Assembly (NCBI GenBank): GCA_902785825.1
Contig: CACZZZ010000003.1
Span: 1 to 64,000, forward strand
DNA from: an uncultured Bacteroidia bacterium
GTDB taxonomy: Bacteria; Bacteroidota; Bacteroidia; Bacteroidales; UBA932
DNA: 64,000 nt
Direction: 5' to 3'
Shown: in pieces, positions 1-64,000 of the stretch
Layout of the letters: every line of letters starts with the position of its first letter
How positions within the stretch are numbered: position 1 is the first letter of the stretch
Notes under the pieces: model-generated
What the model was told of the DNA's origin: nothing
The model's database searches: none
Seen by the model: the letters and a program-made list of their open reading frames with translations, nothing else
Translations under genes and position numbers: made by a program

Positions 1-150
1 AGCCCCATTTTTTGGAAAATCAAAGCATTTAAGTGAAATAATTTGATAAGTAACAGATTGATTAACTGATTAGTTGTGAAATAGAATGATAGAATATGTA
101 TAGTTAGGACATAATCTCGTCCTCTCCGCGCAATGCAATCAGCAAGGCAG
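1..150. other. Intergenic stretch with no gene seen
   Basis: AT-rich sequence with no credible reading frame. Positions 107-135 weakly resemble the 3' part of a tRNA (T-arm-like GGAC and GTCC flanking a loop, then TCTCCGC), but the loop is not canonical and no upstream tRNA half is visible. Nothing else is supported here. Confidence 0.3.
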
Positions 151-178
151 ACGCCGCACGAAAGTGCGGCGTTTTTTT
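151..178 (+). terminator. Rho-independent terminator
   Basis: A perfect 9-bp stem (ACGCCGCAC and GTGCGGCGT) closes a GAAA tetraloop and runs straight into seven T. It reads as a terminator on the plus strand for a gene left of the window. It also isolates the downstream serine hydrolase gene, whose promoter begins immediately after it. Confidence 0.85.
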
Positions 179-179
179 A

Positions 180-187
180 TATCTTTG
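180..187 (+). promoter_or_regulatory. Bacteroidetes -7 box, serine hydrolase gene
   Basis: TATCTTTG matches the Bacteroidetes -7 consensus TAnnTTTG exactly and lies 29 nt before the ATG at 216. The place expected for the -33 TTTG is occupied by the terminator stem, so only half of the promoter is canonical. Confidence 0.5.
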
Positions 188-215
188 TACTAATCACAAA
201 TACGAACTAATCGCC

Positions 216-1448
216 ATGAAAAAGTTAATGTCTATTCTCGTCGTCTTGGCGGCGTCATTCTGTCTCATGATGCCTGCGCAGGCCCAGAAGGATTCCAAGA
301 CCACTTATGCCAAGGACGTCCTGCAACCTTATGTGGACAATGGCCAGCTGGCCGGAGCCATCAGCGTTTTCTACAAGGATGGAGTCCAGGAGACTTGCTG
401 CGTTGGTTACGCCGATGTGGCCGCCAAACGTCGTATCAAGATGGACAACGCTTTCATGCAATGCTCCCAGACCAAAGGATTTTGCGGAGTGACCATAGCC
501 AAGCTGGTTGAGGAAGGCAAGCTCTCGCTGGACGATCCCGTGTCGAAGTACCTTCCAGAGTTCAAGGAGCTTTGGGTGCTGGATGAGGAGAAAGATGGCG
601 TCAAAACACTGCACAAAGCCAAGAACGTGCTGACTGTGAGGATGGTACTTAACCACACCGGAGGTTTTCCTTTTGAGGTCAGCGCCAAACGTTCGGACGT
701 TAGAGGAGGCGGATGGTCAGGCGGAGCCCCTATCCGTCAGGTGGCGTCCATAGCCGCGGCCTCTCCCTTGATGTTCGAGCCGGGCACCAAGGAGTTATAT
801 TCCAATACGGGAATAGACATCGGCGCGGCGGTCGTCGAGGCCATCACCGGGATGAAGTGGGAGCAGTACCTCAAAAAGGAAGTCCTGGATCCGCTGGGCA
901 TGAAATCCTCATGGTTCTGGCCCACCAACAAGCAGATAAAGAAGAAGATAGAGCTCTATGAATATAAGGATAACGCTCCCGCCGAATGGCGTGAGGAAAT
1001 GGCTTGGGAGCAGCGTCCCTACAACGATTCCCATGTGTTCGCTTCGGCGGGTGCGGGTCTTTGGACCACCGCGAATGACCAGCTGAAATTCTACAAGATG
1101 CTGATGAACCTCGGCGTGGGAGACAACGGCGTTCGCATATTGAAAGAAGAGACCGTCAAATCCATTCTCGCCGTGACGACGAGACCTGAGAATATGGGCG
1201 GCTACTCCCTCGGTCTGACCGCACCGAAAGAGGACAGCGAGGACGCGTGGTTCGGGCATGGTGGAGCATGGGGAACCAATTGCAGTGTAAACTGGCATAA
1301 GAAACAGCTCAGGCTGTGGGTAATCCAGAGCGCCGGAGGACCCCAGCCATGGTTCGGCGCCATGGAGGAGGCCGCCCAGAAGTTCTTCGCCCAACCCTTC
1401 AATTCATCCGACGTGGACGCCTATACGGGCAGGATCGGGGAGAAATAA
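216..1448 (+). CDS. Secreted serine hydrolase, class C beta-lactamase fold
   Basis: The 410-residue protein starts with a typical signal peptide ending near AQAQ at residue 24. It carries the three marks of the serine beta-lactamase/DD-peptidase superfamily: S84-Q-T-K87 (SxxK nucleophile and lysine), Y195-S-N197 (YxN) and H349-G-G (the KTG-equivalent seen as HxG in esterase and EstB-like members). Length and layout fit the Pfam Beta-lactamase family (PF00144) of periplasmic esterases and D-amino-acid peptidases; true beta-lactam hydrolysis cannot be inferred. It is a single gene with its own promoter, converging on the fimbrillin-like gene with only an 18-bp gap. Substrate unknown. Confidence 0.85.
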   Translation: MKKLMSILVVLAASFCLMMPAQAQKDSKTTYAKDVLQPYVDNGQLAGAISVFYKDGVQETCCVGYADVAAKRRIKMDNAFMQCSQTKGFCGVTIAKLVEEGKLSLDDPVSKYLPEFKELWVLDEEKDGVKTLHKAKNVLTVRMVLNHTGGFPFEVSAKRSDVRGGGWSGGAPIRQVASIAAASPLMFEPGTKELYSNTGIDIGAAVVEAITGMKWEQYLKKEVLDPLGMKSSWFWPTNKQIKKKIELYEYKDNAPAEWREEMAWEQRPYNDSHVFASAGAGLWTTANDQLKFYKMLMNLGVGDNGVRILKEETVKSILAVTTRPENMGGYSLGLTAPKEDSEDAWFGHGGAWGTNCSVNWHKKQLRLWVIQSAGGPQPWFGAMEEAAQKFFAQPFNSSDVDAYTGRIGEK

Positions 1449-1466
1449 GGAAAGCGGTTGGCTTTT

Positions 1467-2804
1467 TTAATTCTGGAAGGGACGCACGGCGGACGGCATT
1501 GACCGGCTATCTAAGTACAAGCCATATAAGCCATCTTCTCTGACGACCAAGAGACTCGAACTACTACTATCAATGTCCTCCGCGGAGGACCAATAGTAGC
1601 CGTGACCTGTACTAACATTATTCGCAGGTAGGAACAAAAAGGCGTTTGAGGCCTTGACCACCATTCCGACCTGACCGTGGACTGACAACCAGATCCAGTC
1701 CGTATGGCCTGTAGTACTGATCACCTCGAATTGGGCTACCGTCGGCAGGGTGATTCCCGTCAGAGCATTGGCGTCATCGAATGTGTAGAGCGTACCGAGT
1801 TGTTCGGGTACAGTACAGCCGTAATTGCAGGTGTACCACTTGCCCAAGGATATCTCCGCCTCCCAAGGCATACCAGCATCAACAATATGCTTTAATTCAT
1901 AGTAGATTCCGCTTCCGACAGCCTGCCACTTGCTGTTCACATTGGCTGGAAGCTTGACTGCGCTGTGACTTACCAAGGTTTTCCCCTGAATAAAATAATC
2001 GGCCCGGCTTCCGTCTTCTGTCTTGGTCTTGGCCAAATAATAGTCCGTGGCATATTCGGTCGTACTGGTTCTTCTGTTGTAAGAAGCGGACCGATAACCA
2101 CTCACCAGTTTCCCGCTGAAAATAAAACCTTTAGGGTCAGTTCCGTTATCATAGGCGTAGCCGGTCATGTCGTCACCAGCCGCCTTGTCGCTGGTCTCGG
2201 TGATGCTGCCGTCGGCGGTGACGGAAACCACGCCAACGGGGATGACGGCATCGGTGCCGAGGGTATAACCACCATCGGTGGCCGCCGCATCCTCTATGAA
2301 GAACTGAACATAGTCATCGGGAATCACCATGTTGAATGCTCCGCTCACCTCATTATCGGTGACGGTGTACGAAAGTGTAGCCGTGAGGTAGTAGGCGTGG
2401 TAGGTGGTGCTGAAGGTGAAACTGGTGCCGTCGGCCGACACCGTGGCGTCGCTGCCGAAGGGCAGGAAAACCGCCCGCATCGTGCCTGTGTCGCCATTTT
2501 TGAGGCCAAGGGCACCGGCAGTTTGGGTTGAGCCATTGTATTCAGCCGAGATCCATGCCGAGCCGTCGAAACTCATCTTCAAGTGTTTCGGGGCAGCTGC
2601 TCCGGTGAAGAACACGAATATGGCGTCGCCTGATTCCCAGCCACTCTTGACGGCTCTGGTCGCATCAGGATGGTTGGCGGTGAGGTTGAAAGTGACGGGG
2701 ACTGTCTGAATGGTTTCATCCCGGTTCTCTTGATCAAGGATTTCCTTTCCGCAGGAGACCAGTGCGGCAATGGCCGCAAGCAGAATAATCAAATACTTTT
2801 TCAT
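1467..2804 (-). CDS. Fimbrillin-like lipoprotein with paralogous C-terminal domain
   Basis: The ATG at 2804 is preferred because an AGGAGG sequence lies 8 nt upstream; a GTG at 2810 would be too close. The 445-residue product opens with a lipoprotein signal whose lipobox is LVSC, followed by a polar linker. Residues from about 35 resemble Bacteroidales fimbrillin/Mfa-like N-terminal domains (VTFNLTANHPDATRAV, then a GDAIFVFF turn). The last 120 residues contain GHGYYWSSAED and end AVRPFQN, typical of the Fibrobacter succinogenes major paralogous domain (DUF1566-like), a lectin-like surface fold. It is likely surface exposed. It is co-transcribed with the 48-residue peptide gene, whose stop codon lies inside its ribosome-binding site. 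Confidence 0.65.
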   Translation of the reverse strand: MKKYLIILLAAIAALVSCGKEILDQENRDETIQTVPVTFNLTANHPDATRAVKSGWESGDAIFVFFTGAAAPKHLKMSFDGSAWISAEYNGSTQTAGALGLKNGDTGTMRAVFLPFGSDATVSADGTSFTFSTTYHAYYLTATLSYTVTDNEVSGAFNMVIPDDYVQFFIEDAAATDGGYTLGTDAVIPVGVVSVTADGSITETSDKAAGDDMTGYAYDNGTDPKGFIFSGKLVSGYRSASYNRRTSTTEYATDYYLAKTKTEDGSRADYFIQGKTLVSHSAVKLPANVNSKWQAVGSGIYYELKHIVDAGMPWEAEISLGKWYTCNYGCTVPEQLGTLYTFDDANALTGITLPTVAQFEVISTTGHTDWIWLSVHGQVGMVVKASNAFLFLPANNVSTGHGYYWSSAEDIDSSSSSLLVVREDGLYGLYLDSRSMPSAVRPFQN

Positions 2805-2816
2805 AGCCACTTCCTC

Positions 2817-2963
2817 CTACCACTCTTCTTCTGAATTGAACCCGTTGAATGTGGGTGAACCGTTTGTTCCTACGCCTCCGCTCTGGCAGATTATGCCTTC
2901 TTGCACCACCTCGAAGACCAGTGTGGTGGGTGCGAGGTAATCTTGTTTCATATCCTGTTCCAT
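2817..2963 (-). CDS. 48-residue peptide gene of unknown function
   Basis: Starts considered are ATG 2963 and ATG 2951, giving 48 or 44 residues. There is no signal peptide. The sequence has a short amphipathic part (LAPTTLVFEVVQEG), a single Cys, a Gly/Asn-rich middle and an acidic ending SEEEW. Short proteins of this style, with a K-x-Y-x-x-P opening and an acidic or aromatic tail, are common in Bacteroidales and have no assigned role. A full consensus promoter lies just upstream. Its TAG stop overlaps the AGGAGG of the fimbrillin-like gene (TAGGAGG), which suggests translational coupling. Confidence 0.6.
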   Translation of the reverse strand: MEQDMKQDYLAPTTLVFEVVQEGIICQSGGVGTNGSPTFNGFNSEEEW

Positions 2964-3012
2964 AATAAGGAAACTGCTATAACAATTAAACGTAAAGTAG
3001 GATTGTGTGAGC

Positions 3013-3044
3013 CAAATGTACACATTATCAGATACATGACCAAA
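3013..3044 (-). promoter_or_regulatory. Consensus Bacteroidetes promoter, peptide-fimbrillin operon
   Basis: Read on the minus strand, TTTG (3041-3044) and TACATTTG (3013-3020) are separated by 20 bp, an exact match to the -33/-7 consensus. Transcription would start near 3006, about 43 nt before the first ATG. Confidence 0.8.
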
Positions 3045-3099
3045 AATACCTGGGCTCCTGAGCAATTTTTATCCTTAGACATCCGTATCGATCATGGCG

Positions 3100-3591
3100 C
3101 TATAGGATTACGATGAGCCCGGCGATGAGGGCGGCCGGGATGGCTAGCACCATGCCGATGAGGGAGCCCTTGATATGGAACCAGTAGTCGTGGTATTCCT
3201 TCACCATGTCCTCGGTCCCCTTGATCACGAAATGCCTGTCGTGGCAGAACCACAGATAGTCCAGCACAAACGCATCGAACCAGTCCACGACGCACCAGAG
3301 GGCGTAGGCCGTGAGTGCCCCGCACCAGAAGGTAGTACATCCGTTGACATACTTGACGAGTAGGCCCAGAAGCACACCGAAGATGATGAGAGCGACGATT
3401 TTCTTCGCATAAAAGCCAGGACCTCCGGGGCGGTTGCTGTTGTCGACCAGGCCGAGGGACTTGCAGCGCTCGATGATGGCTGGAGGATAATTGAAGATGG
3501 TCTTAACCGGGTCCCGAGACATCAGGAACACGAACAGCGTGAAGAGTGCGCAGGCGAACAGGGATTCGAGGAGGAAGGTCATATTAGTCAC
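3100..3591 (-). CDS. Small inner-membrane protein, function unknown
   Basis: A 163-residue protein with about four hydrophobic segments: residues 5-23, a central pair around 65-100, and a C-terminal segment (AIPAALIAGLIVIL). Between the last two lies a loop rich in aromatic residues and His (FVLDYLWFCHDRHF, EYHDYWFHIKG), possibly a metal or ligand site. I do not recognise the family. The gene stands alone, with a good -7 box 55 nt upstream and a palindrome over the -33 position. Confidence 0.6.
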   Translation of the reverse strand: MTNMTFLLESLFACALFTLFVFLMSRDPVKTIFNYPPAIIERCKSLGLVDNSNRPGGPGFYAKKIVALIIFGVLLGLLVKYVNGCTTFWCGALTAYALWCVVDWFDAFVLDYLWFCHDRHFVIKGTEDMVKEYHDYWFHIKGSLIGMVLAIPAALIAGLIVIL

Positions 3592-3645
3592 AAAAAAACA
3601 GGCAGGTAATTACAATCGAGACCAGGGAGACTATTGATGTTGGGG

Positions 3646-3686
3646 CAAAGATAGGAAGAAAACTTATTTATATGATTTAATCATAT
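3646..3686 (-). promoter_or_regulatory. -7 box plus palindromic operator candidate
   Basis: TATCTTTG on the minus strand (3646-3653) is a perfect -7 box for the membrane protein gene. The -33 region is replaced by a palindrome at 3670-3686, ATATGATT-T-AATCATAT, with 8-bp arms. A palindrome on the -33 position with no TTTG suggests a regulator-dependent promoter; this is inference. Confidence 0.5.
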
Positions 3687-3720
3687 TGTCTTACGATACT
3701 CGTTTTCGACGCTGAAATAA

Positions 3721-3867
3721 GATTCCATTGGAGAATCCGCTCTAAATTGACCCCCTTGGTCCGGTCCTAATTGACCCCCCACCTTTCTTTCTTTCATCGG
3801 ACAGAGGGGTCAGTTTGAAATCGGACTGAAGGGGTCACTTTGCGTCGGAATTTCCAATAGGGTTCCA
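3721..3867. mobile_element. MITE-like remnant with IS21-type ends
   Basis: About 147 bp consisting of two facing arms that align with each other as inverted repeats. The left arm carries TTGACCCCC at 3747 and again at 3771. The right arm carries AGGGGTCA at 3805 and 3830. Both arms end in a related CCATTGGA / CTATTGGAA outer motif. Repeated GGGGTCA-type motifs spaced about 25 bp apart are characteristic of the multiple terminal repeats of IS21-family elements. No istA or istB gene lies between them, so this is either a deletion product or a non-autonomous element. Exact boundaries and target duplication are uncertain. Confidence 0.6.
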
Positions 3868-3884
3868 ATCTAAAAATAATACCT

Positions 3885-3892
3885 TATATTTG
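3885..3892 (+). promoter_or_regulatory. -7 box directly beyond the IS21-like end
   Basis: TATATTTG matches TAnnTTTG and lies 20 nt before the ATG at 3913. The -33 position falls at the right edge of the IS21-like remnant, so the element may supply or have replaced the upstream half of this promoter. Confidence 0.5.
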
Positions 3893-3912
3893 TTAATGAG
3901 AAGATCAAGATT

Positions 3913-4680
3913 ATGATGAAAAAGTATTTATTCACATTATTGTTTTTTTTAGTGTGCTCTAACACAATGTCTTTTGCACAGGACTTGATTACCACCAAGA
4001 ATGGTGAAGACATAGAGGCGCGGGTGTTAGAAATATCGCCTAAAGAATTGAAATATAAGAAATATTGCAACCTGGAAGGCCCGACTTATACCATAAATAA
4101 GAGAGATGTCTTAATGGTTCGTTATGAGAATGGCGATAAAGATATTTTTGATTATGACTCCCAGCTGAATACCGATGTCGATATTTCTGCGGGTATGAGA
4201 TATCGTGAGTATAAGAACTACTATAATCCTCGGTTTTATCTACGAGATGTGAACGATGCCTATAGTCCGGGCTTGGCGGGAATCGCGTCTTTCTTCATTC
4301 CTGGCTTGGGACAGGGTGTTGCTGGAGAGTGGGGCAGGGGAATAGGTATCTTCGCTGCTAACATTGGACTTAATGTATTAGTGTTGGGCTCAGCTGCGGC
4401 AGTCAACTCAGATTATAATGCGACTACGGATGAATTCGGAGGGGACGAAGGAGCTGCGGCCTTGTTGCTTGGTGCGTTATTAGGTCAGGTCGTATTTGAT
4501 ATTTGGAGCATCTGTGATGCAGTGCGTGTCGCAAAGATTAAGAACATGTATTACCAGGATCTTCGATCGCAAAGAGCAGGGCTTGATATAAAGATTGAAC
4601 CTTATTTGGCATCAGCTCCCACGTTGGACATGGGAGGAAACCATTTATCTGCGGGCCTATCATTGAAATTTAATTTCTAA
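3913..4680 (+). CDS. Secreted Bacteroidetes protein of unknown function
   Basis: The 255-residue product has a signal peptide ending at SFAQ (residue 23). The next 60 residues (DLITTKNGEDIEARVLEI, then YTINKRDVLMVRYENGDK) form a compact beta-rich module widely seen in Bacteroidetes proteins, in which a marked locus is followed by 'k-NGd-i-a-V-ei'. After residue 110 come two hydrophobic stretches starting SPGLAGIASFFIPGLGQ, resembling TM2/DUF5683-type membrane hairpins, and the protein ends in LSLKFNF, an outer-membrane-like terminal strand. Two adjacent ATGs (3913 and 3916) are possible. Role unknown; envelope location likely. Confidence 0.6.
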   Translation: MMKKYLFTLLFFLVCSNTMSFAQDLITTKNGEDIEARVLEISPKELKYKKYCNLEGPTYTINKRDVLMVRYENGDKDIFDYDSQLNTDVDISAGMRYREYKNYYNPRFYLRDVNDAYSPGLAGIASFFIPGLGQGVAGEWGRGIGIFAANIGLNVLVLGSAAAVNSDYNATTDEFGGDEGAAALLLGALLGQVVFDIWSICDAVRVAKIKNMYYQDLRSQRAGLDIKIEPYLASAPTLDMGGNHLSAGLSLKFNF

Positions 4681-4712
4681 CTCTGTCGCTTTTCATTGGA
4701 GTTGACACATCT

Positions 4713-4904
4713 ATGCTCCACCTCCTCTACACCGGCACGAACTACGACGAGGTCAAGCGCCTTTGCGGTGACAGGGTCCTGGCGCCATATTTCTGCATGG
4801 GGTTCTCGATGCTGTCCGTTGACACAGGCAATGGGTTCGTGACCGTGAACGAGGGCGACACTATCGTCCTGGAAGACGATGGTTCACTGCGGGTCGAAAA
4901 GTAG
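4713..4904 (+). CDS. Small phage-type protein of unknown function
   Basis: A 63-residue protein beginning MLHLLYTGTNYDEVKRL and containing GFVTVNEGDTIVLEDDG. This pattern (tyrosine/tryptophan-TGxNxxEVK followed later by a strand with NEGDxIV) is common in small prophage-encoded proteins that are otherwise uncharacterised. No strong ribosome-binding site is visible and it follows the previous gene by 32 bp. It may be a relic of a mobile element, in keeping with the damaged genes around it. Confidence 0.45.
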   Translation: MLHLLYTGTNYDEVKRLCGDRVLAPYFCMGFSMLSVDTGNGFVTVNEGDTIVLEDDGSLRVEK

Positions 4905-4913
4905 GTTTGTCGA

Positions 4914-4963
4914 AACAATCTTCCAAGATTGTTTTTTGACAAAATTTCAATCTTTCAAGATTG
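4914..4963. repeat. Two related palindromes 14 bp apart
   Basis: 4914-4933 is AACAATCTT-CC-AAGATTGTT with perfect 9-bp arms. 4948-4963 is CAATCTT-TC-AAGATTG with perfect 7-bp arms. The core CAATCTTNNAAGATTG is shared. They lie just before an ATPase-gene fragment and could be operators or hairpins belonging to that lost gene. Confidence 0.6.
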
Positions 4964-5155
4964 TTTTGTGTATTTGCTTCGACGTTAAAGCATGATTTCC
5001 TTGTAGATGACCACTATCTGTTCGAGGTGGGCGGTCCCAAAAAGAGTTTCAATCAGATCAAGGATGTCGAGAACAGCTTCCTGGCTATTGAAGAAGGAAT
5101 CGTCAATAACCCCTTGACGATTCCTCTCTTTCAATTCTTCAGCAATTCCTGAAGT
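4961..5155 (+). pseudogene. C-terminal relic of a DUF4143-type ATPase
   Basis: The translated stretch VDDHYLFEVGGPKKSFNQI followed by KDVENSFLAIEE matches my knowledge of the conserved C-terminal end of Bacteroidetes AAA-type ATPases with a DUF4143 domain, where a strand-turn 'FEVGGKxKxFxQIkD' precedes the final residues. The Walker motifs and the bulk of the gene are absent and the last 20 residues are degenerate, so only the tail survives. A second, larger ATPase pseudogene lies 300 bp away on the other strand. Confidence 0.55.
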
Positions 5156-5223
5156 TTTTGCCCCCTATGTGAACTTCGTCTTCATATAGAGCACCCCTAT
5201 TTTTACCAAAAGATCCACGGGGT

Positions 5224-5346
5224 ATGAATACACAAGAAAAGATAGGTCAAGTTGTTAAACGACTTAGGCAGGAGCCCATCTTTCACAAAAACAATATTGT
5301 CGTATTAGCCCAAAACACTTTTGGAAAAGTGAATTTACCCTTGTAA
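5224..5346 (+). CDS. 40-residue open frame, possible gene relic
   Basis: ATG at 5224 opens a 40-codon frame beginning MNTQEKIGQVVKRLRQEP and ending FGKVNLPL before TAA. It has a plausible helical N-terminus, but I do not recognise it. Codon use is unremarkable. Given the surrounding gene fragments, it may be the N-terminal end of a truncated gene rather than a functional small protein. Confidence 0.25.
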   Translation: MNTQEKIGQVVKRLRQEPIFHKNNIVVLAQNTFGKVNLPL

Positions 5347-5439
5347 TTGGTTACGAGGAGATCCCCAGACAGCGTCCGAGGGAGAGGTCGCTGCTGTCTG
5401 TCTGACTCGACACGTTGCTAACGACGTAGCCTTGATGTG

Positions 5440-6799
5440 TCATTGCAGTAAATGTAGTACATCTTCCGGCAAGAGGGAGTTGCCGGCATCTTCTTCCGGG
5501 CGTACTTTGGTGAATAGTTTATACACGATTTGTTTCCCTTTCGTAAACGGGAGCAAAGGCGCGATCTTCTTCAATCCGTTTGTCAATAAACGGCCATTTG
5601 CCCCGGTCGTCCATTTGCACTCTCCAAGGAGAATGGTTGAATGGTCCAGAGACTCCGCAACTACATCCAGTTCAATACCCTTGCTTTCCTGCCGTCCTTC
5701 TTCGCCCATAACGTTAATCTTTCCCCACCAACGGCGAGCAATGCCGTAACTGATTCCATCAATTATATTCCCGCTCACGGCATCCCTACAGATGTGCTCC
5801 CACCAATAACCGACATGCCCGGTAAAATCCCGTTCAAAAGCCGCTTCAACAGGAGCATTGCGCCTAAGTTCGATGAAAGATTTATTGGGTACGACAAACT
5901 TGTTGTAGAAAAGTAGGAAGGGATCGGCTATCCTGTAGAGGCTTCTTTTAGATGACTTTACGGATTCCCCAAAAGGAACTTCTTTCTCCAAGTATCCCAG
6001 ATCTATCAACTTGGCCAACGGCCTGGAAAGGTTCGTTGCCGGCTCGCCTAGACGGGAAGCAATCTCCGACAGGCGGTTGGTCCCGCTCCCGATGACGGAC
6101 ATGAGGGTTGATGTCTTGACGATATCCTTCATATCGTCCCGGAAAAGACGAAGCGGCTCCTCGTACAAGGCTCCCATGTCAGATAGGATATGTGTCCAAA
6201 TGGCATCCTTCAGGGAAGCCGAGGATTCCGCCAGTTTCCAGTATCTGGGGACACCGCCCCAAACGGCGTAATGCTCGATGGTTTTCTGGGCATCCAGCTT
6301 CAAAGCTTCTTGCAGATAATTGACAGGTATTGCCTTCATCCCCAAGTCTGCATCCGTTCTTCCGTACAGCGGAGAAGACTCGTCGTGGGTGAGGTTGTAC
6401 ATCATCTGCTGGGAAGATCCACATAGAATCAGGTTGTATTTCAGTTTGTCCGTATCCGAGTCCAAAAGCCCCTGGATAATGGACGGCAGCGAAGGCGTCC
6501 CTTCTGCAAGGTACGGAAACTCATCAAGGCAGAGGGTTATCCTTTCTGTCACACGATGATTTATGGCAGAGAGTAAACCCTGGAATAACATGAGCTACCA
6601 TACGGGACAGTTCCGCCATCTGGTTTACCGGGTCCGTCCTATCTGCCTCATAATAGATATCCTTCTCGCGTAATACTTTCCCTATTAGCGTCGATTTGCC
6701 GATTCTGCGCCGTCCTCGAATAATAACGAAATACGGAGAATCGCCTTTCAGCAGCTGCTGAAGACGCACGATTTCTTTCTCTCTGTCAACGAATTTCAT
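5440..6799 (-). pseudogene. Frameshifted archaeal-type AAA ATPase (ATPase_2/DUF234)
   Basis: Two frames together make one ATPase. The first (6799 down to 6524) starts MKFVDREKEIVRLQQLL and holds the Walker A GRRRIGKSTL. The second (from about 6591 down to 5440) holds Walker B TLCLDEFPYL, the sensor-like LILCGSSQQMM, a winged-helix part (SEIASRLGEPATNLSRPL) and the DUF234 C-terminal nuclease-like domain with ELDVV and LLGECKW. Frame changes near 6580-6600, where HVIPGF of frame one and LFQGLL of frame two are encoded by almost the same bases. About ten residues usual in the family between these motifs appear missing, so a small deletion likely caused the shift. Such ATPases are of uncertain function, often mobile-element linked. 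Confidence 0.8.
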
Positions 6800-6810
6800 C
6801 TTCGTTAATT

Positions 6811-6853
6811 ATTATGCTGCACAAACATAATGTTTACGGAGCATAATTCCAAA
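6811..6853 (-). promoter_or_regulatory. Consensus promoter with nested palindromes
   Basis: On the minus strand TTTG (6850-6853) and TATGTTTG (6822-6829) are 20 bp apart, an exact promoter match for the ATPase pseudogene. It is embraced by ATTATGCT/AGCATAAT arms (6811-6818 and 6840-6847), with an inner AAACAT/ATGTTT repeat over the -7 box. This looks like an operator that would shut the promoter. Confidence 0.7.
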
Positions 6854-6965
6854 TAATTCGACAAACAATTCTATATCAACCCATCAAACTTTGCCATCGA
6901 ACTTGCCTTGATTGAGCCTACAATGCCGATGTAGGGGGCAGGGGCGCAGAACTCAACAACTGCTC

Positions 6966-7367
6966 TTAGAACACCAGCGGCAGGATGTCATTGTCGGCGG
7001 GGAGCCATTTGACCGAATATATGCTCCCGGCGTCCAGCCAGCGGGCCGCCTCATGCTCGTTGAGGCTCATCTCCTCGCTGGCGAGGGTGCAAAGGTAGCA
7101 GTGGAGAGTGAGATGGAAGGCGGGGTAGTCCCATTCCACCGTTTTCAGCAGTTTACCGACGGTGATCTCAGCGGAGAGTTCCTCCCGGATCTCGCGCTTC
7201 AAGGCCTCCTCAGGAGCCTCTCCGGGCTCGATTTTCCCGCCCGGGAATTCCCACCAGTCCTTGAAGTCCCCGTAACCTCTCTGCGTGGCGAAAACGCAGT
7301 CGCCGCGGCGAATGACCGCGGCGACCACTTCTATATGCTTAATGTTTTCCAAACCATTCAGGTTCAA
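6966..7367 (-). CDS. Nudix hydrolase, MutT-like
   Basis: The 133-residue protein contains a complete Nudix box: G44, five residues, E50, seven residues, R58-E59-I60-R61-E62-E63. MutT-type context (FPGGKIEPGE preceded by DWWE, and a C-terminal substrate region) fits an (8-oxo-)dGTP or related nucleotide diphosphatase that needs Mg2+. The only start that keeps the first strand is TTG at 7367, one base after the TAG of the upstream isochorismatase gene, so the two are translationally coupled. A generic nucleotide-sanitising role is likely; the exact substrate is not determinable. Confidence 0.85.
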   Translation of the reverse strand: MNLNGLENIKHIEVVAAVIRRGDCVFATQRGYGDFKDWWEFPGGKIEPGEAPEEALKREIREELSAEITVGKLLKTVEWDYPAFHLTLHCYLCTLASEEMSLNEHEAARWLDAGSIYSVKWLPADNDILPLVF

Positions 7368-7368
7368 G

Positions 7369-7920
7369 CTACATGGCGGCGATCAACTCCTCATTGGAGA
7401 CAGCGTCGGCTCCGTAGCAGGTCTTAAGGTAGGCCAGGCCGTTCTGGTAGTCCTCCTCGGTGAAGGAGTCCATGCACTCCTTGGCGGCGACGACATCGTA
7501 GCCGAGGCAGAAAGCGTCAGCCGAGGTGTGGCGAACGCACATGTGGGCGTGCAGGCCGGTCATGATCACGGTCTTGACACCAAGCTCCTTGAGCAGGATG
7601 TCGAGGTCGGTCTGGAAGAAACCGCTGTAACGTCTCTTAGGCACGACGTAATCTTGTTCCTGGGGAGCTAACTCAGGGATGACATCCGCACCGGGTGTTC
7701 CGGCGATAGCGTGGTCTCCCCAGATGATAAGCTCGCGGTCTATCCCGGGGAGGTGACGGTCGTTGCAATAGATAACGGGAACTCCTTTCTCGCGGGCTGC
7801 CTCAAGAAGGCGGGCTGTGGCGGGAACAATAGCTCTGGCCCGGTCGCATCCGAGAGCGCCGGTGACGAAGTCGTTGAGCATGTCAACGACAAGGATAGCG
7901 GGGTGATTGAGTTTTTCCAT
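7369..7920 (-). CDS. Isochorismatase-family cysteine hydrolase
   Basis: ATG 7920 gives 183 residues starting MEKLNHPAILVVDMLNDF. The triad of this superfamily is visible: D13 (VVDMLNDF), K95 (VVPKRRYSGF) and C128 (TGLHAHMCVRHT), with D13 and His residues (H56, H70) that could hold metal as in nicotinamidases. Members hydrolyse nicotinamide, N-carbamoyl compounds or isochorismate. The family's pyrazinamidase-type metal site is not convincing here, so the substrate is left open. It is the first gene of a two-gene operon with the Nudix hydrolase and diverges from the GH123 gene. Confidence 0.8.
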   Translation of the reverse strand: MEKLNHPAILVVDMLNDFVTGALGCDRARAIVPATARLLEAAREKGVPVIYCNDRHLPGIDRELIIWGDHAIAGTPGADVIPELAPQEQDYVVPKRRYSGFFQTDLDILLKELGVKTVIMTGLHAHMCVRHTSADAFCLGYDVVAAKECMDSFTEEDYQNGLAYLKTCYGADAVSNEELIAAM

Positions 7921-7973
7921 TTGATTAAAATAAATAAGCGAAAGGATGCAGACCAATTTCTGTGCCAAAGGGT

Positions 7974-8004
7974 TTTGAAAAGTCCGGTTATATGGCTAAC
8001 TTTA
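7974..8004 (+). promoter_or_regulatory. Promoter, GH123-propeller operon
   Basis: TTTG at 7974-7977 and TAACTTTA at 7997-8004 are 19 bp apart; the -7 box differs from consensus only at its last base. The start site would lie near 8011, leaving a short leader before ATG 8028. Confidence 0.6.
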
Positions 8005-8027
8005 ACGAGATAAACCTTATTACAGAT

Positions 8028-9731
8028 ATGAGAGCATTTTTACTGTCAATCGCATGCCTTCTCGCGGCCGGAACGATGGCTTCCGCGCAGGCGCCAGTCG
8101 TCGAGATGAAAGACCCTCACCCGACTTCCCCTGAAGTTTGGAACAACGTGAAAACCTCCGGTTTCGGTTGGGGCTCAATAGATGTCCGTTACAAGAAGGA
8201 CGCCGTCCCGACTCTTGGCAAAACCCTTTCTCTAAACGGTTGGAGAGGGGAGAGAGTGAACGCCCAAGCGGTCCTCGTGGCTCCTGTGGCCGTGGGATCC
8301 TTCGAGGTCTCCTCCAGCGATCTCAAATGCGGCAAGAGCGTGATTCCTTCCTCGGCGATCGACAAATATTTCGCCACCTATGTGATGGGAGAGGTAATAT
8401 TCAAAGGCGACTCCGTCCTCGCGGCCGACCGTCTGGTCAGGGCCGGCAAGATGGCCGTTGAGGCCAAGACGGTCCGTCCTGTCTGGGTGACGGTGAATAT
8501 TCCCAGAGACGCCGCTCCCGGCAAGTACAAAGGCACCCTTTCCGCCAAGGCTGACGGCAAGTCCTTCACCATCCCTTACACCCTCGAGGTCAGCAAGCGG
8601 GTCCTTCCCGAACCGAAGGACTGGAAGTTCCACCTCGACCTTTGGCAGAACCCCTACGCCGTGGCCAGGTATTTCGATGTGCCGCTCTGGAGCAAGGATC
8701 ATTTCGACGCCATGCGTCCGATTATGGAATATCTCGCCTCCATGGGAGAGAAGGTCATCACCGCCAGCATCTTCCAATATCCCTGGAACAAGCAGACCGA
8801 GGATCCCTTCGAGAGTATGATCGGCAAGTTCAAGGGAGTCGATGGCTCTTGGGAATATGATTACTCTGTCTTCGACAAGTGGGTCGAGTTCATGTTCAGC
8901 TGCGGCATCACCCAGCAGATCGACTGCTATTCAGTGTTGCCCTGGCACCTCACTTTCGAGTACTTCGACCGCGCGACCAACTTCTCTGTCGCGAAGAGGA
9001 TGGAACCCGGTTCAAAGGAATATGAGGATTATCTCCTCCCGTTCCTTAAGGATTTCGCCAAGCACCTGAAGGCCAAAGGTTGGTTTGACAAGACCTGCAT
9101 CGCTATGGACGAGCGTCCGAAAGAGCTTCTTGAGCACGCCTATGCCATTGTCCACAAGGCGGACAAGGACTTCAAGATTGAGGGAGCCATCAATTATTTC
9201 GGTCCTGAGGTCGCTGAGAGGATGTACGACATCAGTTTCGCCCTTCGTCCGGGCCTTCCTGTCCAGATGAAACCGGAGGAGGTCGCAAGCCATCACGCCA
9301 ATGGCAAGAAGGTCACCTTCTACACCTGCTGCAGCCCCCAGCGCCCCAACACCTTCACAGATTCCGCACCCGCGGAGTCAGCTTACCTTGGCTGGTATGC
9401 CGCCGCCACAGGCTACAACGGCTATCTCCGCTGGGCCTACAACAGCTGGGTCAAGAACCCTTGCGAGGATTCCAGGTTCCGCACCTGGAGAGCTGGAGAC
9501 TGCTACCTTGTCTATCCTGACGGTCCCAGCATCTGCTCCCAGAGGCTCATCGAGGGCATCCAGGATTGCGAGAAGATCCGCATAGTCCGTGAAGGTCTCG
9601 ACGCCAAGAAGGCTGCCCTTCTTGACGCCCAGCTCCAGAAGATCGCTGACATCGATTGGGAGAAATCCACCGACGCCGAGGCCGCGAAGGTCATCAACGA
9701 CGGGAAAGCCATGCTCAAGTCTTTCGAATAG
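8028..9731 (+). CDS. Secreted GH123-type (DUF4091) glycosidase
   Basis: ATG 8028 is chosen because it begins a signal peptide (MRAFLLSIACLLAAG, cleavage near ASAQ) and follows the promoter. An N-terminal beta-sandwich covers about residues 40-190 (WRGERVNAQAVL, then PGKYKGTLSA). The barrel after 200 contains D361-E362 in IAMDERPKE. DUF4091 corresponds to the catalytic domain of GH123 beta-N-acetylgalactosaminidases, which use an adjacent Asp-Glu pair for substrate-assisted retention, so this protein keeps the expected catalytic pair. It forms a two-gene operon with the propeller lipoprotein (6-bp gap) and lies opposite the main glycan operon. Confidence 0.8.
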   Translation: MRAFLLSIACLLAAGTMASAQAPVVEMKDPHPTSPEVWNNVKTSGFGWGSIDVRYKKDAVPTLGKTLSLNGWRGERVNAQAVLVAPVAVGSFEVSSSDLKCGKSVIPSSAIDKYFATYVMGEVIFKGDSVLAADRLVRAGKMAVEAKTVRPVWVTVNIPRDAAPGKYKGTLSAKADGKSFTIPYTLEVSKRVLPEPKDWKFHLDLWQNPYAVARYFDVPLWSKDHFDAMRPIMEYLASMGEKVITASIFQYPWNKQTEDPFESMIGKFKGVDGSWEYDYSVFDKWVEFMFSCGITQQIDCYSVLPWHLTFEYFDRATNFSVAKRMEPGSKEYEDYLLPFLKDFAKHLKAKGWFDKTCIAMDERPKELLEHAYAIVHKADKDFKIEGAINYFGPEVAERMYDISFALRPGLPVQMKPEEVASHHANGKKVTFYTCCSPQRPNTFTDSAPAESAYLGWYAAATGYNGYLRWAYNSWVKNPCEDSRFRTWRAGDCYLVYPDGPSICSQRLIEGIQDCEKIRIVREGLDAKKAALLDAQLQKIADIDWEKSTDAEAAKVINDGKAMLKSFE

Positions 9732-9737
9732 AATAGG

Positions 9738-11192
9738 ATGTCTTTTAGCAGATCGGTATTATCGGCCATATTATCGATGGTCCTCGTCGCTTGTGCGAGG
9801 ACCATCGTGCCTGTGGCCACACTCGAGGAGACACCTCCGATCTATCCCGATTATGTCGGGGTGACAATACCGGTCAATATCGCTCCGCTCAATTTCAAAC
9901 TGGCGGGCGACTTGTCCGGCCAGAAAGTCTCAGTGACTTTCTCCGCCGGGGATAAAGTATTCAGAACCACATCTGGGAAAGGCATTGTACAAATCCCTTT
10001 GAATACATGGAAGCAATTGACGGACAATGCTTCAGGGGTCGCTATCAAGGTCAGCGTGGCGGTCAGGGGCGAAGATGGATGGAAGGGTTACAAGCCTTTT
10101 GAGATATTCGTCTCGGAAGATCGTGTGGATCCGTATTTGGCGTACAGGCTGATAGAACCGGCCCAGGAGATCTGGAACCACATGGGCCTCTACCAACGCC
10201 ATGTGGAGGACTTCGAGGAGACAGCCATCATCGAGAATAAGATGACGGACGGCAACTGCATGAACTGCCACTCTTTCCTCGCGAGGGATCCCGGGACAAT
10301 GCTCTTCCATATGAGGGCCGTCAACCCCGGGACCATGCTGATCAAGGATGGCGAACTCGAGAAACTGAACACCAAGACCGACAAGACGATCTCAGCGTTG
10401 GTCTATCCTTATTGGCACCCGTCCGGAAAATATGTCGCTTTCTCCGTCAATGACACCAAGCAGGCATTCCACACAACCGACACCAATAGGGTAGAGGTCT
10501 TTGACTTTAAGTCGGATGTCGTCGTTTATGATGTTGATAATCACAAGGTTCTCATTTCTCCGACGCTGGCTTTAGGGAGTTCTTTCGAGACTTTCCCGTC
10601 ATTCTCTCCCGACGGTGAAACCTTATTCTTCTGTACCGCTGATTCGCTTGGGATGCCAAGTCGTTTCTCGGATCTCAAGTATGCCCTATGCTCAGTCTCC
10701 TTCAACGGGACCGACGGTTCTGTGGGAAGCCAGGTGGACACGCTTTACAAGGGGAAGAGTGTCTCGTTCCCGAGGGTTTCTCCTGACGGTCGTTTTCTGA
10801 TGATGACCCTCTCTGAATATGGCAACTTCTCGATATGGCACCAGGATGCGGACCTCTACATGGTCGATCTCAAAGATGGTTCCGTCAAGTCTCTTGAGAA
10901 AGCCAACAGCTCCAGGACGGAGAGCTACCACTCCTGGAGCGGTAACAGCCGTTGGGTCGTGTTCAGCAGCCGCCGGGACGACGGATTGTACACCCGCCTG
11001 TATTTCACCCATATCGACAAGGACGGCAATCCCTCCAAGCCCTTTGTCCTTCCCCAGAAGGATCCCTACTTCTACGGGGACTTCATGAAGAGCTACAATA
11101 TCCCTGAAACGATAAGCGGACCGGTTAGTTACCCGGCCCGCAAAATCGCACGTAAAGCTAAGGAAGACAAAGGGATAGATGTCTCTTCCTAG
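9738..11192 (+). CDS. Beta-propeller lipoprotein with a CxxCH motif
   Basis: The 484-residue protein has a lipoprotein signal with lipobox LVAC (C19). Residues 40-130 look like a beta-sandwich. A CMNCH motif (C174-H178) follows, matching the covalent haem c attachment pattern. From about 215 onwards are TolB/PD40-type propeller blades (YWHPSGKYVAFSVND, FPSFSPDGETLFFC, RVSPDGRFLMMT, SGNSRWVVFSSRRDD). Proteins of this arrangement occur in Bacteroidetes as uncharacterised 'TolB-like' or cytochrome-annotated products. Haem binding is plausible but not proven: only one CxxCH is present and it could be a structural or metal site. Likely surface or periplasm facing, partner of the GH123 enzyme. Confidence 0.7.
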   Translation: MSFSRSVLSAILSMVLVACARTIVPVATLEETPPIYPDYVGVTIPVNIAPLNFKLAGDLSGQKVSVTFSAGDKVFRTTSGKGIVQIPLNTWKQLTDNASGVAIKVSVAVRGEDGWKGYKPFEIFVSEDRVDPYLAYRLIEPAQEIWNHMGLYQRHVEDFEETAIIENKMTDGNCMNCHSFLARDPGTMLFHMRAVNPGTMLIKDGELEKLNTKTDKTISALVYPYWHPSGKYVAFSVNDTKQAFHTTDTNRVEVFDFKSDVVVYDVDNHKVLISPTLALGSSFETFPSFSPDGETLFFCTADSLGMPSRFSDLKYALCSVSFNGTDGSVGSQVDTLYKGKSVSFPRVSPDGRFLMMTLSEYGNFSIWHQDADLYMVDLKDGSVKSLEKANSSRTESYHSWSGNSRWVVFSSRRDDGLYTRLYFTHIDKDGNPSKPFVLPQKDPYFYGDFMKSYNIPETISGPVSYPARKIARKAKEDKGIDVSS

Positions 11193-13942
11193 TTATTGAA
11201 AGCATTTCTGTTTTTCTCCTTCGCGGCCTTTATTATGGCATTCTCCTCGGTAAGGTCGATCATGTTGTCGTAAGGTTTGCCGACTCCGAGGTTCTCGTCC
11301 CAGATGTTGGAGGCTTCCACGGATTTGATGCAAGCGGCGAATTTACCGGCCCTGAGCTCATCCTTTGCTTTGCCGAGACAGGCCTTGCGGTAGATCTCAT
11401 GGCCTCTTCTGGCGCCTTCCATCGGCATGACCTTGAGTTTGGACAGGACTTTGAGAGACTTCGTGTACTGCTTGGCTCCGCAGAGAGCGTCGGCATAGGC
11501 GAGTCCGAACTCGAATTTGTCCGGATATTTCTTGAAGTACCTCTCACCGGCGTCAAGAGCCTCTTTCCACTCTGAGTTATTCCTGTAGTAGTCCACCAAC
11601 GCCTTTCCGGTGCGCCAGTCCTGTGAAAGCGACTCGGCTTTCTTCAGGTCTTCCAGTCTTTCCGTACCGGAGCGAAGGATGGCCCTTGTGAGATAGAACG
11701 GATTGTAGTCGGGCTGGTTCCCGCAAGCTTCCATCAGATCCTTTGCCTTGTCCTTTCCGGCGTGGCGCCAGAGGATCAACGCTTTGTAGTAGTTCGGAGA
11801 GGCGGAATTGGCCTCCTTCAGGAGGGCGTTGGCCTTGGAGCTGTCGCCTTTAAGGCAGGCGATATATGCCCCGAGGTATTTGGCGGACGGATAGCTGGTC
11901 ATCTGGCAGAGATCCGAGGCCTCTTCAAGAAGTCCGCTGTCGAGGTAGAGCAGGGCTGTCTCGAGGATGGTCTCCTGAGGCAGCTCGCACTTCAAGGTCT
12001 TTGTGAATGACGCCGGATCGCCGTTGGCTAGGCAACGCTCGAAATTAAAGTACGGGAATAGAGGAAGCTCGGAAGCCTCGGTCTGGAGGATGCTCCCTGC
12101 CGCCTTCTTGTTCCCAAGATACCTGGAGGCCACAACCTCTGCCCATTTGCCTTCGATGCTTCCGCTCTTTTGGGCATAGGTAAGCGCGAGGTTCCAATCC
12201 TTGTCGGCCATGGCCAGTTTCGCGAGTTCGGCGTAGGCGGCATCCCTGTAAGCGGCCGTGTAAGTGGCCAGAGAGAATCCATCCTTTGCCTGTGTGGTCT
12301 TGCCGATGGCTTTTGCGGCTAAACCGTAAAGGTAGTTGGCCTCACCGTCATAAGTGTTGATAGTCAAGGCCTTCCTGGCATATTCGAAAGCGTCCTCATA
12401 CATTCCGCAATGGAGACTGAACGAAGCCATTCCTCTGAGTGCCGGAGCGTACCACTTGTCGATGGCGAGGCTGGCCAAGTACTCGTCCCGAGCCTCGTCG
12501 TAGTGGCGGACGTTCATCAGCTGGTCGCCCCTCAGGCAATGGCCGTAAACTCCTTTCCAGTTGAAGTCCTCGGGCATGGTGTCCGGTCTCTCAGACAGCC
12601 TGTAGGCGGGATCCTCGTTGTAGATCAGCTCATTGTCCCCGACAGTGACTTTGATGTAATCGCCCGTAAATCCACTCACACTCTTCGACCAAGGTTTGAG
12701 CGGGGTGAATGCCACATTGTCCGAGAAGAGAGTCTTGTCTCCGCAAGAGATTGTCACTCTTTTGTTTCCGCTGCAGATAGGGGAAAGCTTGACGGTCGCT
12801 TTCCCGCCATCCTCCCGCTTGAAGCTCATCGCTCCGAACGGGCTGGCCTGCTGGAAACTGCCGATGTTCTCGACAGGATACCAGTACTCTGTCCAGCAGT
12901 CATCGGATTTAGGGGCGAATGAATGGTTCTTGAAAGGGGTGTCGATGCTCTCGATCTGGGAGGGTTGGTTGAACATCCTTCCCGCCTGAAGCTCGACATA
13001 TTGGCCGTCAGTGTCGGTCAGCAGGTCTTTCCAGATCTCTCCTTCCCTGGACTGGCTCCAACAGAAGAACTTCCGGCCGAGTTTCTCGTCAGGCCTGGAA
13101 TAATGGACGTAGCCGAAATCATCATCATGCCAGTAGGCTCCGAAATAACCGTCATATCCTCCTATGATGTGGTAGGACTTGGATCCCTCGAAAGCGTTCT
13201 GTGAGAACCAGGAGAGATCCCTCCCTTGAGGGTCGATGGGGAACGCGTGGGCATCACCCGGGTGACCTATATACCTGTCTCCGGGCATTTGGATCTGAAG
13301 GTTGCCACCGGCCTTGAAAGCGGCGTTGGACCAGTTGTAGTAAGGCTGTTCCAAAGAGCTGGTGTTGATGTATTTGGCTGTCGTGGTGAAACAAGCCTTG
13401 TCGGCCGGGACATTGATCTCGACAGTCCACCAGGTCCTGGTCAGAAGCTCGAAGGATGCGATAATGCAGCTGACGCTCCCGTCCTCGTTTTCCCTCGTGA
13501 CGTAATCGACCGGTGTGGCCGTTGAGGGAATATGGCCGATGATGCCGAAGTTGAACTCGATTCCTCCGGAAGTCCAGGCTCCTCTCATCGCGATGTCGCG
13601 GAATTTGACGACATGGTTGTAATACACGAACTCCAGGCCTCTGGTCTTGTCAATCGCTCCCCAGACCTTTCCTCCCACTTCCGGGAACACTGTGACGCTG
13701 ATCCAGTCGTTTTCCATAACGACAGTTTTCCATTCCTTCTGTTTCCCTACGGACTCATAGGCGTCGAATCTGAAATAAGGGTACTGAAGGAGATCAGGAT
13801 TGGCTACCGGGTTCGGATCCGAGAAATCGTAGGTCAGCATCGAGGTCTTGCCCTCGGTCAGGACCGCCTTTCCCGGAGCAGCGCCCAGGAAACTGGCCGT
13901 CAAACAGGCCAGAATCAATGATAGAGTTATTCTTTTTATCAT
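11189..13942 (-). CDS. DUF5107 protein with C-terminal TPR array
   Basis: The 917-residue protein starts with a signal peptide (MIKRITLSLILACLTASF, cleavage after AA). Residues about 35-400 fit DUF5107, an aldose-epimerase-like beta-sandwich found in Bacteroidetes glycan loci (VTVFPEVGGKVWGAID, YYNHVVKFRDIAMRG, GIEFNFGIIGHIPS). Residues 480-900 form a TPR-type solenoid (YDEARDEYLASLAID, YEDAFEYARKALTIN, PYFNFERCLANGD). It is the last gene of the GH89-DUF6067-GH123 operon; its TAG overlaps the TAG of the convergent lipoprotein gene by three bases. A carbohydrate-processing or protein-assembly role is inferred from context only. Confidence 0.8.
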   Translation of the reverse strand: MIKRITLSLILACLTASFLGAAPGKAVLTEGKTSMLTYDFSDPNPVANPDLLQYPYFRFDAYESVGKQKEWKTVVMENDWISVTVFPEVGGKVWGAIDKTRGLEFVYYNHVVKFRDIAMRGAWTSGGIEFNFGIIGHIPSTATPVDYVTRENEDGSVSCIIASFELLTRTWWTVEINVPADKACFTTTAKYINTSSLEQPYYNWSNAAFKAGGNLQIQMPGDRYIGHPGDAHAFPIDPQGRDLSWFSQNAFEGSKSYHIIGGYDGYFGAYWHDDDFGYVHYSRPDEKLGRKFFCWSQSREGEIWKDLLTDTDGQYVELQAGRMFNQPSQIESIDTPFKNHSFAPKSDDCWTEYWYPVENIGSFQQASPFGAMSFKREDGGKATVKLSPICSGNKRVTISCGDKTLFSDNVAFTPLKPWSKSVSGFTGDYIKVTVGDNELIYNEDPAYRLSERPDTMPEDFNWKGVYGHCLRGDQLMNVRHYDEARDEYLASLAIDKWYAPALRGMASFSLHCGMYEDAFEYARKALTINTYDGEANYLYGLAAKAIGKTTQAKDGFSLATYTAAYRDAAYAELAKLAMADKDWNLALTYAQKSGSIEGKWAEVVASRYLGNKKAAGSILQTEASELPLFPYFNFERCLANGDPASFTKTLKCELPQETILETALLYLDSGLLEEASDLCQMTSYPSAKYLGAYIACLKGDSSKANALLKEANSASPNYYKALILWRHAGKDKAKDLMEACGNQPDYNPFYLTRAILRSGTERLEDLKKAESLSQDWRTGKALVDYYRNNSEWKEALDAGERYFKKYPDKFEFGLAYADALCGAKQYTKSLKVLSKLKVMPMEGARRGHEIYRKACLGKAKDELRAGKFAACIKSVEASNIWDENLGVGKPYDNMIDLTEENAIIKAAKEKNRNAFNN

Positions 13943-13967
13943 GGTTGAATATATTTAAGTTTCTGGT

Positions 13968-16217
13968 TTACTGTAATTTCTGTATTGCGGCGGCTATGCG
14001 GCGCCTGTACTGGAGTATGCTTTGGGGATCTTTGGAATAGTGCTGCTCATCAGTGTAGATGCTCGTCGGAATCTGGAGCAGGCGGCGGGCTGAGGCGGCC
14101 TTGGAGGGCTTCTCTTTGGCCAGGCGCTCGAGAATGGTGAGATATTCATAGTCCTCGATTCCGTCACGCAGAAGCTCTACCCTGAAAGAAGGCACGGCCT
14201 CTCCCAAGTGAGGAGTCTTGTCAATTCCGACATGGCGGTTGTCAGGATAGAACAGACGGCCGTCCCCGTTGCCCCAAGGAGCTTGTTTGCCCTTGATCGT
14301 GCCGTATCCGGTGGTCCAGGACATCGCCTCTTCCCAAGGGTTCTGAAGCATTCCGTCGGGAGTCGCCTCCGAGGAGTTCCAATACGTGGTCTCCCAGATT
14401 AAGAGTCCGTTGAGGTGGTGGACATAAGAGCCCCAAGACCACATTCTCATGTTGATCGCGTCGTGGTCAGTGAACAGTGTGATCCACGGGGATTTAGGCC
14501 CGGTGCAAAGGTAGCTCCAGAACTCGTCACCCCGCTCGTGGACCCGTTTCGCCTTCTCGTGGTCGATCTTGTGCCAGATTGAGCAAGTTATGTCGGTGAC
14601 ATCTGAGATGTCGTGACCGGAGATGTGCTCGGTGAGGAAGGTCGTGAGTTTGGGCGCATATTCCTTGATCATGCTGTTGGTCTCCCGGACGAAGTCATAA
14701 TCATTGTCGCCAGGCTCGTCGAACCAGTAGATATACTCTTTGCCGAGGATGCCCGCTTGCTCCAGACCGTCCTGCAACTGCTTCAGATAGCGTCTCATAA
14801 GGCGGCCGTACTCTTCCGTCCCTTGGACGAAACTGGCGAACTCTCCTTTCTGGCGGCTGTAGAAGGTTCCGCTGCCAAGGCCTTTGGTCCTCATCCTGTA
14901 TCCGGTGAATCCATATTCCCCGAAGTACTTCCTTGCCGCCGGGATGAAGTCAGAGAAATCGAGGGTGATATCGATCTTGTCTGGATCCACTTCGAAGTCT
15001 CCTTCAGGAAGCAGATTCATCCCTTGACCGTCCTGGTTCAGAGCGAGGTCGTCGAACCACATGGTGCCAAGGTCGTTTCCAGAAGAAAGCCTGTTCGAAG
15101 GATAGAGATGGACACTCACCTGGGCAGCCTCCGCAGGCAGCGAGCCCAGGTTGTAGGAGAATTCTTTCCAATCCTTGCCGCAGGTGAATCCATTATACCT
15201 GTTTTCAAATGGAAGTAACTCACCATCAGCCTTGTAACATTGGACGCCCACAACAAAAGGCTGATTGTCCGCCTCGGCCCGGCCCCACCATTTGAGTGTG
15301 TGAGGCTTTCCTCCTTCCACCTTGATTTTCCGTATCGGCGACCCTTCTGGGGTGGAAGTGAAGGAGGCGTCAATAATCTTGTAAGAATATCTTCCACCGT
15401 GGGGCTTTTCAGGATCATAAACTCCTCCTTCCCAGGGGATTCCCGAGACAGTCTCCTTGATAGGGGTAAGGACGAACGGGTCATAAGGGGATATCTTGTG
15501 GTCGGAGAACGCTTTCATATAGATGTCAAACTCCTTCCGGATCTGCTCAGGAGTGGTCAGATTGTCGTACAAGGAGGCTCTCTCGATGGAAAAGCCGAAA
15601 CCGGAGCGCATGGTCGGGCTGTCGGGAAGCTCGAAGTTCCAGACTTCAAGGGACACAGGTACATTCTCATTCCAGCCGTCTTTGGAAGACAGGGTGAGGG
15701 TTCCCTTGTATGTGCCAGGAACGGCATCCTTCGGCACTTTGACTGTGATCCAGAACGGGTGGTTCCGACCGGAACAGAGATTTTCGGCCGTACGGTAGGT
15801 TGGGAGTGGGTCAGGCCACAGACCCTCTTTCCCGTAACTGTCGGTTGGATGCTTGACCAGGACATATTCCACTTTCCTGACTGTGAAGGCCGTAGATGGA
15901 ATGGTTCCCTTTCCGGACCTCAAGTCGCTTAATGTCACTTCCACTTTGGAGAGTTCCCGTTCAGGGCGCACGACAATCTGGAACGACTCCCACTCATTCT
16001 TCGCGGCGGCCACGTTGACCGGCCGGGCCTTTCCCTTTGGGGCGGGCATATCCTGCATGATTTTGTACGCACCTTCCGCCCACCAGAGTGTGGCTTCAGG
16101 GGTTGAGGCGACGGGATAGCCGAAGCCACCGGTGGCGGTGTGGTACGGATCGACTTGCTGGGCGCTGAGAGTAATGGCGAACGACAGCAAGGCTAAAAAT
16201 ATGATTGATTTTCTCAT
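13968..16217 (-). CDS. GH123-type glycosidase with an inserted sandwich domain
   Basis: The 749-residue protein has a signal peptide (MRKSIIFLALLSFAITLSA). An N-terminal sandwich occupies residues 40-200 (AAKNEWESFQIVVRP, PGTYKGTLTLSSKDG). The GH123/DUF4091 barrel begins near 205. Residues about 255-410 form an extra beta-rich block absent from the first GH123 protein (KIIDASFTSTPEGSP, TLKWWGRAEADNQPF, TMWFDDLALNQDGQ), with the look of a carbohydrate-binding or discoidin-like jelly roll. The catalytic Asp-Glu pair is D500-E501 in YIYWFDEPGDNDYD. C-terminal LLRDGIEDYEYLTIL is the conserved end of the family. Operon member, 17 bp after the DUF6067 gene. Confidence 0.8.
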   Translation of the reverse strand: MRKSIIFLALLSFAITLSAQQVDPYHTATGGFGYPVASTPEATLWWAEGAYKIMQDMPAPKGKARPVNVAAAKNEWESFQIVVRPERELSKVEVTLSDLRSGKGTIPSTAFTVRKVEYVLVKHPTDSYGKEGLWPDPLPTYRTAENLCSGRNHPFWITVKVPKDAVPGTYKGTLTLSSKDGWNENVPVSLEVWNFELPDSPTMRSGFGFSIERASLYDNLTTPEQIRKEFDIYMKAFSDHKISPYDPFVLTPIKETVSGIPWEGGVYDPEKPHGGRYSYKIIDASFTSTPEGSPIRKIKVEGGKPHTLKWWGRAEADNQPFVVGVQCYKADGELLPFENRYNGFTCGKDWKEFSYNLGSLPAEAAQVSVHLYPSNRLSSGNDLGTMWFDDLALNQDGQGMNLLPEGDFEVDPDKIDITLDFSDFIPAARKYFGEYGFTGYRMRTKGLGSGTFYSRQKGEFASFVQGTEEYGRLMRRYLKQLQDGLEQAGILGKEYIYWFDEPGDNDYDFVRETNSMIKEYAPKLTTFLTEHISGHDISDVTDITCSIWHKIDHEKAKRVHERGDEFWSYLCTGPKSPWITLFTDHDAINMRMWSWGSYVHHLNGLLIWETTYWNSSEATPDGMLQNPWEEAMSWTTGYGTIKGKQAPWGNGDGRLFYPDNRHVGIDKTPHLGEAVPSFRVELLRDGIEDYEYLTILERLAKEKPSKAASARRLLQIPTSIYTDEQHYSKDPQSILQYRRRIAAAIQKLQ

Positions 16218-16234
16218 TATGTGGTGTGATTTAT

Positions 16235-19200
16235 CTATTGTTTATCAATGACCAGCATCCATCCTTCCTTAGCCTTGACATTCAGCTCCACAATCCCTGT
16301 GCCCCCGCTCCCTGGCGTCCTGAGCTGAGCGAAGGATCGTTCCTCTTGGAAGTTTTGGATCGCCGGGGCGCTTACCTTAGCCTTCACCGGATCTATCCCG
16401 AGAGCCTTCCAATTGATTATGAGCCGGATGTTTTTATCCTTTTCTGAGAAGTTACCTATTGAGACCAAAGTGGTTCCGTCCTTGACATAGGCAGTCGCCC
16501 TGACCTCGGGATCGGATGTCGTGACAGGACAATCCGGATCCCAGTAGCCTATCATCCGGGCGTCTTTGATTCCGGTTTTCTCCCAGAACTTCCACATCGG
16601 CACAGGAGACTTCTCGTCCCCGGCGTCTGTCCAAGAATGTCTTGCGGTGGTGCCGTAAACCATTCCGAGGAAGCGGTTCCCGCCATCCTGGAGCATCTCT
16701 GACATAACTCCGAACGGAATGCCGGAGAAAGTCACGAGCCATTCGTCGGGAGTCATCTGGTTGTATTTGAAACTCTCCCCGAACCACAAGCGGTCCATGT
16801 AGGGGAAGAACTCGGCATATTGGTTCATCGGACCTATCGAGGCGGCGTCATTGGAATGGAGATCTATCAGCGAGCCCTCGTGGTAACCGTCAAGGATCTT
16901 GCGGAGACGTTTTATAGTGATCCTGTCGCAGGACACGTCGTCCATGTAGAGCCCGTCAATGCCATAGTTTTCCTCCATCCAGCGCACGCCCTCAAGGAAG
17001 TAATTGATATACCTCGAGTTACCTATGAGCTGTACGGCCGGGTCGCTGTCCCATTTCCAGAAATCATCAAGGGAGGTGTACCAGTTGGGGGCATAATCCT
17101 CGATCATGTGCTCGCACATCCAGGCGTTTCCCTTCCCGCCTCCGCCTCTGATTATCTCATGGTTGAGACTATGGAAGGCGTAAATCTCCTCGCAATGGAC
17201 GGAAAGCTCCCTGATTGTGTAATAAAGCTTGACTTTGCGCCCATTCTCGTGCTGATGGTTGATGAATTGGACCAGGGAGTCCCGGACTATGAACGGATAG
17301 TTGATATAGGGGTTAAGTCTCCTCGCATGGTGGATGTTGTCTATGTTCGCCCCGTCTTCAGCGGCCTTGTCGAAATCCGCTGGGTCGGCGTGGAAGAACC
17401 TCATTGAGAACTGCTTGGCGGGATCAGGATCCTTGACAGGAGTGATCAGCAGATTGAATTCGAAGTTCTTGGGCTCTTTGACGATGGTGTCCGGACCAGT
17501 AGAGGCCACCACAGTCGCTGGTCCACCTTTGGCCCCGGAGACAGTCACCCTGCCCTTGCCGTCGTTGTACCAGACAGGCGAGGGAGCCGGCCGGTATTTC
17601 CTGAGTAGAGGACCGTGATACTCTCCGCCACGGAGCTCCGTGTGCAGGCCGGCCTTCACACCTCCCATCCAGAAGCTGTCGAAAGGACCTGTCCAGTCCC
17701 ACGAATATGAGGCGGGACGGTACCCTCCCTTGAAGCCTATTCCCATAAAGTATTCCGAGGAGTAGGCTGAATATGAGGTCTCGAGCCTTATGTCCCTGAC
17801 CTCGATGTCGTCCCCGGCTGAAGAGACGTTGATGTCGAAGTGGATATGCCCGTCAAATTCCATTTCTCCGGCCAGATTGAACTTGATCCCGTTTTGCTCG
17901 GAAGAAGCCGTCCATGTTACCAGGCCGGTAGCCTCTTTGTTGATCTTGACATTGTCGGCGGATAAGATGACATCGCCCTTGACTGTGGACACGACAAGCC
18001 TCTGTGGCTTTCCGAACACCTTGATGCTATTGATCTCAATGTCTTGGATCATTCCGTTCCCACCCACGGTCACGTCCTTGCCGGTGGCCTCGACCTTATT
18101 TCCGCTGACACTCATTTCCTTGTAGGGCGCGGTGGGCTCTTTGTCATCAAGCGCTATCGTGGAGTTGAGCCAACGGAGTCTCGCATGCCGCCAGACCTGG
18201 GAGTCGCCTTTGTCGGCCAGATCCTTGGGCGACACTTTTATAGCGAGATTAATGATTTGAGGATCAACACCTTCCGCTGTGACAACAGCCTGACCCTCGT
18301 ACACACCAGACTTGGCGTCCTCCGGGATTTGTACTCCGCACCAGAGCGCCTGAACCTTGTCCTTCGGGACATCTATCGTGAAGTCAAGACGGCTTCCGTC
18401 CCAGGATGTTCCCTCCTGGTTGAAGCAGGTGATGGCTTCCGTCCCGATGACCGATCCTCCATTCTTGAGCTCAGTGAATTTGACCTTGACGTTCTTCAGG
18501 TCTTTCCCCGCGGCCCACACACCTAATTGCCAGGTGTAATATTCATTCCTCATCGCGAGGCCCTTGAACTCTGGCAGCGGTGCCTTGACCCATTTGACCG
18601 GGATATATCTTGAGAACTGGATAGGGAAGGCCCTGTCCTCCGGGAAGACGACCATGTCCCTGCCAGTGGACGCTCTTAGGGCCTTGATTTCCCCAGCTGT
18701 GGCGATGAGCCCCATGGGACTCCAGAAATGGAACCGCGAGGCGCTTTCGAACCGGTTTACCTTAGCCTTGGGGAGACTGTCCTTCGAGGAAGTGACTTTT
18801 TCTTTCCAACTTGCCTCGGCCTCATATTCTGGCGCCAGATAGTCCGAGACGTTAGCGTACCAATATTGCCACTTGTAGGGAAGGTAGTAGATATAGTAGG
18901 TTCCGGGTCCAGAAACCGGCTTGAATAGTATTTCACCTTCCTCAGGAGTCAATTTGGTGACCACAACATCTTTTATCTCCTTGTCTTCCGCATCAGTGAC
19001 AAGAATCTTCTTGGTCTCTGGGTTAAGGTCAGGCCTCCTCCATGGAAGCTCCACCAAGACACCCTCTCCGGAATTCTCAGCGACGGTCACAACCGCCCTG
19101 TGATTGCCTCTCTGGTCAATCGCCCAGGTAGAGTCAGCCACCACGAAGGGGATCCCGTCCGGGGCGAAAGCCTCGTACCGGCTGTCCCCGTCAGGGTAAC

Positions 19201-19276
19201 TGCCTGCCCCGGAGCATCCTGCCATGAGGATCAGTCCCGGCAATGAGACGGCAAGAAGGATGAGGATTCTTTTCAT
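16235..19276 (-). CDS. Large DUF6067/GH123-like secreted enzyme, copy A
   Basis: The 1013-residue lipoprotein has lipobox MAGC (C20). It is built of an N-terminal beta region, a central sandwich region around 350-620 (WRHARLRWLNSTIALD, GMEFDGHIHFDINVS) and a (beta/alpha)8 barrel after about 640 with GIDGLYMDDVSCDR and LIDLHSNDAAS, where acidic residues fall on strand ends as in retaining glycosidases. The C-terminal part ends in a beta-sandwich. DUF6067 proteins are GH123-related and biochemically little known. It shares long identical segments with the 28429-31464 gene, so the two are paralogues flanking SusC/SusD and GH89. It is 17 bp before the GH123 gene. Specificity is not inferable. Confidence 0.75.
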   Translation of the reverse strand: MKRILILLAVSLPGLILMAGCSGAGSYPDGDSRYEAFAPDGIPFVVADSTWAIDQRGNHRAVVTVAENSGEGVLVELPWRRPDLNPETKKILVTDAEDKEIKDVVVTKLTPEEGEILFKPVSGPGTYYIYYLPYKWQYWYANVSDYLAPEYEAEASWKEKVTSSKDSLPKAKVNRFESASRFHFWSPMGLIATAGEIKALRASTGRDMVVFPEDRAFPIQFSRYIPVKWVKAPLPEFKGLAMRNEYYTWQLGVWAAGKDLKNVKVKFTELKNGGSVIGTEAITCFNQEGTSWDGSRLDFTIDVPKDKVQALWCGVQIPEDAKSGVYEGQAVVTAEGVDPQIINLAIKVSPKDLADKGDSQVWRHARLRWLNSTIALDDKEPTAPYKEMSVSGNKVEATGKDVTVGGNGMIQDIEINSIKVFGKPQRLVVSTVKGDVILSADNVKINKEATGLVTWTASSEQNGIKFNLAGEMEFDGHIHFDINVSSAGDDIEVRDIRLETSYSAYSSEYFMGIGFKGGYRPASYSWDWTGPFDSFWMGGVKAGLHTELRGGEYHGPLLRKYRPAPSPVWYNDGKGRVTVSGAKGGPATVVASTGPDTIVKEPKNFEFNLLITPVKDPDPAKQFSMRFFHADPADFDKAAEDGANIDNIHHARRLNPYINYPFIVRDSLVQFINHQHENGRKVKLYYTIRELSVHCEEIYAFHSLNHEIIRGGGGKGNAWMCEHMIEDYAPNWYTSLDDFWKWDSDPAVQLIGNSRYINYFLEGVRWMEENYGIDGLYMDDVSCDRITIKRLRKILDGYHEGSLIDLHSNDAASIGPMNQYAEFFPYMDRLWFGESFKYNQMTPDEWLVTFSGIPFGVMSEMLQDGGNRFLGMVYGTTARHSWTDAGDEKSPVPMWKFWEKTGIKDARMIGYWDPDCPVTTSDPEVRATAYVKDGTTLVSIGNFSEKDKNIRLIINWKALGIDPVKAKVSAPAIQNFQEERSFAQLRTPGSGGTGIVELNVKAKEGWMLVIDKQ

Positions 19277-19291
19277 GATCTGATAATATGA

Positions 19292-19345
19292 TTAGTTGAC
19301 TGGTACTGTCTTGGCAAATTCAATCAGGTCGAGGGCCTGGAGTTG
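19292..19345 (-). pseudogene. C-terminal scar of a second GH89 gene
   Basis: Between the GH89 stop and the DUF6067 start, the minus strand encodes LQALDLIEFAKTVPVN followed by TAA. The intact GH89 ends EALDLIALARQTDIL. The shared ALDLI-x-x-A core, position at the very C-terminus and same strand argue that a tandem GH89 paralogue was deleted, leaving only its end and intergenic spacer. No start codon or upstream sequence of that paralogue remains. Confidence 0.5.
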
Positions 19346-19378
19346 ACCATGTGGTTGAAAAAGAAGGTTTAAACAAAA

Positions 19379-21547
19379 TTACAAAATATCGGTCTGTCTG
19401 GCAAGTGCGATCAAGTCCAAGGCTTCCTTCATCCTGTCGGATGGTTCGGAGACGGGACTCAGTCCTGCGGAATTCTCCACCCAGTCCCTTTCCCAGGCAG
19501 GATAGTCGAAGGGCTGTCCGGTCTCGATGCTGTCGAACCAGGCGTTCAGTCGCGGGAGATAGTAGTCCCTGATCAGTCCTGACCATATTCGGGCTGAATA
19601 GTCGTCCACCGGAGGTCCCCAGATCGTCACTATGCGCTTTGCATTGCGCTCGTAATAGGCAGCCTCTTCGGGAGAGGTGGCGTGTGACCTGGCCAGGTCG
19701 ATCCATCGCTGCAGGTTGTGGTTGGGATGGGTGCTGAGGATCCGGTCGGTCTTCAAGGCGAGTTCGTTCACGGTGGCTTTCACTGAAACGGCCTTGTCCC
19801 TGTCTCCCCGTGCGGCGTCGGCATAGGCCTGCCGCATCAGGAGCTCCATCTTTCCTCCTGCATACTGTGCCGCCAGGTAGGAGAGGTCGGTGATGTACAG
19901 AGGATTGTCCTTCATTTCCGGAGCCGCCTTTGCGAACTGCTCTATCGAGTCGAAGAAAAGGGAGTCGATCTGGTAGGAACCTTTCTTCGAAACACCGGGG
20001 CGGAACTGCCATACATAGCGGGGATGGTCCGTGAAATGGCCGTACACGGATCGTGTAATCCCGTTCCAGTAATCCTCGAGATGGCCGTCATTCTTTCCGT
20101 AACGGCAAAGTGTGTAATTGTCGAGCCATTCCTTCAGGTTCAGGCTGTCAGCGGTCCATCCGGCATCGCTGATCAGTTCATAGATGACTTCGTTGTTCTC
20201 TATGCCCTCCGGAGCAGTTCCGAAGCCGACGAGGTTGCCCTTGTTGGGCGATGAGAGTGCGTCCAGCCTTCCTCCGTTCGCATAGAACTCCAGGATTCCG
20301 GTCATGGCGGACTTGCCTCCCATGTTGGGAATCGTGGAATAGATCCACTGCTTGTTGTCGAAGCCCTTGAAGAACTCCCAGTTGGCCTGGTTCTTCCAAT
20401 GAATGTAGTTATAGTCCTCGGCCATGTCGATGATGAGGGCCTTGTCATCGGGAACTTTGCTGTACAGGGCGGAAAAGCTGTCATAGTCCCAAACATGGCG
20501 TGAATAGCCCAACATCCAGCCGTTCTTGACCCAAACCGCATCCGGGTTGGCCTGGCTGATGCTCTCGTGGACCGTCTGTCCGAACTGGGCGAGCATATCG
20601 TAACGCTCCCGGCTTCCATGAGGGGGGAGGACTATGGCCATTTCGTTGAAGGGGTCGGCAAGGTAGTACTTGCCTTTGCCGAACTCATTCTCCCACTCCT
20701 CTATGAACATCTTCCCGATTTTCGGGAAGAGGGGATCTTCCGTCAGGAGTATCCAGTTGTGGAAACCACCGGACCATGTGGTCTCGACAAGTTTGGCATC
20801 GGGATAGATGCGCAGTATATCCTTGGGAAGGAAGCCGGCAAAGGCGGGACAGACGGGTTTCATGCCCAGGGACCTCATCCGGTCCAGGATCCTGTGCTGA
20901 AGGGCAATCTGGTCTTCATGCCAGCTCTCGGGCAATGGAGAGTCGATTCCGCTGAGATTCCCCAGCCGCATCCAGGGCAGATGGGCGGGTCCTACGAAGT
21001 AGTTGTAGATCTCCTCGTCAGTGAGTCCCAGCTTTTTCAAGACGCGGGCGGTGATGGCCTCATTCGCCACAAGGGCCAAGGGCATATCTATCCCGTGCAA
21101 AGCCATCCAATCGATTTCCTGTTCCCAACGCTCCCAGTCCCAGTAGCACAATGTGTAGCCGTACGTGACCACGTTGAAATAATAGTGGTGCTTGAAAGGA
21201 GAGACTTTCTCTACCGAAGTGGCGTCAGGAAGCGTTGAGGGAAGCTCGAGGCGGTTACCCGACCAGGAGTTGATGCCGGCTTCCATATTCCGGACATATT
21301 CGTAAAAGGCCCGGCATAGAGCCATGTTGCTGCTTCCTTCAAGCTTCAAGACTCCGTTTTCGACTTTATATGAGAACCGGTCACATCCATTCTCCTTGTC
21401 CATAGACAGGGAGAGTTCCATTGGAACTCCTTCTCCAGCAAATCGTTGGATTACGTCCTTGGCTGGAGCTGTCTTGTCCTGGCAGCCAGCCAACAGGAGC
21501 AAAGCGGAAGAAAAAAGGGTGATAATAATGGAGGCAAAACTTCTCAT
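19379..21547 (-). CDS. GH89 alpha-N-acetylglucosaminidase lipoprotein
   Basis: ATG 21547 overlaps the upstream TGA as ATGA. The 722-residue protein has lipobox LLAGC (C22) and shows the NAGLU/GH89 plan: N-terminal domain to about 115, a barrel with CYWDWERWEQEIDWMALHG, and an alpha-helical C-terminus. Two expected catalytic glutamates are E302 (LADPFNEMAIV) and E447 (FGTAPEGIENNEV), corresponding to the two in human NAGLU. These enzymes remove terminal alpha-linked GlcNAc, as found on some mucin and heparan-type glycans. It follows the DUF6057 gene in the same operon. Confidence 0.9.
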   Translation of the reverse strand: MRSFASIIITLFSSALLLLAGCQDKTAPAKDVIQRFAGEGVPMELSLSMDKENGCDRFSYKVENGVLKLEGSSNMALCRAFYEYVRNMEAGINSWSGNRLELPSTLPDATSVEKVSPFKHHYYFNVVTYGYTLCYWDWERWEQEIDWMALHGIDMPLALVANEAITARVLKKLGLTDEEIYNYFVGPAHLPWMRLGNLSGIDSPLPESWHEDQIALQHRILDRMRSLGMKPVCPAFAGFLPKDILRIYPDAKLVETTWSGGFHNWILLTEDPLFPKIGKMFIEEWENEFGKGKYYLADPFNEMAIVLPPHGSRERYDMLAQFGQTVHESISQANPDAVWVKNGWMLGYSRHVWDYDSFSALYSKVPDDKALIIDMAEDYNYIHWKNQANWEFFKGFDNKQWIYSTIPNMGGKSAMTGILEFYANGGRLDALSSPNKGNLVGFGTAPEGIENNEVIYELISDAGWTADSLNLKEWLDNYTLCRYGKNDGHLEDYWNGITRSVYGHFTDHPRYVWQFRPGVSKKGSYQIDSLFFDSIEQFAKAAPEMKDNPLYITDLSYLAAQYAGGKMELLMRQAYADAARGDRDKAVSVKATVNELALKTDRILSTHPNHNLQRWIDLARSHATSPEEAAYYERNAKRIVTIWGPPVDDYSARIWSGLIRDYYLPRLNAWFDSIETGQPFDYPAWERDWVENSAGLSPVSEPSDRMKEALDLIALARQTDIL

Positions 21548-22746
21548 TTGTTTTGGTTGTAAAGGTAGTAGAGCCAATAAGTGTCTCCGAATTTGGAGCG
21601 GAGTCGCTGCCGCAGGTCGCTCCTCCTGCTGTTTTTGGAATAGAACTCCTTGAAGTCAGAGTATCTTTTTATGGTTTCAGGGTCAATATTCCATTTCCCG
21701 ATGAGGTCCGGTTCTTTTTCGGAGAGGATCATGACCGCTTCTTTGTGGGATTTCGGAAGAGGATGACCTGTCATGAATTCATTCAGGAAGTCATTGAAAC
21801 CCTGTAGGTTTTTCGCAAGAAGGAAGTGGGCTCCGGCATATTCGCGGGTGGGGGAGTGGTCTGGATTCGCCCTCAAGATTTCCTCAAGATCCCACCCAAG
21901 GTCGTTCTTTGAGAGAGCCAGATTATTGTCTTTAGGAACGCAACGCGCTTTGGGGCCGAGCTCCGGGTCGTTCAGGATCATCTCCCTGTTCCTTAGGAAC
22001 TTCCGCTGAGATGTCGCCCACTTTCGATAGAGACAGGATTTCTCAAGCCTCGCAATATATTTTTCCGCCACATCGTATTGCCCGAAGATAAGGTTGGTCT
22101 GGACAAGCCTCTGGAGCATGCGGGGATTGGAATTGTCGAAAATCACGTTGGCCTCGAACGCCATCCTTTGAGCAAGGGAAATATGCCCCATCTCATAGTA
22201 GATGTTGCTCAACAGCAACGAAGTGTATTCGATCTCGCGCCACTCCAAGATGAGGCTGTAGGGGTCTGTCTGGGAATATTTGAACATCTCATCCCCGAGG
22301 ATTCCTTTCCTGGCCAGGGCCCAATTGAGAAAGTTTTGATAGACGTAGTTGTTATCGCTTGTCTTTGAAATGACCCGGATTATGTCATCAGGACGATCCT
22401 GGTACATGTACCAGTCCAGTTCCTTGTAGAGATCTTTTTCCCCGAGGGATGACTTATATGAGAAGAAGACGGTGGCGAGAGCGGCGACGGCCAGGCCTGA
22501 TGTGAGCGCGATTCGGCCTTTCGAGCCGCGGATCAGTTTCCGGAGGAGAAAGTCAGCCAAGACTACAACGAGCGTCACTAATAAGGCCACGCTCAAAGCC
22601 CCGGCATAGGGGATGCTCCACAAAGAGGTCAGGTGTTTCTGTCCGGAGTATAGGAAATTGAATCTATTGGCCGCTTGCAGAAAGATGAAGCAACCAGCGA
22701 GGACCAGTCCCCAGACGCAAAACCTGATTATTTTTTCCCTTTTCAC
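21544..22746 (-). CDS. DUF6057-like membrane protein
   Basis: GTG at 22746 (MKREKIIRF) begins a 400-residue protein with three hydrophobic segments in the first 105 residues (FCVWGLVLAGCFIFL, ALSVALLVTLVVVLADFLL, IALTSGLAVAALATVFF) and then a helical-repeat region. The C-terminus (FNDFLNEFMTGHPLPKSHKEA region and FGDTYWLYYLYN) fits the Bacteroidetes DUF6057 family, whose members are usually longer and have more transmembrane helices at the N-terminus, so this one looks short. Function unknown. It leads the operon and overlaps the GH89 start by four bases, with a separate promoter downstream of the SusCD terminator. Confidence 0.6.
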   Translation of the reverse strand: MKREKIIRFCVWGLVLAGCFIFLQAANRFNFLYSGQKHLTSLWSIPYAGALSVALLVTLVVVLADFLLRKLIRGSKGRIALTSGLAVAALATVFFSYKSSLGEKDLYKELDWYMYQDRPDDIIRVISKTSDNNYVYQNFLNWALARKGILGDEMFKYSQTDPYSLILEWREIEYTSLLLSNIYYEMGHISLAQRMAFEANVIFDNSNPRMLQRLVQTNLIFGQYDVAEKYIARLEKSCLYRKWATSQRKFLRNREMILNDPELGPKARCVPKDNNLALSKNDLGWDLEEILRANPDHSPTREYAGAHFLLAKNLQGFNDFLNEFMTGHPLPKSHKEAVMILSEKEPDLIGKWNIDPETIKRYSDFKEFYSKNSRRSDLRQRLRSKFGDTYWLYYLYNQNK

Positions 22747-22757
22747 TTGTGGTTACT

Positions 22758-22788
22758 CAAATATACTAATAAATGGTTGACTGTAAAA
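22758..22788 (-). promoter_or_regulatory. Promoter of the DUF6057-GH89 operon
   Basis: On the minus strand TATATTTG (22758-22765) is a perfect -7 box, with TTTT (22785-22788) as a near -33 box 19 bp upstream. It lies just after the SusCD terminator, showing that the enzyme genes downstream form a separate unit. Confidence 0.6.
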
Positions 22789-22796
22789 GGGATTTT

Positions 22797-22830
22797 ATAA
22801 AAAATACCGGGGGCGGCGACTCCGCCCCCG
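22797..22830 (-). terminator. Rho-independent terminator of SusCD operon
   Basis: Minus-strand stem CGGGGGCGG/CCGCCCCCG with a 5-nt loop is followed by GTATTTTTTAT. It lies 25 bp after the small lipoprotein gene and ends the SusC/SusD transcript. Confidence 0.9.
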
Positions 22831-22854
22831 ATACAAAAGTGCTATGAGTAAACG

Positions 22855-23319
22855 TTACTTGTTAAGAGTAACAGAAATAGTCCACTCCTTCTTTGTCCCG
22901 TCGGCTGCCTCGACCACATAGGTGTGAGGAGAGGACCAGTCGGCAGGAGTTCCGAGAGCGGGAGAATTTCCGCTGGGGGTGATGACAGCTGCTGTCGAGA
23001 TCTGGACAGCGACCACCAGTTGACTTGCGCTGATCTTGCCTTTCTCGCCTTCCGGGAAGTTGGAGGGGAGGGAGGCTGTGATATTGCAAGTCCTGGCCTC
23101 AGCGTCGATGTTGTTCTTTACCGACAAGGTCGACTGCTTGACGGCGTTGGCTCCGCTGAGAGGGAATGTCTTGGAGTTGTCAACGTAGCGGTAGTACACA
23201 TAGGCGGAGGTGATGTCCGCGCCGTCGTACACGTCCAGCGTCTTGAGGTTGTACTCAAGACAGGAGGAGCAAGCCAAGGCCATGACTGCCGCAATGATAA
23301 TGTATTTGATTGATTTCAT
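22855..23319 (-). CDS. Small SusCD-linked lipoprotein
   Basis: The 154-residue protein has lipobox SSC (ALACSSC, C20), a short N-terminal strand region and a C-terminal Ig-like beta domain ending in TYVVEAADGTKKEWTISVTL, of the DUF5018-type found next to many SusD genes. Such small surface proteins usually bind the target glycan, but no signature residues for binding can be identified. It is the last gene of the SusC-SusD operon, 18 bp after susD and just before the terminator. Confidence 0.65.
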   Translation of the reverse strand: MKSIKYIIIAAVMALACSSCLEYNLKTLDVYDGADITSAYVYYRYVDNSKTFPLSGANAVKQSTLSVKNNIDAEARTCNITASLPSNFPEGEKGKISASQLVVAVQISTAAVITPSGNSPALGTPADWSSPHTYVVEAADGTKKEWTISVTLNK

Positions 23320-23337
23320 GATTATTCCGTTTATCTA

Positions 23338-25290
23338 TTACCAACCTTCATTTTGCTGATGGTCAAGACCATAGGCCTCGCGAGTGTCGAGGAAGCCCTG
23401 GTGGATCGGGAAGAGATACCTCTTGGTCGTGAACTGCCTCTTGGCGGCTCCTGTGATGGTTACCTGGCCGACAAGGATAGCGTCACGGGCGCGATTGATA
23501 CTCATCTTGTAGGTCGCTCTGTCAAGATCGTAGATGATGTCTCCAGGATTCCTGCCGTGATTTGAGTAACCGCCGTACTTACCCCATCTCAGGTAGGTGA
23601 AGTACATGTCGGCGTGCTCGTTGGTCATCTCGCAGTTGCGCTCCCTCATGTAGTCTTCCCAAGCCTCCTCCAGGGTGCTGGCCTTGGACTCGGGGAGTTT
23701 TCCATGAGTGACACGGGTAGCGTTGAGGGCCTTGACGGCCTCGGTCACGTTGTTCTGGAGCAGATAAGCCTCGGCGAGGTTCATGTAGGCCTCACCGACA
23801 CGGGCGATCACATAGTGCATGTCAATCTTGACACTGCCATAGTAAGTGTTCTGCGGGTTCTCTATCGTGTTCTTCCTCCAGTAGTAACCGGTAGCCGTGT
23901 TGTACCAGGCGCCGTCTTCCTTGTCACGGACACCGATACCGGCGTTACCGTCGAGGTTGGTGTGGAATGGTTCACCCACGAAAACATCACCGTCAGCAAT
24001 GATGGAGCCGTGGAAACGGGCATCCCTGTTCTGGTACATCAGCTCGGAGATATTCCTTTCGTCCGTACGGTCGGCCTTCAGGACTGAGTAACGGGTGAAA
24101 GTCGGAGTGTTCTCATTCACGTTGCTCAAGTCGTTCGGTGAAGGGATCCTCCTGGGGTTGCCGTTCAGCTGGTTGTACTGGTCAACTTGGCCAGGTTCAG
24201 TGACGGTGGAAGGATCGAGCTCATCCACGTTCTCTTTCCACTGGGAGGTCTCCCACCAAGGAAGAGCTTCTTTGGTCTTGTCGTCAATCACAAGATACTG
24301 GTCCACAAGATCTTGAGTAGGCCAATAAACACCCCAGGCGCAGAAAGTCTGACCATCCTTGTTGGTCCACATGACGGGGCACTTGGAATTCTCCTGCTGG
24401 CTTGGAGTGATGTTTGGGGCCGTCAGCTGGGTCTCGTAGAAGCTGGACATCTGGCTGTTCTGGGCCAAACGGTAATAACCGAGGAGAATCTCCGGGTTGT
24501 ACTGGTCGGTCTCATTGAACATGCCGGCATAATTGGTGGTCAGCTGCTTGTTCTCGACAACATCCTTAGCCGCGGTGATACACTTGTTGAGGTATGCCTG
24601 GTCCCCGGTGTAAGCATAAGCCTGGAGGCAAGCTGAGCTGAGCAGCACCTCGGCGGCGTACTTGTTTGCCCTTCCGGTGGAAGATGTCTTGGGCAGGCCG
24701 GCAATTGCGTCTTCAAAGTCGGCTATGACTATATCGTAGCTTTCCTTGACAGAGGAGGTCATGTGGAGATCCTTAACGACCGTGGTGTCCTCCTGGGAGA
24801 AAACCTGTTTGATCGGGAGGAAACGACCCATCGTACGGGCCTGGTAGAAAAACACCATGGCACGGAGGAACTTGCCCTCAGCCACAACCACTGTCTTTTC
24901 CTCTGCGGAGAGGTTCTCAGAGGCTGTCGCCTTTTCGATAATAAGATTACACCTACGGAGCCTCGAGGCCTGGTTGGCGCCCAAGTCCTGGGATCTGTTA
25001 AAGATTTCCAGTGCCCAACGGTCTGAAGGTCTTGTGACCTGGTCGGCCTCAACGGTATTCGGGGTTCTGGCTTCCCATGTCACAGCTGTTCCTGAGCCTG
25101 CCCACAATCCATTGAGCACTGAGGCGTAGGTAGCGTTGATGAACGCGTTTGCGGTACTATATGAACTCCAGACGGTCTCCTCGTCAAAGAAGTCTGTCGG
25201 ATGAGTGTCAAGAGTGTCGCGGCACGAGGGAGCTAGGATCAGGAGTCCGAGTCCCAACAAACTGAATAATATATTCTTTTTCATATTCAT
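23338..25290 (-). CDS. SusD/RagB nutrient-binding lipoprotein
   Basis: ATG 25290 (MNMKKNILF) gives about 650 residues and lies 7 bp after the SusC stop. Lipobox APSC (C21), then the N-terminal DTHPTDFFDEETVW typical of RagB/SusD. Residues 60-300 form the TPR-like helical solenoid (AEEKTVVVAEGKFLRAMVF), and the C-terminal half ends AYGLDHQQNEGW with a typical ID-RFPI-like section (KRYLFPIHQGFLDTRE). SusD proteins sit on the outer face and pass oligosaccharide to their SusC partner. The glycan is not evident from the sequence. Confidence 0.95.
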   Translation of the reverse strand: MNMKKNILFSLLGLGLLILAPSCRDTLDTHPTDFFDEETVWSSYSTANAFINATYASVLNGLWAGSGTAVTWEARTPNTVEADQVTRPSDRWALEIFNRSQDLGANQASRLRRCNLIIEKATASENLSAEEKTVVVAEGKFLRAMVFFYQARTMGRFLPIKQVFSQEDTTVVKDLHMTSSVKESYDIVIADFEDAIAGLPKTSSTGRANKYAAEVLLSSACLQAYAYTGDQAYLNKCITAAKDVVENKQLTTNYAGMFNETDQYNPEILLGYYRLAQNSQMSSFYETQLTAPNITPSQQENSKCPVMWTNKDGQTFCAWGVYWPTQDLVDQYLVIDDKTKEALPWWETSQWKENVDELDPSTVTEPGQVDQYNQLNGNPRRIPSPNDLSNVNENTPTFTRYSVLKADRTDERNISELMYQNRDARFHGSIIADGDVFVGEPFHTNLDGNAGIGVRDKEDGAWYNTATGYYWRKNTIENPQNTYYGSVKIDMHYVIARVGEAYMNLAEAYLLQNNVTEAVKALNATRVTHGKLPESKASTLEEAWEDYMRERNCEMTNEHADMYFTYLRWGKYGGYSNHGRNPGDIIYDLDRATYKMSINRARDAILVGQVTITGAAKRQFTTKRYLFPIHQGFLDTREAYGLDHQQNEGW

Positions 25291-25297
25291 GTCGCTT

Positions 25298-28200
25298 TTA
25301 GAATCCAATGTTAACAGTTAAAGCAAGAGTCCTGTCGACCGGGTAGTTGTAGTTCTGGGAAGAACCGGCCTCGGGGTCGAGTCCGTAAACCCGGGAATTG
25401 GACCATGTGAGCACGTTCTGTCCGGAAATACCGACCCTCATCCTTGAGAGCCAGTCATATTTCTTGAGTGCGGAATACTTGAAGTCATATCCGATCTGGA
25501 AGTCCTTCATACGGATATACGCGCAGTCAATAAGCCAGAAGTCACTGTCGAGGAAGTTGTTGTTGGCGTTGAGGTTCGTGTTGGAAGTGAGCCTCGGATA
25601 TGCGGCGTTGGTGTTCGAAGGAGTCCAGGTGTTCTCCTGGTAAGGGAAGATGACGGAAAGGTCACCGACCTGGCTGGTCTGCATGGAATTGGTAGAGTTT
25701 GTTCCGTTCAGTCCCAGGTTGTAGTTGGTAGCACCTTGGATCAATGTGCTGAAATAGAATCCCTTCCATCCGAGTGTGATGTTGACACCATACTGTGCGC
25801 GAGGAACACTGGTCTTGCCAAGCCTGCGGTAGTCGGCGGAAGTGATCTGTCCGTCACCGTTGGTATCCTCGTACTTGAGGTCACCGGGAGCGAGGTTGCC
25901 CGTGTTCATTGAGGCGAGATAAGCGACACTGTTGAACACGTCATTCTGATCGGTGTAGAAACCGAGGGAGTGGTAACGGTTGCCGTAGTAGCCCTTCTGT
26001 TGCTGAGTCCTGGTATATGGATTCATATAAGATGACTCTGCCTCACTCTGGTTATATGCCCAGAGCTGGTCGAAATAGGTCATGTTGGCGGCGACGTCAT
26101 AGCTGAAGTCTCCGATGTTGTCCCTCCAGCCGAGCTGGATCTCAATACCCTCGCGGCGGAACTCGGACTCGGACTTGACTTTCGGCATGGAGATACCCAT
26201 GACCTGGTTCAGATAGCTCTGTCCTGTAGGAGCCATAAGGTAGCCGAAGGTCTTGTAGAAGAAGTAGTCGAATGAGCCGTAGAGCCTGTTGGATAAGGAT
26301 GCGAAGTCAAAACCGATGTCGGTCTGGTTGGTGGTGTACCAAGTAAGGTCGGGTGAAGGTAGGGCACCCTCGCTGAAACCGGAAGCGAAGCCTCCGTCCA
26401 CGACATAGGAAGTCGCGCTCAATGTGTAGGACTGCATGTATGCGAATCTTCCGGCGCTGGAATCCAGACCGGTCTGTCCGTAGGAGGCGCGCAGTTTCAA
26501 CATGTTGAGGACGTTGTTGTCAACAAGGCCTTTCATCCAAGGCTCCGCTGTCACGACCCAACCGGCAGATCCTCCGACGAACAGACCCCATCTCTTGCCA
26601 GGGGCGAAATAGTCGGAACCGTCATAACGCATACTGCCCTCAAGGTAGTACTTGTTGGCGTAGTTGTAACGGGCCTGGCCAATCCAAGCGGCACGTCCTA
26701 GCTCGGCCTCGCTACCACCATTGGTCTGGGTGTCCGCGGGTCCTACGCTGATCTGGTCAACCTGGAACTCGTATTTCTCCCTTCCCATGTAGTAATCAAA
26801 ACCTCTCTCGTAGTATTGCTCGTAACCACCGACCACTGAGACTGAGTGTTTGCCAAATTGGTTGGCATACTCCAGGAACGCCTGGTTGGTGTAACCTATA
26901 TTCTTGTCATTAGTGATCGAGATGTAAGGCTGTCCGGCATAGATGGGTTGTGTGGAATCCCACTCGTACTCAGCGGCGTTCTTTCTCCAAGTCTTGTTGT
27001 TGTAGAAATAGTAGCGGTAGTTCGAGGAGACGCGGGCCTTAAGTCCCTTGACCCACGGCACGCTCCAGACAATCTCTCCCTTCGCATTTATAACGTTGGA
27101 GCTGGATTTTGTGTAACCGGCTCCCATAGTTGTCTGGGCGTAAAGGTTGTAGTTACCATTCCAGAAAGGAAGTCCGTGAGCGTTGAAGATAACACCCTGG
27201 TCGCCTCTTGCCAAAGCGGAGAAAGCGCTCCACATGCCATCGAACTGGGTTCCTCTCGGTTCATGGATAGACTGGGTGTAACCATCGACAGTGGCGTTGA
27301 TCTGTACACCGAACTTCTTGAGGTTAATTGTCTCGGCCAGACGTATTGTGGAGCGGTAGAAACGGTGGTCAGCGTTCTTCAACATAGACTTCTGGTCGGT
27401 GTTGGAGAAGGATGCGTAGGTGCGCATCACGTCGTTTCCGCCGGACATCCTGACAGTGTGCTTTGTCTGAGGTGTCCATTTCCTGAGGATCTCCTTGCGC
27501 TGGGAGTTCATGGGGCGCTTCTGGGAATCATAGCCATCTTTCGCCAGGTTTATAACCTCCTGGGAATAAGCCGGCTCTAGGCCATCGTTCTTGTAACCTT
27601 GGTTAGCGAACTCATAACGCTGCCATGTCGGCTCGACATCGGGCCAGAAAGCGGGTTGGGCGAATGACTGGTTGAAGTCGTAGTCGACGGCGACCTTGCC
27701 CTGAGAGCCTTTTCTTGTGACAATCTGGATGATACCATTAGCGGCTCGGGAACCGTAAACGGCTGTCGCCGAAGCGTCCTTCAGGATGTTCATCTGCTCG
27801 ATGTCCTCAGGAGAGAGGCTGACGAAGTCGCTCTTGGAACGGATGGCTCCATCTATAACGTACAACGGCTCACCTCCACCACGGATACTGATTGAAGGGT
27901 TGACGTTGATACCACCACCGCTCTGCTGGACGATAAGTCCAGGGGAACGGCCGGCGAGACCTTGCGAGATGTTCACAACCGGGAGGTTGGAAATCTGCTG
28001 GGTTTTAACCGTAGAGACCGAGGAGATAAGGTCTCTCTTAGTCGCTGATGAATAACCCACGACCAAGACATCGTCGAGCGCTAGCACATCCTCTTCCATC
28101 GTGAGGTCGTGCGTTCCGGCCTTGTCCGCATTGAACTCAACAGTGGTGTAGCCGAGGTTCTCGATTGTGACCACGGCGCCAGCGGGAACTGATAATGACC

Positions 28201-28390
28201 ACTTTCCGTCAGCGTCTGTAACGGCTCCGTTCAAGGTGCCTTTCTCAAGGACAAACGCTCCCACAACGGGTTGTCCTTTGGCATCTTTCACGGTACCGTT
28301 AACGGTCACCTTTGTCTGTGCGAATGCTATCTGCACCAGACATAGGAAGATCGCTACCGCGATACTTCTCAAACTAGGCGATTTTAACAT
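25298..28390 (-). CDS. SusC/RagA TonB-dependent receptor
   Basis: ATG 28390 starts a signal peptide (MLKSPSLRSIAVAIFL, cleavage near AFAQ) of a 1030-residue protein. A carboxypeptidase-regulatory-like domain (VNGTVKDAKGQPVVGA) is followed by the TonB box region and the plug (DDVLVVGYSSATKRD, SISIRGGGEPLYVIDG), then a 22-stranded barrel whose last strand ends VNIGF. It moves oligosaccharide into the periplasm using TonB energy. It precedes SusD by 7 bp and follows the DUF6067 gene by 38 bp in the same direction. Confidence 0.95.
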   Translation of the reverse strand: MLKSPSLRSIAVAIFLCLVQIAFAQTKVTVNGTVKDAKGQPVVGAFVLEKGTLNGAVTDADGKWSLSVPAGAVVTIENLGYTTVEFNADKAGTHDLTMEEDVLALDDVLVVGYSSATKRDLISSVSTVKTQQISNLPVVNISQGLAGRSPGLIVQQSGGGINVNPSISIRGGGEPLYVIDGAIRSKSDFVSLSPEDIEQMNILKDASATAVYGSRAANGIIQIVTRKGSQGKVAVDYDFNQSFAQPAFWPDVEPTWQRYEFANQGYKNDGLEPAYSQEVINLAKDGYDSQKRPMNSQRKEILRKWTPQTKHTVRMSGGNDVMRTYASFSNTDQKSMLKNADHRFYRSTIRLAETINLKKFGVQINATVDGYTQSIHEPRGTQFDGMWSAFSALARGDQGVIFNAHGLPFWNGNYNLYAQTTMGAGYTKSSSNVINAKGEIVWSVPWVKGLKARVSSNYRYYFYNNKTWRKNAAEYEWDSTQPIYAGQPYISITNDKNIGYTNQAFLEYANQFGKHSVSVVGGYEQYYERGFDYYMGREKYEFQVDQISVGPADTQTNGGSEAELGRAAWIGQARYNYANKYYLEGSMRYDGSDYFAPGKRWGLFVGGSAGWVVTAEPWMKGLVDNNVLNMLKLRASYGQTGLDSSAGRFAYMQSYTLSATSYVVDGGFASGFSEGALPSPDLTWYTTNQTDIGFDFASLSNRLYGSFDYFFYKTFGYLMAPTGQSYLNQVMGISMPKVKSESEFRREGIEIQLGWRDNIGDFSYDVAANMTYFDQLWAYNQSEAESSYMNPYTRTQQQKGYYGNRYHSLGFYTDQNDVFNSVAYLASMNTGNLAPGDLKYEDTNGDGQITSADYRRLGKTSVPRAQYGVNITLGWKGFYFSTLIQGATNYNLGLNGTNSTNSMQTSQVGDLSVIFPYQENTWTPSNTNAAYPRLTSNTNLNANNNFLDSDFWLIDCAYIRMKDFQIGYDFKYSALKKYDWLSRMRVGISGQNVLTWSNSRVYGLDPEAGSSQNYNYPVDRTLALTVNIGF

Positions 28391-28428
28391 AAGTGATTGA
28401 TTAATAGTTGATAAATGGTGAGTATATG

Positions 28429-31400
28429 TTATTGTGAGATTACGATCAGCCAACCTTCCTTGCTCTTGACCGGGATAGGTTGACCCGCCTTGAAGGAAGT
28501 CTCATCCTGGAAGTTCATGATCTCCGGGGCGGTAATCTTGGCCTTAGCGGGATCTATCCCGATAGCTTTCCAGTTTACTGTCATCTTTATCGTCTTGTCC
28601 TTTCCTGAGAAGTTTCCGATAGAGACCAGGGTCTTGCCGTCCTTTACATAAGCCGTGGCCTTGACATCCGGATCCGAGGTGGAGACAGGACAGTCAGGAT
28701 CCCAGTAGCCAAGCATCTTCGCCTCTGTTATCCCGAACTGATCCCAGAACTTCCAGACCGGCACAGGGGATTTGACATTCTCTTTTCCGGTTCCGGTCCA
28801 AGAGTGCCTCGCGGTTGTGCCATAAACCATCCCCAAGAACCTGTTTCCGCCATCCTGCAGCATCTCGCTCATCACGCCGAACGGGATTCCTGAGAAGGTG
28901 ACAAGCCATTGGTCAGGTGTCATCTCATTGTACTTATAGCTCTCACCGAACCACAGGCGATCCATATAAGGGAAGAACTCGGTGTACTGGTTGGCCGGAC
29001 CCTGCGAGTATCCGGTATTGGAGTGGAGATCGATGAGGGCACCGTCGTGATATTTCTCCAGAATCTTGCGGATTCTCTTGACTGTTGTCCTGTCGAAGGA
29101 CACGTCATCCATGTAGATACCGTCCAGGTCGTAGTTCTCTTCCATCCAGCGGAGTCCCTCCAGGAAGTAGTTGATAAACCTTGAGTTAGGTGTAAGGACC
29201 AGAGCCGCGTCGGAGTCATTCGGCCGGAAATGGTCGAGAGAGGTGTACCATGCCGGCTTGTAATCGTCGATCAGGTGCTCGCAATCCCAAGGCAGGCCGT
29301 AACCTACACCCTCGAGGAATATCTCATGGTTGAGGCTATGGAACGCGTAGACCTCATCGCAGTGGGTCGTGAGCTCGCGGATGGTGTAGTACAGTTTGAC
29401 CTTCCTGCCGTTCTCATGCTGGTGCTTGATGTGCATGATCAGGGAGTCCCTGATTATGTAGGGATAATTGATGTACGGGTTGAGGTTGGTGGCGTGGTGG
29501 ATGTTGGATATGTTGGCCCCGTCCTCAGCCGCCTTGTCAAAACCGGCGGGATTGGAGTGATAATACTTCTCAGAGAAGTGTTTGGAAGGATTAAGATCCT
29601 TGACCGGGGTGATCAGGAGATTGAACTCATAGTTCATGGGCTCCTTGCCGATAGTCCTCTTGCCTGTCGAGGCGATAACTGTGGCTGGTTTGCCCTTCGC
29701 TCCGCTGACAGTCACGGTCCCCAGGTGGTTGTTGCTCCAGACAGGGGTAGGCTCGGGTTTATAGTCCCAGATAAGCGGTCCGTGGTAGGTGCCGCCCCTG
29801 AACTCGGTGTGCAGACCCGCTTTCACGCCACCGATCCAGTAGCTGTCGTAGGAACCGTCCCATTTATAGGTGTAGTTGACAGGGCGGTATCCGCCTCCTT
29901 TTCCGCCGCCATATCCGATACCGAGGAGATACTCGGAAGAGTAGGCGCTGTAGGTGGAGACGAGCCTCACATCCTTGACCTCTATCTCCTTTTCTGAAGA
30001 GACATTTATGTCGAAGTGCATGTGGCCGTCGAACTCCATGTTCCCGGCAAGGTCAAACTTGATCCCTTTCTGCTCCGAGGAGGCTTTCCATGTCACGAGA
30101 CCGGCCGCATCCTTGGTGATCTTGACATTGTCGGCGTTGAAGACCACGTCGCCACTGTTCGTGGACACAACCAGGGTCTGAGGCTTCTCGAACACATTCT
30201 TCCCGTTGACCTCAATCTTGTTGACCATTCCGTTGGCACCGACCTCGATGACCTTGCCGGTCGCCTCGACTTTATTCCCATCCACAGTCATTTCCTTGAA
30301 CGGGGCGACAGGCTCATTGTCCAACGCTATGGTTGAGTTGAGCCAGCGTAGTCTGGCGTGTCTCCAGGTCTCTGAGTCCCCCTTGTCCGCCAGGACCTTG
30401 GACGACACTTTAATCTCAATCGGTATTGCCTGAGGATCAACGCCTTCCGCTGAGATAACCGCCTGTCCCTTATAGGTCCCAGACTTGGCGTCCTCAGGAA
30501 TCTGGACTCCGCACCAGAGAGCCTGTACCTTATCTTTGGGCACGTTGATGGTGAAATCCAGATGCTTGCCATCCCAGTTTGTTCCCTCCTGGTTGAAGCA
30601 TGTCATGGCATCCGTCCCGATCGTGGCACTGCCGTTCTTGAGTTCTGAGAAAGCGACTTTGACATTCTTGAGTTCCTTCTTCGCCGCCCAGACACCGAAT
30701 TGCCATGCGTAATACTCATTCTTGTCGGCCGCGCCTTTGAAAACCGTCTTCGGTCCTTTGGCCCATCTCGCGGGAATCTGGTAAGTCAACTGGATAGGAA
30801 AGGCCCGGTCCTCAGGAAAAATAACCATCTCTTTACCCACGGCGTTCTTTACAGCGTCCATCTCGTCCGCCGTGGCAATCAAACCCATAGGGCTCCAGAA
30901 GTTGAACCGGGAAACACTCTCAAAGCAATTCACGGTCGCTTTTGGAAGTTCATTTTTCAAACCAACCATTTTTTCGGACCAGGCCTTGTCCGTATCGTAT
31001 TCTGGTGGAAGATAATCGTTCCAAGGTTTGCCATATCTGGCGTCTCCGCTTCCCGGACGCCATTTATAAGGCAGGTAATAGATGTAATAAGTCCCGGCTC
31101 CGGCCGTGGGTTTGAAGACCACCTCTCCTTTTTCCGGAGTCATCTCCGTGACTATCACGTCCTTGATCTCGTTGTCCTCGGCGTCGGTCACAATGATCTT
31201 CTTAGTGTCAATCCTCAGGTCCGGACGTCTCCACGGCAGCTGGGCTACCACACCATCGGCCGAGGTTTCACCCACAGAGACTACAGCCCTGTGATGACCT
31301 CTCTGGTCAGCTTTCCATTGGATATCCGCAACTTTGAACGGAATCCCGTCGGGAGCGAAACTTTGGTAGCGGCTATCTCCGTCAGGGATGTTTTTAGTCC

Positions 31401-31464
31401 CGGAACAGGAGACTACGCTAGCGCAAATCGCGATGATTAATGATAAAGAGAAATGTGGTTTCAT
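28429..31464 (-). CDS. Large DUF6067/GH123-like secreted enzyme, copy B
   Basis: The 1011-residue lipoprotein (lipobox VVSC, C20) is the closest relative in the window of the 16235 protein, sharing segments such as NEYY-WQ-GVWAA and QALWCGVQIPEDAKSG. It has the same architecture: N-terminal strands, a sandwich (MEFDGHMHFDINVS), a barrel with LDGIYMDDVSFDR and LIDLHSNTG, and a C-terminal sandwich. One difference is an insert in the N-terminal region (YKWRPGSGDARYGKPWNDYL, absent in copy A). As first gene before SusC it probably acts at the cell surface on the glycan fed to the transporter. A strong hairpin lies just upstream of its ATG. Confidence 0.75.
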   Translation of the reverse strand: MKPHFSLSLIIAICASVVSCSGTKNIPDGDSRYQSFAPDGIPFKVADIQWKADQRGHHRAVVSVGETSADGVVAQLPWRRPDLRIDTKKIIVTDAEDNEIKDVIVTEMTPEKGEVVFKPTAGAGTYYIYYLPYKWRPGSGDARYGKPWNDYLPPEYDTDKAWSEKMVGLKNELPKATVNCFESVSRFNFWSPMGLIATADEMDAVKNAVGKEMVIFPEDRAFPIQLTYQIPARWAKGPKTVFKGAADKNEYYAWQFGVWAAKKELKNVKVAFSELKNGSATIGTDAMTCFNQEGTNWDGKHLDFTINVPKDKVQALWCGVQIPEDAKSGTYKGQAVISAEGVDPQAIPIEIKVSSKVLADKGDSETWRHARLRWLNSTIALDNEPVAPFKEMTVDGNKVEATGKVIEVGANGMVNKIEVNGKNVFEKPQTLVVSTNSGDVVFNADNVKITKDAAGLVTWKASSEQKGIKFDLAGNMEFDGHMHFDINVSSEKEIEVKDVRLVSTYSAYSSEYLLGIGYGGGKGGGYRPVNYTYKWDGSYDSYWIGGVKAGLHTEFRGGTYHGPLIWDYKPEPTPVWSNNHLGTVTVSGAKGKPATVIASTGKRTIGKEPMNYEFNLLITPVKDLNPSKHFSEKYYHSNPAGFDKAAEDGANISNIHHATNLNPYINYPYIIRDSLIMHIKHQHENGRKVKLYYTIRELTTHCDEVYAFHSLNHEIFLEGVGYGLPWDCEHLIDDYKPAWYTSLDHFRPNDSDAALVLTPNSRFINYFLEGLRWMEENYDLDGIYMDDVSFDRTTVKRIRKILEKYHDGALIDLHSNTGYSQGPANQYTEFFPYMDRLWFGESYKYNEMTPDQWLVTFSGIPFGVMSEMLQDGGNRFLGMVYGTTARHSWTGTGKENVKSPVPVWKFWDQFGITEAKMLGYWDPDCPVSTSDPDVKATAYVKDGKTLVSIGNFSGKDKTIKMTVNWKAIGIDPAKAKITAPEIMNFQDETSFKAGQPIPVKSKEGWLIVISQ

Positions 31465-31487
31465 TAGTTATGTGTTGTGGTTTTTCC

Positions 31488-31534
31488 AAAAAAACACGAA
31501 TGAGCCTAAAAAGTGGGTCTTTTGGCTCATTCGT
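31488..31534 (-). terminator. Terminator/attenuator hairpin ahead of the DUF6067-SusCD operon
   Basis: Read on the minus strand, an 11-bp stem ACGAATGAGCC/GGCTCATTCGT extends through an internal 5-bp AAAAG/CTTTT helix with loop ACCCA, and is followed by GTTTTTTT. Its last T lies 24 nt before the ATG of the DUF6067 gene. No gene ends close by: the GH42-like gene stops about 200 nt further upstream. It therefore either ends that gene's transcript or controls entry into the SusCD operon. The T-tract makes termination likely. Confidence 0.75.
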
Positions 31535-31735
31535 TATGTAATATGTTGATATGCAATAAGTTATACCCCCCCTCATCGAGAGGATAATAGCCTTGGTAGG
31601 AAGATACGTTATGATAGGACTGACTCAATTGCGCCGATTATCTTTCGCAAATTAGTAAAGATTTTCGGGATATGCAACTGAATTCTGAGATGTTTTATCT
31701 TTTTATTAATAATATGATTCTACCAATAGATAATC

Positions 31736-33622
31736 CTATTGAATTAAGAACAATCTAGTGTCGGGAGTGTTGAACTCGATTATGAATTTCTTAGCGTTCC
31801 TTGCCACCGTCTTCCCGGAGAACAGATCGACAACCTCCTTGGCCTTGCCATTCAAGTACACTGTTTTCATTCCTCCATCCTTGCAATGGACGCTGATGAG
31901 CCTCTCGTTGGCAAATACAGGCTCCAGGCCTTTCAAATACTCATGAGCGCCAGCCTTGATGCAGATTTCCTTCAATGCCTCACTGGTGTAGAGGGACGGT
32001 TCTTTAGCATAGACCGCTATCCATTCGCCCATATTCGTGGAATTCACCCCTCCCGTTCCGAACGGCACTCCGGCCCATCGCTCCACTCTATTGATATCCA
32101 ACGATTTCCCGTCGCTTATCCCCGGAGCGTAACACCAAATAACCGTCCTTCCGTCTTTGCAGATGTATTCCTTTAAGAGAGACTCTTTTTCCTTTGTGAT
32201 AGTCATTGTGGCGGGAAGAGCGACCACCTTGTACCGGGACAGATCCAGTCTCGTCACATCGGATAGGGAATAGCAGTCGATCGGCATTCCCATCTTGCTG
32301 AGAGCGTTCCTGAACGGCTCACAGAGTGACCAAGGGAAAGGAGTCTCATCATTCATCCCATTCATGCTTTCCGGATCAGCCAGGAACAAGACCTCGGACA
32401 CGGAGGCGGAATTGTCATTCTTGAAGCGCTCGAAAACCTCATGGGCCTTTCCTATCGCCTCCCGGAGCGTGGGATCATCGTAAAAATGTTCCCACATGTC
32501 GAACCACCACATGTCGGCATGGTTAATGATGGCGAAGCAGGCTTCCCGTAGATTGCCGGCTATGTCCTCAATGGAATCATTGTAAGCGGAACCACCCATG
32601 AAGTACCCGTGTGGCCGGTGGTCAACTTCATGGAAGAGTCTTTTCCCATTGAGCATGGCGGTCCCGAAAAGAGTCTGCGACCCGCTGCCCTCTCCCATAG
32701 CCCTGCTCGAATATGACGCTGGTGCGATAAAGAAGTCCAAGTCCTTGCTGGACAGTACCTTCTCATATCCCATATGGCCGAAACTCACCGTATGGCGGTC
32801 GCTGACAAGGTAGTAGCCGAAAAACGCTCCGATCTGTTTTCCGGCGGGGATGACAGATCTCGCCTTTGCCGCGTAACGCAGCACGGCGTCGGCGATCACA
32901 TCACCGTGGAATGTCCAGTAGTCTATCTTGTCACTCTCGGTAGCAGGATCATAGACTTTATTCTCGAATGCCGCCTTATGGAGATCTCGGAGTGCGGGAG
33001 CAGATTCCGCCGGTTGTTTTCCCCGAGCCATGAGCCATTCACCGAATGTCTTGTCTTTCAATGGACTGGAGTACCCTCTCTTGTATTCATACCATTCAGA
33101 GGTGCACCCGCCGGAGAGAATGTAGGCGAAGATCTTGTCTCCGTATTTGCTCTCGGCGTAAGCGACGAAGTCTTCCAGCCATCTCTCAGTCTCCTCGAAC
33201 CATTTGCCGTCGCAGGCGAAGCTTGAGATGAAATCATAGCTGTCTCCGGAAAATCTTCTTGTCGCCCAGTATGGTGTGTTAAGGTCGATCATGCACACGA
33301 TACGGGCTTCAGGACTCACTTTAAGAATGTCATCTATCTGGGCGTCAAGGTTTTCCCAAGCGTATTGCCCTATGCCTGTCCAAATGGGAGGGTATTGGCA
33401 GTAGTACTCTCCAAGAGAATTGATTGTGTTGGCGGCGAAAACGCACCGCGTGGTGATGCCGAGATCCTTCGCGAATATCCCGGTCATCTCCAACTGCTTG
33501 TGGAAGGACCTGTAGCAGTCAAACGCCGGACCCTTCGGGTTATTCACCATCCCCGGTCTCAATGGGTTGTTGACAATGATCGGAAGCAACAACGCCGTGA
33601 ATAAACAAGCCTTACGGAACAT
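31736..33622 (-). CDS. GH42-like secreted protein
   Basis: A 628-residue protein with a hydrophobic N-terminus (MFRKACLFTALLLPIIV). A (beta/alpha)8-type barrel spans about 30-400 (IGQYAWENLDAQIDDIL, YILSGGCTSEWYEYKRGYS, LFHEVDHRPHGYF), then a flavodoxin-like domain near 440-560 (RYKVVALPATMTI, DGRTVIWCYAPGI) as in the trimerisation domain of GH42 beta-galactosidases, and a final beta domain. It may process a glycoside, but I cannot assign catalytic residues with confidence. It follows hicB by 13 bp and shows no own promoter, so it may be co-transcribed with hicAB. Confidence 0.6.
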   Translation of the reverse strand: MFRKACLFTALLLPIIVNNPLRPGMVNNPKGPAFDCYRSFHKQLEMTGIFAKDLGITTRCVFAANTINSLGEYYCQYPPIWTGIGQYAWENLDAQIDDILKVSPEARIVCMIDLNTPYWATRRFSGDSYDFISSFACDGKWFEETERWLEDFVAYAESKYGDKIFAYILSGGCTSEWYEYKRGYSSPLKDKTFGEWLMARGKQPAESAPALRDLHKAAFENKVYDPATESDKIDYWTFHGDVIADAVLRYAAKARSVIPAGKQIGAFFGYYLVSDRHTVSFGHMGYEKVLSSKDLDFFIAPASYSSRAMGEGSGSQTLFGTAMLNGKRLFHEVDHRPHGYFMGGSAYNDSIEDIAGNLREACFAIINHADMWWFDMWEHFYDDPTLREAIGKAHEVFERFKNDNSASVSEVLFLADPESMNGMNDETPFPWSLCEPFRNALSKMGMPIDCYSLSDVTRLDLSRYKVVALPATMTITKEKESLLKEYICKDGRTVIWCYAPGISDGKSLDINRVERWAGVPFGTGGVNSTNMGEWIAVYAKEPSLYTSEALKEICIKAGAHEYLKGLEPVFANERLISVHCKDGGMKTVYLNGKAKEVVDLFSGKTVARNAKKFIIEFNTPDTRLFLIQ

Positions 33623-33635
33623 TCTCTTGGGATTG

Positions 33636-34052
33636 TTATAAATGCAAGGCTATCAAGTCGTTGCCGAGTCGGTGGAGAGCAGCTTCAATTTTGTTGATCT
33701 GAGCTCTACGTGGGGAGGATTTACCTTTAGCGTAGTGCCAAAGCTGCTTTTGGTTTATTCCTGTCAATCTTTCCAGTCCGGCTTTAGAGAATATTCCTTG
33801 GTATAGGGTCAGGAGACTTTTAACATCCATTTTAAACGCAATCGCATAATCCCCTTGTAACTGCTCCGGAACTGTACAACCAAGTTCTTTGCATGTTTCG
33901 ACGTAGTCGTTCAGGGTCTCTTGCAGGTTATTCTTTATTTCTTCAATTGTGTTACCAGTCGCGACAATGCCATCCAACTCATTGATATAAGCTGAATAAT
34001 TATTCTCTAGACTCTCAATTGTAGCTGTAATAGTCCTCATATTATTGTTCAT
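33636..34052 (-). CDS. hicB: HicB antitoxin with HTH domain
   Basis: The 138-residue protein starts with the HicB RNase-H-like fold (ATIESLENNYSAYINELDG, AATGNTIEEIKNNLQE) and ends with an XRE-type helix-turn-helix (SKAGLERLTGINQKQLWHYA) that would bind the operator. ATG 34052 overlaps the hicA stop by four bases (ATGA). HicB neutralises HicA and, through the HTH, represses the pair. It is longer than minimal HicB because of the DNA-binding tail. Confidence 0.9.
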   Translation of the reverse strand: MNNNMRTITATIESLENNYSAYINELDGIVATGNTIEEIKNNLQETLNDYVETCKELGCTVPEQLQGDYAIAFKMDVKSLLTLYQGIFSKAGLERLTGINQKQLWHYAKGKSSPRRAQINKIEAALHRLGNDLIALHL

Positions 34053-34240
34053 TTTAGCCCCGCCTCTCTCAGTATCGAATTTAATGTGCCTTCCGCCAGA
34101 TCGTCGTTTCTTTTACCGGCGACAATTATCGGACGCCTCGCTCCTTCTTTATAAAACTTATGATGATCCCCTTTGGTGCTTAAATAGCGCCATCCATCAG
34201 CCTCTAAAAGCTCTATAATCTCTTTAACCTTCTTTTTCAT
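34049..34240 (-). CDS. hicA: HicA mRNA interferase toxin
   Basis: A 63-residue dsRBD-like protein with the conserved G24-D25-H26-H27 motif, where the first His is catalytic in the HicA family, plus a basic strand (GARRPIIVAGK). It cleaves mRNA independently of the ribosome and is blocked by HicB. A promoter with an inverted-repeat operator lies directly upstream, 76 bp after the metallophosphoesterase gene. Confidence 0.9.
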   Translation of the reverse strand: MKKKVKEIIELLEADGWRYLSTKGDHHKFYKEGARRPIIVAGKRNDDLAEGTLNSILREAGLK

Positions 34241-34257
34241 AGTAAAAGTATCAGTTA

Positions 34258-34309
34258 CAAAAATAACTATTTTTCTATTATATCCAACGATAGAACAGAA
34301 AAATAGTTA
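34258..34309 (-). promoter_or_regulatory. hicAB promoter with 13-bp inverted-repeat operator
   Basis: The minus-strand -7 box TATTTTTG (34258-34265) is an exact consensus match. Its upstream half overlaps one arm of a perfect 13-bp inverted repeat: TAACTATTTTTCT (34264-34276) and AGAAAAATAGTTA (34297-34309), 20 bp apart. The -33 element GTTG is imperfect. Binding of HicB through its HTH to this repeat would cover the -7 box. Confidence 0.75.
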
Positions 34310-34315
34310 CTAATA

Positions 34316-35269
34316 TTACACAAACATCACCTCGCGGCCGTGGAAGAGGAAGCCGCCGGCGACCAGATATTCCCGGCAGGTGGGGGAGAATTGGTCCTCG
34401 ACTGAGATGTGCTCATGGCCGGCGAGGATGCACTTTAGGAGAGGCTCCTTCTTGAGGTAGGCTATGAACTCCCTGGTCGTTTTGTCCTCTTGCTGGGTCG
34501 TGTAGTCTCCGCTCTGAGGCGGGACGGCTCCATCTGTCATAGGCCCACTCGTCTTCCAGAAACGGTAGGTCGCCCTCCAGATGTTTTCCGTGAAGAAAGG
34601 CACATGCATGCACAGGACGATCGGGAGGCCCTTCTTCACCTCTTTTTTGAAGCGCTTCACTTGTTTTTTGGTCACATAGCCGAACACGTCGTCCAAAGTG
34701 ACGAAGTTGACTCCGTTCACCACTTGTGAATATAGCTCCAGATCGAAAGGATACACCTCCTCAAGCCGCTTCCTTGTCTCATCCTTGTATCCCTCGTTGG
34801 CATGCGAGTTATCCCATTTCTTGTGGATGAACTCGTGGTTTCCGAGAGAGCCGAACATATTGTCACCAAAGTACTTCTTGACCAATTCGAAGTTCGCCTC
34901 GCTCTGGTAGTCTATGAGATCCCCGGTATGGACGATATAATCAACGTGTTTTTTGGCCCAATCCAGCGCACAGACCAAGGCGTCTTCTTGCAGTCCTCCA
35001 AAAGTCCGTGTTCGGGAAAGACTTTGTCCTTTGCGCCACTCGTTCTCATCATCATAGGTGGATGTGAGATGGCTGTCAGAGAGGTGAAGGACCGAGAAGG
35101 GTTTTTCCAGTCCGATATTCACCGTCGCGTAGCTCAAGGACATCCTCTCGAAGCGTCCCCTGGCTTGGAATACAAGCTGTTTATCGTCAGCGAACGCGGG
35201 AAGAGCGGAGGTGGCTATCAAGGCGCCCGCCCCGGCCATGCTCTTCTTCATGAAATCTCTTCTGTCCAT
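34316..35269 (-). CDS. Secreted metallophosphoesterase, Tat signal
   Basis: A 317-residue protein with MDRRDFMKKS at the start, a twin-arginine Tat-type signal, cleaved near AFA. The calcineurin-like metal ligands are in order: D65-S-H67, GD117, G142-N-H-E, then MHVPF and GHEH. Such enzymes hydrolyse phosphomonoesters or diesters in the periplasm with two metals. Length fits a single domain. It lies between hicAB and GH20 on the same strand, 24 bp after the GH20 gene, so is probably in that operon. Confidence 0.85.
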   Translation of the reverse strand: MDRRDFMKKSMAGAGALIATSALPAFADDKQLVFQARGRFERMSLSYATVNIGLEKPFSVLHLSDSHLTSTYDDENEWRKGQSLSRTRTFGGLQEDALVCALDWAKKHVDYIVHTGDLIDYQSEANFELVKKYFGDNMFGSLGNHEFIHKKWDNSHANEGYKDETRKRLEEVYPFDLELYSQVVNGVNFVTLDDVFGYVTKKQVKRFKKEVKKGLPIVLCMHVPFFTENIWRATYRFWKTSGPMTDGAVPPQSGDYTTQQEDKTTREFIAYLKKEPLLKCILAGHEHISVEDQFSPTCREYLVAGGFLFHGREVMFV

Positions 35270-35293
35270 ATTATTGAATTATTATCGCGAGTT

Positions 35294-37309
35294 CTATTGT
35301 CCTTGCCATTTCCGAAGAGCCTTCACCATGGGAAGCTCATAGTAGAAGATCCAGTCGCTGCTCATGGTCTTGGCGGATAGGTGGTTATGGCGGTTCTGGT
35401 CGGGCAGGTAGCCTTCCGGCTGTTCCATAAACCGGGTCTTGGAATATGTCTCAAGCAGCCGTGAGTGCATGGTCTCGAAATATGAGCAAACCTCCTCAAT
35501 ACCCTTCATGGCCTGTTCCCGGCCGGCAGGACCGGAGGCTTGGTCATATTCATTGAGAGAGAGCAGCACCATCGCCGGGAAGTGAAGCAGGTCATTCAGA
35601 ACGTCGTAAACCTCAAGGGTATAATACCCCCGCAGGGCGATCTGATGGGCTTTTTCTATTTTGGAGCGGATGTCTTGGTAAAGCTGGTCCGCTTCCTTGG
35701 CTTTAGCGATCTTCTCCTTGTAAGTCTCGCTCCATTCCCCGGGTTTCTCAGGATCCGGGAGTGAGATAAGCTTGAAGTCGCTCGTGCCCCAGGCGGGATT
35801 CCTCCTTCCGGAAGAGACCAAGGCACCGTCGAAGAAGAAAGCCAGCCGTTCCATCTCGTTGATGAATTCGACCGTGTTGTCCTCTGTCGGGAAACCGAAC
35901 TCACGCTGGGCATGAGCCTTCTTGAATTCCTCAATGCTCCTTCCGGTCGGATTCCATCCGAACTCGGCCTGGGCGATATAACCTCTCCAGACGGTCTCCA
36001 GATGGGGAGAACCGTCGTCCCATGCCGTAGCGAGGATGCCGGCAAGATTGTTCTCAGCGACTAACTGACTGAAACCCTGGATAATCCCGGCGTTGGTGTC
36101 GTTTCGCGGCAGGTAAGGGGAGGCTCCGTATGAGGCAGCGGTAGCTCCCATGACGGTCAGGCCGGAGTCCCTGTACCATTGGAGAATACGCTTGTGGCCA
36201 GCGACCGTGGCGTCTCCGTAAAGCCAGCGCATATAGACGCAGTCTTTCGGGAACAGGTTGATGCTCTTGTCCAATTTGTCGCTATTCCATGTCCGGGCGA
36301 CCTCTTCTTCAGACTGGACATTTGAAAAACGCATCACATCCCCGTATTTCAGGGGCATGTCGTCCCAGAAGATAGGGATTCTCCCGTTTTCCCTGGCGAA
36401 ATCGCAGACTTTCCCAAGCCAGTACATCTGCAGCTCGAAAGCGGTCTTGCCGGTGGCCTTGCAACGCTCGTCAATGCCGATCGCGGAGATCTCGTCCCCT
36501 CCGATGTGGAGATATTTCCCGTACGGCATCGCCTCCAGGGCATCTTTGTAGAGGTCGAACTGGAGCTCGTAAGTCTCTGGATTTGAGGGACAGAACTCCC
36601 AGTCACTGGCCGGGTTCTCCCGCAGCTCCCAGTGGTGTTTCAGGATGAACGAGGCGTGTCCGAGTCCCTGTACCAGCGGGGAGATCTCGACATGGCGGTC
36701 TTTGGCGTACCGGCAGAGAGCCTTCATCTCCTGTTTGCTGATGGCGTTGGGAGAGGCGATCTCAGGGCGCCGGGTGTAACCCAACTTGTCCTCTATCTCC
36801 CAGATCACGGCATTGACCTTGTACCGGGCGAGCCTGTCAATCTCTTTGTAGTAATATTCCATCCGGTCAAGATGGTGCTTTGTGTCCCAATGGACGGCAC
36901 GGTAAGCTATTGATGGATAGTCGTTTATCCTCATCTGCGGGATCGGGGTCCCGCTGTCACGGCTGTCCTCCATCAGTTGTTGGAGGGTCTGGCATCCGTA
37001 AAACAGACCGCTCATGGCCCGGGATCTGATCCGGACTCCATCACGCCTCACCTCGAGGATGTAGCCTTCCTCCGACTCGGGTACTCCAGTCTCTGTCAGG
37101 GACAGGATGATTCCCTTCCCTTTGGAGGAAGATAGGGGCAGAGATTTAATCAGGTCAGGCAGCGTCTCTTTATCCAGACCTTCGGCCAACTGAATATGGG
37201 TCAAGTCTGAATAGTCGATCCCTTTGCCTGAAAGAACCTCTACGGACTGGGGTTGTGGCAGTATCTGGAACGTGAGTGCCAACAAGAGGCTGGTGAACAA
37301 TGTGAACAT
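35294..37309 (-). CDS. GH20 beta-N-acetylhexosaminidase
   Basis: The 671-residue protein has a short hydrophobic leader (MFTLFTSLLLALTF), a GH20b N-terminal domain (ILPQPQSVEVLSG) and a barrel with D272-E273 in KYLHIGGDEISA, the conserved substrate-assisting Asp and general-acid Glu of GH20. It should release terminal beta-GlcNAc or beta-GalNAc. A C-terminal helical region of about 170 residues is extra to the smallest GH20 enzymes. It lies 3 bp downstream of the GH51 gene, which suggests a shared transcript. Confidence 0.9.
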   Translation of the reverse strand: MFTLFTSLLLALTFQILPQPQSVEVLSGKGIDYSDLTHIQLAEGLDKETLPDLIKSLPLSSSKGKGIILSLTETGVPESEEGYILEVRRDGVRIRSRAMSGLFYGCQTLQQLMEDSRDSGTPIPQMRINDYPSIAYRAVHWDTKHHLDRMEYYYKEIDRLARYKVNAVIWEIEDKLGYTRRPEIASPNAISKQEMKALCRYAKDRHVEISPLVQGLGHASFILKHHWELRENPASDWEFCPSNPETYELQFDLYKDALEAMPYGKYLHIGGDEISAIGIDERCKATGKTAFELQMYWLGKVCDFARENGRIPIFWDDMPLKYGDVMRFSNVQSEEEVARTWNSDKLDKSINLFPKDCVYMRWLYGDATVAGHKRILQWYRDSGLTVMGATAASYGASPYLPRNDTNAGIIQGFSQLVAENNLAGILATAWDDGSPHLETVWRGYIAQAEFGWNPTGRSIEEFKKAHAQREFGFPTEDNTVEFINEMERLAFFFDGALVSSGRRNPAWGTSDFKLISLPDPEKPGEWSETYKEKIAKAKEADQLYQDIRSKIEKAHQIALRGYYTLEVYDVLNDLLHFPAMVLLSLNEYDQASGPAGREQAMKGIEEVCSYFETMHSRLLETYSKTRFMEQPEGYLPDQNRHNHLSAKTMSSDWIFYYELPMVKALRKWQGQ

Positions 37310-37312
37310 GTC

Positions 37313-38851
37313 TTATTCGAAGAATAGGAAGGTGACTGAATGAGCTGGTATTGAGACGGTTCCGTCCTTGCTTACGGGCAGGGCGGTGTCGTAGGGCTTG
37401 ACATGCTCGTCTCCGATGTCGTTGTAGTCCAGGGCGGAATTACCGGAGAGGATCCTTGCGGAAACCTTCTTTGGGGCCTTTATTCCCATTCCCTTGAAGT
37501 CAAGAGTGAGAGGGATGGCTTTCTCGGGGTGCTTGTTGGAGACCGAGCAGACATATTTCTTCCCGTCCTTGTCGGAAGTCAGTAGGATGTCTAGGACTCC
37601 GGTCGATCTGTCGCCATCTGAAAGATCCTCCACTATGTTGGCGGTGGGGACGACGTAGGGGAGCAAGTCGTTTGAATACATCTTCATCGTATAGAAGTGG
37701 GTCCTGCGGACGATTCCCTCGGGATGTACGAATATCGGTCCCCTGGTGTTGGTGATAGGGGAGATGCAGGCGATGTCCACATAGTCCGAATGGCGGAGAC
37801 AGGTGTTGAGGAAGCAAGCGGAGAAGATAGCGTCCGCCATGGTGTAGGTGTAGGCGAAATCGTTCTCACGGCGGGCGGTATAGTCATATCCCTTCTTCAG
37901 GTCAGCGATTCCGGGGTGGTACCATCCGCGGAGGTTCCACTCGTCAAAAGCGATCTTGATCCGGTCCCCGTAACCGGCCTCATCGAGGATGCTGATTGTC
38001 TTGCTGATTCCCGTTTCCGGATCGTCTGTCTTCATCATGCACTGGAGGTAGGTGTTGGGATCCTTGCTCATGTCATGCCAGATCCAGTAGCCGTGAATTG
38101 ACACATAATCAAGTAGATAACCTGCTTTTTTGAGAAGGGGAGAGGTCCACTCTCGGTTAGTCGTCGCCGCAGCGAACAGTTTTATGTCCTTGTCGGCGCT
38201 CAGCATCAGTTTAGCGCTCTCGGTCACCAGCGGACACCACTCGTCGATACTCTTCTCGCCGAGCTCATGCATTCCCCAGTTCTCGTTGCCGATGCTCCAA
38301 TATTTCACGTTGAAAGGCTCCGGATGGCCGTTCTCAGCCCTCTGGCGGGCGAATTTTCCTTTGGTCTGGTTGCAATATTCCACCCAGTCGCTCATCTCTT
38401 CCATCGTGCCGGTGCCGGCGTTGGTGCAGATGAAAGGCTCGCAGCCCACCTTGCGGCACCACTTGACGAACTCGTCGGTTCCGAAGGTGTTCGGATCCTC
38501 GACCTGCCATGCCTTGTCCCAGACGGCATGACGGTTCGGTCCCACAGCGTCTTTCCAGTGGTAGGCTGACACGAAGCATCCGCCCGGCCACCTGACGATC
38601 GGAACCTTGAGCTCCTTGACGGCTTCGATCACATCCTTGCGGAACCCGTCCTCGTCCGCGAGGGGGCTCCCTGGACAGAAGACTCCGCCATAGACCTGGT
38701 TGTCGAAATGCTCCAGGAAGGCTCCGAATAACATGGGGTTATATTCCGAACGCTCTTCTGAGGTCTTGACCATGAAAGAGTTCTGGGCGTGAAGACTTGT
38801 CACGCTCAGGGCTATCGTGAGTAATGCTATCTTTATGTGGCTGGTTCTCAT
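37313..38851 (-). CDS. GH51 alpha-L-arabinofuranosidase
   Basis: The 512-residue protein carries a signal peptide (MRTSHIKIALLTIALSV, cleavage near HAQ). The GH51 barrel shows E190 in KYWSIGNENWG (acid/base) and E304 in KIAFDEWNLRGW (nucleophile), both expected in retaining arabinofuranosidases, and a beta-jelly-roll C-terminus. It should release terminal alpha-L-arabinofuranose; cytoplasmic and periplasmic members exist, and this one is exported. It sits between the GH106-like and GH20 genes with gaps of 20 and 3 bp. Confidence 0.9.
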   Translation of the reverse strand: MRTSHIKIALLTIALSVTSLHAQNSFMVKTSEERSEYNPMLFGAFLEHFDNQVYGGVFCPGSPLADEDGFRKDVIEAVKELKVPIVRWPGGCFVSAYHWKDAVGPNRHAVWDKAWQVEDPNTFGTDEFVKWCRKVGCEPFICTNAGTGTMEEMSDWVEYCNQTKGKFARQRAENGHPEPFNVKYWSIGNENWGMHELGEKSIDEWCPLVTESAKLMLSADKDIKLFAAATTNREWTSPLLKKAGYLLDYVSIHGYWIWHDMSKDPNTYLQCMMKTDDPETGISKTISILDEAGYGDRIKIAFDEWNLRGWYHPGIADLKKGYDYTARRENDFAYTYTMADAIFSACFLNTCLRHSDYVDIACISPITNTRGPIFVHPEGIVRRTHFYTMKMYSNDLLPYVVPTANIVEDLSDGDRSTGVLDILLTSDKDGKKYVCSVSNKHPEKAIPLTLDFKGMGIKAPKKVSARILSGNSALDYNDIGDEHVKPYDTALPVSKDGTVSIPAHSVTFLFFE

Positions 38852-38871
38852 TCTATTATAATACTTCTGGA

Positions 38872-41800
38872 TTAGTATTCAATCTTGACCGGTCCGAGGA
38901 GGCCTGAGTCGTGGAACTCGCTTCCCGCGGCGGGACCGGCTATTGTCCATGTCTTCCTCTGAGCCTCGGGCAGGGAGGCGTCAAAGACCAGGCGGTTGTA
39001 CCAGGTGCTGGTCACATCGACACTGATCTTGTTTTCTCCCTCTTGGACCAATTCGCTGATATTCAATGAATATGGCTCAGTCCAAAGGACTCCGGCGCTC
39101 TTCCCGTTGATCTTCACGTCGGCGATGAAATCGACTTTTCCGAGATCAAGGGTGAGCTCTTTGCCCAACTGGTCCTTGCCGATGGTGAAAGTCGTCTCAT
39201 AAGTGGCGGTTCCGGAGAAGGATTTGCCCTCGTCTCCGAGAGGCAGGTCTTTCCACGGTTTCAGTTCCTTCAGGGAAACAGGCTCGGCAGGCGCGCCCCA
39301 ACCGGCGGGGAACTTGACCGTCCAGCCCTCGAGGGCGACGCTGCCCTTGGGCTCCGCTTTGGCGAAGGCTCTCTCCTTGACACTCGGGGATGAGGACCCA
39401 TTACGGAACACCACGAAACCGCTCTCGGCTTCGGCTAGATCCAGATGAATCTTTTTCATCCTGCCCCAGCCCTTGGCTTTCAGCGACTTGACCGTACCGC
39501 TGACGGGATCCCACCATTCGGCTTTACCCTTGCCCTCAAGGCGGATAATCCCGTCGAAGGCCTCTCCGACAGGAGCGGCGATATAATACCAGCGGGCTCC
39601 CTGGACCTCTCTCTCGTTCCAGATGATCTCAGCTCCGCCATCTTCAATGTGAGGTTTCAGCCCGAAAGCCTTCAGGGCCTCGTCGAGGCTCATTCCGACA
39701 GCCAGGCGACCCTTGCCAATCTTGTTGACACCCTTGGAGGTTCCGCCCCAGACTGACTCGACAGCCTTGGCCAATTTATCAGCCTCGCCATCTTTGAGGG
39801 TGGCGACACCGGTGGGGGCATTAGCGATCACTTTGGCTCCGGCCTTCAGCAGTTCCCCGATCTTTTCGACGGTCCCGGGGAGCATCCTCTCATTTTCGGG
39901 AATCCAAAGCACCTCATATTCAATACCTTCCGGAGTGACGATCTTCCCATCCTTGACGCTCATGCGGGTCAGCAGGGCGTCCGGGTTGCAGTAGTCATAT
40001 TTGAATCCCTCGGGGAAACGGATCTCTCCACTCTGGCGTTTTCCGCTTCTGGTGTATTGCGAGGGTTTGTGACCGACCTCATCGCCTAGGTACCAGAGAA
40101 CGTCCTGGACCGGACGACCCCTCTCAAGCAGGTAGCTTGTGCGGGCGAGATAGGTCGTGAAGTGGTCCATGTATTTCCACCAAGTCTGTCCCCTCAGGAA
40201 CGGGGTTCCGATGTTGTTGGCGAAACTGGTCCCCGGGGGCAGGAAACCGATCTGGGGGTTGTGGGTGTAGGTGTGGAACACATTGTGGGTCACGCCTTCA
40301 GCCATGTTGAAGTTGGCTACTTCCTTCAGCATCTGCCAGTGCTCGTCCCATGTCAGTGAGAAACTTGTGAAGCTCTCCGCGGCCACCCTGGGCTTTCCGT
40401 AGATGTGGGCGGCGGAGGCGGTGGGATGGATGGGCTTGAAGTCAAGGTCTCCGACATATCCCTCGCTGAATGGCTGCCAGAACTCGCACATTGGGACATC
40501 GGCGTATTTGAAATACTCCATCGGGTCCATGGTGACGACATCGCTTCCCGCTGTCTCGAATTGGACCTCGAGGCCCTTGGCGTGGGCCAGGTCGGTCATC
40601 TTCTTGAAGAAATTCTCGCAGTAGAGCTTGTTGGCGGTCCTTCTCCAATCGATCAGGAATTGGCTCGTCTCCTCTTGGCTGTCAAGCACATAGCCCATAA
40701 GGGCCGGGAGCTTGTCCTTAAGTGAATATCCGGCCGTCTCCTTGAAATCCTCCTCCATGGTGTAGGTCCAGGTCTGGGTGTTGCACTCCCAGCTGTCCAT
40801 CAGCATTCCGTTGGCGCTGTCATGGAGAGGGCCGTCCTTAAGCATTCCGACATAGTTGGCGAACTGGATCTCGGCTCCCTTCGGGTCAAACTTGCTGCAC
40901 TCCCAACCGGTTGCCTCAGGAGGGGCGGGAGAGTTGCGCTTCCCGGCATTGACATGTCCGATCCTCAGTACTGTCCAAGTGCCTTGAGGGAAGTCTCCGG
41001 ACGGCGCTGTCCAATTCAAACGTCCGTCAGGGGTCATCTTGTCGGAAATGTCGATGATATCCTTGGTCTTGACAAAAGCGAGGGGATCCTGCTCAGTGTG
41101 CTGCTGGTCGGGTTCCTTGGCAATAAGAGTCCAGCCAGCCTCACCTCTCCAGCTGTTCTTCATGGCGGCGGACCAGAAACGGATGAACCTGACGCTCGCC
41201 GGGTGTGCATTGGTCAGGGTAAATGTATATTCTTGGACATCCTTCACCTCGTTGCAGGCGAATACCATGTTGTTCACGCCGCCGTCCTGCCAGTTGCTCA
41301 TCGGGAAGTCAGCGTCAATGAGGACTTTATCCTCTCCCGCAACCTTACCGGTCAGTTTGACATGGACTCCTGGGTCGTAGCAGAAGCTATGGCTGAAAGC
41401 GCCTACGGGCGGCAGTTCCAATGTGCGGATCACCTGGCCCTTCGGCAGGGTGAAGGTCACGGTGGTGGTTGTGCCGGGTTTAAGCTGGATATCATTGCTG
41501 CCTAGGCCACTGAGGAGGGTTTTCCATTCCTCAGGCCCGTTGATATTCTCGGGAAGAAGGGCTTGTCCGGTGTCGCCCAGAGGGGGCGGGAAAGCCAGGA
41601 CAGCGATGTCGCGGTAATCTTTCCAGGTCTCGGTCGAAGGGTCGCCTTTCGGGAGGGCGGCGGTGGCTTTCTGTCCGGCCTGAATATCGGTTCTCGACCA
41701 CACAAGCTTTCTCATCGCGTTCTCCGGCTGGATCCAGGGACCGCCGGCCATAGACCATCCCGGGCAGGTCTGTACCGTGAGCCTCAGGCCAAGCTCCTTT

Positions 41801-42186
41801 GCCTTGGAGCCAAGATAACCGACCATTTCCTCCCATTCGGGGCTCAGGGTCGTGAGCTGGTGGCCAGTCGCCGGCCAGGGGCCGCCGAAATAGCCGTGGA
41901 ACCACTGCACTCCTGAGATCTTGGCGTCGGCTATGGCCTTCAGGTCGGCGTCAATACCTTCCTTGGAGACATTTCCTCCGATGAAATGGAACCATGTCTC
42001 AGGATAAAACACCTTTTCAGGCTGTTTGAAAGCCGCTTCATCAGCTGGACTGAACGCGGCTCCGAGGGTTTTGGCGTCAGGAGCTATTCCGACAGACTGG
42101 GCCGAGGAAAAGTTTGGGGAAATAAACGACAAAACCGCCGTCAGGGCCAAAAGGCTCCAGCGGCAGGTAAATGATTTTGCTGTCAT
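38872..42186 (-). CDS. GH106-like secreted glycosidase
   Basis: ATG 42186 (MTAKSFTCRW) begins a signal peptide ending near SSAQ; the upstream in-frame start would lack one. The 1104-residue protein begins its domain with WFHFIGGNVSKEGIDADL, the pattern of GH106 alpha-L-rhamnosidases, and continues with a barrel (GVQWFHGYFGGPWPA, TVQTCPGWSMAGGPW), a long middle, and a C-terminal galactose-binding-like sandwich (YETTFTIGKDQLGKELTLDL). GH106 members may cleave rhamnose but the family includes many uncharacterised, so specificity is open. It precedes GH51 by 20 bp and follows the repeat-protein gene by 17 bp. Confidence 0.75.
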   Translation of the reverse strand: MTAKSFTCRWSLLALTAVLSFISPNFSSAQSVGIAPDAKTLGAAFSPADEAAFKQPEKVFYPETWFHFIGGNVSKEGIDADLKAIADAKISGVQWFHGYFGGPWPATGHQLTTLSPEWEEMVGYLGSKAKELGLRLTVQTCPGWSMAGGPWIQPENAMRKLVWSRTDIQAGQKATAALPKGDPSTETWKDYRDIAVLAFPPPLGDTGQALLPENINGPEEWKTLLSGLGSNDIQLKPGTTTTVTFTLPKGQVIRTLELPPVGAFSHSFCYDPGVHVKLTGKVAGEDKVLIDADFPMSNWQDGGVNNMVFACNEVKDVQEYTFTLTNAHPASVRFIRFWSAAMKNSWRGEAGWTLIAKEPDQQHTEQDPLAFVKTKDIIDISDKMTPDGRLNWTAPSGDFPQGTWTVLRIGHVNAGKRNSPAPPEATGWECSKFDPKGAEIQFANYVGMLKDGPLHDSANGMLMDSWECNTQTWTYTMEEDFKETAGYSLKDKLPALMGYVLDSQEETSQFLIDWRRTANKLYCENFFKKMTDLAHAKGLEVQFETAGSDVVTMDPMEYFKYADVPMCEFWQPFSEGYVGDLDFKPIHPTASAAHIYGKPRVAAESFTSFSLTWDEHWQMLKEVANFNMAEGVTHNVFHTYTHNPQIGFLPPGTSFANNIGTPFLRGQTWWKYMDHFTTYLARTSYLLERGRPVQDVLWYLGDEVGHKPSQYTRSGKRQSGEIRFPEGFKYDYCNPDALLTRMSVKDGKIVTPEGIEYEVLWIPENERMLPGTVEKIGELLKAGAKVIANAPTGVATLKDGEADKLAKAVESVWGGTSKGVNKIGKGRLAVGMSLDEALKAFGLKPHIEDGGAEIIWNEREVQGARWYYIAAPVGEAFDGIIRLEGKGKAEWWDPVSGTVKSLKAKGWGRMKKIHLDLAEAESGFVVFRNGSSSPSVKERAFAKAEPKGSVALEGWTVKFPAGWGAPAEPVSLKELKPWKDLPLGDEGKSFSGTATYETTFTIGKDQLGKELTLDLGKVDFIADVKINGKSAGVLWTEPYSLNISELVQEGENKISVDVTSTWYNRLVFDASLPEAQRKTWTIAGPAAGSEFHDSGLLGPVKIEY

Positions 42187-42203
42187 GACTCTTTCTCTAA
42201 TTG

Positions 42204-42539
42204 TCAGTACATCATGTGTTTCTTGGCATTCTTCTTCCATCCGGCCTCGCTCTTGTAGTCAGTGAAGTAGATGACAATGTCAGCCTCACTCTTGTAGTCA
42301 GTGAACCAGATCTTCTTTTTAGCCTCGCTCTTGTAGGTGGTGAAGAACCATATTCCCTTATTAGCGTCGGCCTCGCTTTTGTAGGTTGTCTTGTAAACCA
42401 CAAGGTCAGCCTCGCTCTTGTACTTGGTGACATAGACCTTGACCTGGGCCTCGCTCTTGTAGTCCGTGCTGTACACGACCTGGCCAGAAGCGGCCACGCC
42501 GATCAGCGCCAGCACAAGTGTTATCAATATCTTTTTCAT
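42204..42539 (-). CDS. Secreted 13-residue-repeat protein, DUF6150-like
   Basis: The 111-residue protein has a signal peptide (MKKILITLVLALIGVA, cleavage near SGQ) and six copies of YKSEA beginning at residues 27, 40, 53, 69, 82 and 95, so the period is 13 residues with one 16-residue step. Each copy is followed by short alternating hydrophobic strands (VVYSTD, KVYVTK, LVVYKT), consistent with a small repetitive beta fold. It resembles the Bacteroidetes DUF6150 family from memory. Role unknown. It heads the GH106-GH51-GH20 operon and has its own promoter. Confidence 0.7.
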   Translation of the reverse strand: MKKILITLVLALIGVAASGQVVYSTDYKSEAQVKVYVTKYKSEADLVVYKTTYKSEADANKGIWFFTTYKSEAKKKIWFTDYKSEADIVIYFTDYKSEAGWKKNAKKHMMY

Positions 42540-42567
42540 CTCGATTTGGTTTTAGTTTTATTCAAAG

Positions 42568-42575
42568 CAAATATA
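42568..42575 (-). promoter_or_regulatory. -7 box of the repeat-protein operon
   Basis: The minus-strand sequence TATATTTG is an exact TAnnTTTG match 29 nt before the ATG at 42539 and immediately after the preceding gene's stop. No good TTTG lies 19-21 bp upstream. Confidence 0.5.
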
Positions 42576-42589
42576 GCAAAAAACGGGCA

Positions 42590-44059
42590 TTAGTCCACCA
42601 GAACGTACCAATGATCTTCGCCGAAGGGGACGAGTTTGTTCCCGACCTTGCGGAGCCCCATTATATTCCTGCTCTCGGGAGCCGGATGGTTGAACCAGAT
42701 GATCGGATTGTCCTGCGGGTCAAGGGCGATGGAGATTACCTCGGGGGTACCATATTCCTCAAGGTCAACGTTCCAGATGCTGTAGGGCTCATTGGGGTCG
42801 AATTCCGCCTTGATGGAATATGTCGCCGTGATCTCGCCGTAATCTATCCATGCGAATGCCACCATCGCCTCTTTGCCTTTATGCTCAAACTCGACCATCC
42901 CGAAGGCCCTGTTGGATTCCCTGAGCTGGGCTACTCTTCTGGAATACATTACCTTCCGGCCGAACTTCTTCTCAAGTTCCTGCTCATAGACCAAGTCCAG
43001 CGGAACCTCCGGCTCGGGGTATTTCCAGCGGCTGAAGGACGGGAACTCATGGAAGGCGGCAAACTTGCTGTCGGCCGCGAGGGCAATGACGTCGTAGTTG
43101 TCATATCCCCTGAACATCTGTTTTCGCAGCACGTCGTAGGTGCGGAGCTCATAGTGGATGCCCTTTGACTGGCTGGGATCGGCCAGGTAGCAGCCCCACT
43201 TGGCGTTCTCGTCCTTGGAGTTGTCTCTCACAAAGAAGAGCCTGCCGACATTCTGCTTGAATATCAGCCAGTTGTTCATAGAGTAGTCATATTCGGTCTC
43301 CTGATCGTTGGGCGTGACGAACTCGAAGAGATCTTTGTCGGGATAGACGTAGCTGGGCTTTTCGAGACTCTCCCAGTCGTAGGGGATTCCGCTGCCCCAG
43401 TATGCTCCCGGTGTGATATACTGGTCCTTATAGGGGAGGCGGACCTCGGTGACGTCATAGTTGCCGGTGAACGCGCTGTCGCCGATCCCAACCACGGGAT
43501 AATCCTCTCCGTCAATTGTCACGCTTTCAGGTACTTCTATTATTCCTGAATACCGTCCGCCCTTTGCCAGGACAACGGCTGTCGCCTCGTCCACGAAGTT
43601 GAACATGTAGCCTTTGCTGTCAGCGTAGGTAGCGCCTTCGTGGCGGTATTGGGCGGCTAGCCCCATCCCCATTCCGAAGGGGGAGCCTCCGGCGTTGTAG
43701 GAGTCGAACAGCTCAAGCATCTCATCTTCCGGGTAGAACTTTCCGGTGAGGGTGTAGTCCCAGTGGTCGGACTTGATGTTGTAGCTGAAGGTGTTGCCCT
43801 TCATCGGGATCCACTTGCCTCCTTCTGGGGTGAGCTCGGCCGAGTGGCCGTCCTCGTTGATCACGAAGGCGTGGAACCAGATTTCTCCCTTCTCGTTGAA
43901 AGCGACGCTGACCGTGCCGGTCTCACCGATGTCCTCGTAGCTGTAAACGCCGCTCTTGAAGGGCGTCGCGGCGGATGCTGTTTGTCCTGTAAATAAGGCG
44001 GCCAGGATAGCGATGTGAAGCGCCGCCAATCTGGATAGTGTTATTCGTAGGTTTCTCAT
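42590..44059 (-). CDS. Secreted protein with an LRR_5/BspA-type repeat
   Basis: The 489-residue protein has a signal peptide cleaved near ASA (residue 30). After a beta-rich N-terminal part, residues 173-212 read as one BspA-type leucine-rich repeat unit (VTIDGEDYPVVGIGDSAF followed by VTEVRLP), a motif seen in surface proteins of Bacteroidales. The C-terminal half is poorly conserved to my eye. It is probably secreted or periplasmic. It is the last gene of the Cthe_2159-VTC operon, 23 bp after the DUF2490 gene. Function unknown. Confidence 0.5.
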   Translation of the reverse strand: MRNLRITLSRLAALHIAILAALFTGQTASAATPFKSGVYSYEDIGETGTVSVAFNEKGEIWFHAFVINEDGHSAELTPEGGKWIPMKGNTFSYNIKSDHWDYTLTGKFYPEDEMLELFDSYNAGGSPFGMGMGLAAQYRHEGATYADSKGYMFNFVDEATAVVLAKGGRYSGIIEVPESVTIDGEDYPVVGIGDSAFTGNYDVTEVRLPYKDQYITPGAYWGSGIPYDWESLEKPSYVYPDKDLFEFVTPNDQETEYDYSMNNWLIFKQNVGRLFFVRDNSKDENAKWGCYLADPSQSKGIHYELRTYDVLRKQMFRGYDNYDVIALAADSKFAAFHEFPSFSRWKYPEPEVPLDLVYEQELEKKFGRKVMYSRRVAQLRESNRAFGMVEFEHKGKEAMVAFAWIDYGEITATYSIKAEFDPNEPYSIWNVDLEEYGTPEVISIALDPQDNPIIWFNHPAPESRNIMGLRKVGNKLVPFGEDHWYVLVD

Positions 44060-44082
44060 AGTGTAAAGATAATAAAATATTT

Positions 44083-44880
44083 TTAGAAGCTGAATTTGTA
44101 GCCGATGCCTATGCTGGTGTTGAACTTCCGGTCATAGGTCAGGGACTTCAGCTTTGTGCCTTCCTTGTTGGTGTCGATCTCTTTGTCACGGCAATAGTCT
44201 CCCAGTACGAAGAAGTCGAAAGAGTTGCGAGGGTTAAGCTTCCATTCCACTCCAAGGGATCCCCTTAATCGATTGAAGTACGCGTCGTTGTAGCCTCCGA
44301 AAGAATAATCTGAATATGACTGGGTTGACGCGTTCCAAGTGGCTGTGCAGGAAGGGTCGTTGAACACGTTGCGGAGCTCCACATAGCCGTACGGTGTCAC
44401 TGTCTGGGAGGCCTTGTAGGATACCTTGAAGCGGCTCTTCAGGCCGAGCAGGTTGGGATTGTTCTGGTAGGCGTTTCCGACTTCCCTGTGGGTGTACTGG
44501 AGCCTTTCCTTGAGCGCGAACCTCCAGGGACCGGTCTTGTAGCTGAATGTGATGTCTCCATAGAGCCTGTGCCTGGGATTCCATTCTCCCGAGGAGTTCT
44601 TTTTCTGGATGAATATGTACCCTCCGCCTATTTTCAGCCAAGGGTTGATCTTGTATGTCAGCCCTGTGCCGAACTGGTAGCGTCCAAACTCGGAGAGATT
44701 GTCACTGAAACGGGCCTCTCCTTCAGCTGTCCAGTGGAACCCTTGGGATATCTTCTTGTCAGCGGTTACGGAGACCCTGGCTCCGAGCTCGGACTCCAGG
44801 TCGGTGTCCGTGCCTTGAGCTCTGGCGACCGAAGGGATGGCCGCGCAGATGACGAATGTGTATAATAATCTCTTTTTCAT
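44083..44880 (-). CDS. DUF2490 outer-membrane barrel protein
   Basis: The 265-residue protein has a signal peptide (cleavage at ARAQ) and alternating amphipathic strands (FRDNLSEFGRYQFGTGL-like, RHRLYGDITFSYKTG) ending in IGIGYKFSF, the mark of a beta-barrel with a terminal Phe. This is the Bacteroidetes DUF2490 family, small outer-membrane proteins of unknown role. It sits 4 bp after the DUF4956 gene. Confidence 0.8.
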   Translation of the reverse strand: MKKRLLYTFVICAAIPSVARAQGTDTDLESELGARVSVTADKKISQGFHWTAEGEARFSDNLSEFGRYQFGTGLTYKINPWLKIGGGYIFIQKKNSSGEWNPRHRLYGDITFSYKTGPWRFALKERLQYTHREVGNAYQNNPNLLGLKSRFKVSYKASQTVTPYGYVELRNVFNDPSCTATWNASTQSYSDYSFGGYNDAYFNRLRGSLGVEWKLNPRNSFDFFVLGDYCRDKEIDTNKEGTKLKSLTYDRKFNTSIGIGYKFSF

Positions 44881-44884
44881 AGCT

Positions 44885-45652
44885 TTATTGCTCTACAAAA
44901 TCCTTTGCCCTCGTGATTGTGTCGATCGTGGCGGTCTGGTCCTTTCCGAGGGTGTAATATACTTTGATAAACGCGGCGTCCTTGAGGAAATCGACATGAC
45001 CGACCTCAAGATTGTCGATCTTGAATCCGAGGCGCTTCTGAAGGTCTTCGACAAGCTCCGCCCTACGTTCGGGAACAATCAGCTCAATCCTGTCGTAAAG
45101 CACGAGCTTGGTGGAGGTGTGGTGGAGGAGCCGTGGGCTTTCCAGAACCCATATCAGACAGACAACCAGGGCATTTGCGATCACCATGACAGCCAAGGTG
45201 CCTCCGGCGAGCTCATAATGGGCGTTGGAGGTGGCCACTCCCACCATCTTATAGACAGGGGCCAGTCCATTCATTGCGGCAAGGGCAATGATCACGAACA
45301 GATAGGTCATCTCCCTGATCGGAACTGTCTCAGTGCGGTAGCGGATAACTCCGAATATGGCGAAAAGTCCGAGGGTGAGGCCTACACCGACTTCGACATT
45401 GCCCATCATGTAGAGGAGCATAAGCATCGCCGAGGAGAACACCATGAAGGTGAAGTAATAGTCCCGGCGGCGGCTCTTCCGGTAGTAGAAGAACTGGATC
45501 AGGATCCAGCACACGACCAGGTTGAGGAAGAAGCGGATGGCCAGCTCAGTGATGCTTTGGCTTGTTGTCATCATGGCGTCCGTAATGGACTGGACATCCA
45601 TGAGATCCTCATCGGCGAGGGTGAAATCCCCCAAGTCTTGCATTGAAATCAT
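44885..45652 (-). CDS. DUF4956 membrane protein
   Basis: The 255-residue protein has about five transmembrane segments between residues 45 and 170 (FNLVVCWILIQFFYY-type, FMVFSSAMLMLLYMMG, VGLTLGLFAIFGVI, YLFVIIALAAMNGLAPVY, AVMVIANALVVCLIW) and a C-terminal cytoplasmic domain with ferredoxin-like strands. This is the DUF4956 family that accompanies VTC-domain genes in many bacteria. The ATG overlaps the VTC stop as ATGA, so the two are coupled and probably interact. Function unproven. Confidence 0.8.
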   Translation of the reverse strand: MISMQDLGDFTLADEDLMDVQSITDAMMTTSQSITELAIRFFLNLVVCWILIQFFYYRKSRRRDYYFTFMVFSSAMLMLLYMMGNVEVGVGLTLGLFAIFGVIRYRTETVPIREMTYLFVIIALAAMNGLAPVYKMVGVATSNAHYELAGGTLAVMVIANALVVCLIWVLESPRLLHHTSTKLVLYDRIELIVPERRAELVEDLQKRLGFKIDNLEVGHVDFLKDAAFIKVYYTLGKDQTATIDTITRAKDFVEQ

Positions 45653-46422
45653 ATCACTTGTATTTTTTTGTTTATAATCTTCTCTATTGTCCTGATCTTG
45701 ATCTTGAATCGTCCGCTCTTGACAGAAGGATCAGTCAGTGTCACGGCGACGCAGTATTTGCTGACTCTCGCGGGCTTGACCCGATTGTCCAGGAGTATTC
45801 CCTTCATCTGGCTCTCTGCCCTGCCGTCCTGCTTCAGCTCAATGATGACAGCGTCTTGGAGGGAGGCCTTTTTGCCTGTGCGGAAATTATTGAACATCAA
45901 GTTCATGTCAATCGTGATCCTCTCTGTCTTGGCCGGGTTCACAAGGGTGATACGGTCGAAAGCTGTCGAAAGGACGGGGGAGAGTTGGTCGGCTGTGAAC
46001 ATCGAGTGCTCTGCCAGAAAAGCGGTGGCGTTTCTGTCGCCGGAGAAATCCTCCATCTCCTCCAGAGGAATCGACATCCTCTTTTTCTTGGTGCGTCCCT
46101 TGTTATTCTTGCGCTTGATCTCGAGATAGGCGTCCCCTGAGTTGACATAGACCCTGGTTCTGACCTTCTGCCTTTTCAGACGACGGTTGTGATGGTCCAG
46201 GAATGTCTTCAGTTCCGGAGTGTCGTAATAAATTGAGTTATAAGGACTGACCTGGGTTCCTTCCGCCTCCAGGGCCCTGTAGCCAGCCTTGGCCGCGTCC
46301 TCGAGTACCCGGACGAGGGTGGCCTCGTCCGTAAGGTACTTCGAGTCAATGCGGTTCATCAGCTTGATGGAGTCCATCTCCTCAAGGGTGATAGGGGCGA
46401 AAATATGAGGGATCTCAGGCAT
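45649..46422 (-). CDS. VTC-domain polyphosphate polymerase-like protein
   Basis: The 257-residue protein shows the VTC tunnel-fold marks: MNRIDSKYLTDEATL at the front, SIYYDTPEL, RTRVYVNSG, LEIKRKNNKGRTKKKR with the conserved basic residues and E, and a final RVSKYCVA. In yeast the VTC core makes polyphosphate from ATP. Bacterial homologues are often found with DUF4956 and CotH-type genes and may act on surface anions; whether this copy makes polyphosphate is unknown. No transmembrane part is present. It overlaps its neighbours on both sides. Confidence 0.85.
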   Translation of the reverse strand: MPEIPHIFAPITLEEMDSIKLMNRIDSKYLTDEATLVRVLEDAAKAGYRALEAEGTQVSPYNSIYYDTPELKTFLDHHNRRLKRQKVRTRVYVNSGDAYLEIKRKNNKGRTKKKRMSIPLEEMEDFSGDRNATAFLAEHSMFTADQLSPVLSTAFDRITLVNPAKTERITIDMNLMFNNFRTGKKASLQDAVIIELKQDGRAESQMKGILLDNRVKPARVSKYCVAVTLTDPSVKSGRFKIKIRTIEKIINKKIQVI

Positions 46423-46825
46423 CTTTGGTTATATATTCGTAAGTCTTCGTCGAGATGAGCTTTCCTTTGGTGTCGTAGGTGTACTGCACCTTCTTCTTAC
46501 CGAACTCGTTGTATTCGAACTTCTTGTAGTTCACGAGCTTATTTCTCTCGTCGTACAGTAGTTCCCTGGTCATCTGGAGGTTCTCACCCCATTCGAAGCG
46601 TTTGCGCCATTTCTGCTTCCCAGTGTAGTCATATTCGGTCTCCTCGATCTTTTTCCCTTCTGGGGAGAATACCGTCATGTGGTCCATGACCCTCGCGCCT
46701 CTGGCGTTGACGTTCCATTCCTTGACGACAAGGTTCTTCTTGTCCATGGTCTTTGTGGTCTGCTGCGCCCAGGCTCCGAGACAGCTGATCAGGAGGGCGG
46801 ATATGAGGATGATATATCTTTTCAT
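46415..46825 (-). CDS. Small secreted YD-like repeat protein
   Basis: ATG 46825 (MKRYIILISALLISCLG) gives a signal peptide cleaved near WAQ and 136 residues. The mature part has short strand-turn units (ETEYDYTGKQKWRKRFEWG, YDERNKLVNYKKFEYNEF, YTYDTKGKLISTKTYEY) similar to YD/MORN-type repeats. Function unknown. It lies 29 bp after the Cthe_2159-type gene and overlaps the start of the VTC gene by 8 bp, so it is inside the operon. Confidence 0.6.
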   Translation of the reverse strand: MKRYIILISALLISCLGAWAQQTTKTMDKKNLVVKEWNVNARGARVMDHMTVFSPEGKKIEETEYDYTGKQKWRKRFEWGENLQMTRELLYDERNKLVNYKKFEYNEFGKKKVQYTYDTKGKLISTKTYEYITKDA

Positions 46826-46854
46826 GTTCTTGAATATTAATTGTTTATATTCTT

Positions 46855-48717
46855 CTACCAGCCTCTTCCGGGGCCCCATCCGCCGCCGGGACCTCCCATG
46901 CCTCCACCCATTCCGCCGGAATAAGTGCTGAGGCTGGAGGTGGAGCCGCCGGATATTCCGGAAGTGGCCCAGATCCCGTTGCAGAATGTCGTGCCGCTGA
47001 CGCTCACGCCCTTGTAGGCGGATTTGAGGTTAGGGGCGGAGACCGCTACCGTGGAGACTCCTGAAGGAGCCTTGAATGCCGCGGTGTAGCCGCTGCCATC
47101 GCTCAGCGCGTTCCAACTGCCCGCTGTGCAGCTCATGCTATAGACGGTCTGGGACGCTGAATATCCGTTCTCAAGTCCTCCGTAGGCGACCACTGTCGCT
47201 CCGCTGTTGATATAGAGCTTGTAACCTCCCTCCGTGTTAGCGTCCAAAGCTACTTCAGGAGCGCCCTTTGTCGTGACGGCGAAGACATAACCTCCGTTAA
47301 GCTTCATGTTGCCGTTTGAGTCCATCGCGTCGTTCTGTGAGGAGAAGGCGTAAACATAGCCGTTGTTGACGTTCAGTTCTCCCTGGCAGTTGATGGCGTC
47401 GTCAGCTGAGGAGGTGACGTAGGTCTCGCCTCCGTTAAAGGTCATGTTGCCCTTGGCCTCGACTCCCTCACTCTTTGAGACAGACACGACTATCTTTCCA
47501 CCGCTGATCACCAGGTTGCCTCCGTAAACGTATTTGTTGCCGGATTTTTCCTTGTAACCTATCTTGATGCCCTTGGAAGACACGTCGTTGGACTCGCTTC
47601 CTGTTGTGGTGATGCTGAGGGTTCCTCCGGATATATAACTATCTGAGAGTTTGTGACTTGTCTCATCGTAGTCATAGCTTCCAGCGCTGATGCCTTTGCC
47701 TCCGGCTCCGGTATTCTTGATGGTGACCTTACCTCCGGTCATCGCGAAGTAGTTGTCAGCCTTGATTCCGGCCGTTCCCTTATATTCAGCGTCATCGCTG
47801 TCGTAGGCCACTCCGCCGCTGACATTGATCGTGCTCTCTCCGCCTTCGACGAGGACGTAGTCGTCAGAGCCGATGCCTTTCTTCATCGCCGCGGTTGTGG
47901 TGACCGAGATGGTTCCGTCGGAGATCTGGACATATTCCTTGCCCCTTATCCCATGACCTGCCGAGGATCCGGAAGAGACTGTGATATAAGGACTTCCCAT
48001 GATTCTCACGTAGTCGTCTGAGACGATGGCGGACTTGCCTTGCTTGTTGGTGGCATTGACAGTCAGCGATCCGCTACCGCTGAAGACAAGCTGGCCTTCG
48101 CTGAAGAAAACGGCCTTCATGTCCTCGTCATCGCTGGTGGTGTAGGCGGCTGACGAACCGTCGGCAAGGGTGTTGGATCCTTCAACCATGACGAATGTGC
48201 GCTTGCCGCTCTGGTTGTTGATGGCCGCTCCGCTGGGATTTGTGAGTGTCAGGCCGCTGAGCAGGATGGCCTGTTTCTTTGAGCTGTAGAGCTTGAACGA
48301 GCCATTGGTGCTGGAGCCTGTGAGTTTGTAGATGATGTTTTCGGTGCCGGTGTTCTTAACCGTGACGTGAGCTCCGCTGGCCGTGACGGAACCATTGTCG
48401 TCACCGCTGACGGAAACTGATGAGCCTGAATATGTGACAGTGATCGTCCTGTCGAACGTGGTGTTGGCCACATTATCGTCACTGTCATTCCCGGCCTGGT
48501 CTTCAGTGGTTGTCCCGGATGTGGTTTCTGTCGTTTCCGGATCCTGGGTCTCCGAATCTGATGGAGTCTGCGGATCGGTTTGTGTCTGCGTCTTAGACTG
48601 GTTCTCCTCACTTATTATTTCTTCATCGTAGTAGAAGATGTCATCGCCCTCGCAGCTCAGGGGAATTAATGAGACGGACAGCGCTACAACTGTCCGGATG
48701 ATTGATATTGCTTTCAT
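46855..48717 (-). CDS. Cthe_2159-type beta-helix surface lipoprotein
   Basis: The 620-residue protein has lipobox PLSC (C22), then an acidic, Thr/Ser/Asp-rich linker, then repeated strand rungs (ASGAHVTVKNTGTENII, GTISVTTTAAMKKGIGSDD, GKVTIKNTGAGGKGIS, GGYVFAVTTKGAPEV) typical of the carbohydrate-binding beta-helix family named for Cthe_2159 (DUF4353), where a Clostridium thermocellum member binds acidic plant polysaccharides. It ends in a Gly-rich tail (GGMGGGMGGPGGGWG). It likely sits on the surface and leads an operon with the VTC and DUF4956 genes. Confidence 0.8.
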   Translation of the reverse strand: MKAISIIRTVVALSVSLIPLSCEGDDIFYYDEEIISEENQSKTQTQTDPQTPSDSETQDPETTETTSGTTTEDQAGNDSDDNVANTTFDRTITVTYSGSSVSVSGDDNGSVTASGAHVTVKNTGTENIIYKLTGSSTNGSFKLYSSKKQAILLSGLTLTNPSGAAINNQSGKRTFVMVEGSNTLADGSSAAYTTSDDEDMKAVFFSEGQLVFSGSGSLTVNATNKQGKSAIVSDDYVRIMGSPYITVSSGSSAGHGIRGKEYVQISDGTISVTTTAAMKKGIGSDDYVLVEGGESTINVSGGVAYDSDDAEYKGTAGIKADNYFAMTGGKVTIKNTGAGGKGISAGSYDYDETSHKLSDSYISGGTLSITTTGSESNDVSSKGIKIGYKEKSGNKYVYGGNLVISGGKIVVSVSKSEGVEAKGNMTFNGGETYVTSSADDAINCQGELNVNNGYVYAFSSQNDAMDSNGNMKLNGGYVFAVTTKGAPEVALDANTEGGYKLYINSGATVVAYGGLENGYSASQTVYSMSCTAGSWNALSDGSGYTAAFKAPSGVSTVAVSAPNLKSAYKGVSVSGTTFCNGIWATSGISGGSTSSLSTYSGGMGGGMGGPGGGWGPGRGW

Positions 48718-48744
48718 ACCGACAAAAAGTTTTGTTATGTCGGT
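48718..48744 (-). promoter_or_regulatory. Leader hairpin abutting the start codon
   Basis: Immediately before the ATG at 48717 lies an inverted repeat, ACCGACA (48718-48724) and TGTCGGT (48738-48744), with an extra inner ACAAAA/TTTTGT match. In mRNA it would fold directly against the start codon and could hide the initiation region. Confidence 0.55.
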
Positions 48745-48750
48745 AACTAA

Positions 48751-48790
48751 ATGAAAATCAGGCCAAGCATCGAGTGATGCCTGGCCTGAT
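48751..48790 (-). terminator. Rho-independent terminator after rpoC
   Basis: Minus-strand stem ATCAGGCCAGGCATC/GATGCTTGGCCTGAT with a 4-nt loop, followed by TTTTCAT. Its stem contains one G-T type pair. It lies 32 nt after the rpoC stop and closes the ribosomal/RNA polymerase operon. Confidence 0.9.
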
Positions 48791-48821
48791 CGACAAATGG
48801 CCGAATTGTATCGACGAAATC

Positions 48822-51800
48822 CTAAAGCTCGCTCATCTCAGCCTCGTACTCGTCCTTGCGGCCGACCAGGATGTCCTGGAACTCCTTCTGACCGGTACCG
48901 GCCGGAATGAGGTGACCGCAGATGACGTTCTCCTTGAGGCCTTCGAGGTAGTCGACGCGACCTCTGATCGCAGCCTCGCTGAGCACCTTGGTGGTCTCCT
49001 GGAAGGAGGCAGCCGAGATGAAGCTGTTGGTACGGAGAGCGGCCCTGGTGATACCCTGGAGCACAAGCTTGGCGGTCGCGGGCTTCGCCTCGCGGGCAGC
49101 CATCATCTTGAGACCCTGGCGCTCGAGAGAAGCGTTCTCGTTCCTAAGGTCACGTGCATCCACGATGTCTCCCTGCATGTACCTCTGGCTGTCGCCGGAG
49201 TCAAGCACGATGAACTTGCCGAAGATGTTGTCGTTCGTGTCCATGAAATCCCACTTGTCCACAAGCTCCTCCTGGAGGAACTCGGTGTCGCCGGGATCCG
49301 TGATCTGAACCTTGCGCATCATCTGGCGGACGATGATCTCGAAATGCTTGTCGTTGATCTTCACACCCTGGAGGCGGTAAACGGCCTGGACCTCGTTGAC
49401 GATGTAGTCTTGAGCCTTGACAGGTCCGAGGATGTTGAGGATGTCGGTAGGGGAGATGCCACCGTCTGACAGCTTGGAGCCTGCCTTGACGTAGTCGTTC
49501 TCCTGGACAAGGATCTGCTTGGTTGTGGGCACGAGATAGTGCTTCTCGATACCGGCCTTGTTCTTGACGATGATCTCGCGGTTACCCCTCTTGACCTTGC
49601 CCATGAGCACCTCTCCGTTGATCTCGGAAAGGATAGCGGGCGCGGAAGGAGTCCTGGCCTCGAAGAGCTCTGTGACTCGGGGGAGACCTCCGGTGATATC
49701 GCTGGACTTACCGATCGCGCGGGGGATCTTGATGATCACGTCACCGACATTGACCTGGTCGCCGTTGTTCGGGATGATGTGGGCACCCACAGGCAGGTTG
49801 TACTGTCTGACCTGGTTGCCTTCAGCGTCGAGGATGATGATGGACGGGTTACGAGTCTTGTCCTTCGCCTCGATGATGACCTTATCCTTGTTGACAGCGA
49901 ACTCATCGGAGACCTCCTCGCGGTAGGTGACACCCTCGATGAGGTTGTCGAACTGAACCTTACCGGCGGTCTCGACGATGGTCGTGGCGTTGTAGGGATC
50001 CCACTCGCAGAGAAGGTCACCCTTGCTGATCTTGTCACCGTCCTTGAAGTACAGCCTGGAGCCGTAGGGCACGTCATAATGGGAATAGGTTATACCTGTG
50101 TTCTCATCTATGATGCTGACCTCGGTCATACGGCTGACCACGATATCCTGCACGGTTCCGTCGTCTCCGATCTTCTGGATGGTTCTGAGCTCCTCGAACA
50201 CGAGTTTTCCATCGTACTTGGACTCGATTGAGGAATCGGCGGCGGTGCTGGAAGCCGTACCACCGACGTGGAAGGTACGCAGGGTCAGCTGCGTTCCAGG
50301 CTCACCGATGGACTGGGCGGCGATCACACCGACAACCTCACCCTTCTCAACCATCCTGCTGGTCGCGAGGTTACGGCCGTAGCACTTGGCGCAGACACCC
50401 TTACGGGACTCGCAAGTGAGGACCGAACGGATCTCGACCTGCTCGATAGGCAGGGAATCGATCAGGTTGGCGGTGTCCTCGCGGATCTCCTCGCCGGCCT
50501 TGATGATAAGCTCGCCTGTCAGAGGGTTGAATATGTCGTGGACCGATGTACGGCCAAGGATACGCTCGCCAAGGGACTCGACGATCTCGTCCTTGTTCTT
50601 GATAGCTGTGGCGATAAGACCCCTCAGGGTGCCGCAGTCTTCCTCGGTGATGATCACATCGTGGGAGACATCGACGAGACGACGGGTCAGGTAACCAGCG
50701 TCAGCGGTCTTAAGGGCGGTGTCAGCCAGACCCTTACGAGCACCGTGGGTGGAGATGAAGTATTCCAAAACCGTCATTCCTTCCTTAAGGTTGGAGATGA
50801 TAGGGTTCTCGATGATCTCCGCTCCGGCGGCTCCGGACTTCTGCGGCTTAGCCATAAGGCCTCGCATACCGCAGAGCTGCTTGATCTGCTGTGTGGAACC
50901 ACGGGCTCCTGAATCCAGCATCATATAGACAGGGTTGAAGCCCTGCTGATCCGCTGAGATCTGCTTCTCGACGATTCCGGTAAGCCTGTTGTCGATGGAT
51001 GTCCAGAGGTCGATGACCTTGTTGTAACGCTCGTTGTTGGTGATGAAACCCATAGCGTAGTTGTTCTTGACATCCTCGACCTGCTTGTAACCCTGCTCGA
51101 TAAGGTCGGTCTTCTCCTTAGGAATGATGACATCCCCGAGGTTGAAGGATATACCGGCGCGGAAAGCCTGGTCGTAACCGAGGTTCTTGATGTCGTCCAG
51201 GAACTGGGCCGTACGGGTCACACCGGTGCTCTTGATGACTTCGGTGATGATCTTACGCAGAGGCTTCTTTCCGAGAACCTCGTTGACATAAGGCACCTCT
51301 TCCGGAACGAACTGGTTGACTATGATACGTCCGGCGGTCGTCTGGACGATATGCTCGCCCTTGGAGGGATCCTGCTTGTCAACAGGGAGCCTGACTCCGA
51401 TCTTGGCGTGCATGTCGATGGCCTTCTCGTTGTAAGCCACGATGACTTCCTCGGGACCGTAGAAGTTCATGCCCTCACCCTTGGCACCAGGACGAATCTT
51501 GGTGATGTAGTACAGACCGAGCACCATGTCCTGTGAAGGAACGGTGATAGGGGTACCGTTGGCGGGGTTAAGAATATTCTGGGATCCGAGCATCAGAAGC
51601 TGGGCCTCCATGATGGCGGCGTTGCCGAGCGGGAGGTGGACAGCCATCTGGTCACCATCGAAGTCGGCGTTGAAAGCCGTACAGGCGAGAGGGTGGAGCT
51701 GGATGGCCTTTCCTTCGATCATCCTGGGCTGGAAAGCCTGGATACCAAGCCTGTGGAGGGTAGGCGCACGGTTCAGGAGAACCGGGTGACCCTTCATGAC

Positions 51801-53072
51801 GTTCTCAAGGATGTCCCAGATGACAGGATCCTTGCGATCGACGATCTTCTTGGCGGACTTGACAGTCTTGACGATTCCGCGCTCGATGAGCTTGCGGATG
51901 ATGAACGGCTTGTAAAGCTCGGCGGCCATGAACTTCGGCAGACCGCACTCGTGCATGTTGAGCTCAGGTCCGACGACGATGACGGAACGGGCTGAGTAGT
52001 CAACACGCTTTCCGAGGAGGTTCTGGCGGAAACGACCCTGCTTACCCTTGAGGGAGTCTGACAGGGACTTCAGGGCCCTGTTGGTCTCGCTCTTGACGGC
52101 GCTGGACTTCTTGGAGTTGTCGAACAGTGAGTCAACAGCTTCCTGGAGCATGCGCTTCTCGTTGCGGAGGATGACCTCAGGAGCCTTGATCTCGATGAGC
52201 TTCTTAAGACGGTTGTTCCTGATGATGACCCTACGATAAAGGTCGTTGAGGTCGGTGGTGGCGAAACGGCCTCCATCGAGCGGAACCAAAGGACGGAGAT
52301 CCGGCGGAATCACAGGGATGACCTTCATGATCATCCATTCCGGACGGTTGATGTCCTTGGACTCGAGGAACCACTTCACGACGCTGAGCCTCTTGAGGAT
52401 CTCGGTCTTGCGCTGCTGGGATGTCTCAGTGAACATGCTCTGGCGCAGCTGCTTGGAGAGTTCGACGACATCTATTTCCTTGAGCAGGTCGTAGATTCCC
52501 TCGGCACCCATCTTGGCGACGAACTTGGCGGGATCCCCGTCAGGAAGGTTGCTGTTCTCAGGGAGCCTGGCGAGTACGTCGAGATATTCGTCCTCGGAGA
52601 GGAGTTCCATCTTCTCGACACCGCTTTCGCCGGGATTGACGACTATGTACTTCTCATAGTAGATAACAGACTCGAGCTTCTTCGCGGGAAGACCCAGAAG
52701 AGCGGAGATCTTGTTGGGAGCTGATTTGAAGTACCAGATGTGGGCCACGGGGACAGTCAGGGATATATGTCCCATCCTCTCCCTGCGCACCTTCTTCTCG
52801 GTCACCTCGACACCGCACCTGTCGCAGACGATTCCGCGGTAGCGGATCCTCTTGTATTTCCCGCAGTAGCACTCATAGTCCTTGGTCGGTCCGAAGATCT
52901 TCTCGCAGAACAGGCCGTCCCTCTCAGGCTTGTAGGTCCTGTAGTTGACGGTCTCCGGCTTGAGGACCTCGCCGCATGACCTCGCGCTGATGTCCTCAGG
53001 GGAGGCCAGGGAGATGCTGATCCTGGAGAAATTGCTCTTTACCTTGTTTTCCTTATTATTGAAAGTAGGCAT
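48822..53072 (-). CDS. rpoC: RNA polymerase subunit beta'
   Basis: The 1416-residue protein contains the catalytic Mg site [15 protein letters not shown], the N-terminal zinc ligands ([22 protein letters not shown]), the trigger/bridge region ([20 protein letters not shown]) and a C-terminal second zinc cluster ([16 protein letters not shown]). It is the catalytic partner of rpoB, 31 bp downstream of it in the same transcript. Start ATG 53072 is the first of the frame. Confidence 0.99.
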
Positions 53073-53102
53073 ATTCTTGGATATGTTATCTTAAACTTGA
53101 GA

Positions 53103-56921
<3,819 letters not shown>

Positions 56922-56959
56922 GTTCTGCCTTTAGGAAATGGGGAAAAACTTTATACGAC

Positions 56960-56992
56960 AAAAAGGTTTAGAGCCCACTAGGCTCTAAACCT
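56960..56992 (-). terminator. rplL-rpoB attenuator hairpin
   Basis: On the minus strand AGGTTTAGAGCC and GGCTCTAAACCT form a perfect 12-bp stem, followed by TTTTT and then rpoB. A smaller hairpin TCCCGC-AA-GCGGGA lies at 57001-57014 just after the rplL stop. The position matches the well-known partial terminator between rplL and rpoB in E. coli, which lowers polymerase gene transcription relative to ribosomal genes. Confidence 0.85.
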
Positions 56993-57020
56993 GAAGATAA
57001 TCCCGCAAGCGGGAAGCTGT

Positions 57021-57395
57021 TTATTTGACCTCAACTTCGGCGCCTGCCTCCTCGAGGGCAGCCTTCAGTTGCTCAGCTTCCGCCTTGGAGACCTTCTCCT
57101 TCACAGTAGCGGGAGCGCCATCGACGAGATCCTTGGCTTCCTTAAGTCCAAGACCAAGAGCCTCCTTAACGGCCTTGATGACCTGGAGCTTAGCCTGACC
57201 AGCGGAGGTGAGGACAACGTCAAACTCGGTCTGCTCGGCGGGGCCAGCCTCAGCGGCCACGGCGGGACCAGCGACTGCGACAGCGGCTGCCGCGGGCTCG
57301 ATACCATACTCTTCCTTAAGAACCTTAGCGAGTTCCTGAACGTCTTTCACGGAGAGGTTAACCAACTCTTCCGCAAGTGCTTTTACATCTGCCAT
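57021..57395 (-). CDS. rplL: Ribosomal protein bL12 (L7/L12)
   Basis: A 124-residue protein with the N-terminal dimer domain ([19 protein letters not shown]), an Ala/Gly-rich hinge ([18 protein letters not shown]) and the C-terminal factor-binding domain ([20 protein letters not shown]). Multiple copies on L10 form the ribosome stalk that recruits translation GTPases. It is 33 bp after rplJ. Confidence 0.99.
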
Positions 57396-57428
57396 AATTG
57401 ATAATTTTTGAATTGTTTATTGTTATTA

Positions 57429-57956
57429 TTATTCTTTTTCCGAGAGAGTCTTGACAAGACCCGCGATCGTCTGTCCGCCGCCATTCTGGAGAGCGGAAAT
57501 GACGTTGCGCATAGGAGCCTGGAGGAGGGAGATGATGTCTCCGATGAGCTCTTCCTTGGACTTGATAGCGCAGAGTTCCTCGAGCTTGTCAGCTCCGATG
57601 AAAGCGCACTCCTGGACGTAAGCGCCCTTGAGCTCAGGCTTCTCACCGAGCTCCTTCTGGAGCTTCTTGATGAGCTTGGCGGGGGCGTTAGGAGATTCGC
57701 TGAACATGACGGCCGTGTTGCCTTCGAGGATAGGGAGGATGTTCTGGATCTCCTCGTTCTCGATGCCCTTGATGACGTGAGCGAACAGGGTGTTCTTCAC
57801 GACGTTGAGCTTGATGCCCTGCTCGAAGCAAGCGCGACGGAGTTTTACTGTGTTCTCAGCATTCAGTCCCTCAATGTTGGTGAGGTAGAAGTTAGGATAC
57901 TGCTGGAGCTGCGCTGAGATGCTTTCAATAATCTGAGATTTGAGTTCTTTTTTCAT
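57429..57956 (-). CDS. rplJ: Ribosomal protein uL10
   Basis: A 175-residue protein with the L10 rRNA-binding N-terminal part (LNVVKNTLFAHVIKGIEN), NTAVMFSESPNAPAKLIKKL and a C-terminal helix that carries L12 dimers. It anchors the stalk to 23S rRNA. The gene is 14 bp after rplA and 33 bp before rplL; translational control by the L10-L12 complex on a leader is known in other bacteria but no room for one is visible here. Confidence 0.97.
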   Translation of the reverse strand: MKKELKSQIIESISAQLQQYPNFYLTNIEGLNAENTVKLRRACFEQGIKLNVVKNTLFAHVIKGIENEEIQNILPILEGNTAVMFSESPNAPAKLIKKLQKELGEKPELKGAYVQECAFIGADKLEELCAIKSKEELIGDIISLLQAPMRNVISALQNGGGQTIAGLVKTLSEKE

Positions 57957-57970
57957 GACTTGATAGCTTT

Positions 57971-58678
57971 TTATTCAGCGCTGCCGCTAATGAATGCCTT
58001 TACATCTATCTTAAGGGCGGGGCTCATGGTGGTGCAAATGGTCGCACCCTTCATGTAAGTGCCCTTGAGGGTCTGGGGTTTGAGTTTCAAGACCTCGTTC
58101 AGGAACGCTGTGGCGTTCTCGCAGATCTGCTGCGGGGTGAAAGAGGCCTTGCCGATTCCGGTGTGGATAATTCCGGTCTTGTCAACTTTGAAGTCGATCT
58201 TACCGGCCTTGACATCCTTGACGGCATTGCCGACCTCCATGGTGACCGTTCCGGTCTTGGGGTTAGGCATAAGGCCGCGGGGACCGAGGATACGACCGAG
58301 AGCTCCGACCTTGGCCATGACTGAAGGGGTGCAGATGATGACATCCACATCTGTCCAACCGGCCTTGATCTTCTCGACATACTCATCGAGTCCGACATAG
58401 TCGGCGCCAGCCTCTTTGGCCTCATTCTCCTTGTCGGGGGTGCAGAGCACAAGGACCCTGACCACCTTACCGGTTCCGTGAGGGAGGGTGACAACGCCAC
58501 GGATCATCTGGTTGGCCTTACGAGGGTCAACACCAAGGTTCGTGGTGATCTCGACTGTGGAGTCGAATTTGGTGTAAGTGATGTCCTTCAGCATTTCACA
58601 TGCCTCGGCGAGAGTGTAAAGTTTGGAGGAGTCGTACTTCTGGGCGACCGCCTTCTGATTTTTTGTTATTCTACCCAT
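57971..58678 (-). CDS. rplA: Ribosomal protein uL1
   Basis: A 235-residue protein with the L1 signature region ([19 protein letters not shown]) and the early [19 protein letters not shown] motif. It binds 23S rRNA at the E-site stalk and can autoregulate its operon. It follows rplK by 15 bp. Confidence 0.99.
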
Positions 58679-58693
58679 GTCGCGTGTGAAATT

Positions 58694-59137
58694 TTAAAGG
58701 TTCTCGGGAAATTCTCCGGTGACCTTGATACCCATGCTCCTCGCTGTTCCGGCGACCATCTTCATCGCGGAGGCGAGAGTGAAAGCGTTAAGGTCAGGCA
58801 TTTTGCCTTCGGCGATAGCCTTCACCTGATCCCAGGTGATAGTGGCGACCTTCCTTCTGTTAGGCTCACCAGAACCTTTCTGGAGTTTGGCGGCTTCCTT
58901 GAGGGATATGGCCACAGGCGGCTGTTTGACTTCGAACGAGAAGGACTTGTCCGAATAAACGGTGATAACTACAGGCAGGATCTTGCCAGCGGCGGCTTGC
59001 GTCGCGGCGTTGAACTGCTTGCAGAAGTCCATGATGTTCAAGCCTTTGGAACCGAGCGCCGGTCCTACCGGAGGTGCAGGATTCGCAGCTCCCGCTTTAA
59101 TCTGGAGCTTGATAAATCCGGTAACTTCTTTTGCCAT
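58694..59137 (-). CDS. rplK: Ribosomal protein uL11
   Basis: A 147-residue protein with the Pro-rich N-terminus ([20 protein letters not shown]) and C-terminal RNA-binding domain ([32 protein letters not shown]). It binds the GTPase-associated centre of 23S rRNA. It lies 9 bp after nusG. Confidence 0.99.
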
Positions 59138-59146
59138 GATTGTCTG

Positions 59147-59713
59147 TTATTCTTTTGTTACTTGAGTAAAGCTGAGTTCCAGCAGGGTCTTCCTGCCGAA
59201 AATCACAACTATCACCTTGAGTTTGCTTCGATCCTCTTCGATGGCGTCAACCGTTCCGCTGAAACCGCTGAACGGGCCGTCGGTAATTCTCACGGACTCG
59301 CCGAGCTCGAAGTTGACCTCCGTCTCGACCGGATTGTCCACATTCTGGTCTTGATTGCCAATGATGAACTGGGCCTCTTCGTCACGAATCGGCACAGGCA
59401 CCCTTTCGGTGAGGTTGTTCTTGGTGGTCCTCTTCTCGGTCAGGAAGCCTGACATCCCGGGAATATCGTTGCGGATAATATACTCAAGCTCCGGGCTAAG
59501 CTCAGCCTGAATAAGAACATAACCAGGATAAAGCAGCCTCTCGACCACTTTCCTTTTGCCGTTCTTAGTCACGATCTCGCGCTTGACCGGAACGAGTACC
59601 TGAGCCACTTGATCTCTCAGGTTGAACCGCTCTATCTCTTTCTCAAGATATTCAGCGGCCTTCTTTTCTTTGCTTCCAGCAGTCCTTAGGACATACCATT
59701 TCATGTCACCCAT
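59147..59713 (-). CDS. nusG: Transcription factor NusG
   Basis: A 188-residue protein with the NGN domain (MKWYVLRTAGSKEKKAAEYL, RLLYPGYVLIQAEL) and a C-terminal KOW motif (DGPFSGFSGTVDAIEEDRS). It binds RNA polymerase and affects pausing and termination. Starts at ATG 59713 (MGDMKWY) or ATG 59704 (MKWY) are both possible; the latter gives the usual first residues. It is 12 bp after secE. Confidence 0.97.
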   Translation of the reverse strand: MGDMKWYVLRTAGSKEKKAAEYLEKEIERFNLRDQVAQVLVPVKREIVTKNGKRKVVERLLYPGYVLIQAELSPELEYIIRNDIPGMSGFLTEKRTTKNNLTERVPVPIRDEEAQFIIGNQDQNVDNPVETEVNFELGESVRITDGPFSGFSGTVDAIEEDRSKLKVIVVIFGRKTLLELSFTQVTKE

Positions 59714-59725
59714 GGTAATCGAAAA

Positions 59726-59914
59726 TTACAACGTGTAAATCGCTGTCATGAGATGCTCGAAAGCGAAGTCGATTACGAAGAGAACCAGAGCAAGAAGAAC
59801 AGTCACGACCATGACCAGGAGAGCTGAGCTTTGAAGCTTGTTCCATGTCGGCCATGTGACCTTCTTGGTGAGTTCCACGTAGGACTCTTTGCAATAGTTA
59901 ATGAACTTTCTCAT
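59726..59914 (-). CDS. secE: Protein translocase subunit SecE
   Basis: A 62-residue protein with a single transmembrane helix (residues 28-52, VMVVTVLLALVLFVIDFAFE) preceded by an amphipathic basic part (ESYVELTKKVTWPTW). This matches the short SecE of the SecYEG channel. The gene lies between tRNA-Trp and nusG, the normal position. Confidence 0.95.
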   Translation of the reverse strand: MRKFINYCKESYVELTKKVTWPTWNKLQSSALLVMVVTVLLALVLFVIDFAFEHLMTAIYTL

Positions 59915-59999
59915 CTTTGCATTTAATGGATGCCGCGTTTTGGAAGCGGTTGCGACATCTGTTAAACAATTACCAAATCGTAACCTTTGATATTTATAG

Positions 60000-60070
60000 C
60001 AGGGGAAGCAGGATTCGAACCCACATCGACGGTTTTGGAGACCGCTGAACTACCCTTGTTCTATTCCCCT
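60000..60070 (-). tRNA. tRNA-Trp (CCA)
   Basis: A full cloverleaf on the minus strand: 7-bp acceptor AGGGGAA/TTCCCCT, D-stem GAAC/GTTC, anticodon stem GCGGT/ACCGT with loop CTCCAAA (anticodon CCA), T-stem GTGGG/CCTGC and discriminator G. CCA is not encoded. It lies between tuf and secE, as in other bacteria. Confidence 0.97.
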
Positions 60071-60115
60071 GAATTAGTGGCGCCCAAGAGCGCCACTTTG
60101 ATTCCAGTCAGATGA

Positions 60116-61309
60116 TTACTCAACAATCTTGATCACCTGGCCAGCGCCGACGGTACGGCCGCCCTCGCGGATAGCGAACTGCTGGCCCTCGTTCATAGCG
60201 ACAGGGGTGATAAGAGTGACGGTGATCTCGACGTTATCGCCAGGCATAACCATCTCCACACCCTCGGGAAGCATGATCTCACCAGTGACGTCAAGCGTAC
60301 GGATGAAGAACTGCGGACGATAGTGGTTGTGGAAAGGAGTGTGGCGGCCGCCTTCGTCCTTCTTCAGGACGTAGATCTGAGCCTTGAACACTGTGTGAGG
60401 AGTGATGGACTTGGGCTTGGCCACGACCTCACCTCTCTTGACTTCCTTCTTGTCAATACCACGGAGGAGGAGACCTACGTTGTCACCAGCCTCACCCTGG
60501 TCGAGGAGCTTGCGGAACATCTCGACACCGGTGACGACAGTCTGACGAGGCTCATCCGTGAAACCGACGAGCTCGACAGGGTCGCCGACGTGGATGGTAC
60601 CAGCCTCGATACGACCGGTAACGACAGTACCACGGCCAGTGATGGAGAAGATGTCCTCGATAGGCATAAGGAAGGGCTTGTCAACCAGACGCTCAGGGAG
60701 CGGAATGTAGCTGTCGACAGCGTCCATGAGCTCCATGACCTTGTCTTCCCAGACTTTCTCGCCGTTAAGGGCACCCAGAGCGGAACCGCGGATGATAGGG
60801 CAGTTCTCATCAAACTGGTAGAAAGCGAGGAGGTCGCGGATCTCCATCTCAACGAGGTCAAGCATTTCCTCATCGTCAACGAGATCGACCTTGTTCATGA
60901 AGACAAGGATCTTAGGGACGTTGACCTGACGGGCGAGAAGGATGTGCTCACGGGTCTGAGGCATAGGACCGTCAGTGGCGGCGACAACAAGGATAGCACC
61001 GTCCATCTGAGCGGCACCAGTAACCATGTTCTTAACGTAGTCAGCGTGGCCTGGGCAGTCTACGTGAGCATAGTGACGATTGGCGGTCTCGTACTCGACA
61101 TGGGCCGAGTTGATGGTGATACCACGCTCCTTCTCCTCAGGGGCGTTGTCGATCTGGTCGAAGGTCTTGATCTTGTCGGCGTTACCAGCGACTCTCTCAG
61201 CGAGAACCTTGGTAATGGCGGCGGTCAAGGTCGTCTTACCGTGGTCAACATGGCCAATTGTACCGATGTTGACATGCGGTTTGGTTCTTTGGAATGTTTC
61301 TTTTGCCAT
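60116..61309 (-). CDS. tuf: Elongation factor Tu
   Basis: The 397-residue GTPase contains the P-loop [10 protein letters not shown], switch region with [22 protein letters not shown] and the usual three-domain length. It delivers aminoacyl-tRNA to the ribosome. Only one tuf is seen in the window, placed between tRNA-Thr(GGT) and tRNA-Trp. Confidence 0.99.
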
Positions 61310-61345
61310 AATATTATGAATTAAAAGTTATTACACACAAAATTG

Positions 61346-61417
<72 letters not shown>

Positions 61418-61425
61418 TTTTTTGG

Positions 61426-61498
61426 AGCGGAAGACGAGGTTCGAACTCGCGACCCTCAGCTTGGAAGGCTGATGCTCTACCAACTGAGCTACTTCCGC
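61426..61498 (-). tRNA. tRNA-Gly (TCC)
   Basis: Acceptor GCGGAAG/CTTCCGC, anticodon stem TCAGC/GCTGA with loop CTTCCAA (anticodon TCC), T-stem GCGAG/CTCGT, discriminator T. It is separated from tRNA-Thr(GGT) by 8 bp, so processed from one transcript. Confidence 0.97.
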
Positions 61499-61511
61499 AA
61501 CATTTAATCAG

Positions 61512-61591
61512 TGGGGGGAGGTGGACTCGAACCACCGAACCCGAAGGAGCGGATTTACAGTCCGCCGCAATTGCCGCTATGCGATCCCCCC
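61512..61591 (-). tRNA. tRNA-Tyr (GTA)
   Basis: An 80-nt class II tRNA: acceptor GGGGGGA/TCCCCCC, short 3-bp D-stem, anticodon stem GCGGA/TCCGC with loop CTGTAAA (anticodon GTA), a long variable arm (TCCTTCGGGTTC), T-stem GGTGG/CCACC and discriminator A. Third of four consecutive tRNAs. Confidence 0.97.
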
Positions 61592-61620
61592 AAGTTTCTC
61601 TGAAACAGTTCTTAGGCTAG

Positions 61621-61694
61621 AGCCGAAAGAGGGATTCGAACCCACGACCCCGAGATTACAAATCACGTGCTCTGGCCAACTGAGCTATTTCGGC
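61621..61694 (-). tRNA. tRNA-Thr (TGT)
   Basis: Acceptor GCCGAAA/TTTCGGC, D-stem GCTC/GAGC, anticodon loop TTTGTAA (anticodon TGT), T-loop TTCGAAT, discriminator T. Two helix positions are U-U mismatches: 29:41 in the anticodon stem CGTGA/TCTCG and 50:64 in the T-stem GTGGG/CCCTC. It is the promoter-proximal tRNA of the operon. Confidence 0.93.
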
Positions 61695-61728
61695 GTTATT
61701 TCAAAGACCCCCTTTGACAAAGGGATTG

Positions 61729-61759
61729 CAAAGATAGACATTAAATCCGATTCTCCAAA
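61729..61759 (-). promoter_or_regulatory. Consensus promoter of the tRNA-tuf operon
   Basis: On the minus strand TTTG (61756-61759) and TATCTTTG (61729-61736) are 19 bp apart, a perfect -33/-7 pair. It lies 34 bp before tRNA-Thr(TGT). A short CCCTTTG/CAAAGGG inverted repeat lies at the expected start region. Confidence 0.85.
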
Positions 61760-61765
61760 ACTTTT

Positions 61766-63643
61766 TCAATTATTTTTGAACAGTTCCAGGAGCTCGGAAT
61801 ATATCCCATCCGCATCAATGCCGCAAGTCTTTCTCTGTTCTCCCACAGGCGCTTGCGTGATAAACCGGTCAGGAACACCCAATCCCTTCACGATGGTATT
61901 CAATCCTCTTGACGCAATATATTCACTAACCTCTGAGAATAGCCCTCCTTTTATCGCTCCGTCCTCTATGGTAATGATCGCTCTCGCGCGGGAAGCCTCT
62001 TCCATAATGGATGTGTCGAAGGGCTTCAGGAACCTCATGTTGTACACCGAGGGTCTCTTTCCGGTCTCATCTTCAAGTCTCTTGGCCGCTTCCAAGGCTC
62101 TGTAAACCACCGGGCCTAACGCGAGGATCGCGACCTCAGATCCTTCCAGCAACTTCTCGCCTTTTCCGGCTGCGACAGGGGAGGGTTCCGCCTCTCTCCA
62201 TTCCACGCCTTCTCCCATTCCTCGGGGATACCTTATTATAAAGGGACCTTCTTTCGCATCCAATCCTTTGTATAGAAGGTCCTTCAGCTCTTTCTCGTCT
62301 TTCGGGACAGCGATAGTTGTGTTCGGCACACTTCTCATAGCGCTCATGTCGAACACTCCCTGGTGCGTCGCCCCGTCCTCGCCCACAAGTCCGGCCCTGT
62401 CCAGACATAGCACCACAGGGAGATGCTGGAGCGCCACGTCATGGACGATCTCGTCGTAGGCTCGCTGTGCGAAGGTGGAATATATTGAGCAGTAGGGCTT
62501 TAGGCCTCCGGCGGCAAGCCCTGCCGAGAATGTCACCGCATGTTCCTCAGCGATTCCGACATCGAAAAACCTGTCCGGGAACTCCTTGGCGAAAACCGTC
62601 ATCCCGCTCCCGGTGGCCATGGCAGGGGTGATACCCACAACTTTGGGATCCTTTCTCGCGAGTTGTCTCAGGACTTCTCCGAACACGTCTTGATACCTGT
62701 CAGCCTTGTACGGTCCGGACAGTCTCTTCCCCGTCTGGGGCTCAAACTTTCCTGGGGCATGCCATGTCGTGGGATCTGCCTCAGCCGGAGCGTAACCCTT
62801 GCCTTTCACAGTGCATGTGTGGAGCAATTTGGGCCCCTTGATCCCTTTGAGCCTACGCAGTGTGCTTACGACCTCTTCAATGTCGTTTCCGTCAATGGGA
62901 CCGAAGTACCGGAATCCGAAGGCCTCGAAGAAATCGCCCCCAGACTTGTTCACGAGGCCCGATTTGGCCTTCCTGACCGTCCTTTGGACCCAGCTTCTGA
63001 ATTTGCTTGATCCAAGGCCTTCCCAAATGCGGTTCTTCAGCTTGTTATATGCGGGATCCGTCGTGAATTTGAGCAGATAGGAATGCAGGGCTCCCATATT
63101 GCCGTCGATGGCCATCTCGTTGTCGTTGAACACGATGAGTATGTCATCGTCGCTGTCTCCGGCATTGTTCAACCCCTCAAGTGCGAGACCTCCTGTCATG
63201 GCGCCATCTCCGATTATAGCCACCGTTTTCTCATCGGAGCCGGACAGTCTCGCCGCTTTGGCAAGTCCCAGGGCGGCTGAGATAGAGGTGGAAGCGTGGC
63301 CTGCGCCGAAAGCATCGTAAGGGCTCTCGTCTCTGTTCGGGAATCCGCTTAGACCTTCCGCCATACGGTTTTTCCTGAACTCTTCCTTCCTGCCAGTCAA
63401 TATTTTATGGGCATAGGCCTGATGGCCCACGTCGAAGACTATCTTGTCGGTGGGCGTGTTATAGACATAATGCAACCCGACGATAAGCTCTACCGCTCCG
63501 AGACTCGAGGCCAGGTGGCCAGGATTGCTGGAACAGCAGTTGACAATATATTCACGAATCTCGCCACAAAGGGTTTTCAGCCCCTCGGTGTCGAGCCCCC
63601 TGATGTCTTCGGGGTAATTGATATTGTCGAGAATTCTTCCCAT
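61766..63643 (-). CDS. dxs: 1-deoxy-D-xylulose-5-phosphate synthase
   Basis: ATG 63643 (MGRILDNINYPED) is chosen because it gives the family N-terminus and lies after a good -7 box; an upstream in-frame start runs through the promoter. The 625-residue protein shows the thiamine diphosphate site (IGDGAMTGGLALEGLNNAG with downstream NDN), H of SNPGHLASSLGAVEL, and the transketolase C-terminal domain (DRAGLVGEDGATHQGVFD). It makes DXP from pyruvate and glyceraldehyde-3-phosphate, the first step of the MEP isoprenoid pathway. No other MEP gene is visible. Confidence 0.98.
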   Translation of the reverse strand: MGRILDNINYPEDIRGLDTEGLKTLCGEIREYIVNCCSSNPGHLASSLGAVELIVGLHYVYNTPTDKIVFDVGHQAYAHKILTGRKEEFRKNRMAEGLSGFPNRDESPYDAFGAGHASTSISAALGLAKAARLSGSDEKTVAIIGDGAMTGGLALEGLNNAGDSDDDILIVFNDNEMAIDGNMGALHSYLLKFTTDPAYNKLKNRIWEGLGSSKFRSWVQRTVRKAKSGLVNKSGGDFFEAFGFRYFGPIDGNDIEEVVSTLRRLKGIKGPKLLHTCTVKGKGYAPAEADPTTWHAPGKFEPQTGKRLSGPYKADRYQDVFGEVLRQLARKDPKVVGITPAMATGSGMTVFAKEFPDRFFDVGIAEEHAVTFSAGLAAGGLKPYCSIYSTFAQRAYDEIVHDVALQHLPVVLCLDRAGLVGEDGATHQGVFDMSAMRSVPNTTIAVPKDEKELKDLLYKGLDAKEGPFIIRYPRGMGEGVEWREAEPSPVAAGKGEKLLEGSEVAILALGPVVYRALEAAKRLEDETGKRPSVYNMRFLKPFDTSIMEEASRARAIITIEDGAIKGGLFSEVSEYIASRGLNTIVKGLGVPDRFITQAPVGEQRKTCGIDADGIYSELLELFKNN

Positions 63644-63661
63644 CTTCGATGTCTTGGACGG

Positions 63662-63669
63662 CAAAGGTA
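63662..63669 (-). promoter_or_regulatory. -7 box of dxs
   Basis: The minus-strand sequence TACCTTTG matches TAnnTTTG and lies 19 nt before ATG 63643. The -33 position (AAGG) does not match TTTG. Confidence 0.6.
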
Positions 63670-63689
63670 CGATTTTATTCTCGGGAATC

Positions 63690-63719
63690 CTTGAATTCGC
63701 CGGATTTGTGTTATTTTTG
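63690..63719 (+). promoter_or_regulatory. Promoter of the transporter gene
   Basis: CTTG (63690-63693, one mismatch to TTTG) and TATTTTTG (63712-63719, exact -7) are 18 bp apart. ATG 63735 follows 15 nt later. It diverges from the dxs promoter. Confidence 0.6.
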
Positions 63720-63734
63720 CCCGGATAATTAAAA

Positions 63735-64000
63735 ATGAATACTATGTCAGAGATGACTGTCAAAACCACTTTGAGGGATTCGGCCGCGATGAGGTGGATC
63801 GCGCTTTTGCTGCTGGCCCTCGGCATGTTCTGCGCTTATATTTTCATGGACATCCTCTCTCCGATCAAGGATCTGATGGAGTCCACGAGGGACTGGGATT
63901 CCAAGGCCTTCGGCACGATGGAGGGCGCCGAGACGTTCCTCAACGTCTTCGTTTTCTTCCTGATATTCGCGGGGATCATCCTCGACAAGATGGGTGTCCG
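63735..64000 (+). CDS. Start of a membrane transporter, cut by window
   Basis: ATG 63735 (or 63744) opens a frame that is still open at the end of the window, 88 codons. It begins MNTMSEMTVKTTLRDSAAM and contains a first transmembrane helix (WIALLLLALGMFCAYIFMD), a loop and the start of a second (FLNVFVFFLIFAGIILDKMG), ending in the GxxxDKxG-type turn usual between helices 2 and 3 of major facilitator superfamily proteins. Substrate unknown. Confidence 0.7.
   Translation, partial: MNTMSEMTVKTTLRDSAAMRWIALLLLALGMFCAYIFMDILSPIKDLMESTRDWDSKAFGTMEGAETFLNVFVFFLIFAGIILDKMGV

Follow-up and report, generated by a model that had tools for sequence, protein, structure and literature searches.

A conserved leader found mostly before surface adhesin-like genes in related species suggests an undescribed RNA off-switch ahead of a glycan operon

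Main finding

A hairpin followed by seven T lies just ahead of the first gene of a GH123-SusC-SusD operon in a 64,000-nt stretch of DNA (hereafter, the window) from an uncultured rumen bacterium of the Bacteroidales. This hairpin is probably the intrinsic terminator of a transcription-attenuation leader, i.e. a leader allowing conditional read-through, whose family is normally found ahead of operons encoding a small peptide and a surface lipoprotein. The best reading of the sequence is that this type of attenuator leader is undescribed and would here have been captured by a glycan operon.

The terminator hairpin and the operon that follows it

The hairpin and its T-tract occupy positions 31488-31534 (minus strand), in the order ACGAATGAGCC-AAAAGACCCACTTTTTA-GGCTCATTCGT-G-TTTTTTT-GG. 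An 11-bp outer stem, in which ACGAATGAGCC (31534-31524) pairs with GGCTCATTCGT (31506-31496), is prolonged by a 5-bp inner stem (AAAAG/CTTTT), and a single G separates the stem from the T7 tract (31494-31488). The 54-nt hairpin segment has a folding energy of -19.9 kcal/mol (z = -5.5; 0 of 200 shuffles equally stable) and the whole 271-nt intergenic transcript also folds better than its shuffles (z = -3.4). The element thus has the features of an intrinsic terminator, namely a stable G+C-containing hairpin with a U-run directly after it; a simple terminator scanner overlooked it because the loop limit of this scanner is 8 nt. The initial annotation had proposed a terminator hairpin with a seven-T tract at this position, which sequence and folding against shuffles bear out, and had seen no gene end less than 200 nt upstream, which also holds: the nearest stop is at 31736 and the hairpin is 202 nt beyond it.

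The ATG of the first gene (28429-31464, minus strand) is at 31464, 23 nt past the end of the hairpin and T7. The product belongs to Pfam GH123_N (PF19543, 1207.8 bits), the current name of the DUF6067 family to which it had been assigned. It is followed on the same strand by a SusC/RagA-type TonB-dependent receptor gene (25298-28453) and a SusD/RagB-type lipoprotein gene (23338-25308; PF07980). Upstream of the hairpin, the gene at 31736-33622 (minus strand) had been called GH42-like, a label that finds no backing in Pfam or NCBIfam, neither of which gave a match. A UPF0150-like (HicB-type antitoxin-like) ORF (33636-34052, minus strand) separates it from a metallophosphoesterase gene. The window carries a second GH123_N gene (16235-19276, minus strand), 70% identical to the first and devoid of the leader.

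The hairpin was compared with the other terminators in 464 kb of the same genome (the window and 400 kb more), where intergenic hairpins with T5 or more and E <= -9 were scanned for, genes being crudely called as longest ORFs. Among the 27 intergenic sites obtained, the window hairpin is one of the strongest. As gene-end hairpins with T5 or more mostly lie 9-42 nt past the stop (14 cases) and the window hairpin lies 202 nt past it, the latter is not an ordinary 3'-end terminator. It is also the sole strong site among the 27 that combines an upstream leader with a start codon no more than 25 nt away (25 nt by the scanner's measure). A weaker comparable site occurs on another contig of this genome (C6:76545, minus strand, in L204), where a hairpin with T6 lies 4 nt ahead of a start codon, the previous gene ending 332 nt away; this hairpin is a possible second leader terminator. 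The site at the left edge of the window (+153) is probably the 3' terminator of a gene that this edge truncates. The 19 full-length SusC genes of the genome all lack a comparable terminator in the 100 nt next to the ATG; in three of them one lies farther off, at 104-132 nt, with enough space left for a promoter. A general pre-terminator motif was also considered and was ruled out, WATCARNNNNTTR preceding only 2 of the 27 intergenic terminators.

Promoter and 5' leader

A sigma-ABfr-type promoter is predicted at 31648-31677 (minus strand). It consists of TTG (31677-31675), N20 and TAATTTG (31654-31648), has the spacing of the Bacteroidetes type (-33/-7) and is the only match of this type in 31464-31760; its -7 box is the canonical TAnnTTTG minus one base. 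Transcription is predicted to start at about 31643 (31645-31641). This promoter is kept in four relatives, and its distance to the leader motif described below is that seen in unrelated leaders of the genus. Since a conserved promoter lies upstream and a promoter within the T-tract is unlikely (see below), the hairpin is predicted to lie inside a 5' leader of about 180 nt (31465-31643, minus strand), extending from the promoter to the ATG of the GH123_N-SusC-SusD operon and recognized by the family covariance model. This leader belongs to the long class of 5' UTRs, as only 13.5% of those of Bacteroides thetaiotaomicron exceed 100 nt (median 32 nt, mode 23 nt; PMC7366714).

Within the leader, hairpin 1 (31567-31583) is formed by a pyrimidine arm, CCTCTC (31583-31578), and a tract of seven G (31566-31572), the length of which is 7-9 in close relatives and 5-12 in the family (mode 9). 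It is followed by the linker UAUAACU-N8-AUCA-N5-UUA (31539-31565), the conserved motif of the leader family, and then by the terminator. The leader fold shows no convincing antiterminator pairing; by eye, only a 4-nt GGGU/ACCC contact can be drawn from the G-tract to the terminator loop.

The initial annotation had made its attenuator reading conditional on an operon start upstream of the hairpin, and the conserved promoter with its family-wide distance to the motif supports such a start. An upstream promoter, a terminator within the leader and no second promoter before the gene are thus all found in the sequence. The attenuator reading gains to this extent, and also from the finding, described in the next section, that the hairpin accompanies the GH123 gene and not the upstream one.

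Conservation in relatives

The leader, the promoter, the hairpin and the T-tract are all kept in four relatives (G017, G204, G227 and G312), with 84-98% identity; the genome records of the close relatives describe Bacteroidales MAGs from rumen, omasum and similar sources. The T6-T7 tract directly past the stem is conserved and, in all five genomes, the start codon lies no more than about 25 nt past the terminator. One pair of the outer stem occurs in three states, G-C (three genomes), an A-C mismatch (G204) and A-U (G017, a compensatory change), and a G-U pair of the inner stem is replaced by G-C. This covariation, which concerns one pair in one genome and reaches a score attained by 197 of 500 shuffles (n = 5 sequences), is suggestive only.

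The genome G064 lacks a homologue of the 31736-33622 gene, so that the leader adjoins the phosphoesterase gene directly; a homologue of the leader nevertheless stands ahead of GH123 in this genome, the hairpin at the corresponding place being a different one. In G105, the GH123 gene directly follows a GH20 gene without any leader. As the leader is kept in the former genome without the upstream gene and absent from the latter, comparison of these loci indicates that it goes with the downstream GH123 operon and is dispensable to it.

A genus-wide family of G-tract leaders

Searches with the leader gave short matches ahead of unrelated genes. In 400 genomes of the genus, the pattern GGGGGG-TATAACT-N8-ATCA-N3-A-N-TTA is matched about 105 times, versus about 6 times for the reversed pattern (up to 3 mismatches). 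The contexts of about 80 of these matches were read and fall into two classes, i.e. palindromic intergenic elements (class A) and leaders resembling that of the window (class B). Class A elements, which are about 110 nt long and abundant in G046, have a central hairpin flanked on each side by a copy of the motif, the two copies being in opposite orientation (GTGGGGGATAACT..ATCAATG.CTTA, hairpin, then an inverted copy ending with CTTATCCYCCAC); examples are L158, L166, L168, L175, L183 and L187 (e.g. G046 contigs C2, C6, C10, C21, C26, C31 and C52). They are possibly repeat elements or bidirectional terminators.

The class B leaders share a layout that comprises a promoter at a fixed distance (about 70-90 nt ahead of the G-tract), a pyrimidine:G-tract hairpin, the UAUAACU-N8-AUCA-N5-UUA linker, a second hairpin often followed by U4-U7, and a start codon; the window leader displays each of these features. 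The -7 boxes cluster 61-90 nt ahead of the motif, 28 of 35 G-tract leaders have a TTG whose first base is 22-23 nt ahead of the -7 box, and the combined promoter motif is found in 26 of 53 non-redundant class B leaders (0.6 expected from shuffles). In hairpin 1, a pyrimidine block located 8-15 nt ahead of the G-tract pairs with it; about 24 of 27 members show the consensus pairing, with C-G/U-G exchange only. The second hairpin covaries, one pair being C-G in nine leaders and U-A in nine others. It is followed within 3 nt by T4 or more in 15 of 44 leaders (two of which are window types), versus 18 of 440 shuffles, and very strong terminator-like versions of it occur in L125 and in the window types. 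In many members, the U-tract is weaker (U4) or undetected, so that what the family has in common may be a function other than termination.

A covariance model was built from 27 class B leaders, window-type sequences being excluded. In a search of 524 kb it matches the window leader (31598-31486) with E = 7.9e-7, and this match is the best of the whole genome (E = 4e-6); membership by this model is partly circular because the training leaders were collected with a window-derived pattern, while promoter spacing, second hairpin and type of downstream gene are independent of that pattern. Rfam 15 contains no significant match for the window, the leader or the family members, and literature searches revealed no description of such a leader.

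The genes that follow class B leaders usually encode a peptide of 40-50 aa and a lipoprotein. Five of these lipoproteins were scanned in Pfam, giving one Mfa_like_1, one BspA-type LRR and three proteins without significant match. Small peptides of about 36-60 aa of the YEAP..EVK.EGVICQSG type, are encoded ahead of surface lipoprotein genes at L109, L124, L159, L181, L184 and other loci; those scanned gave no Pfam or NCBIfam match. The window type is the only leader type of the family seen ahead of GH123-SusC-SusD.

Three further extensions of the family were rejected. The weak model matches elsewhere in the own genome (C9:185638 and C9:158549) both lie in coding DNA. As a mobile element or regulon site of this genome, the spaced motif has 23 matches versus 4 reversed (3 mismatches), but many of them lie in coding DNA with favoured codons (I-N-I-F-Q-N). 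Beyond the genus, at the level of the order, the matches are coding G-tracts or chance.

G-tract length and leader peptides

Three near-identical leaders (L133, L160 and L179) carry 8, 9 and 7 G, respectively, a difference that would be expected from slippage, these lengths being MAG consensus values in which homopolymer errors are possible and from which variation within a population is unprovable. Phase variation by G-tract length is thus possible. In another taxonomic family of the order, four loci of the genome G445 (L112, L117, L118 and L119) carry poly-G tracts of 6-12 G just past the start codon of genes for a family of secreted proteins; these are likely frame-switching contingency loci.

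A conserved leader peptide was considered and is unsupported: a possible ORF starting with TTG does not end in the same frame in all relatives because the length of the G-tract differs, and no short ORF common to the whole leader family was found. A different leader of the genus, L102 (G183:C62 near 61889), encodes a peptide beginning with MNLHHHHHF and, by eye, has a hairpin with T7 just before a hisG-like start (no Rfam match). This his-operon-like leader suggests that the geometry of attenuators is in use in the genus.

Alternative explanations

The hairpin could instead be the 3' terminator of the 31736-33622 gene or of an upstream operon, in which case GH123-SusCD would be expressed from a promoter of its own, located at the hairpin or beyond it. 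It does lie downstream of this gene on the same strand, the T-run with TTTG (31494-31487) resembles a -7 box, agreeing with TAnnTTTG at 5 of its 6 fixed positions, and the resulting 5' UTR of 23 nt would match the modal length in B. thetaiotaomicron (PMC7366714). No TTG is present 22-23 nt ahead of the T-run, however, and TTTG is broken in G017 although the hairpin and T7 are kept there. Given also its unusual distance from the stop, the separate promoter between the upstream gene and the hairpin, and the persistence of the leader in G064, we consider this explanation unlikely.

The motif might also act as DNA, as a binding or recombination site, the hairpin being a DNA inverted repeat or an mRNA-stability element and no terminator. 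A similar motif does occur in inverted pairs in the palindromic elements (GTGGGGGATAACT...), and AUCA-N5-UUA resembles the IHF consensus WATCAANNNNTTR. This is distinctly unlikely, as the distance from the promoters to the motif downstream is fixed, which places the motif in a transcribed leader, the second hairpin of the family covaries and T6-T7 is conserved directly past the stem. Slightly more doubtful still is a stand-alone gene for a trans-acting small RNA of about 155 nt (31643 to 31488) comparable to GibS and FopS, with incidental read-through into the operon. Such a gene would account for the own promoter and the strong terminator, and the FopS RNAs of B. thetaiotaomicron likewise consist of a single-stranded 5' part and a terminator (PMC11697453). 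Nevertheless, the start codon always follows within about 25 nt in five genomes, no separate operon promoter is seen, family members occupy the 5' leaders of other operons and Rfam gives no match. Roles as small RNA and as leader could coexist.

Proposed mechanism

Under the attenuation reading, which we prefer, RNA polymerase would start near 31643 and produce a leader RNA of about 150 nt made of the pyrimidine:G-tract hairpin, the single-stranded conserved linker and the terminator. Most polymerases would stop at the T7 tract, and GH123-SusC-SusD would be transcribed only by those that read through. Read-through might be modulated by a candidate factor binding the linker, by refolding via hairpin 1 or by a change in G-tract length. 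Termination in vivo and its modulation are what we infer from the hairpin, the T-tract, the promoter signature, the conservation and the family membership, all of which are read in the sequence. A bolder version, which we put forward very tentatively, is a genus-wide leader class whose regulatory hairpin, ahead of the terminator, has a hypermutable G-tract as one of its strands, so that read-through is set by slippage. Such leaders would serve surface lipoprotein operons as phase-variable attenuators, one of which GH123-SusC-SusD would have captured.

Comparison with known systems and significance

The known regulation of Bacteroides-type glycan loci acts mostly at transcription start or through small RNAs. 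Leader-peptide attenuators (his/trp type) also combine a promoter, a leader and a U-tract terminator hairpin just before the first structural gene, whereas the window leader and its family have no conserved leader ORF or run of regulatory codons, and their G-tract frames differ among relatives. Antitermination by UpxY and other NusG paralogs (Bacteroides capsule operons; LoaP in Bacillus) likewise concerns surface-glycan operons with long 5' leaders. In these systems, read-through is controlled and depends on a specialised antiterminator that the operon itself encodes. The small RNAs GibS and FopS, with RbpB, of B. thetaiotaomicron (PMC7366714, PMC11697453) share RNA-level control of glycan loci and a 3'-end terminator hairpin, but they act in trans, whereas the window element would act in cis, carries the G-tract and linker motif and has no Rfam match. 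The antisense RNAs of PULs (DonS family, cited in PMC7366714), HTCS, SusR and ECF sigma factors also regulate glycan operons, through antisense pairing or at transcription start, whereas the window leader would act at elongation.

A conserved terminator leader between the promoter and GH123-SusC-SusD would add control at the level of elongation. Furthermore, this type of leader recurs ahead of operons for small peptides and surface lipoproteins in a large, mostly uncultured rumen genus, and this genus-wide recurrence allows the ideas of a shared regulator and of phase variation to be tested directly.
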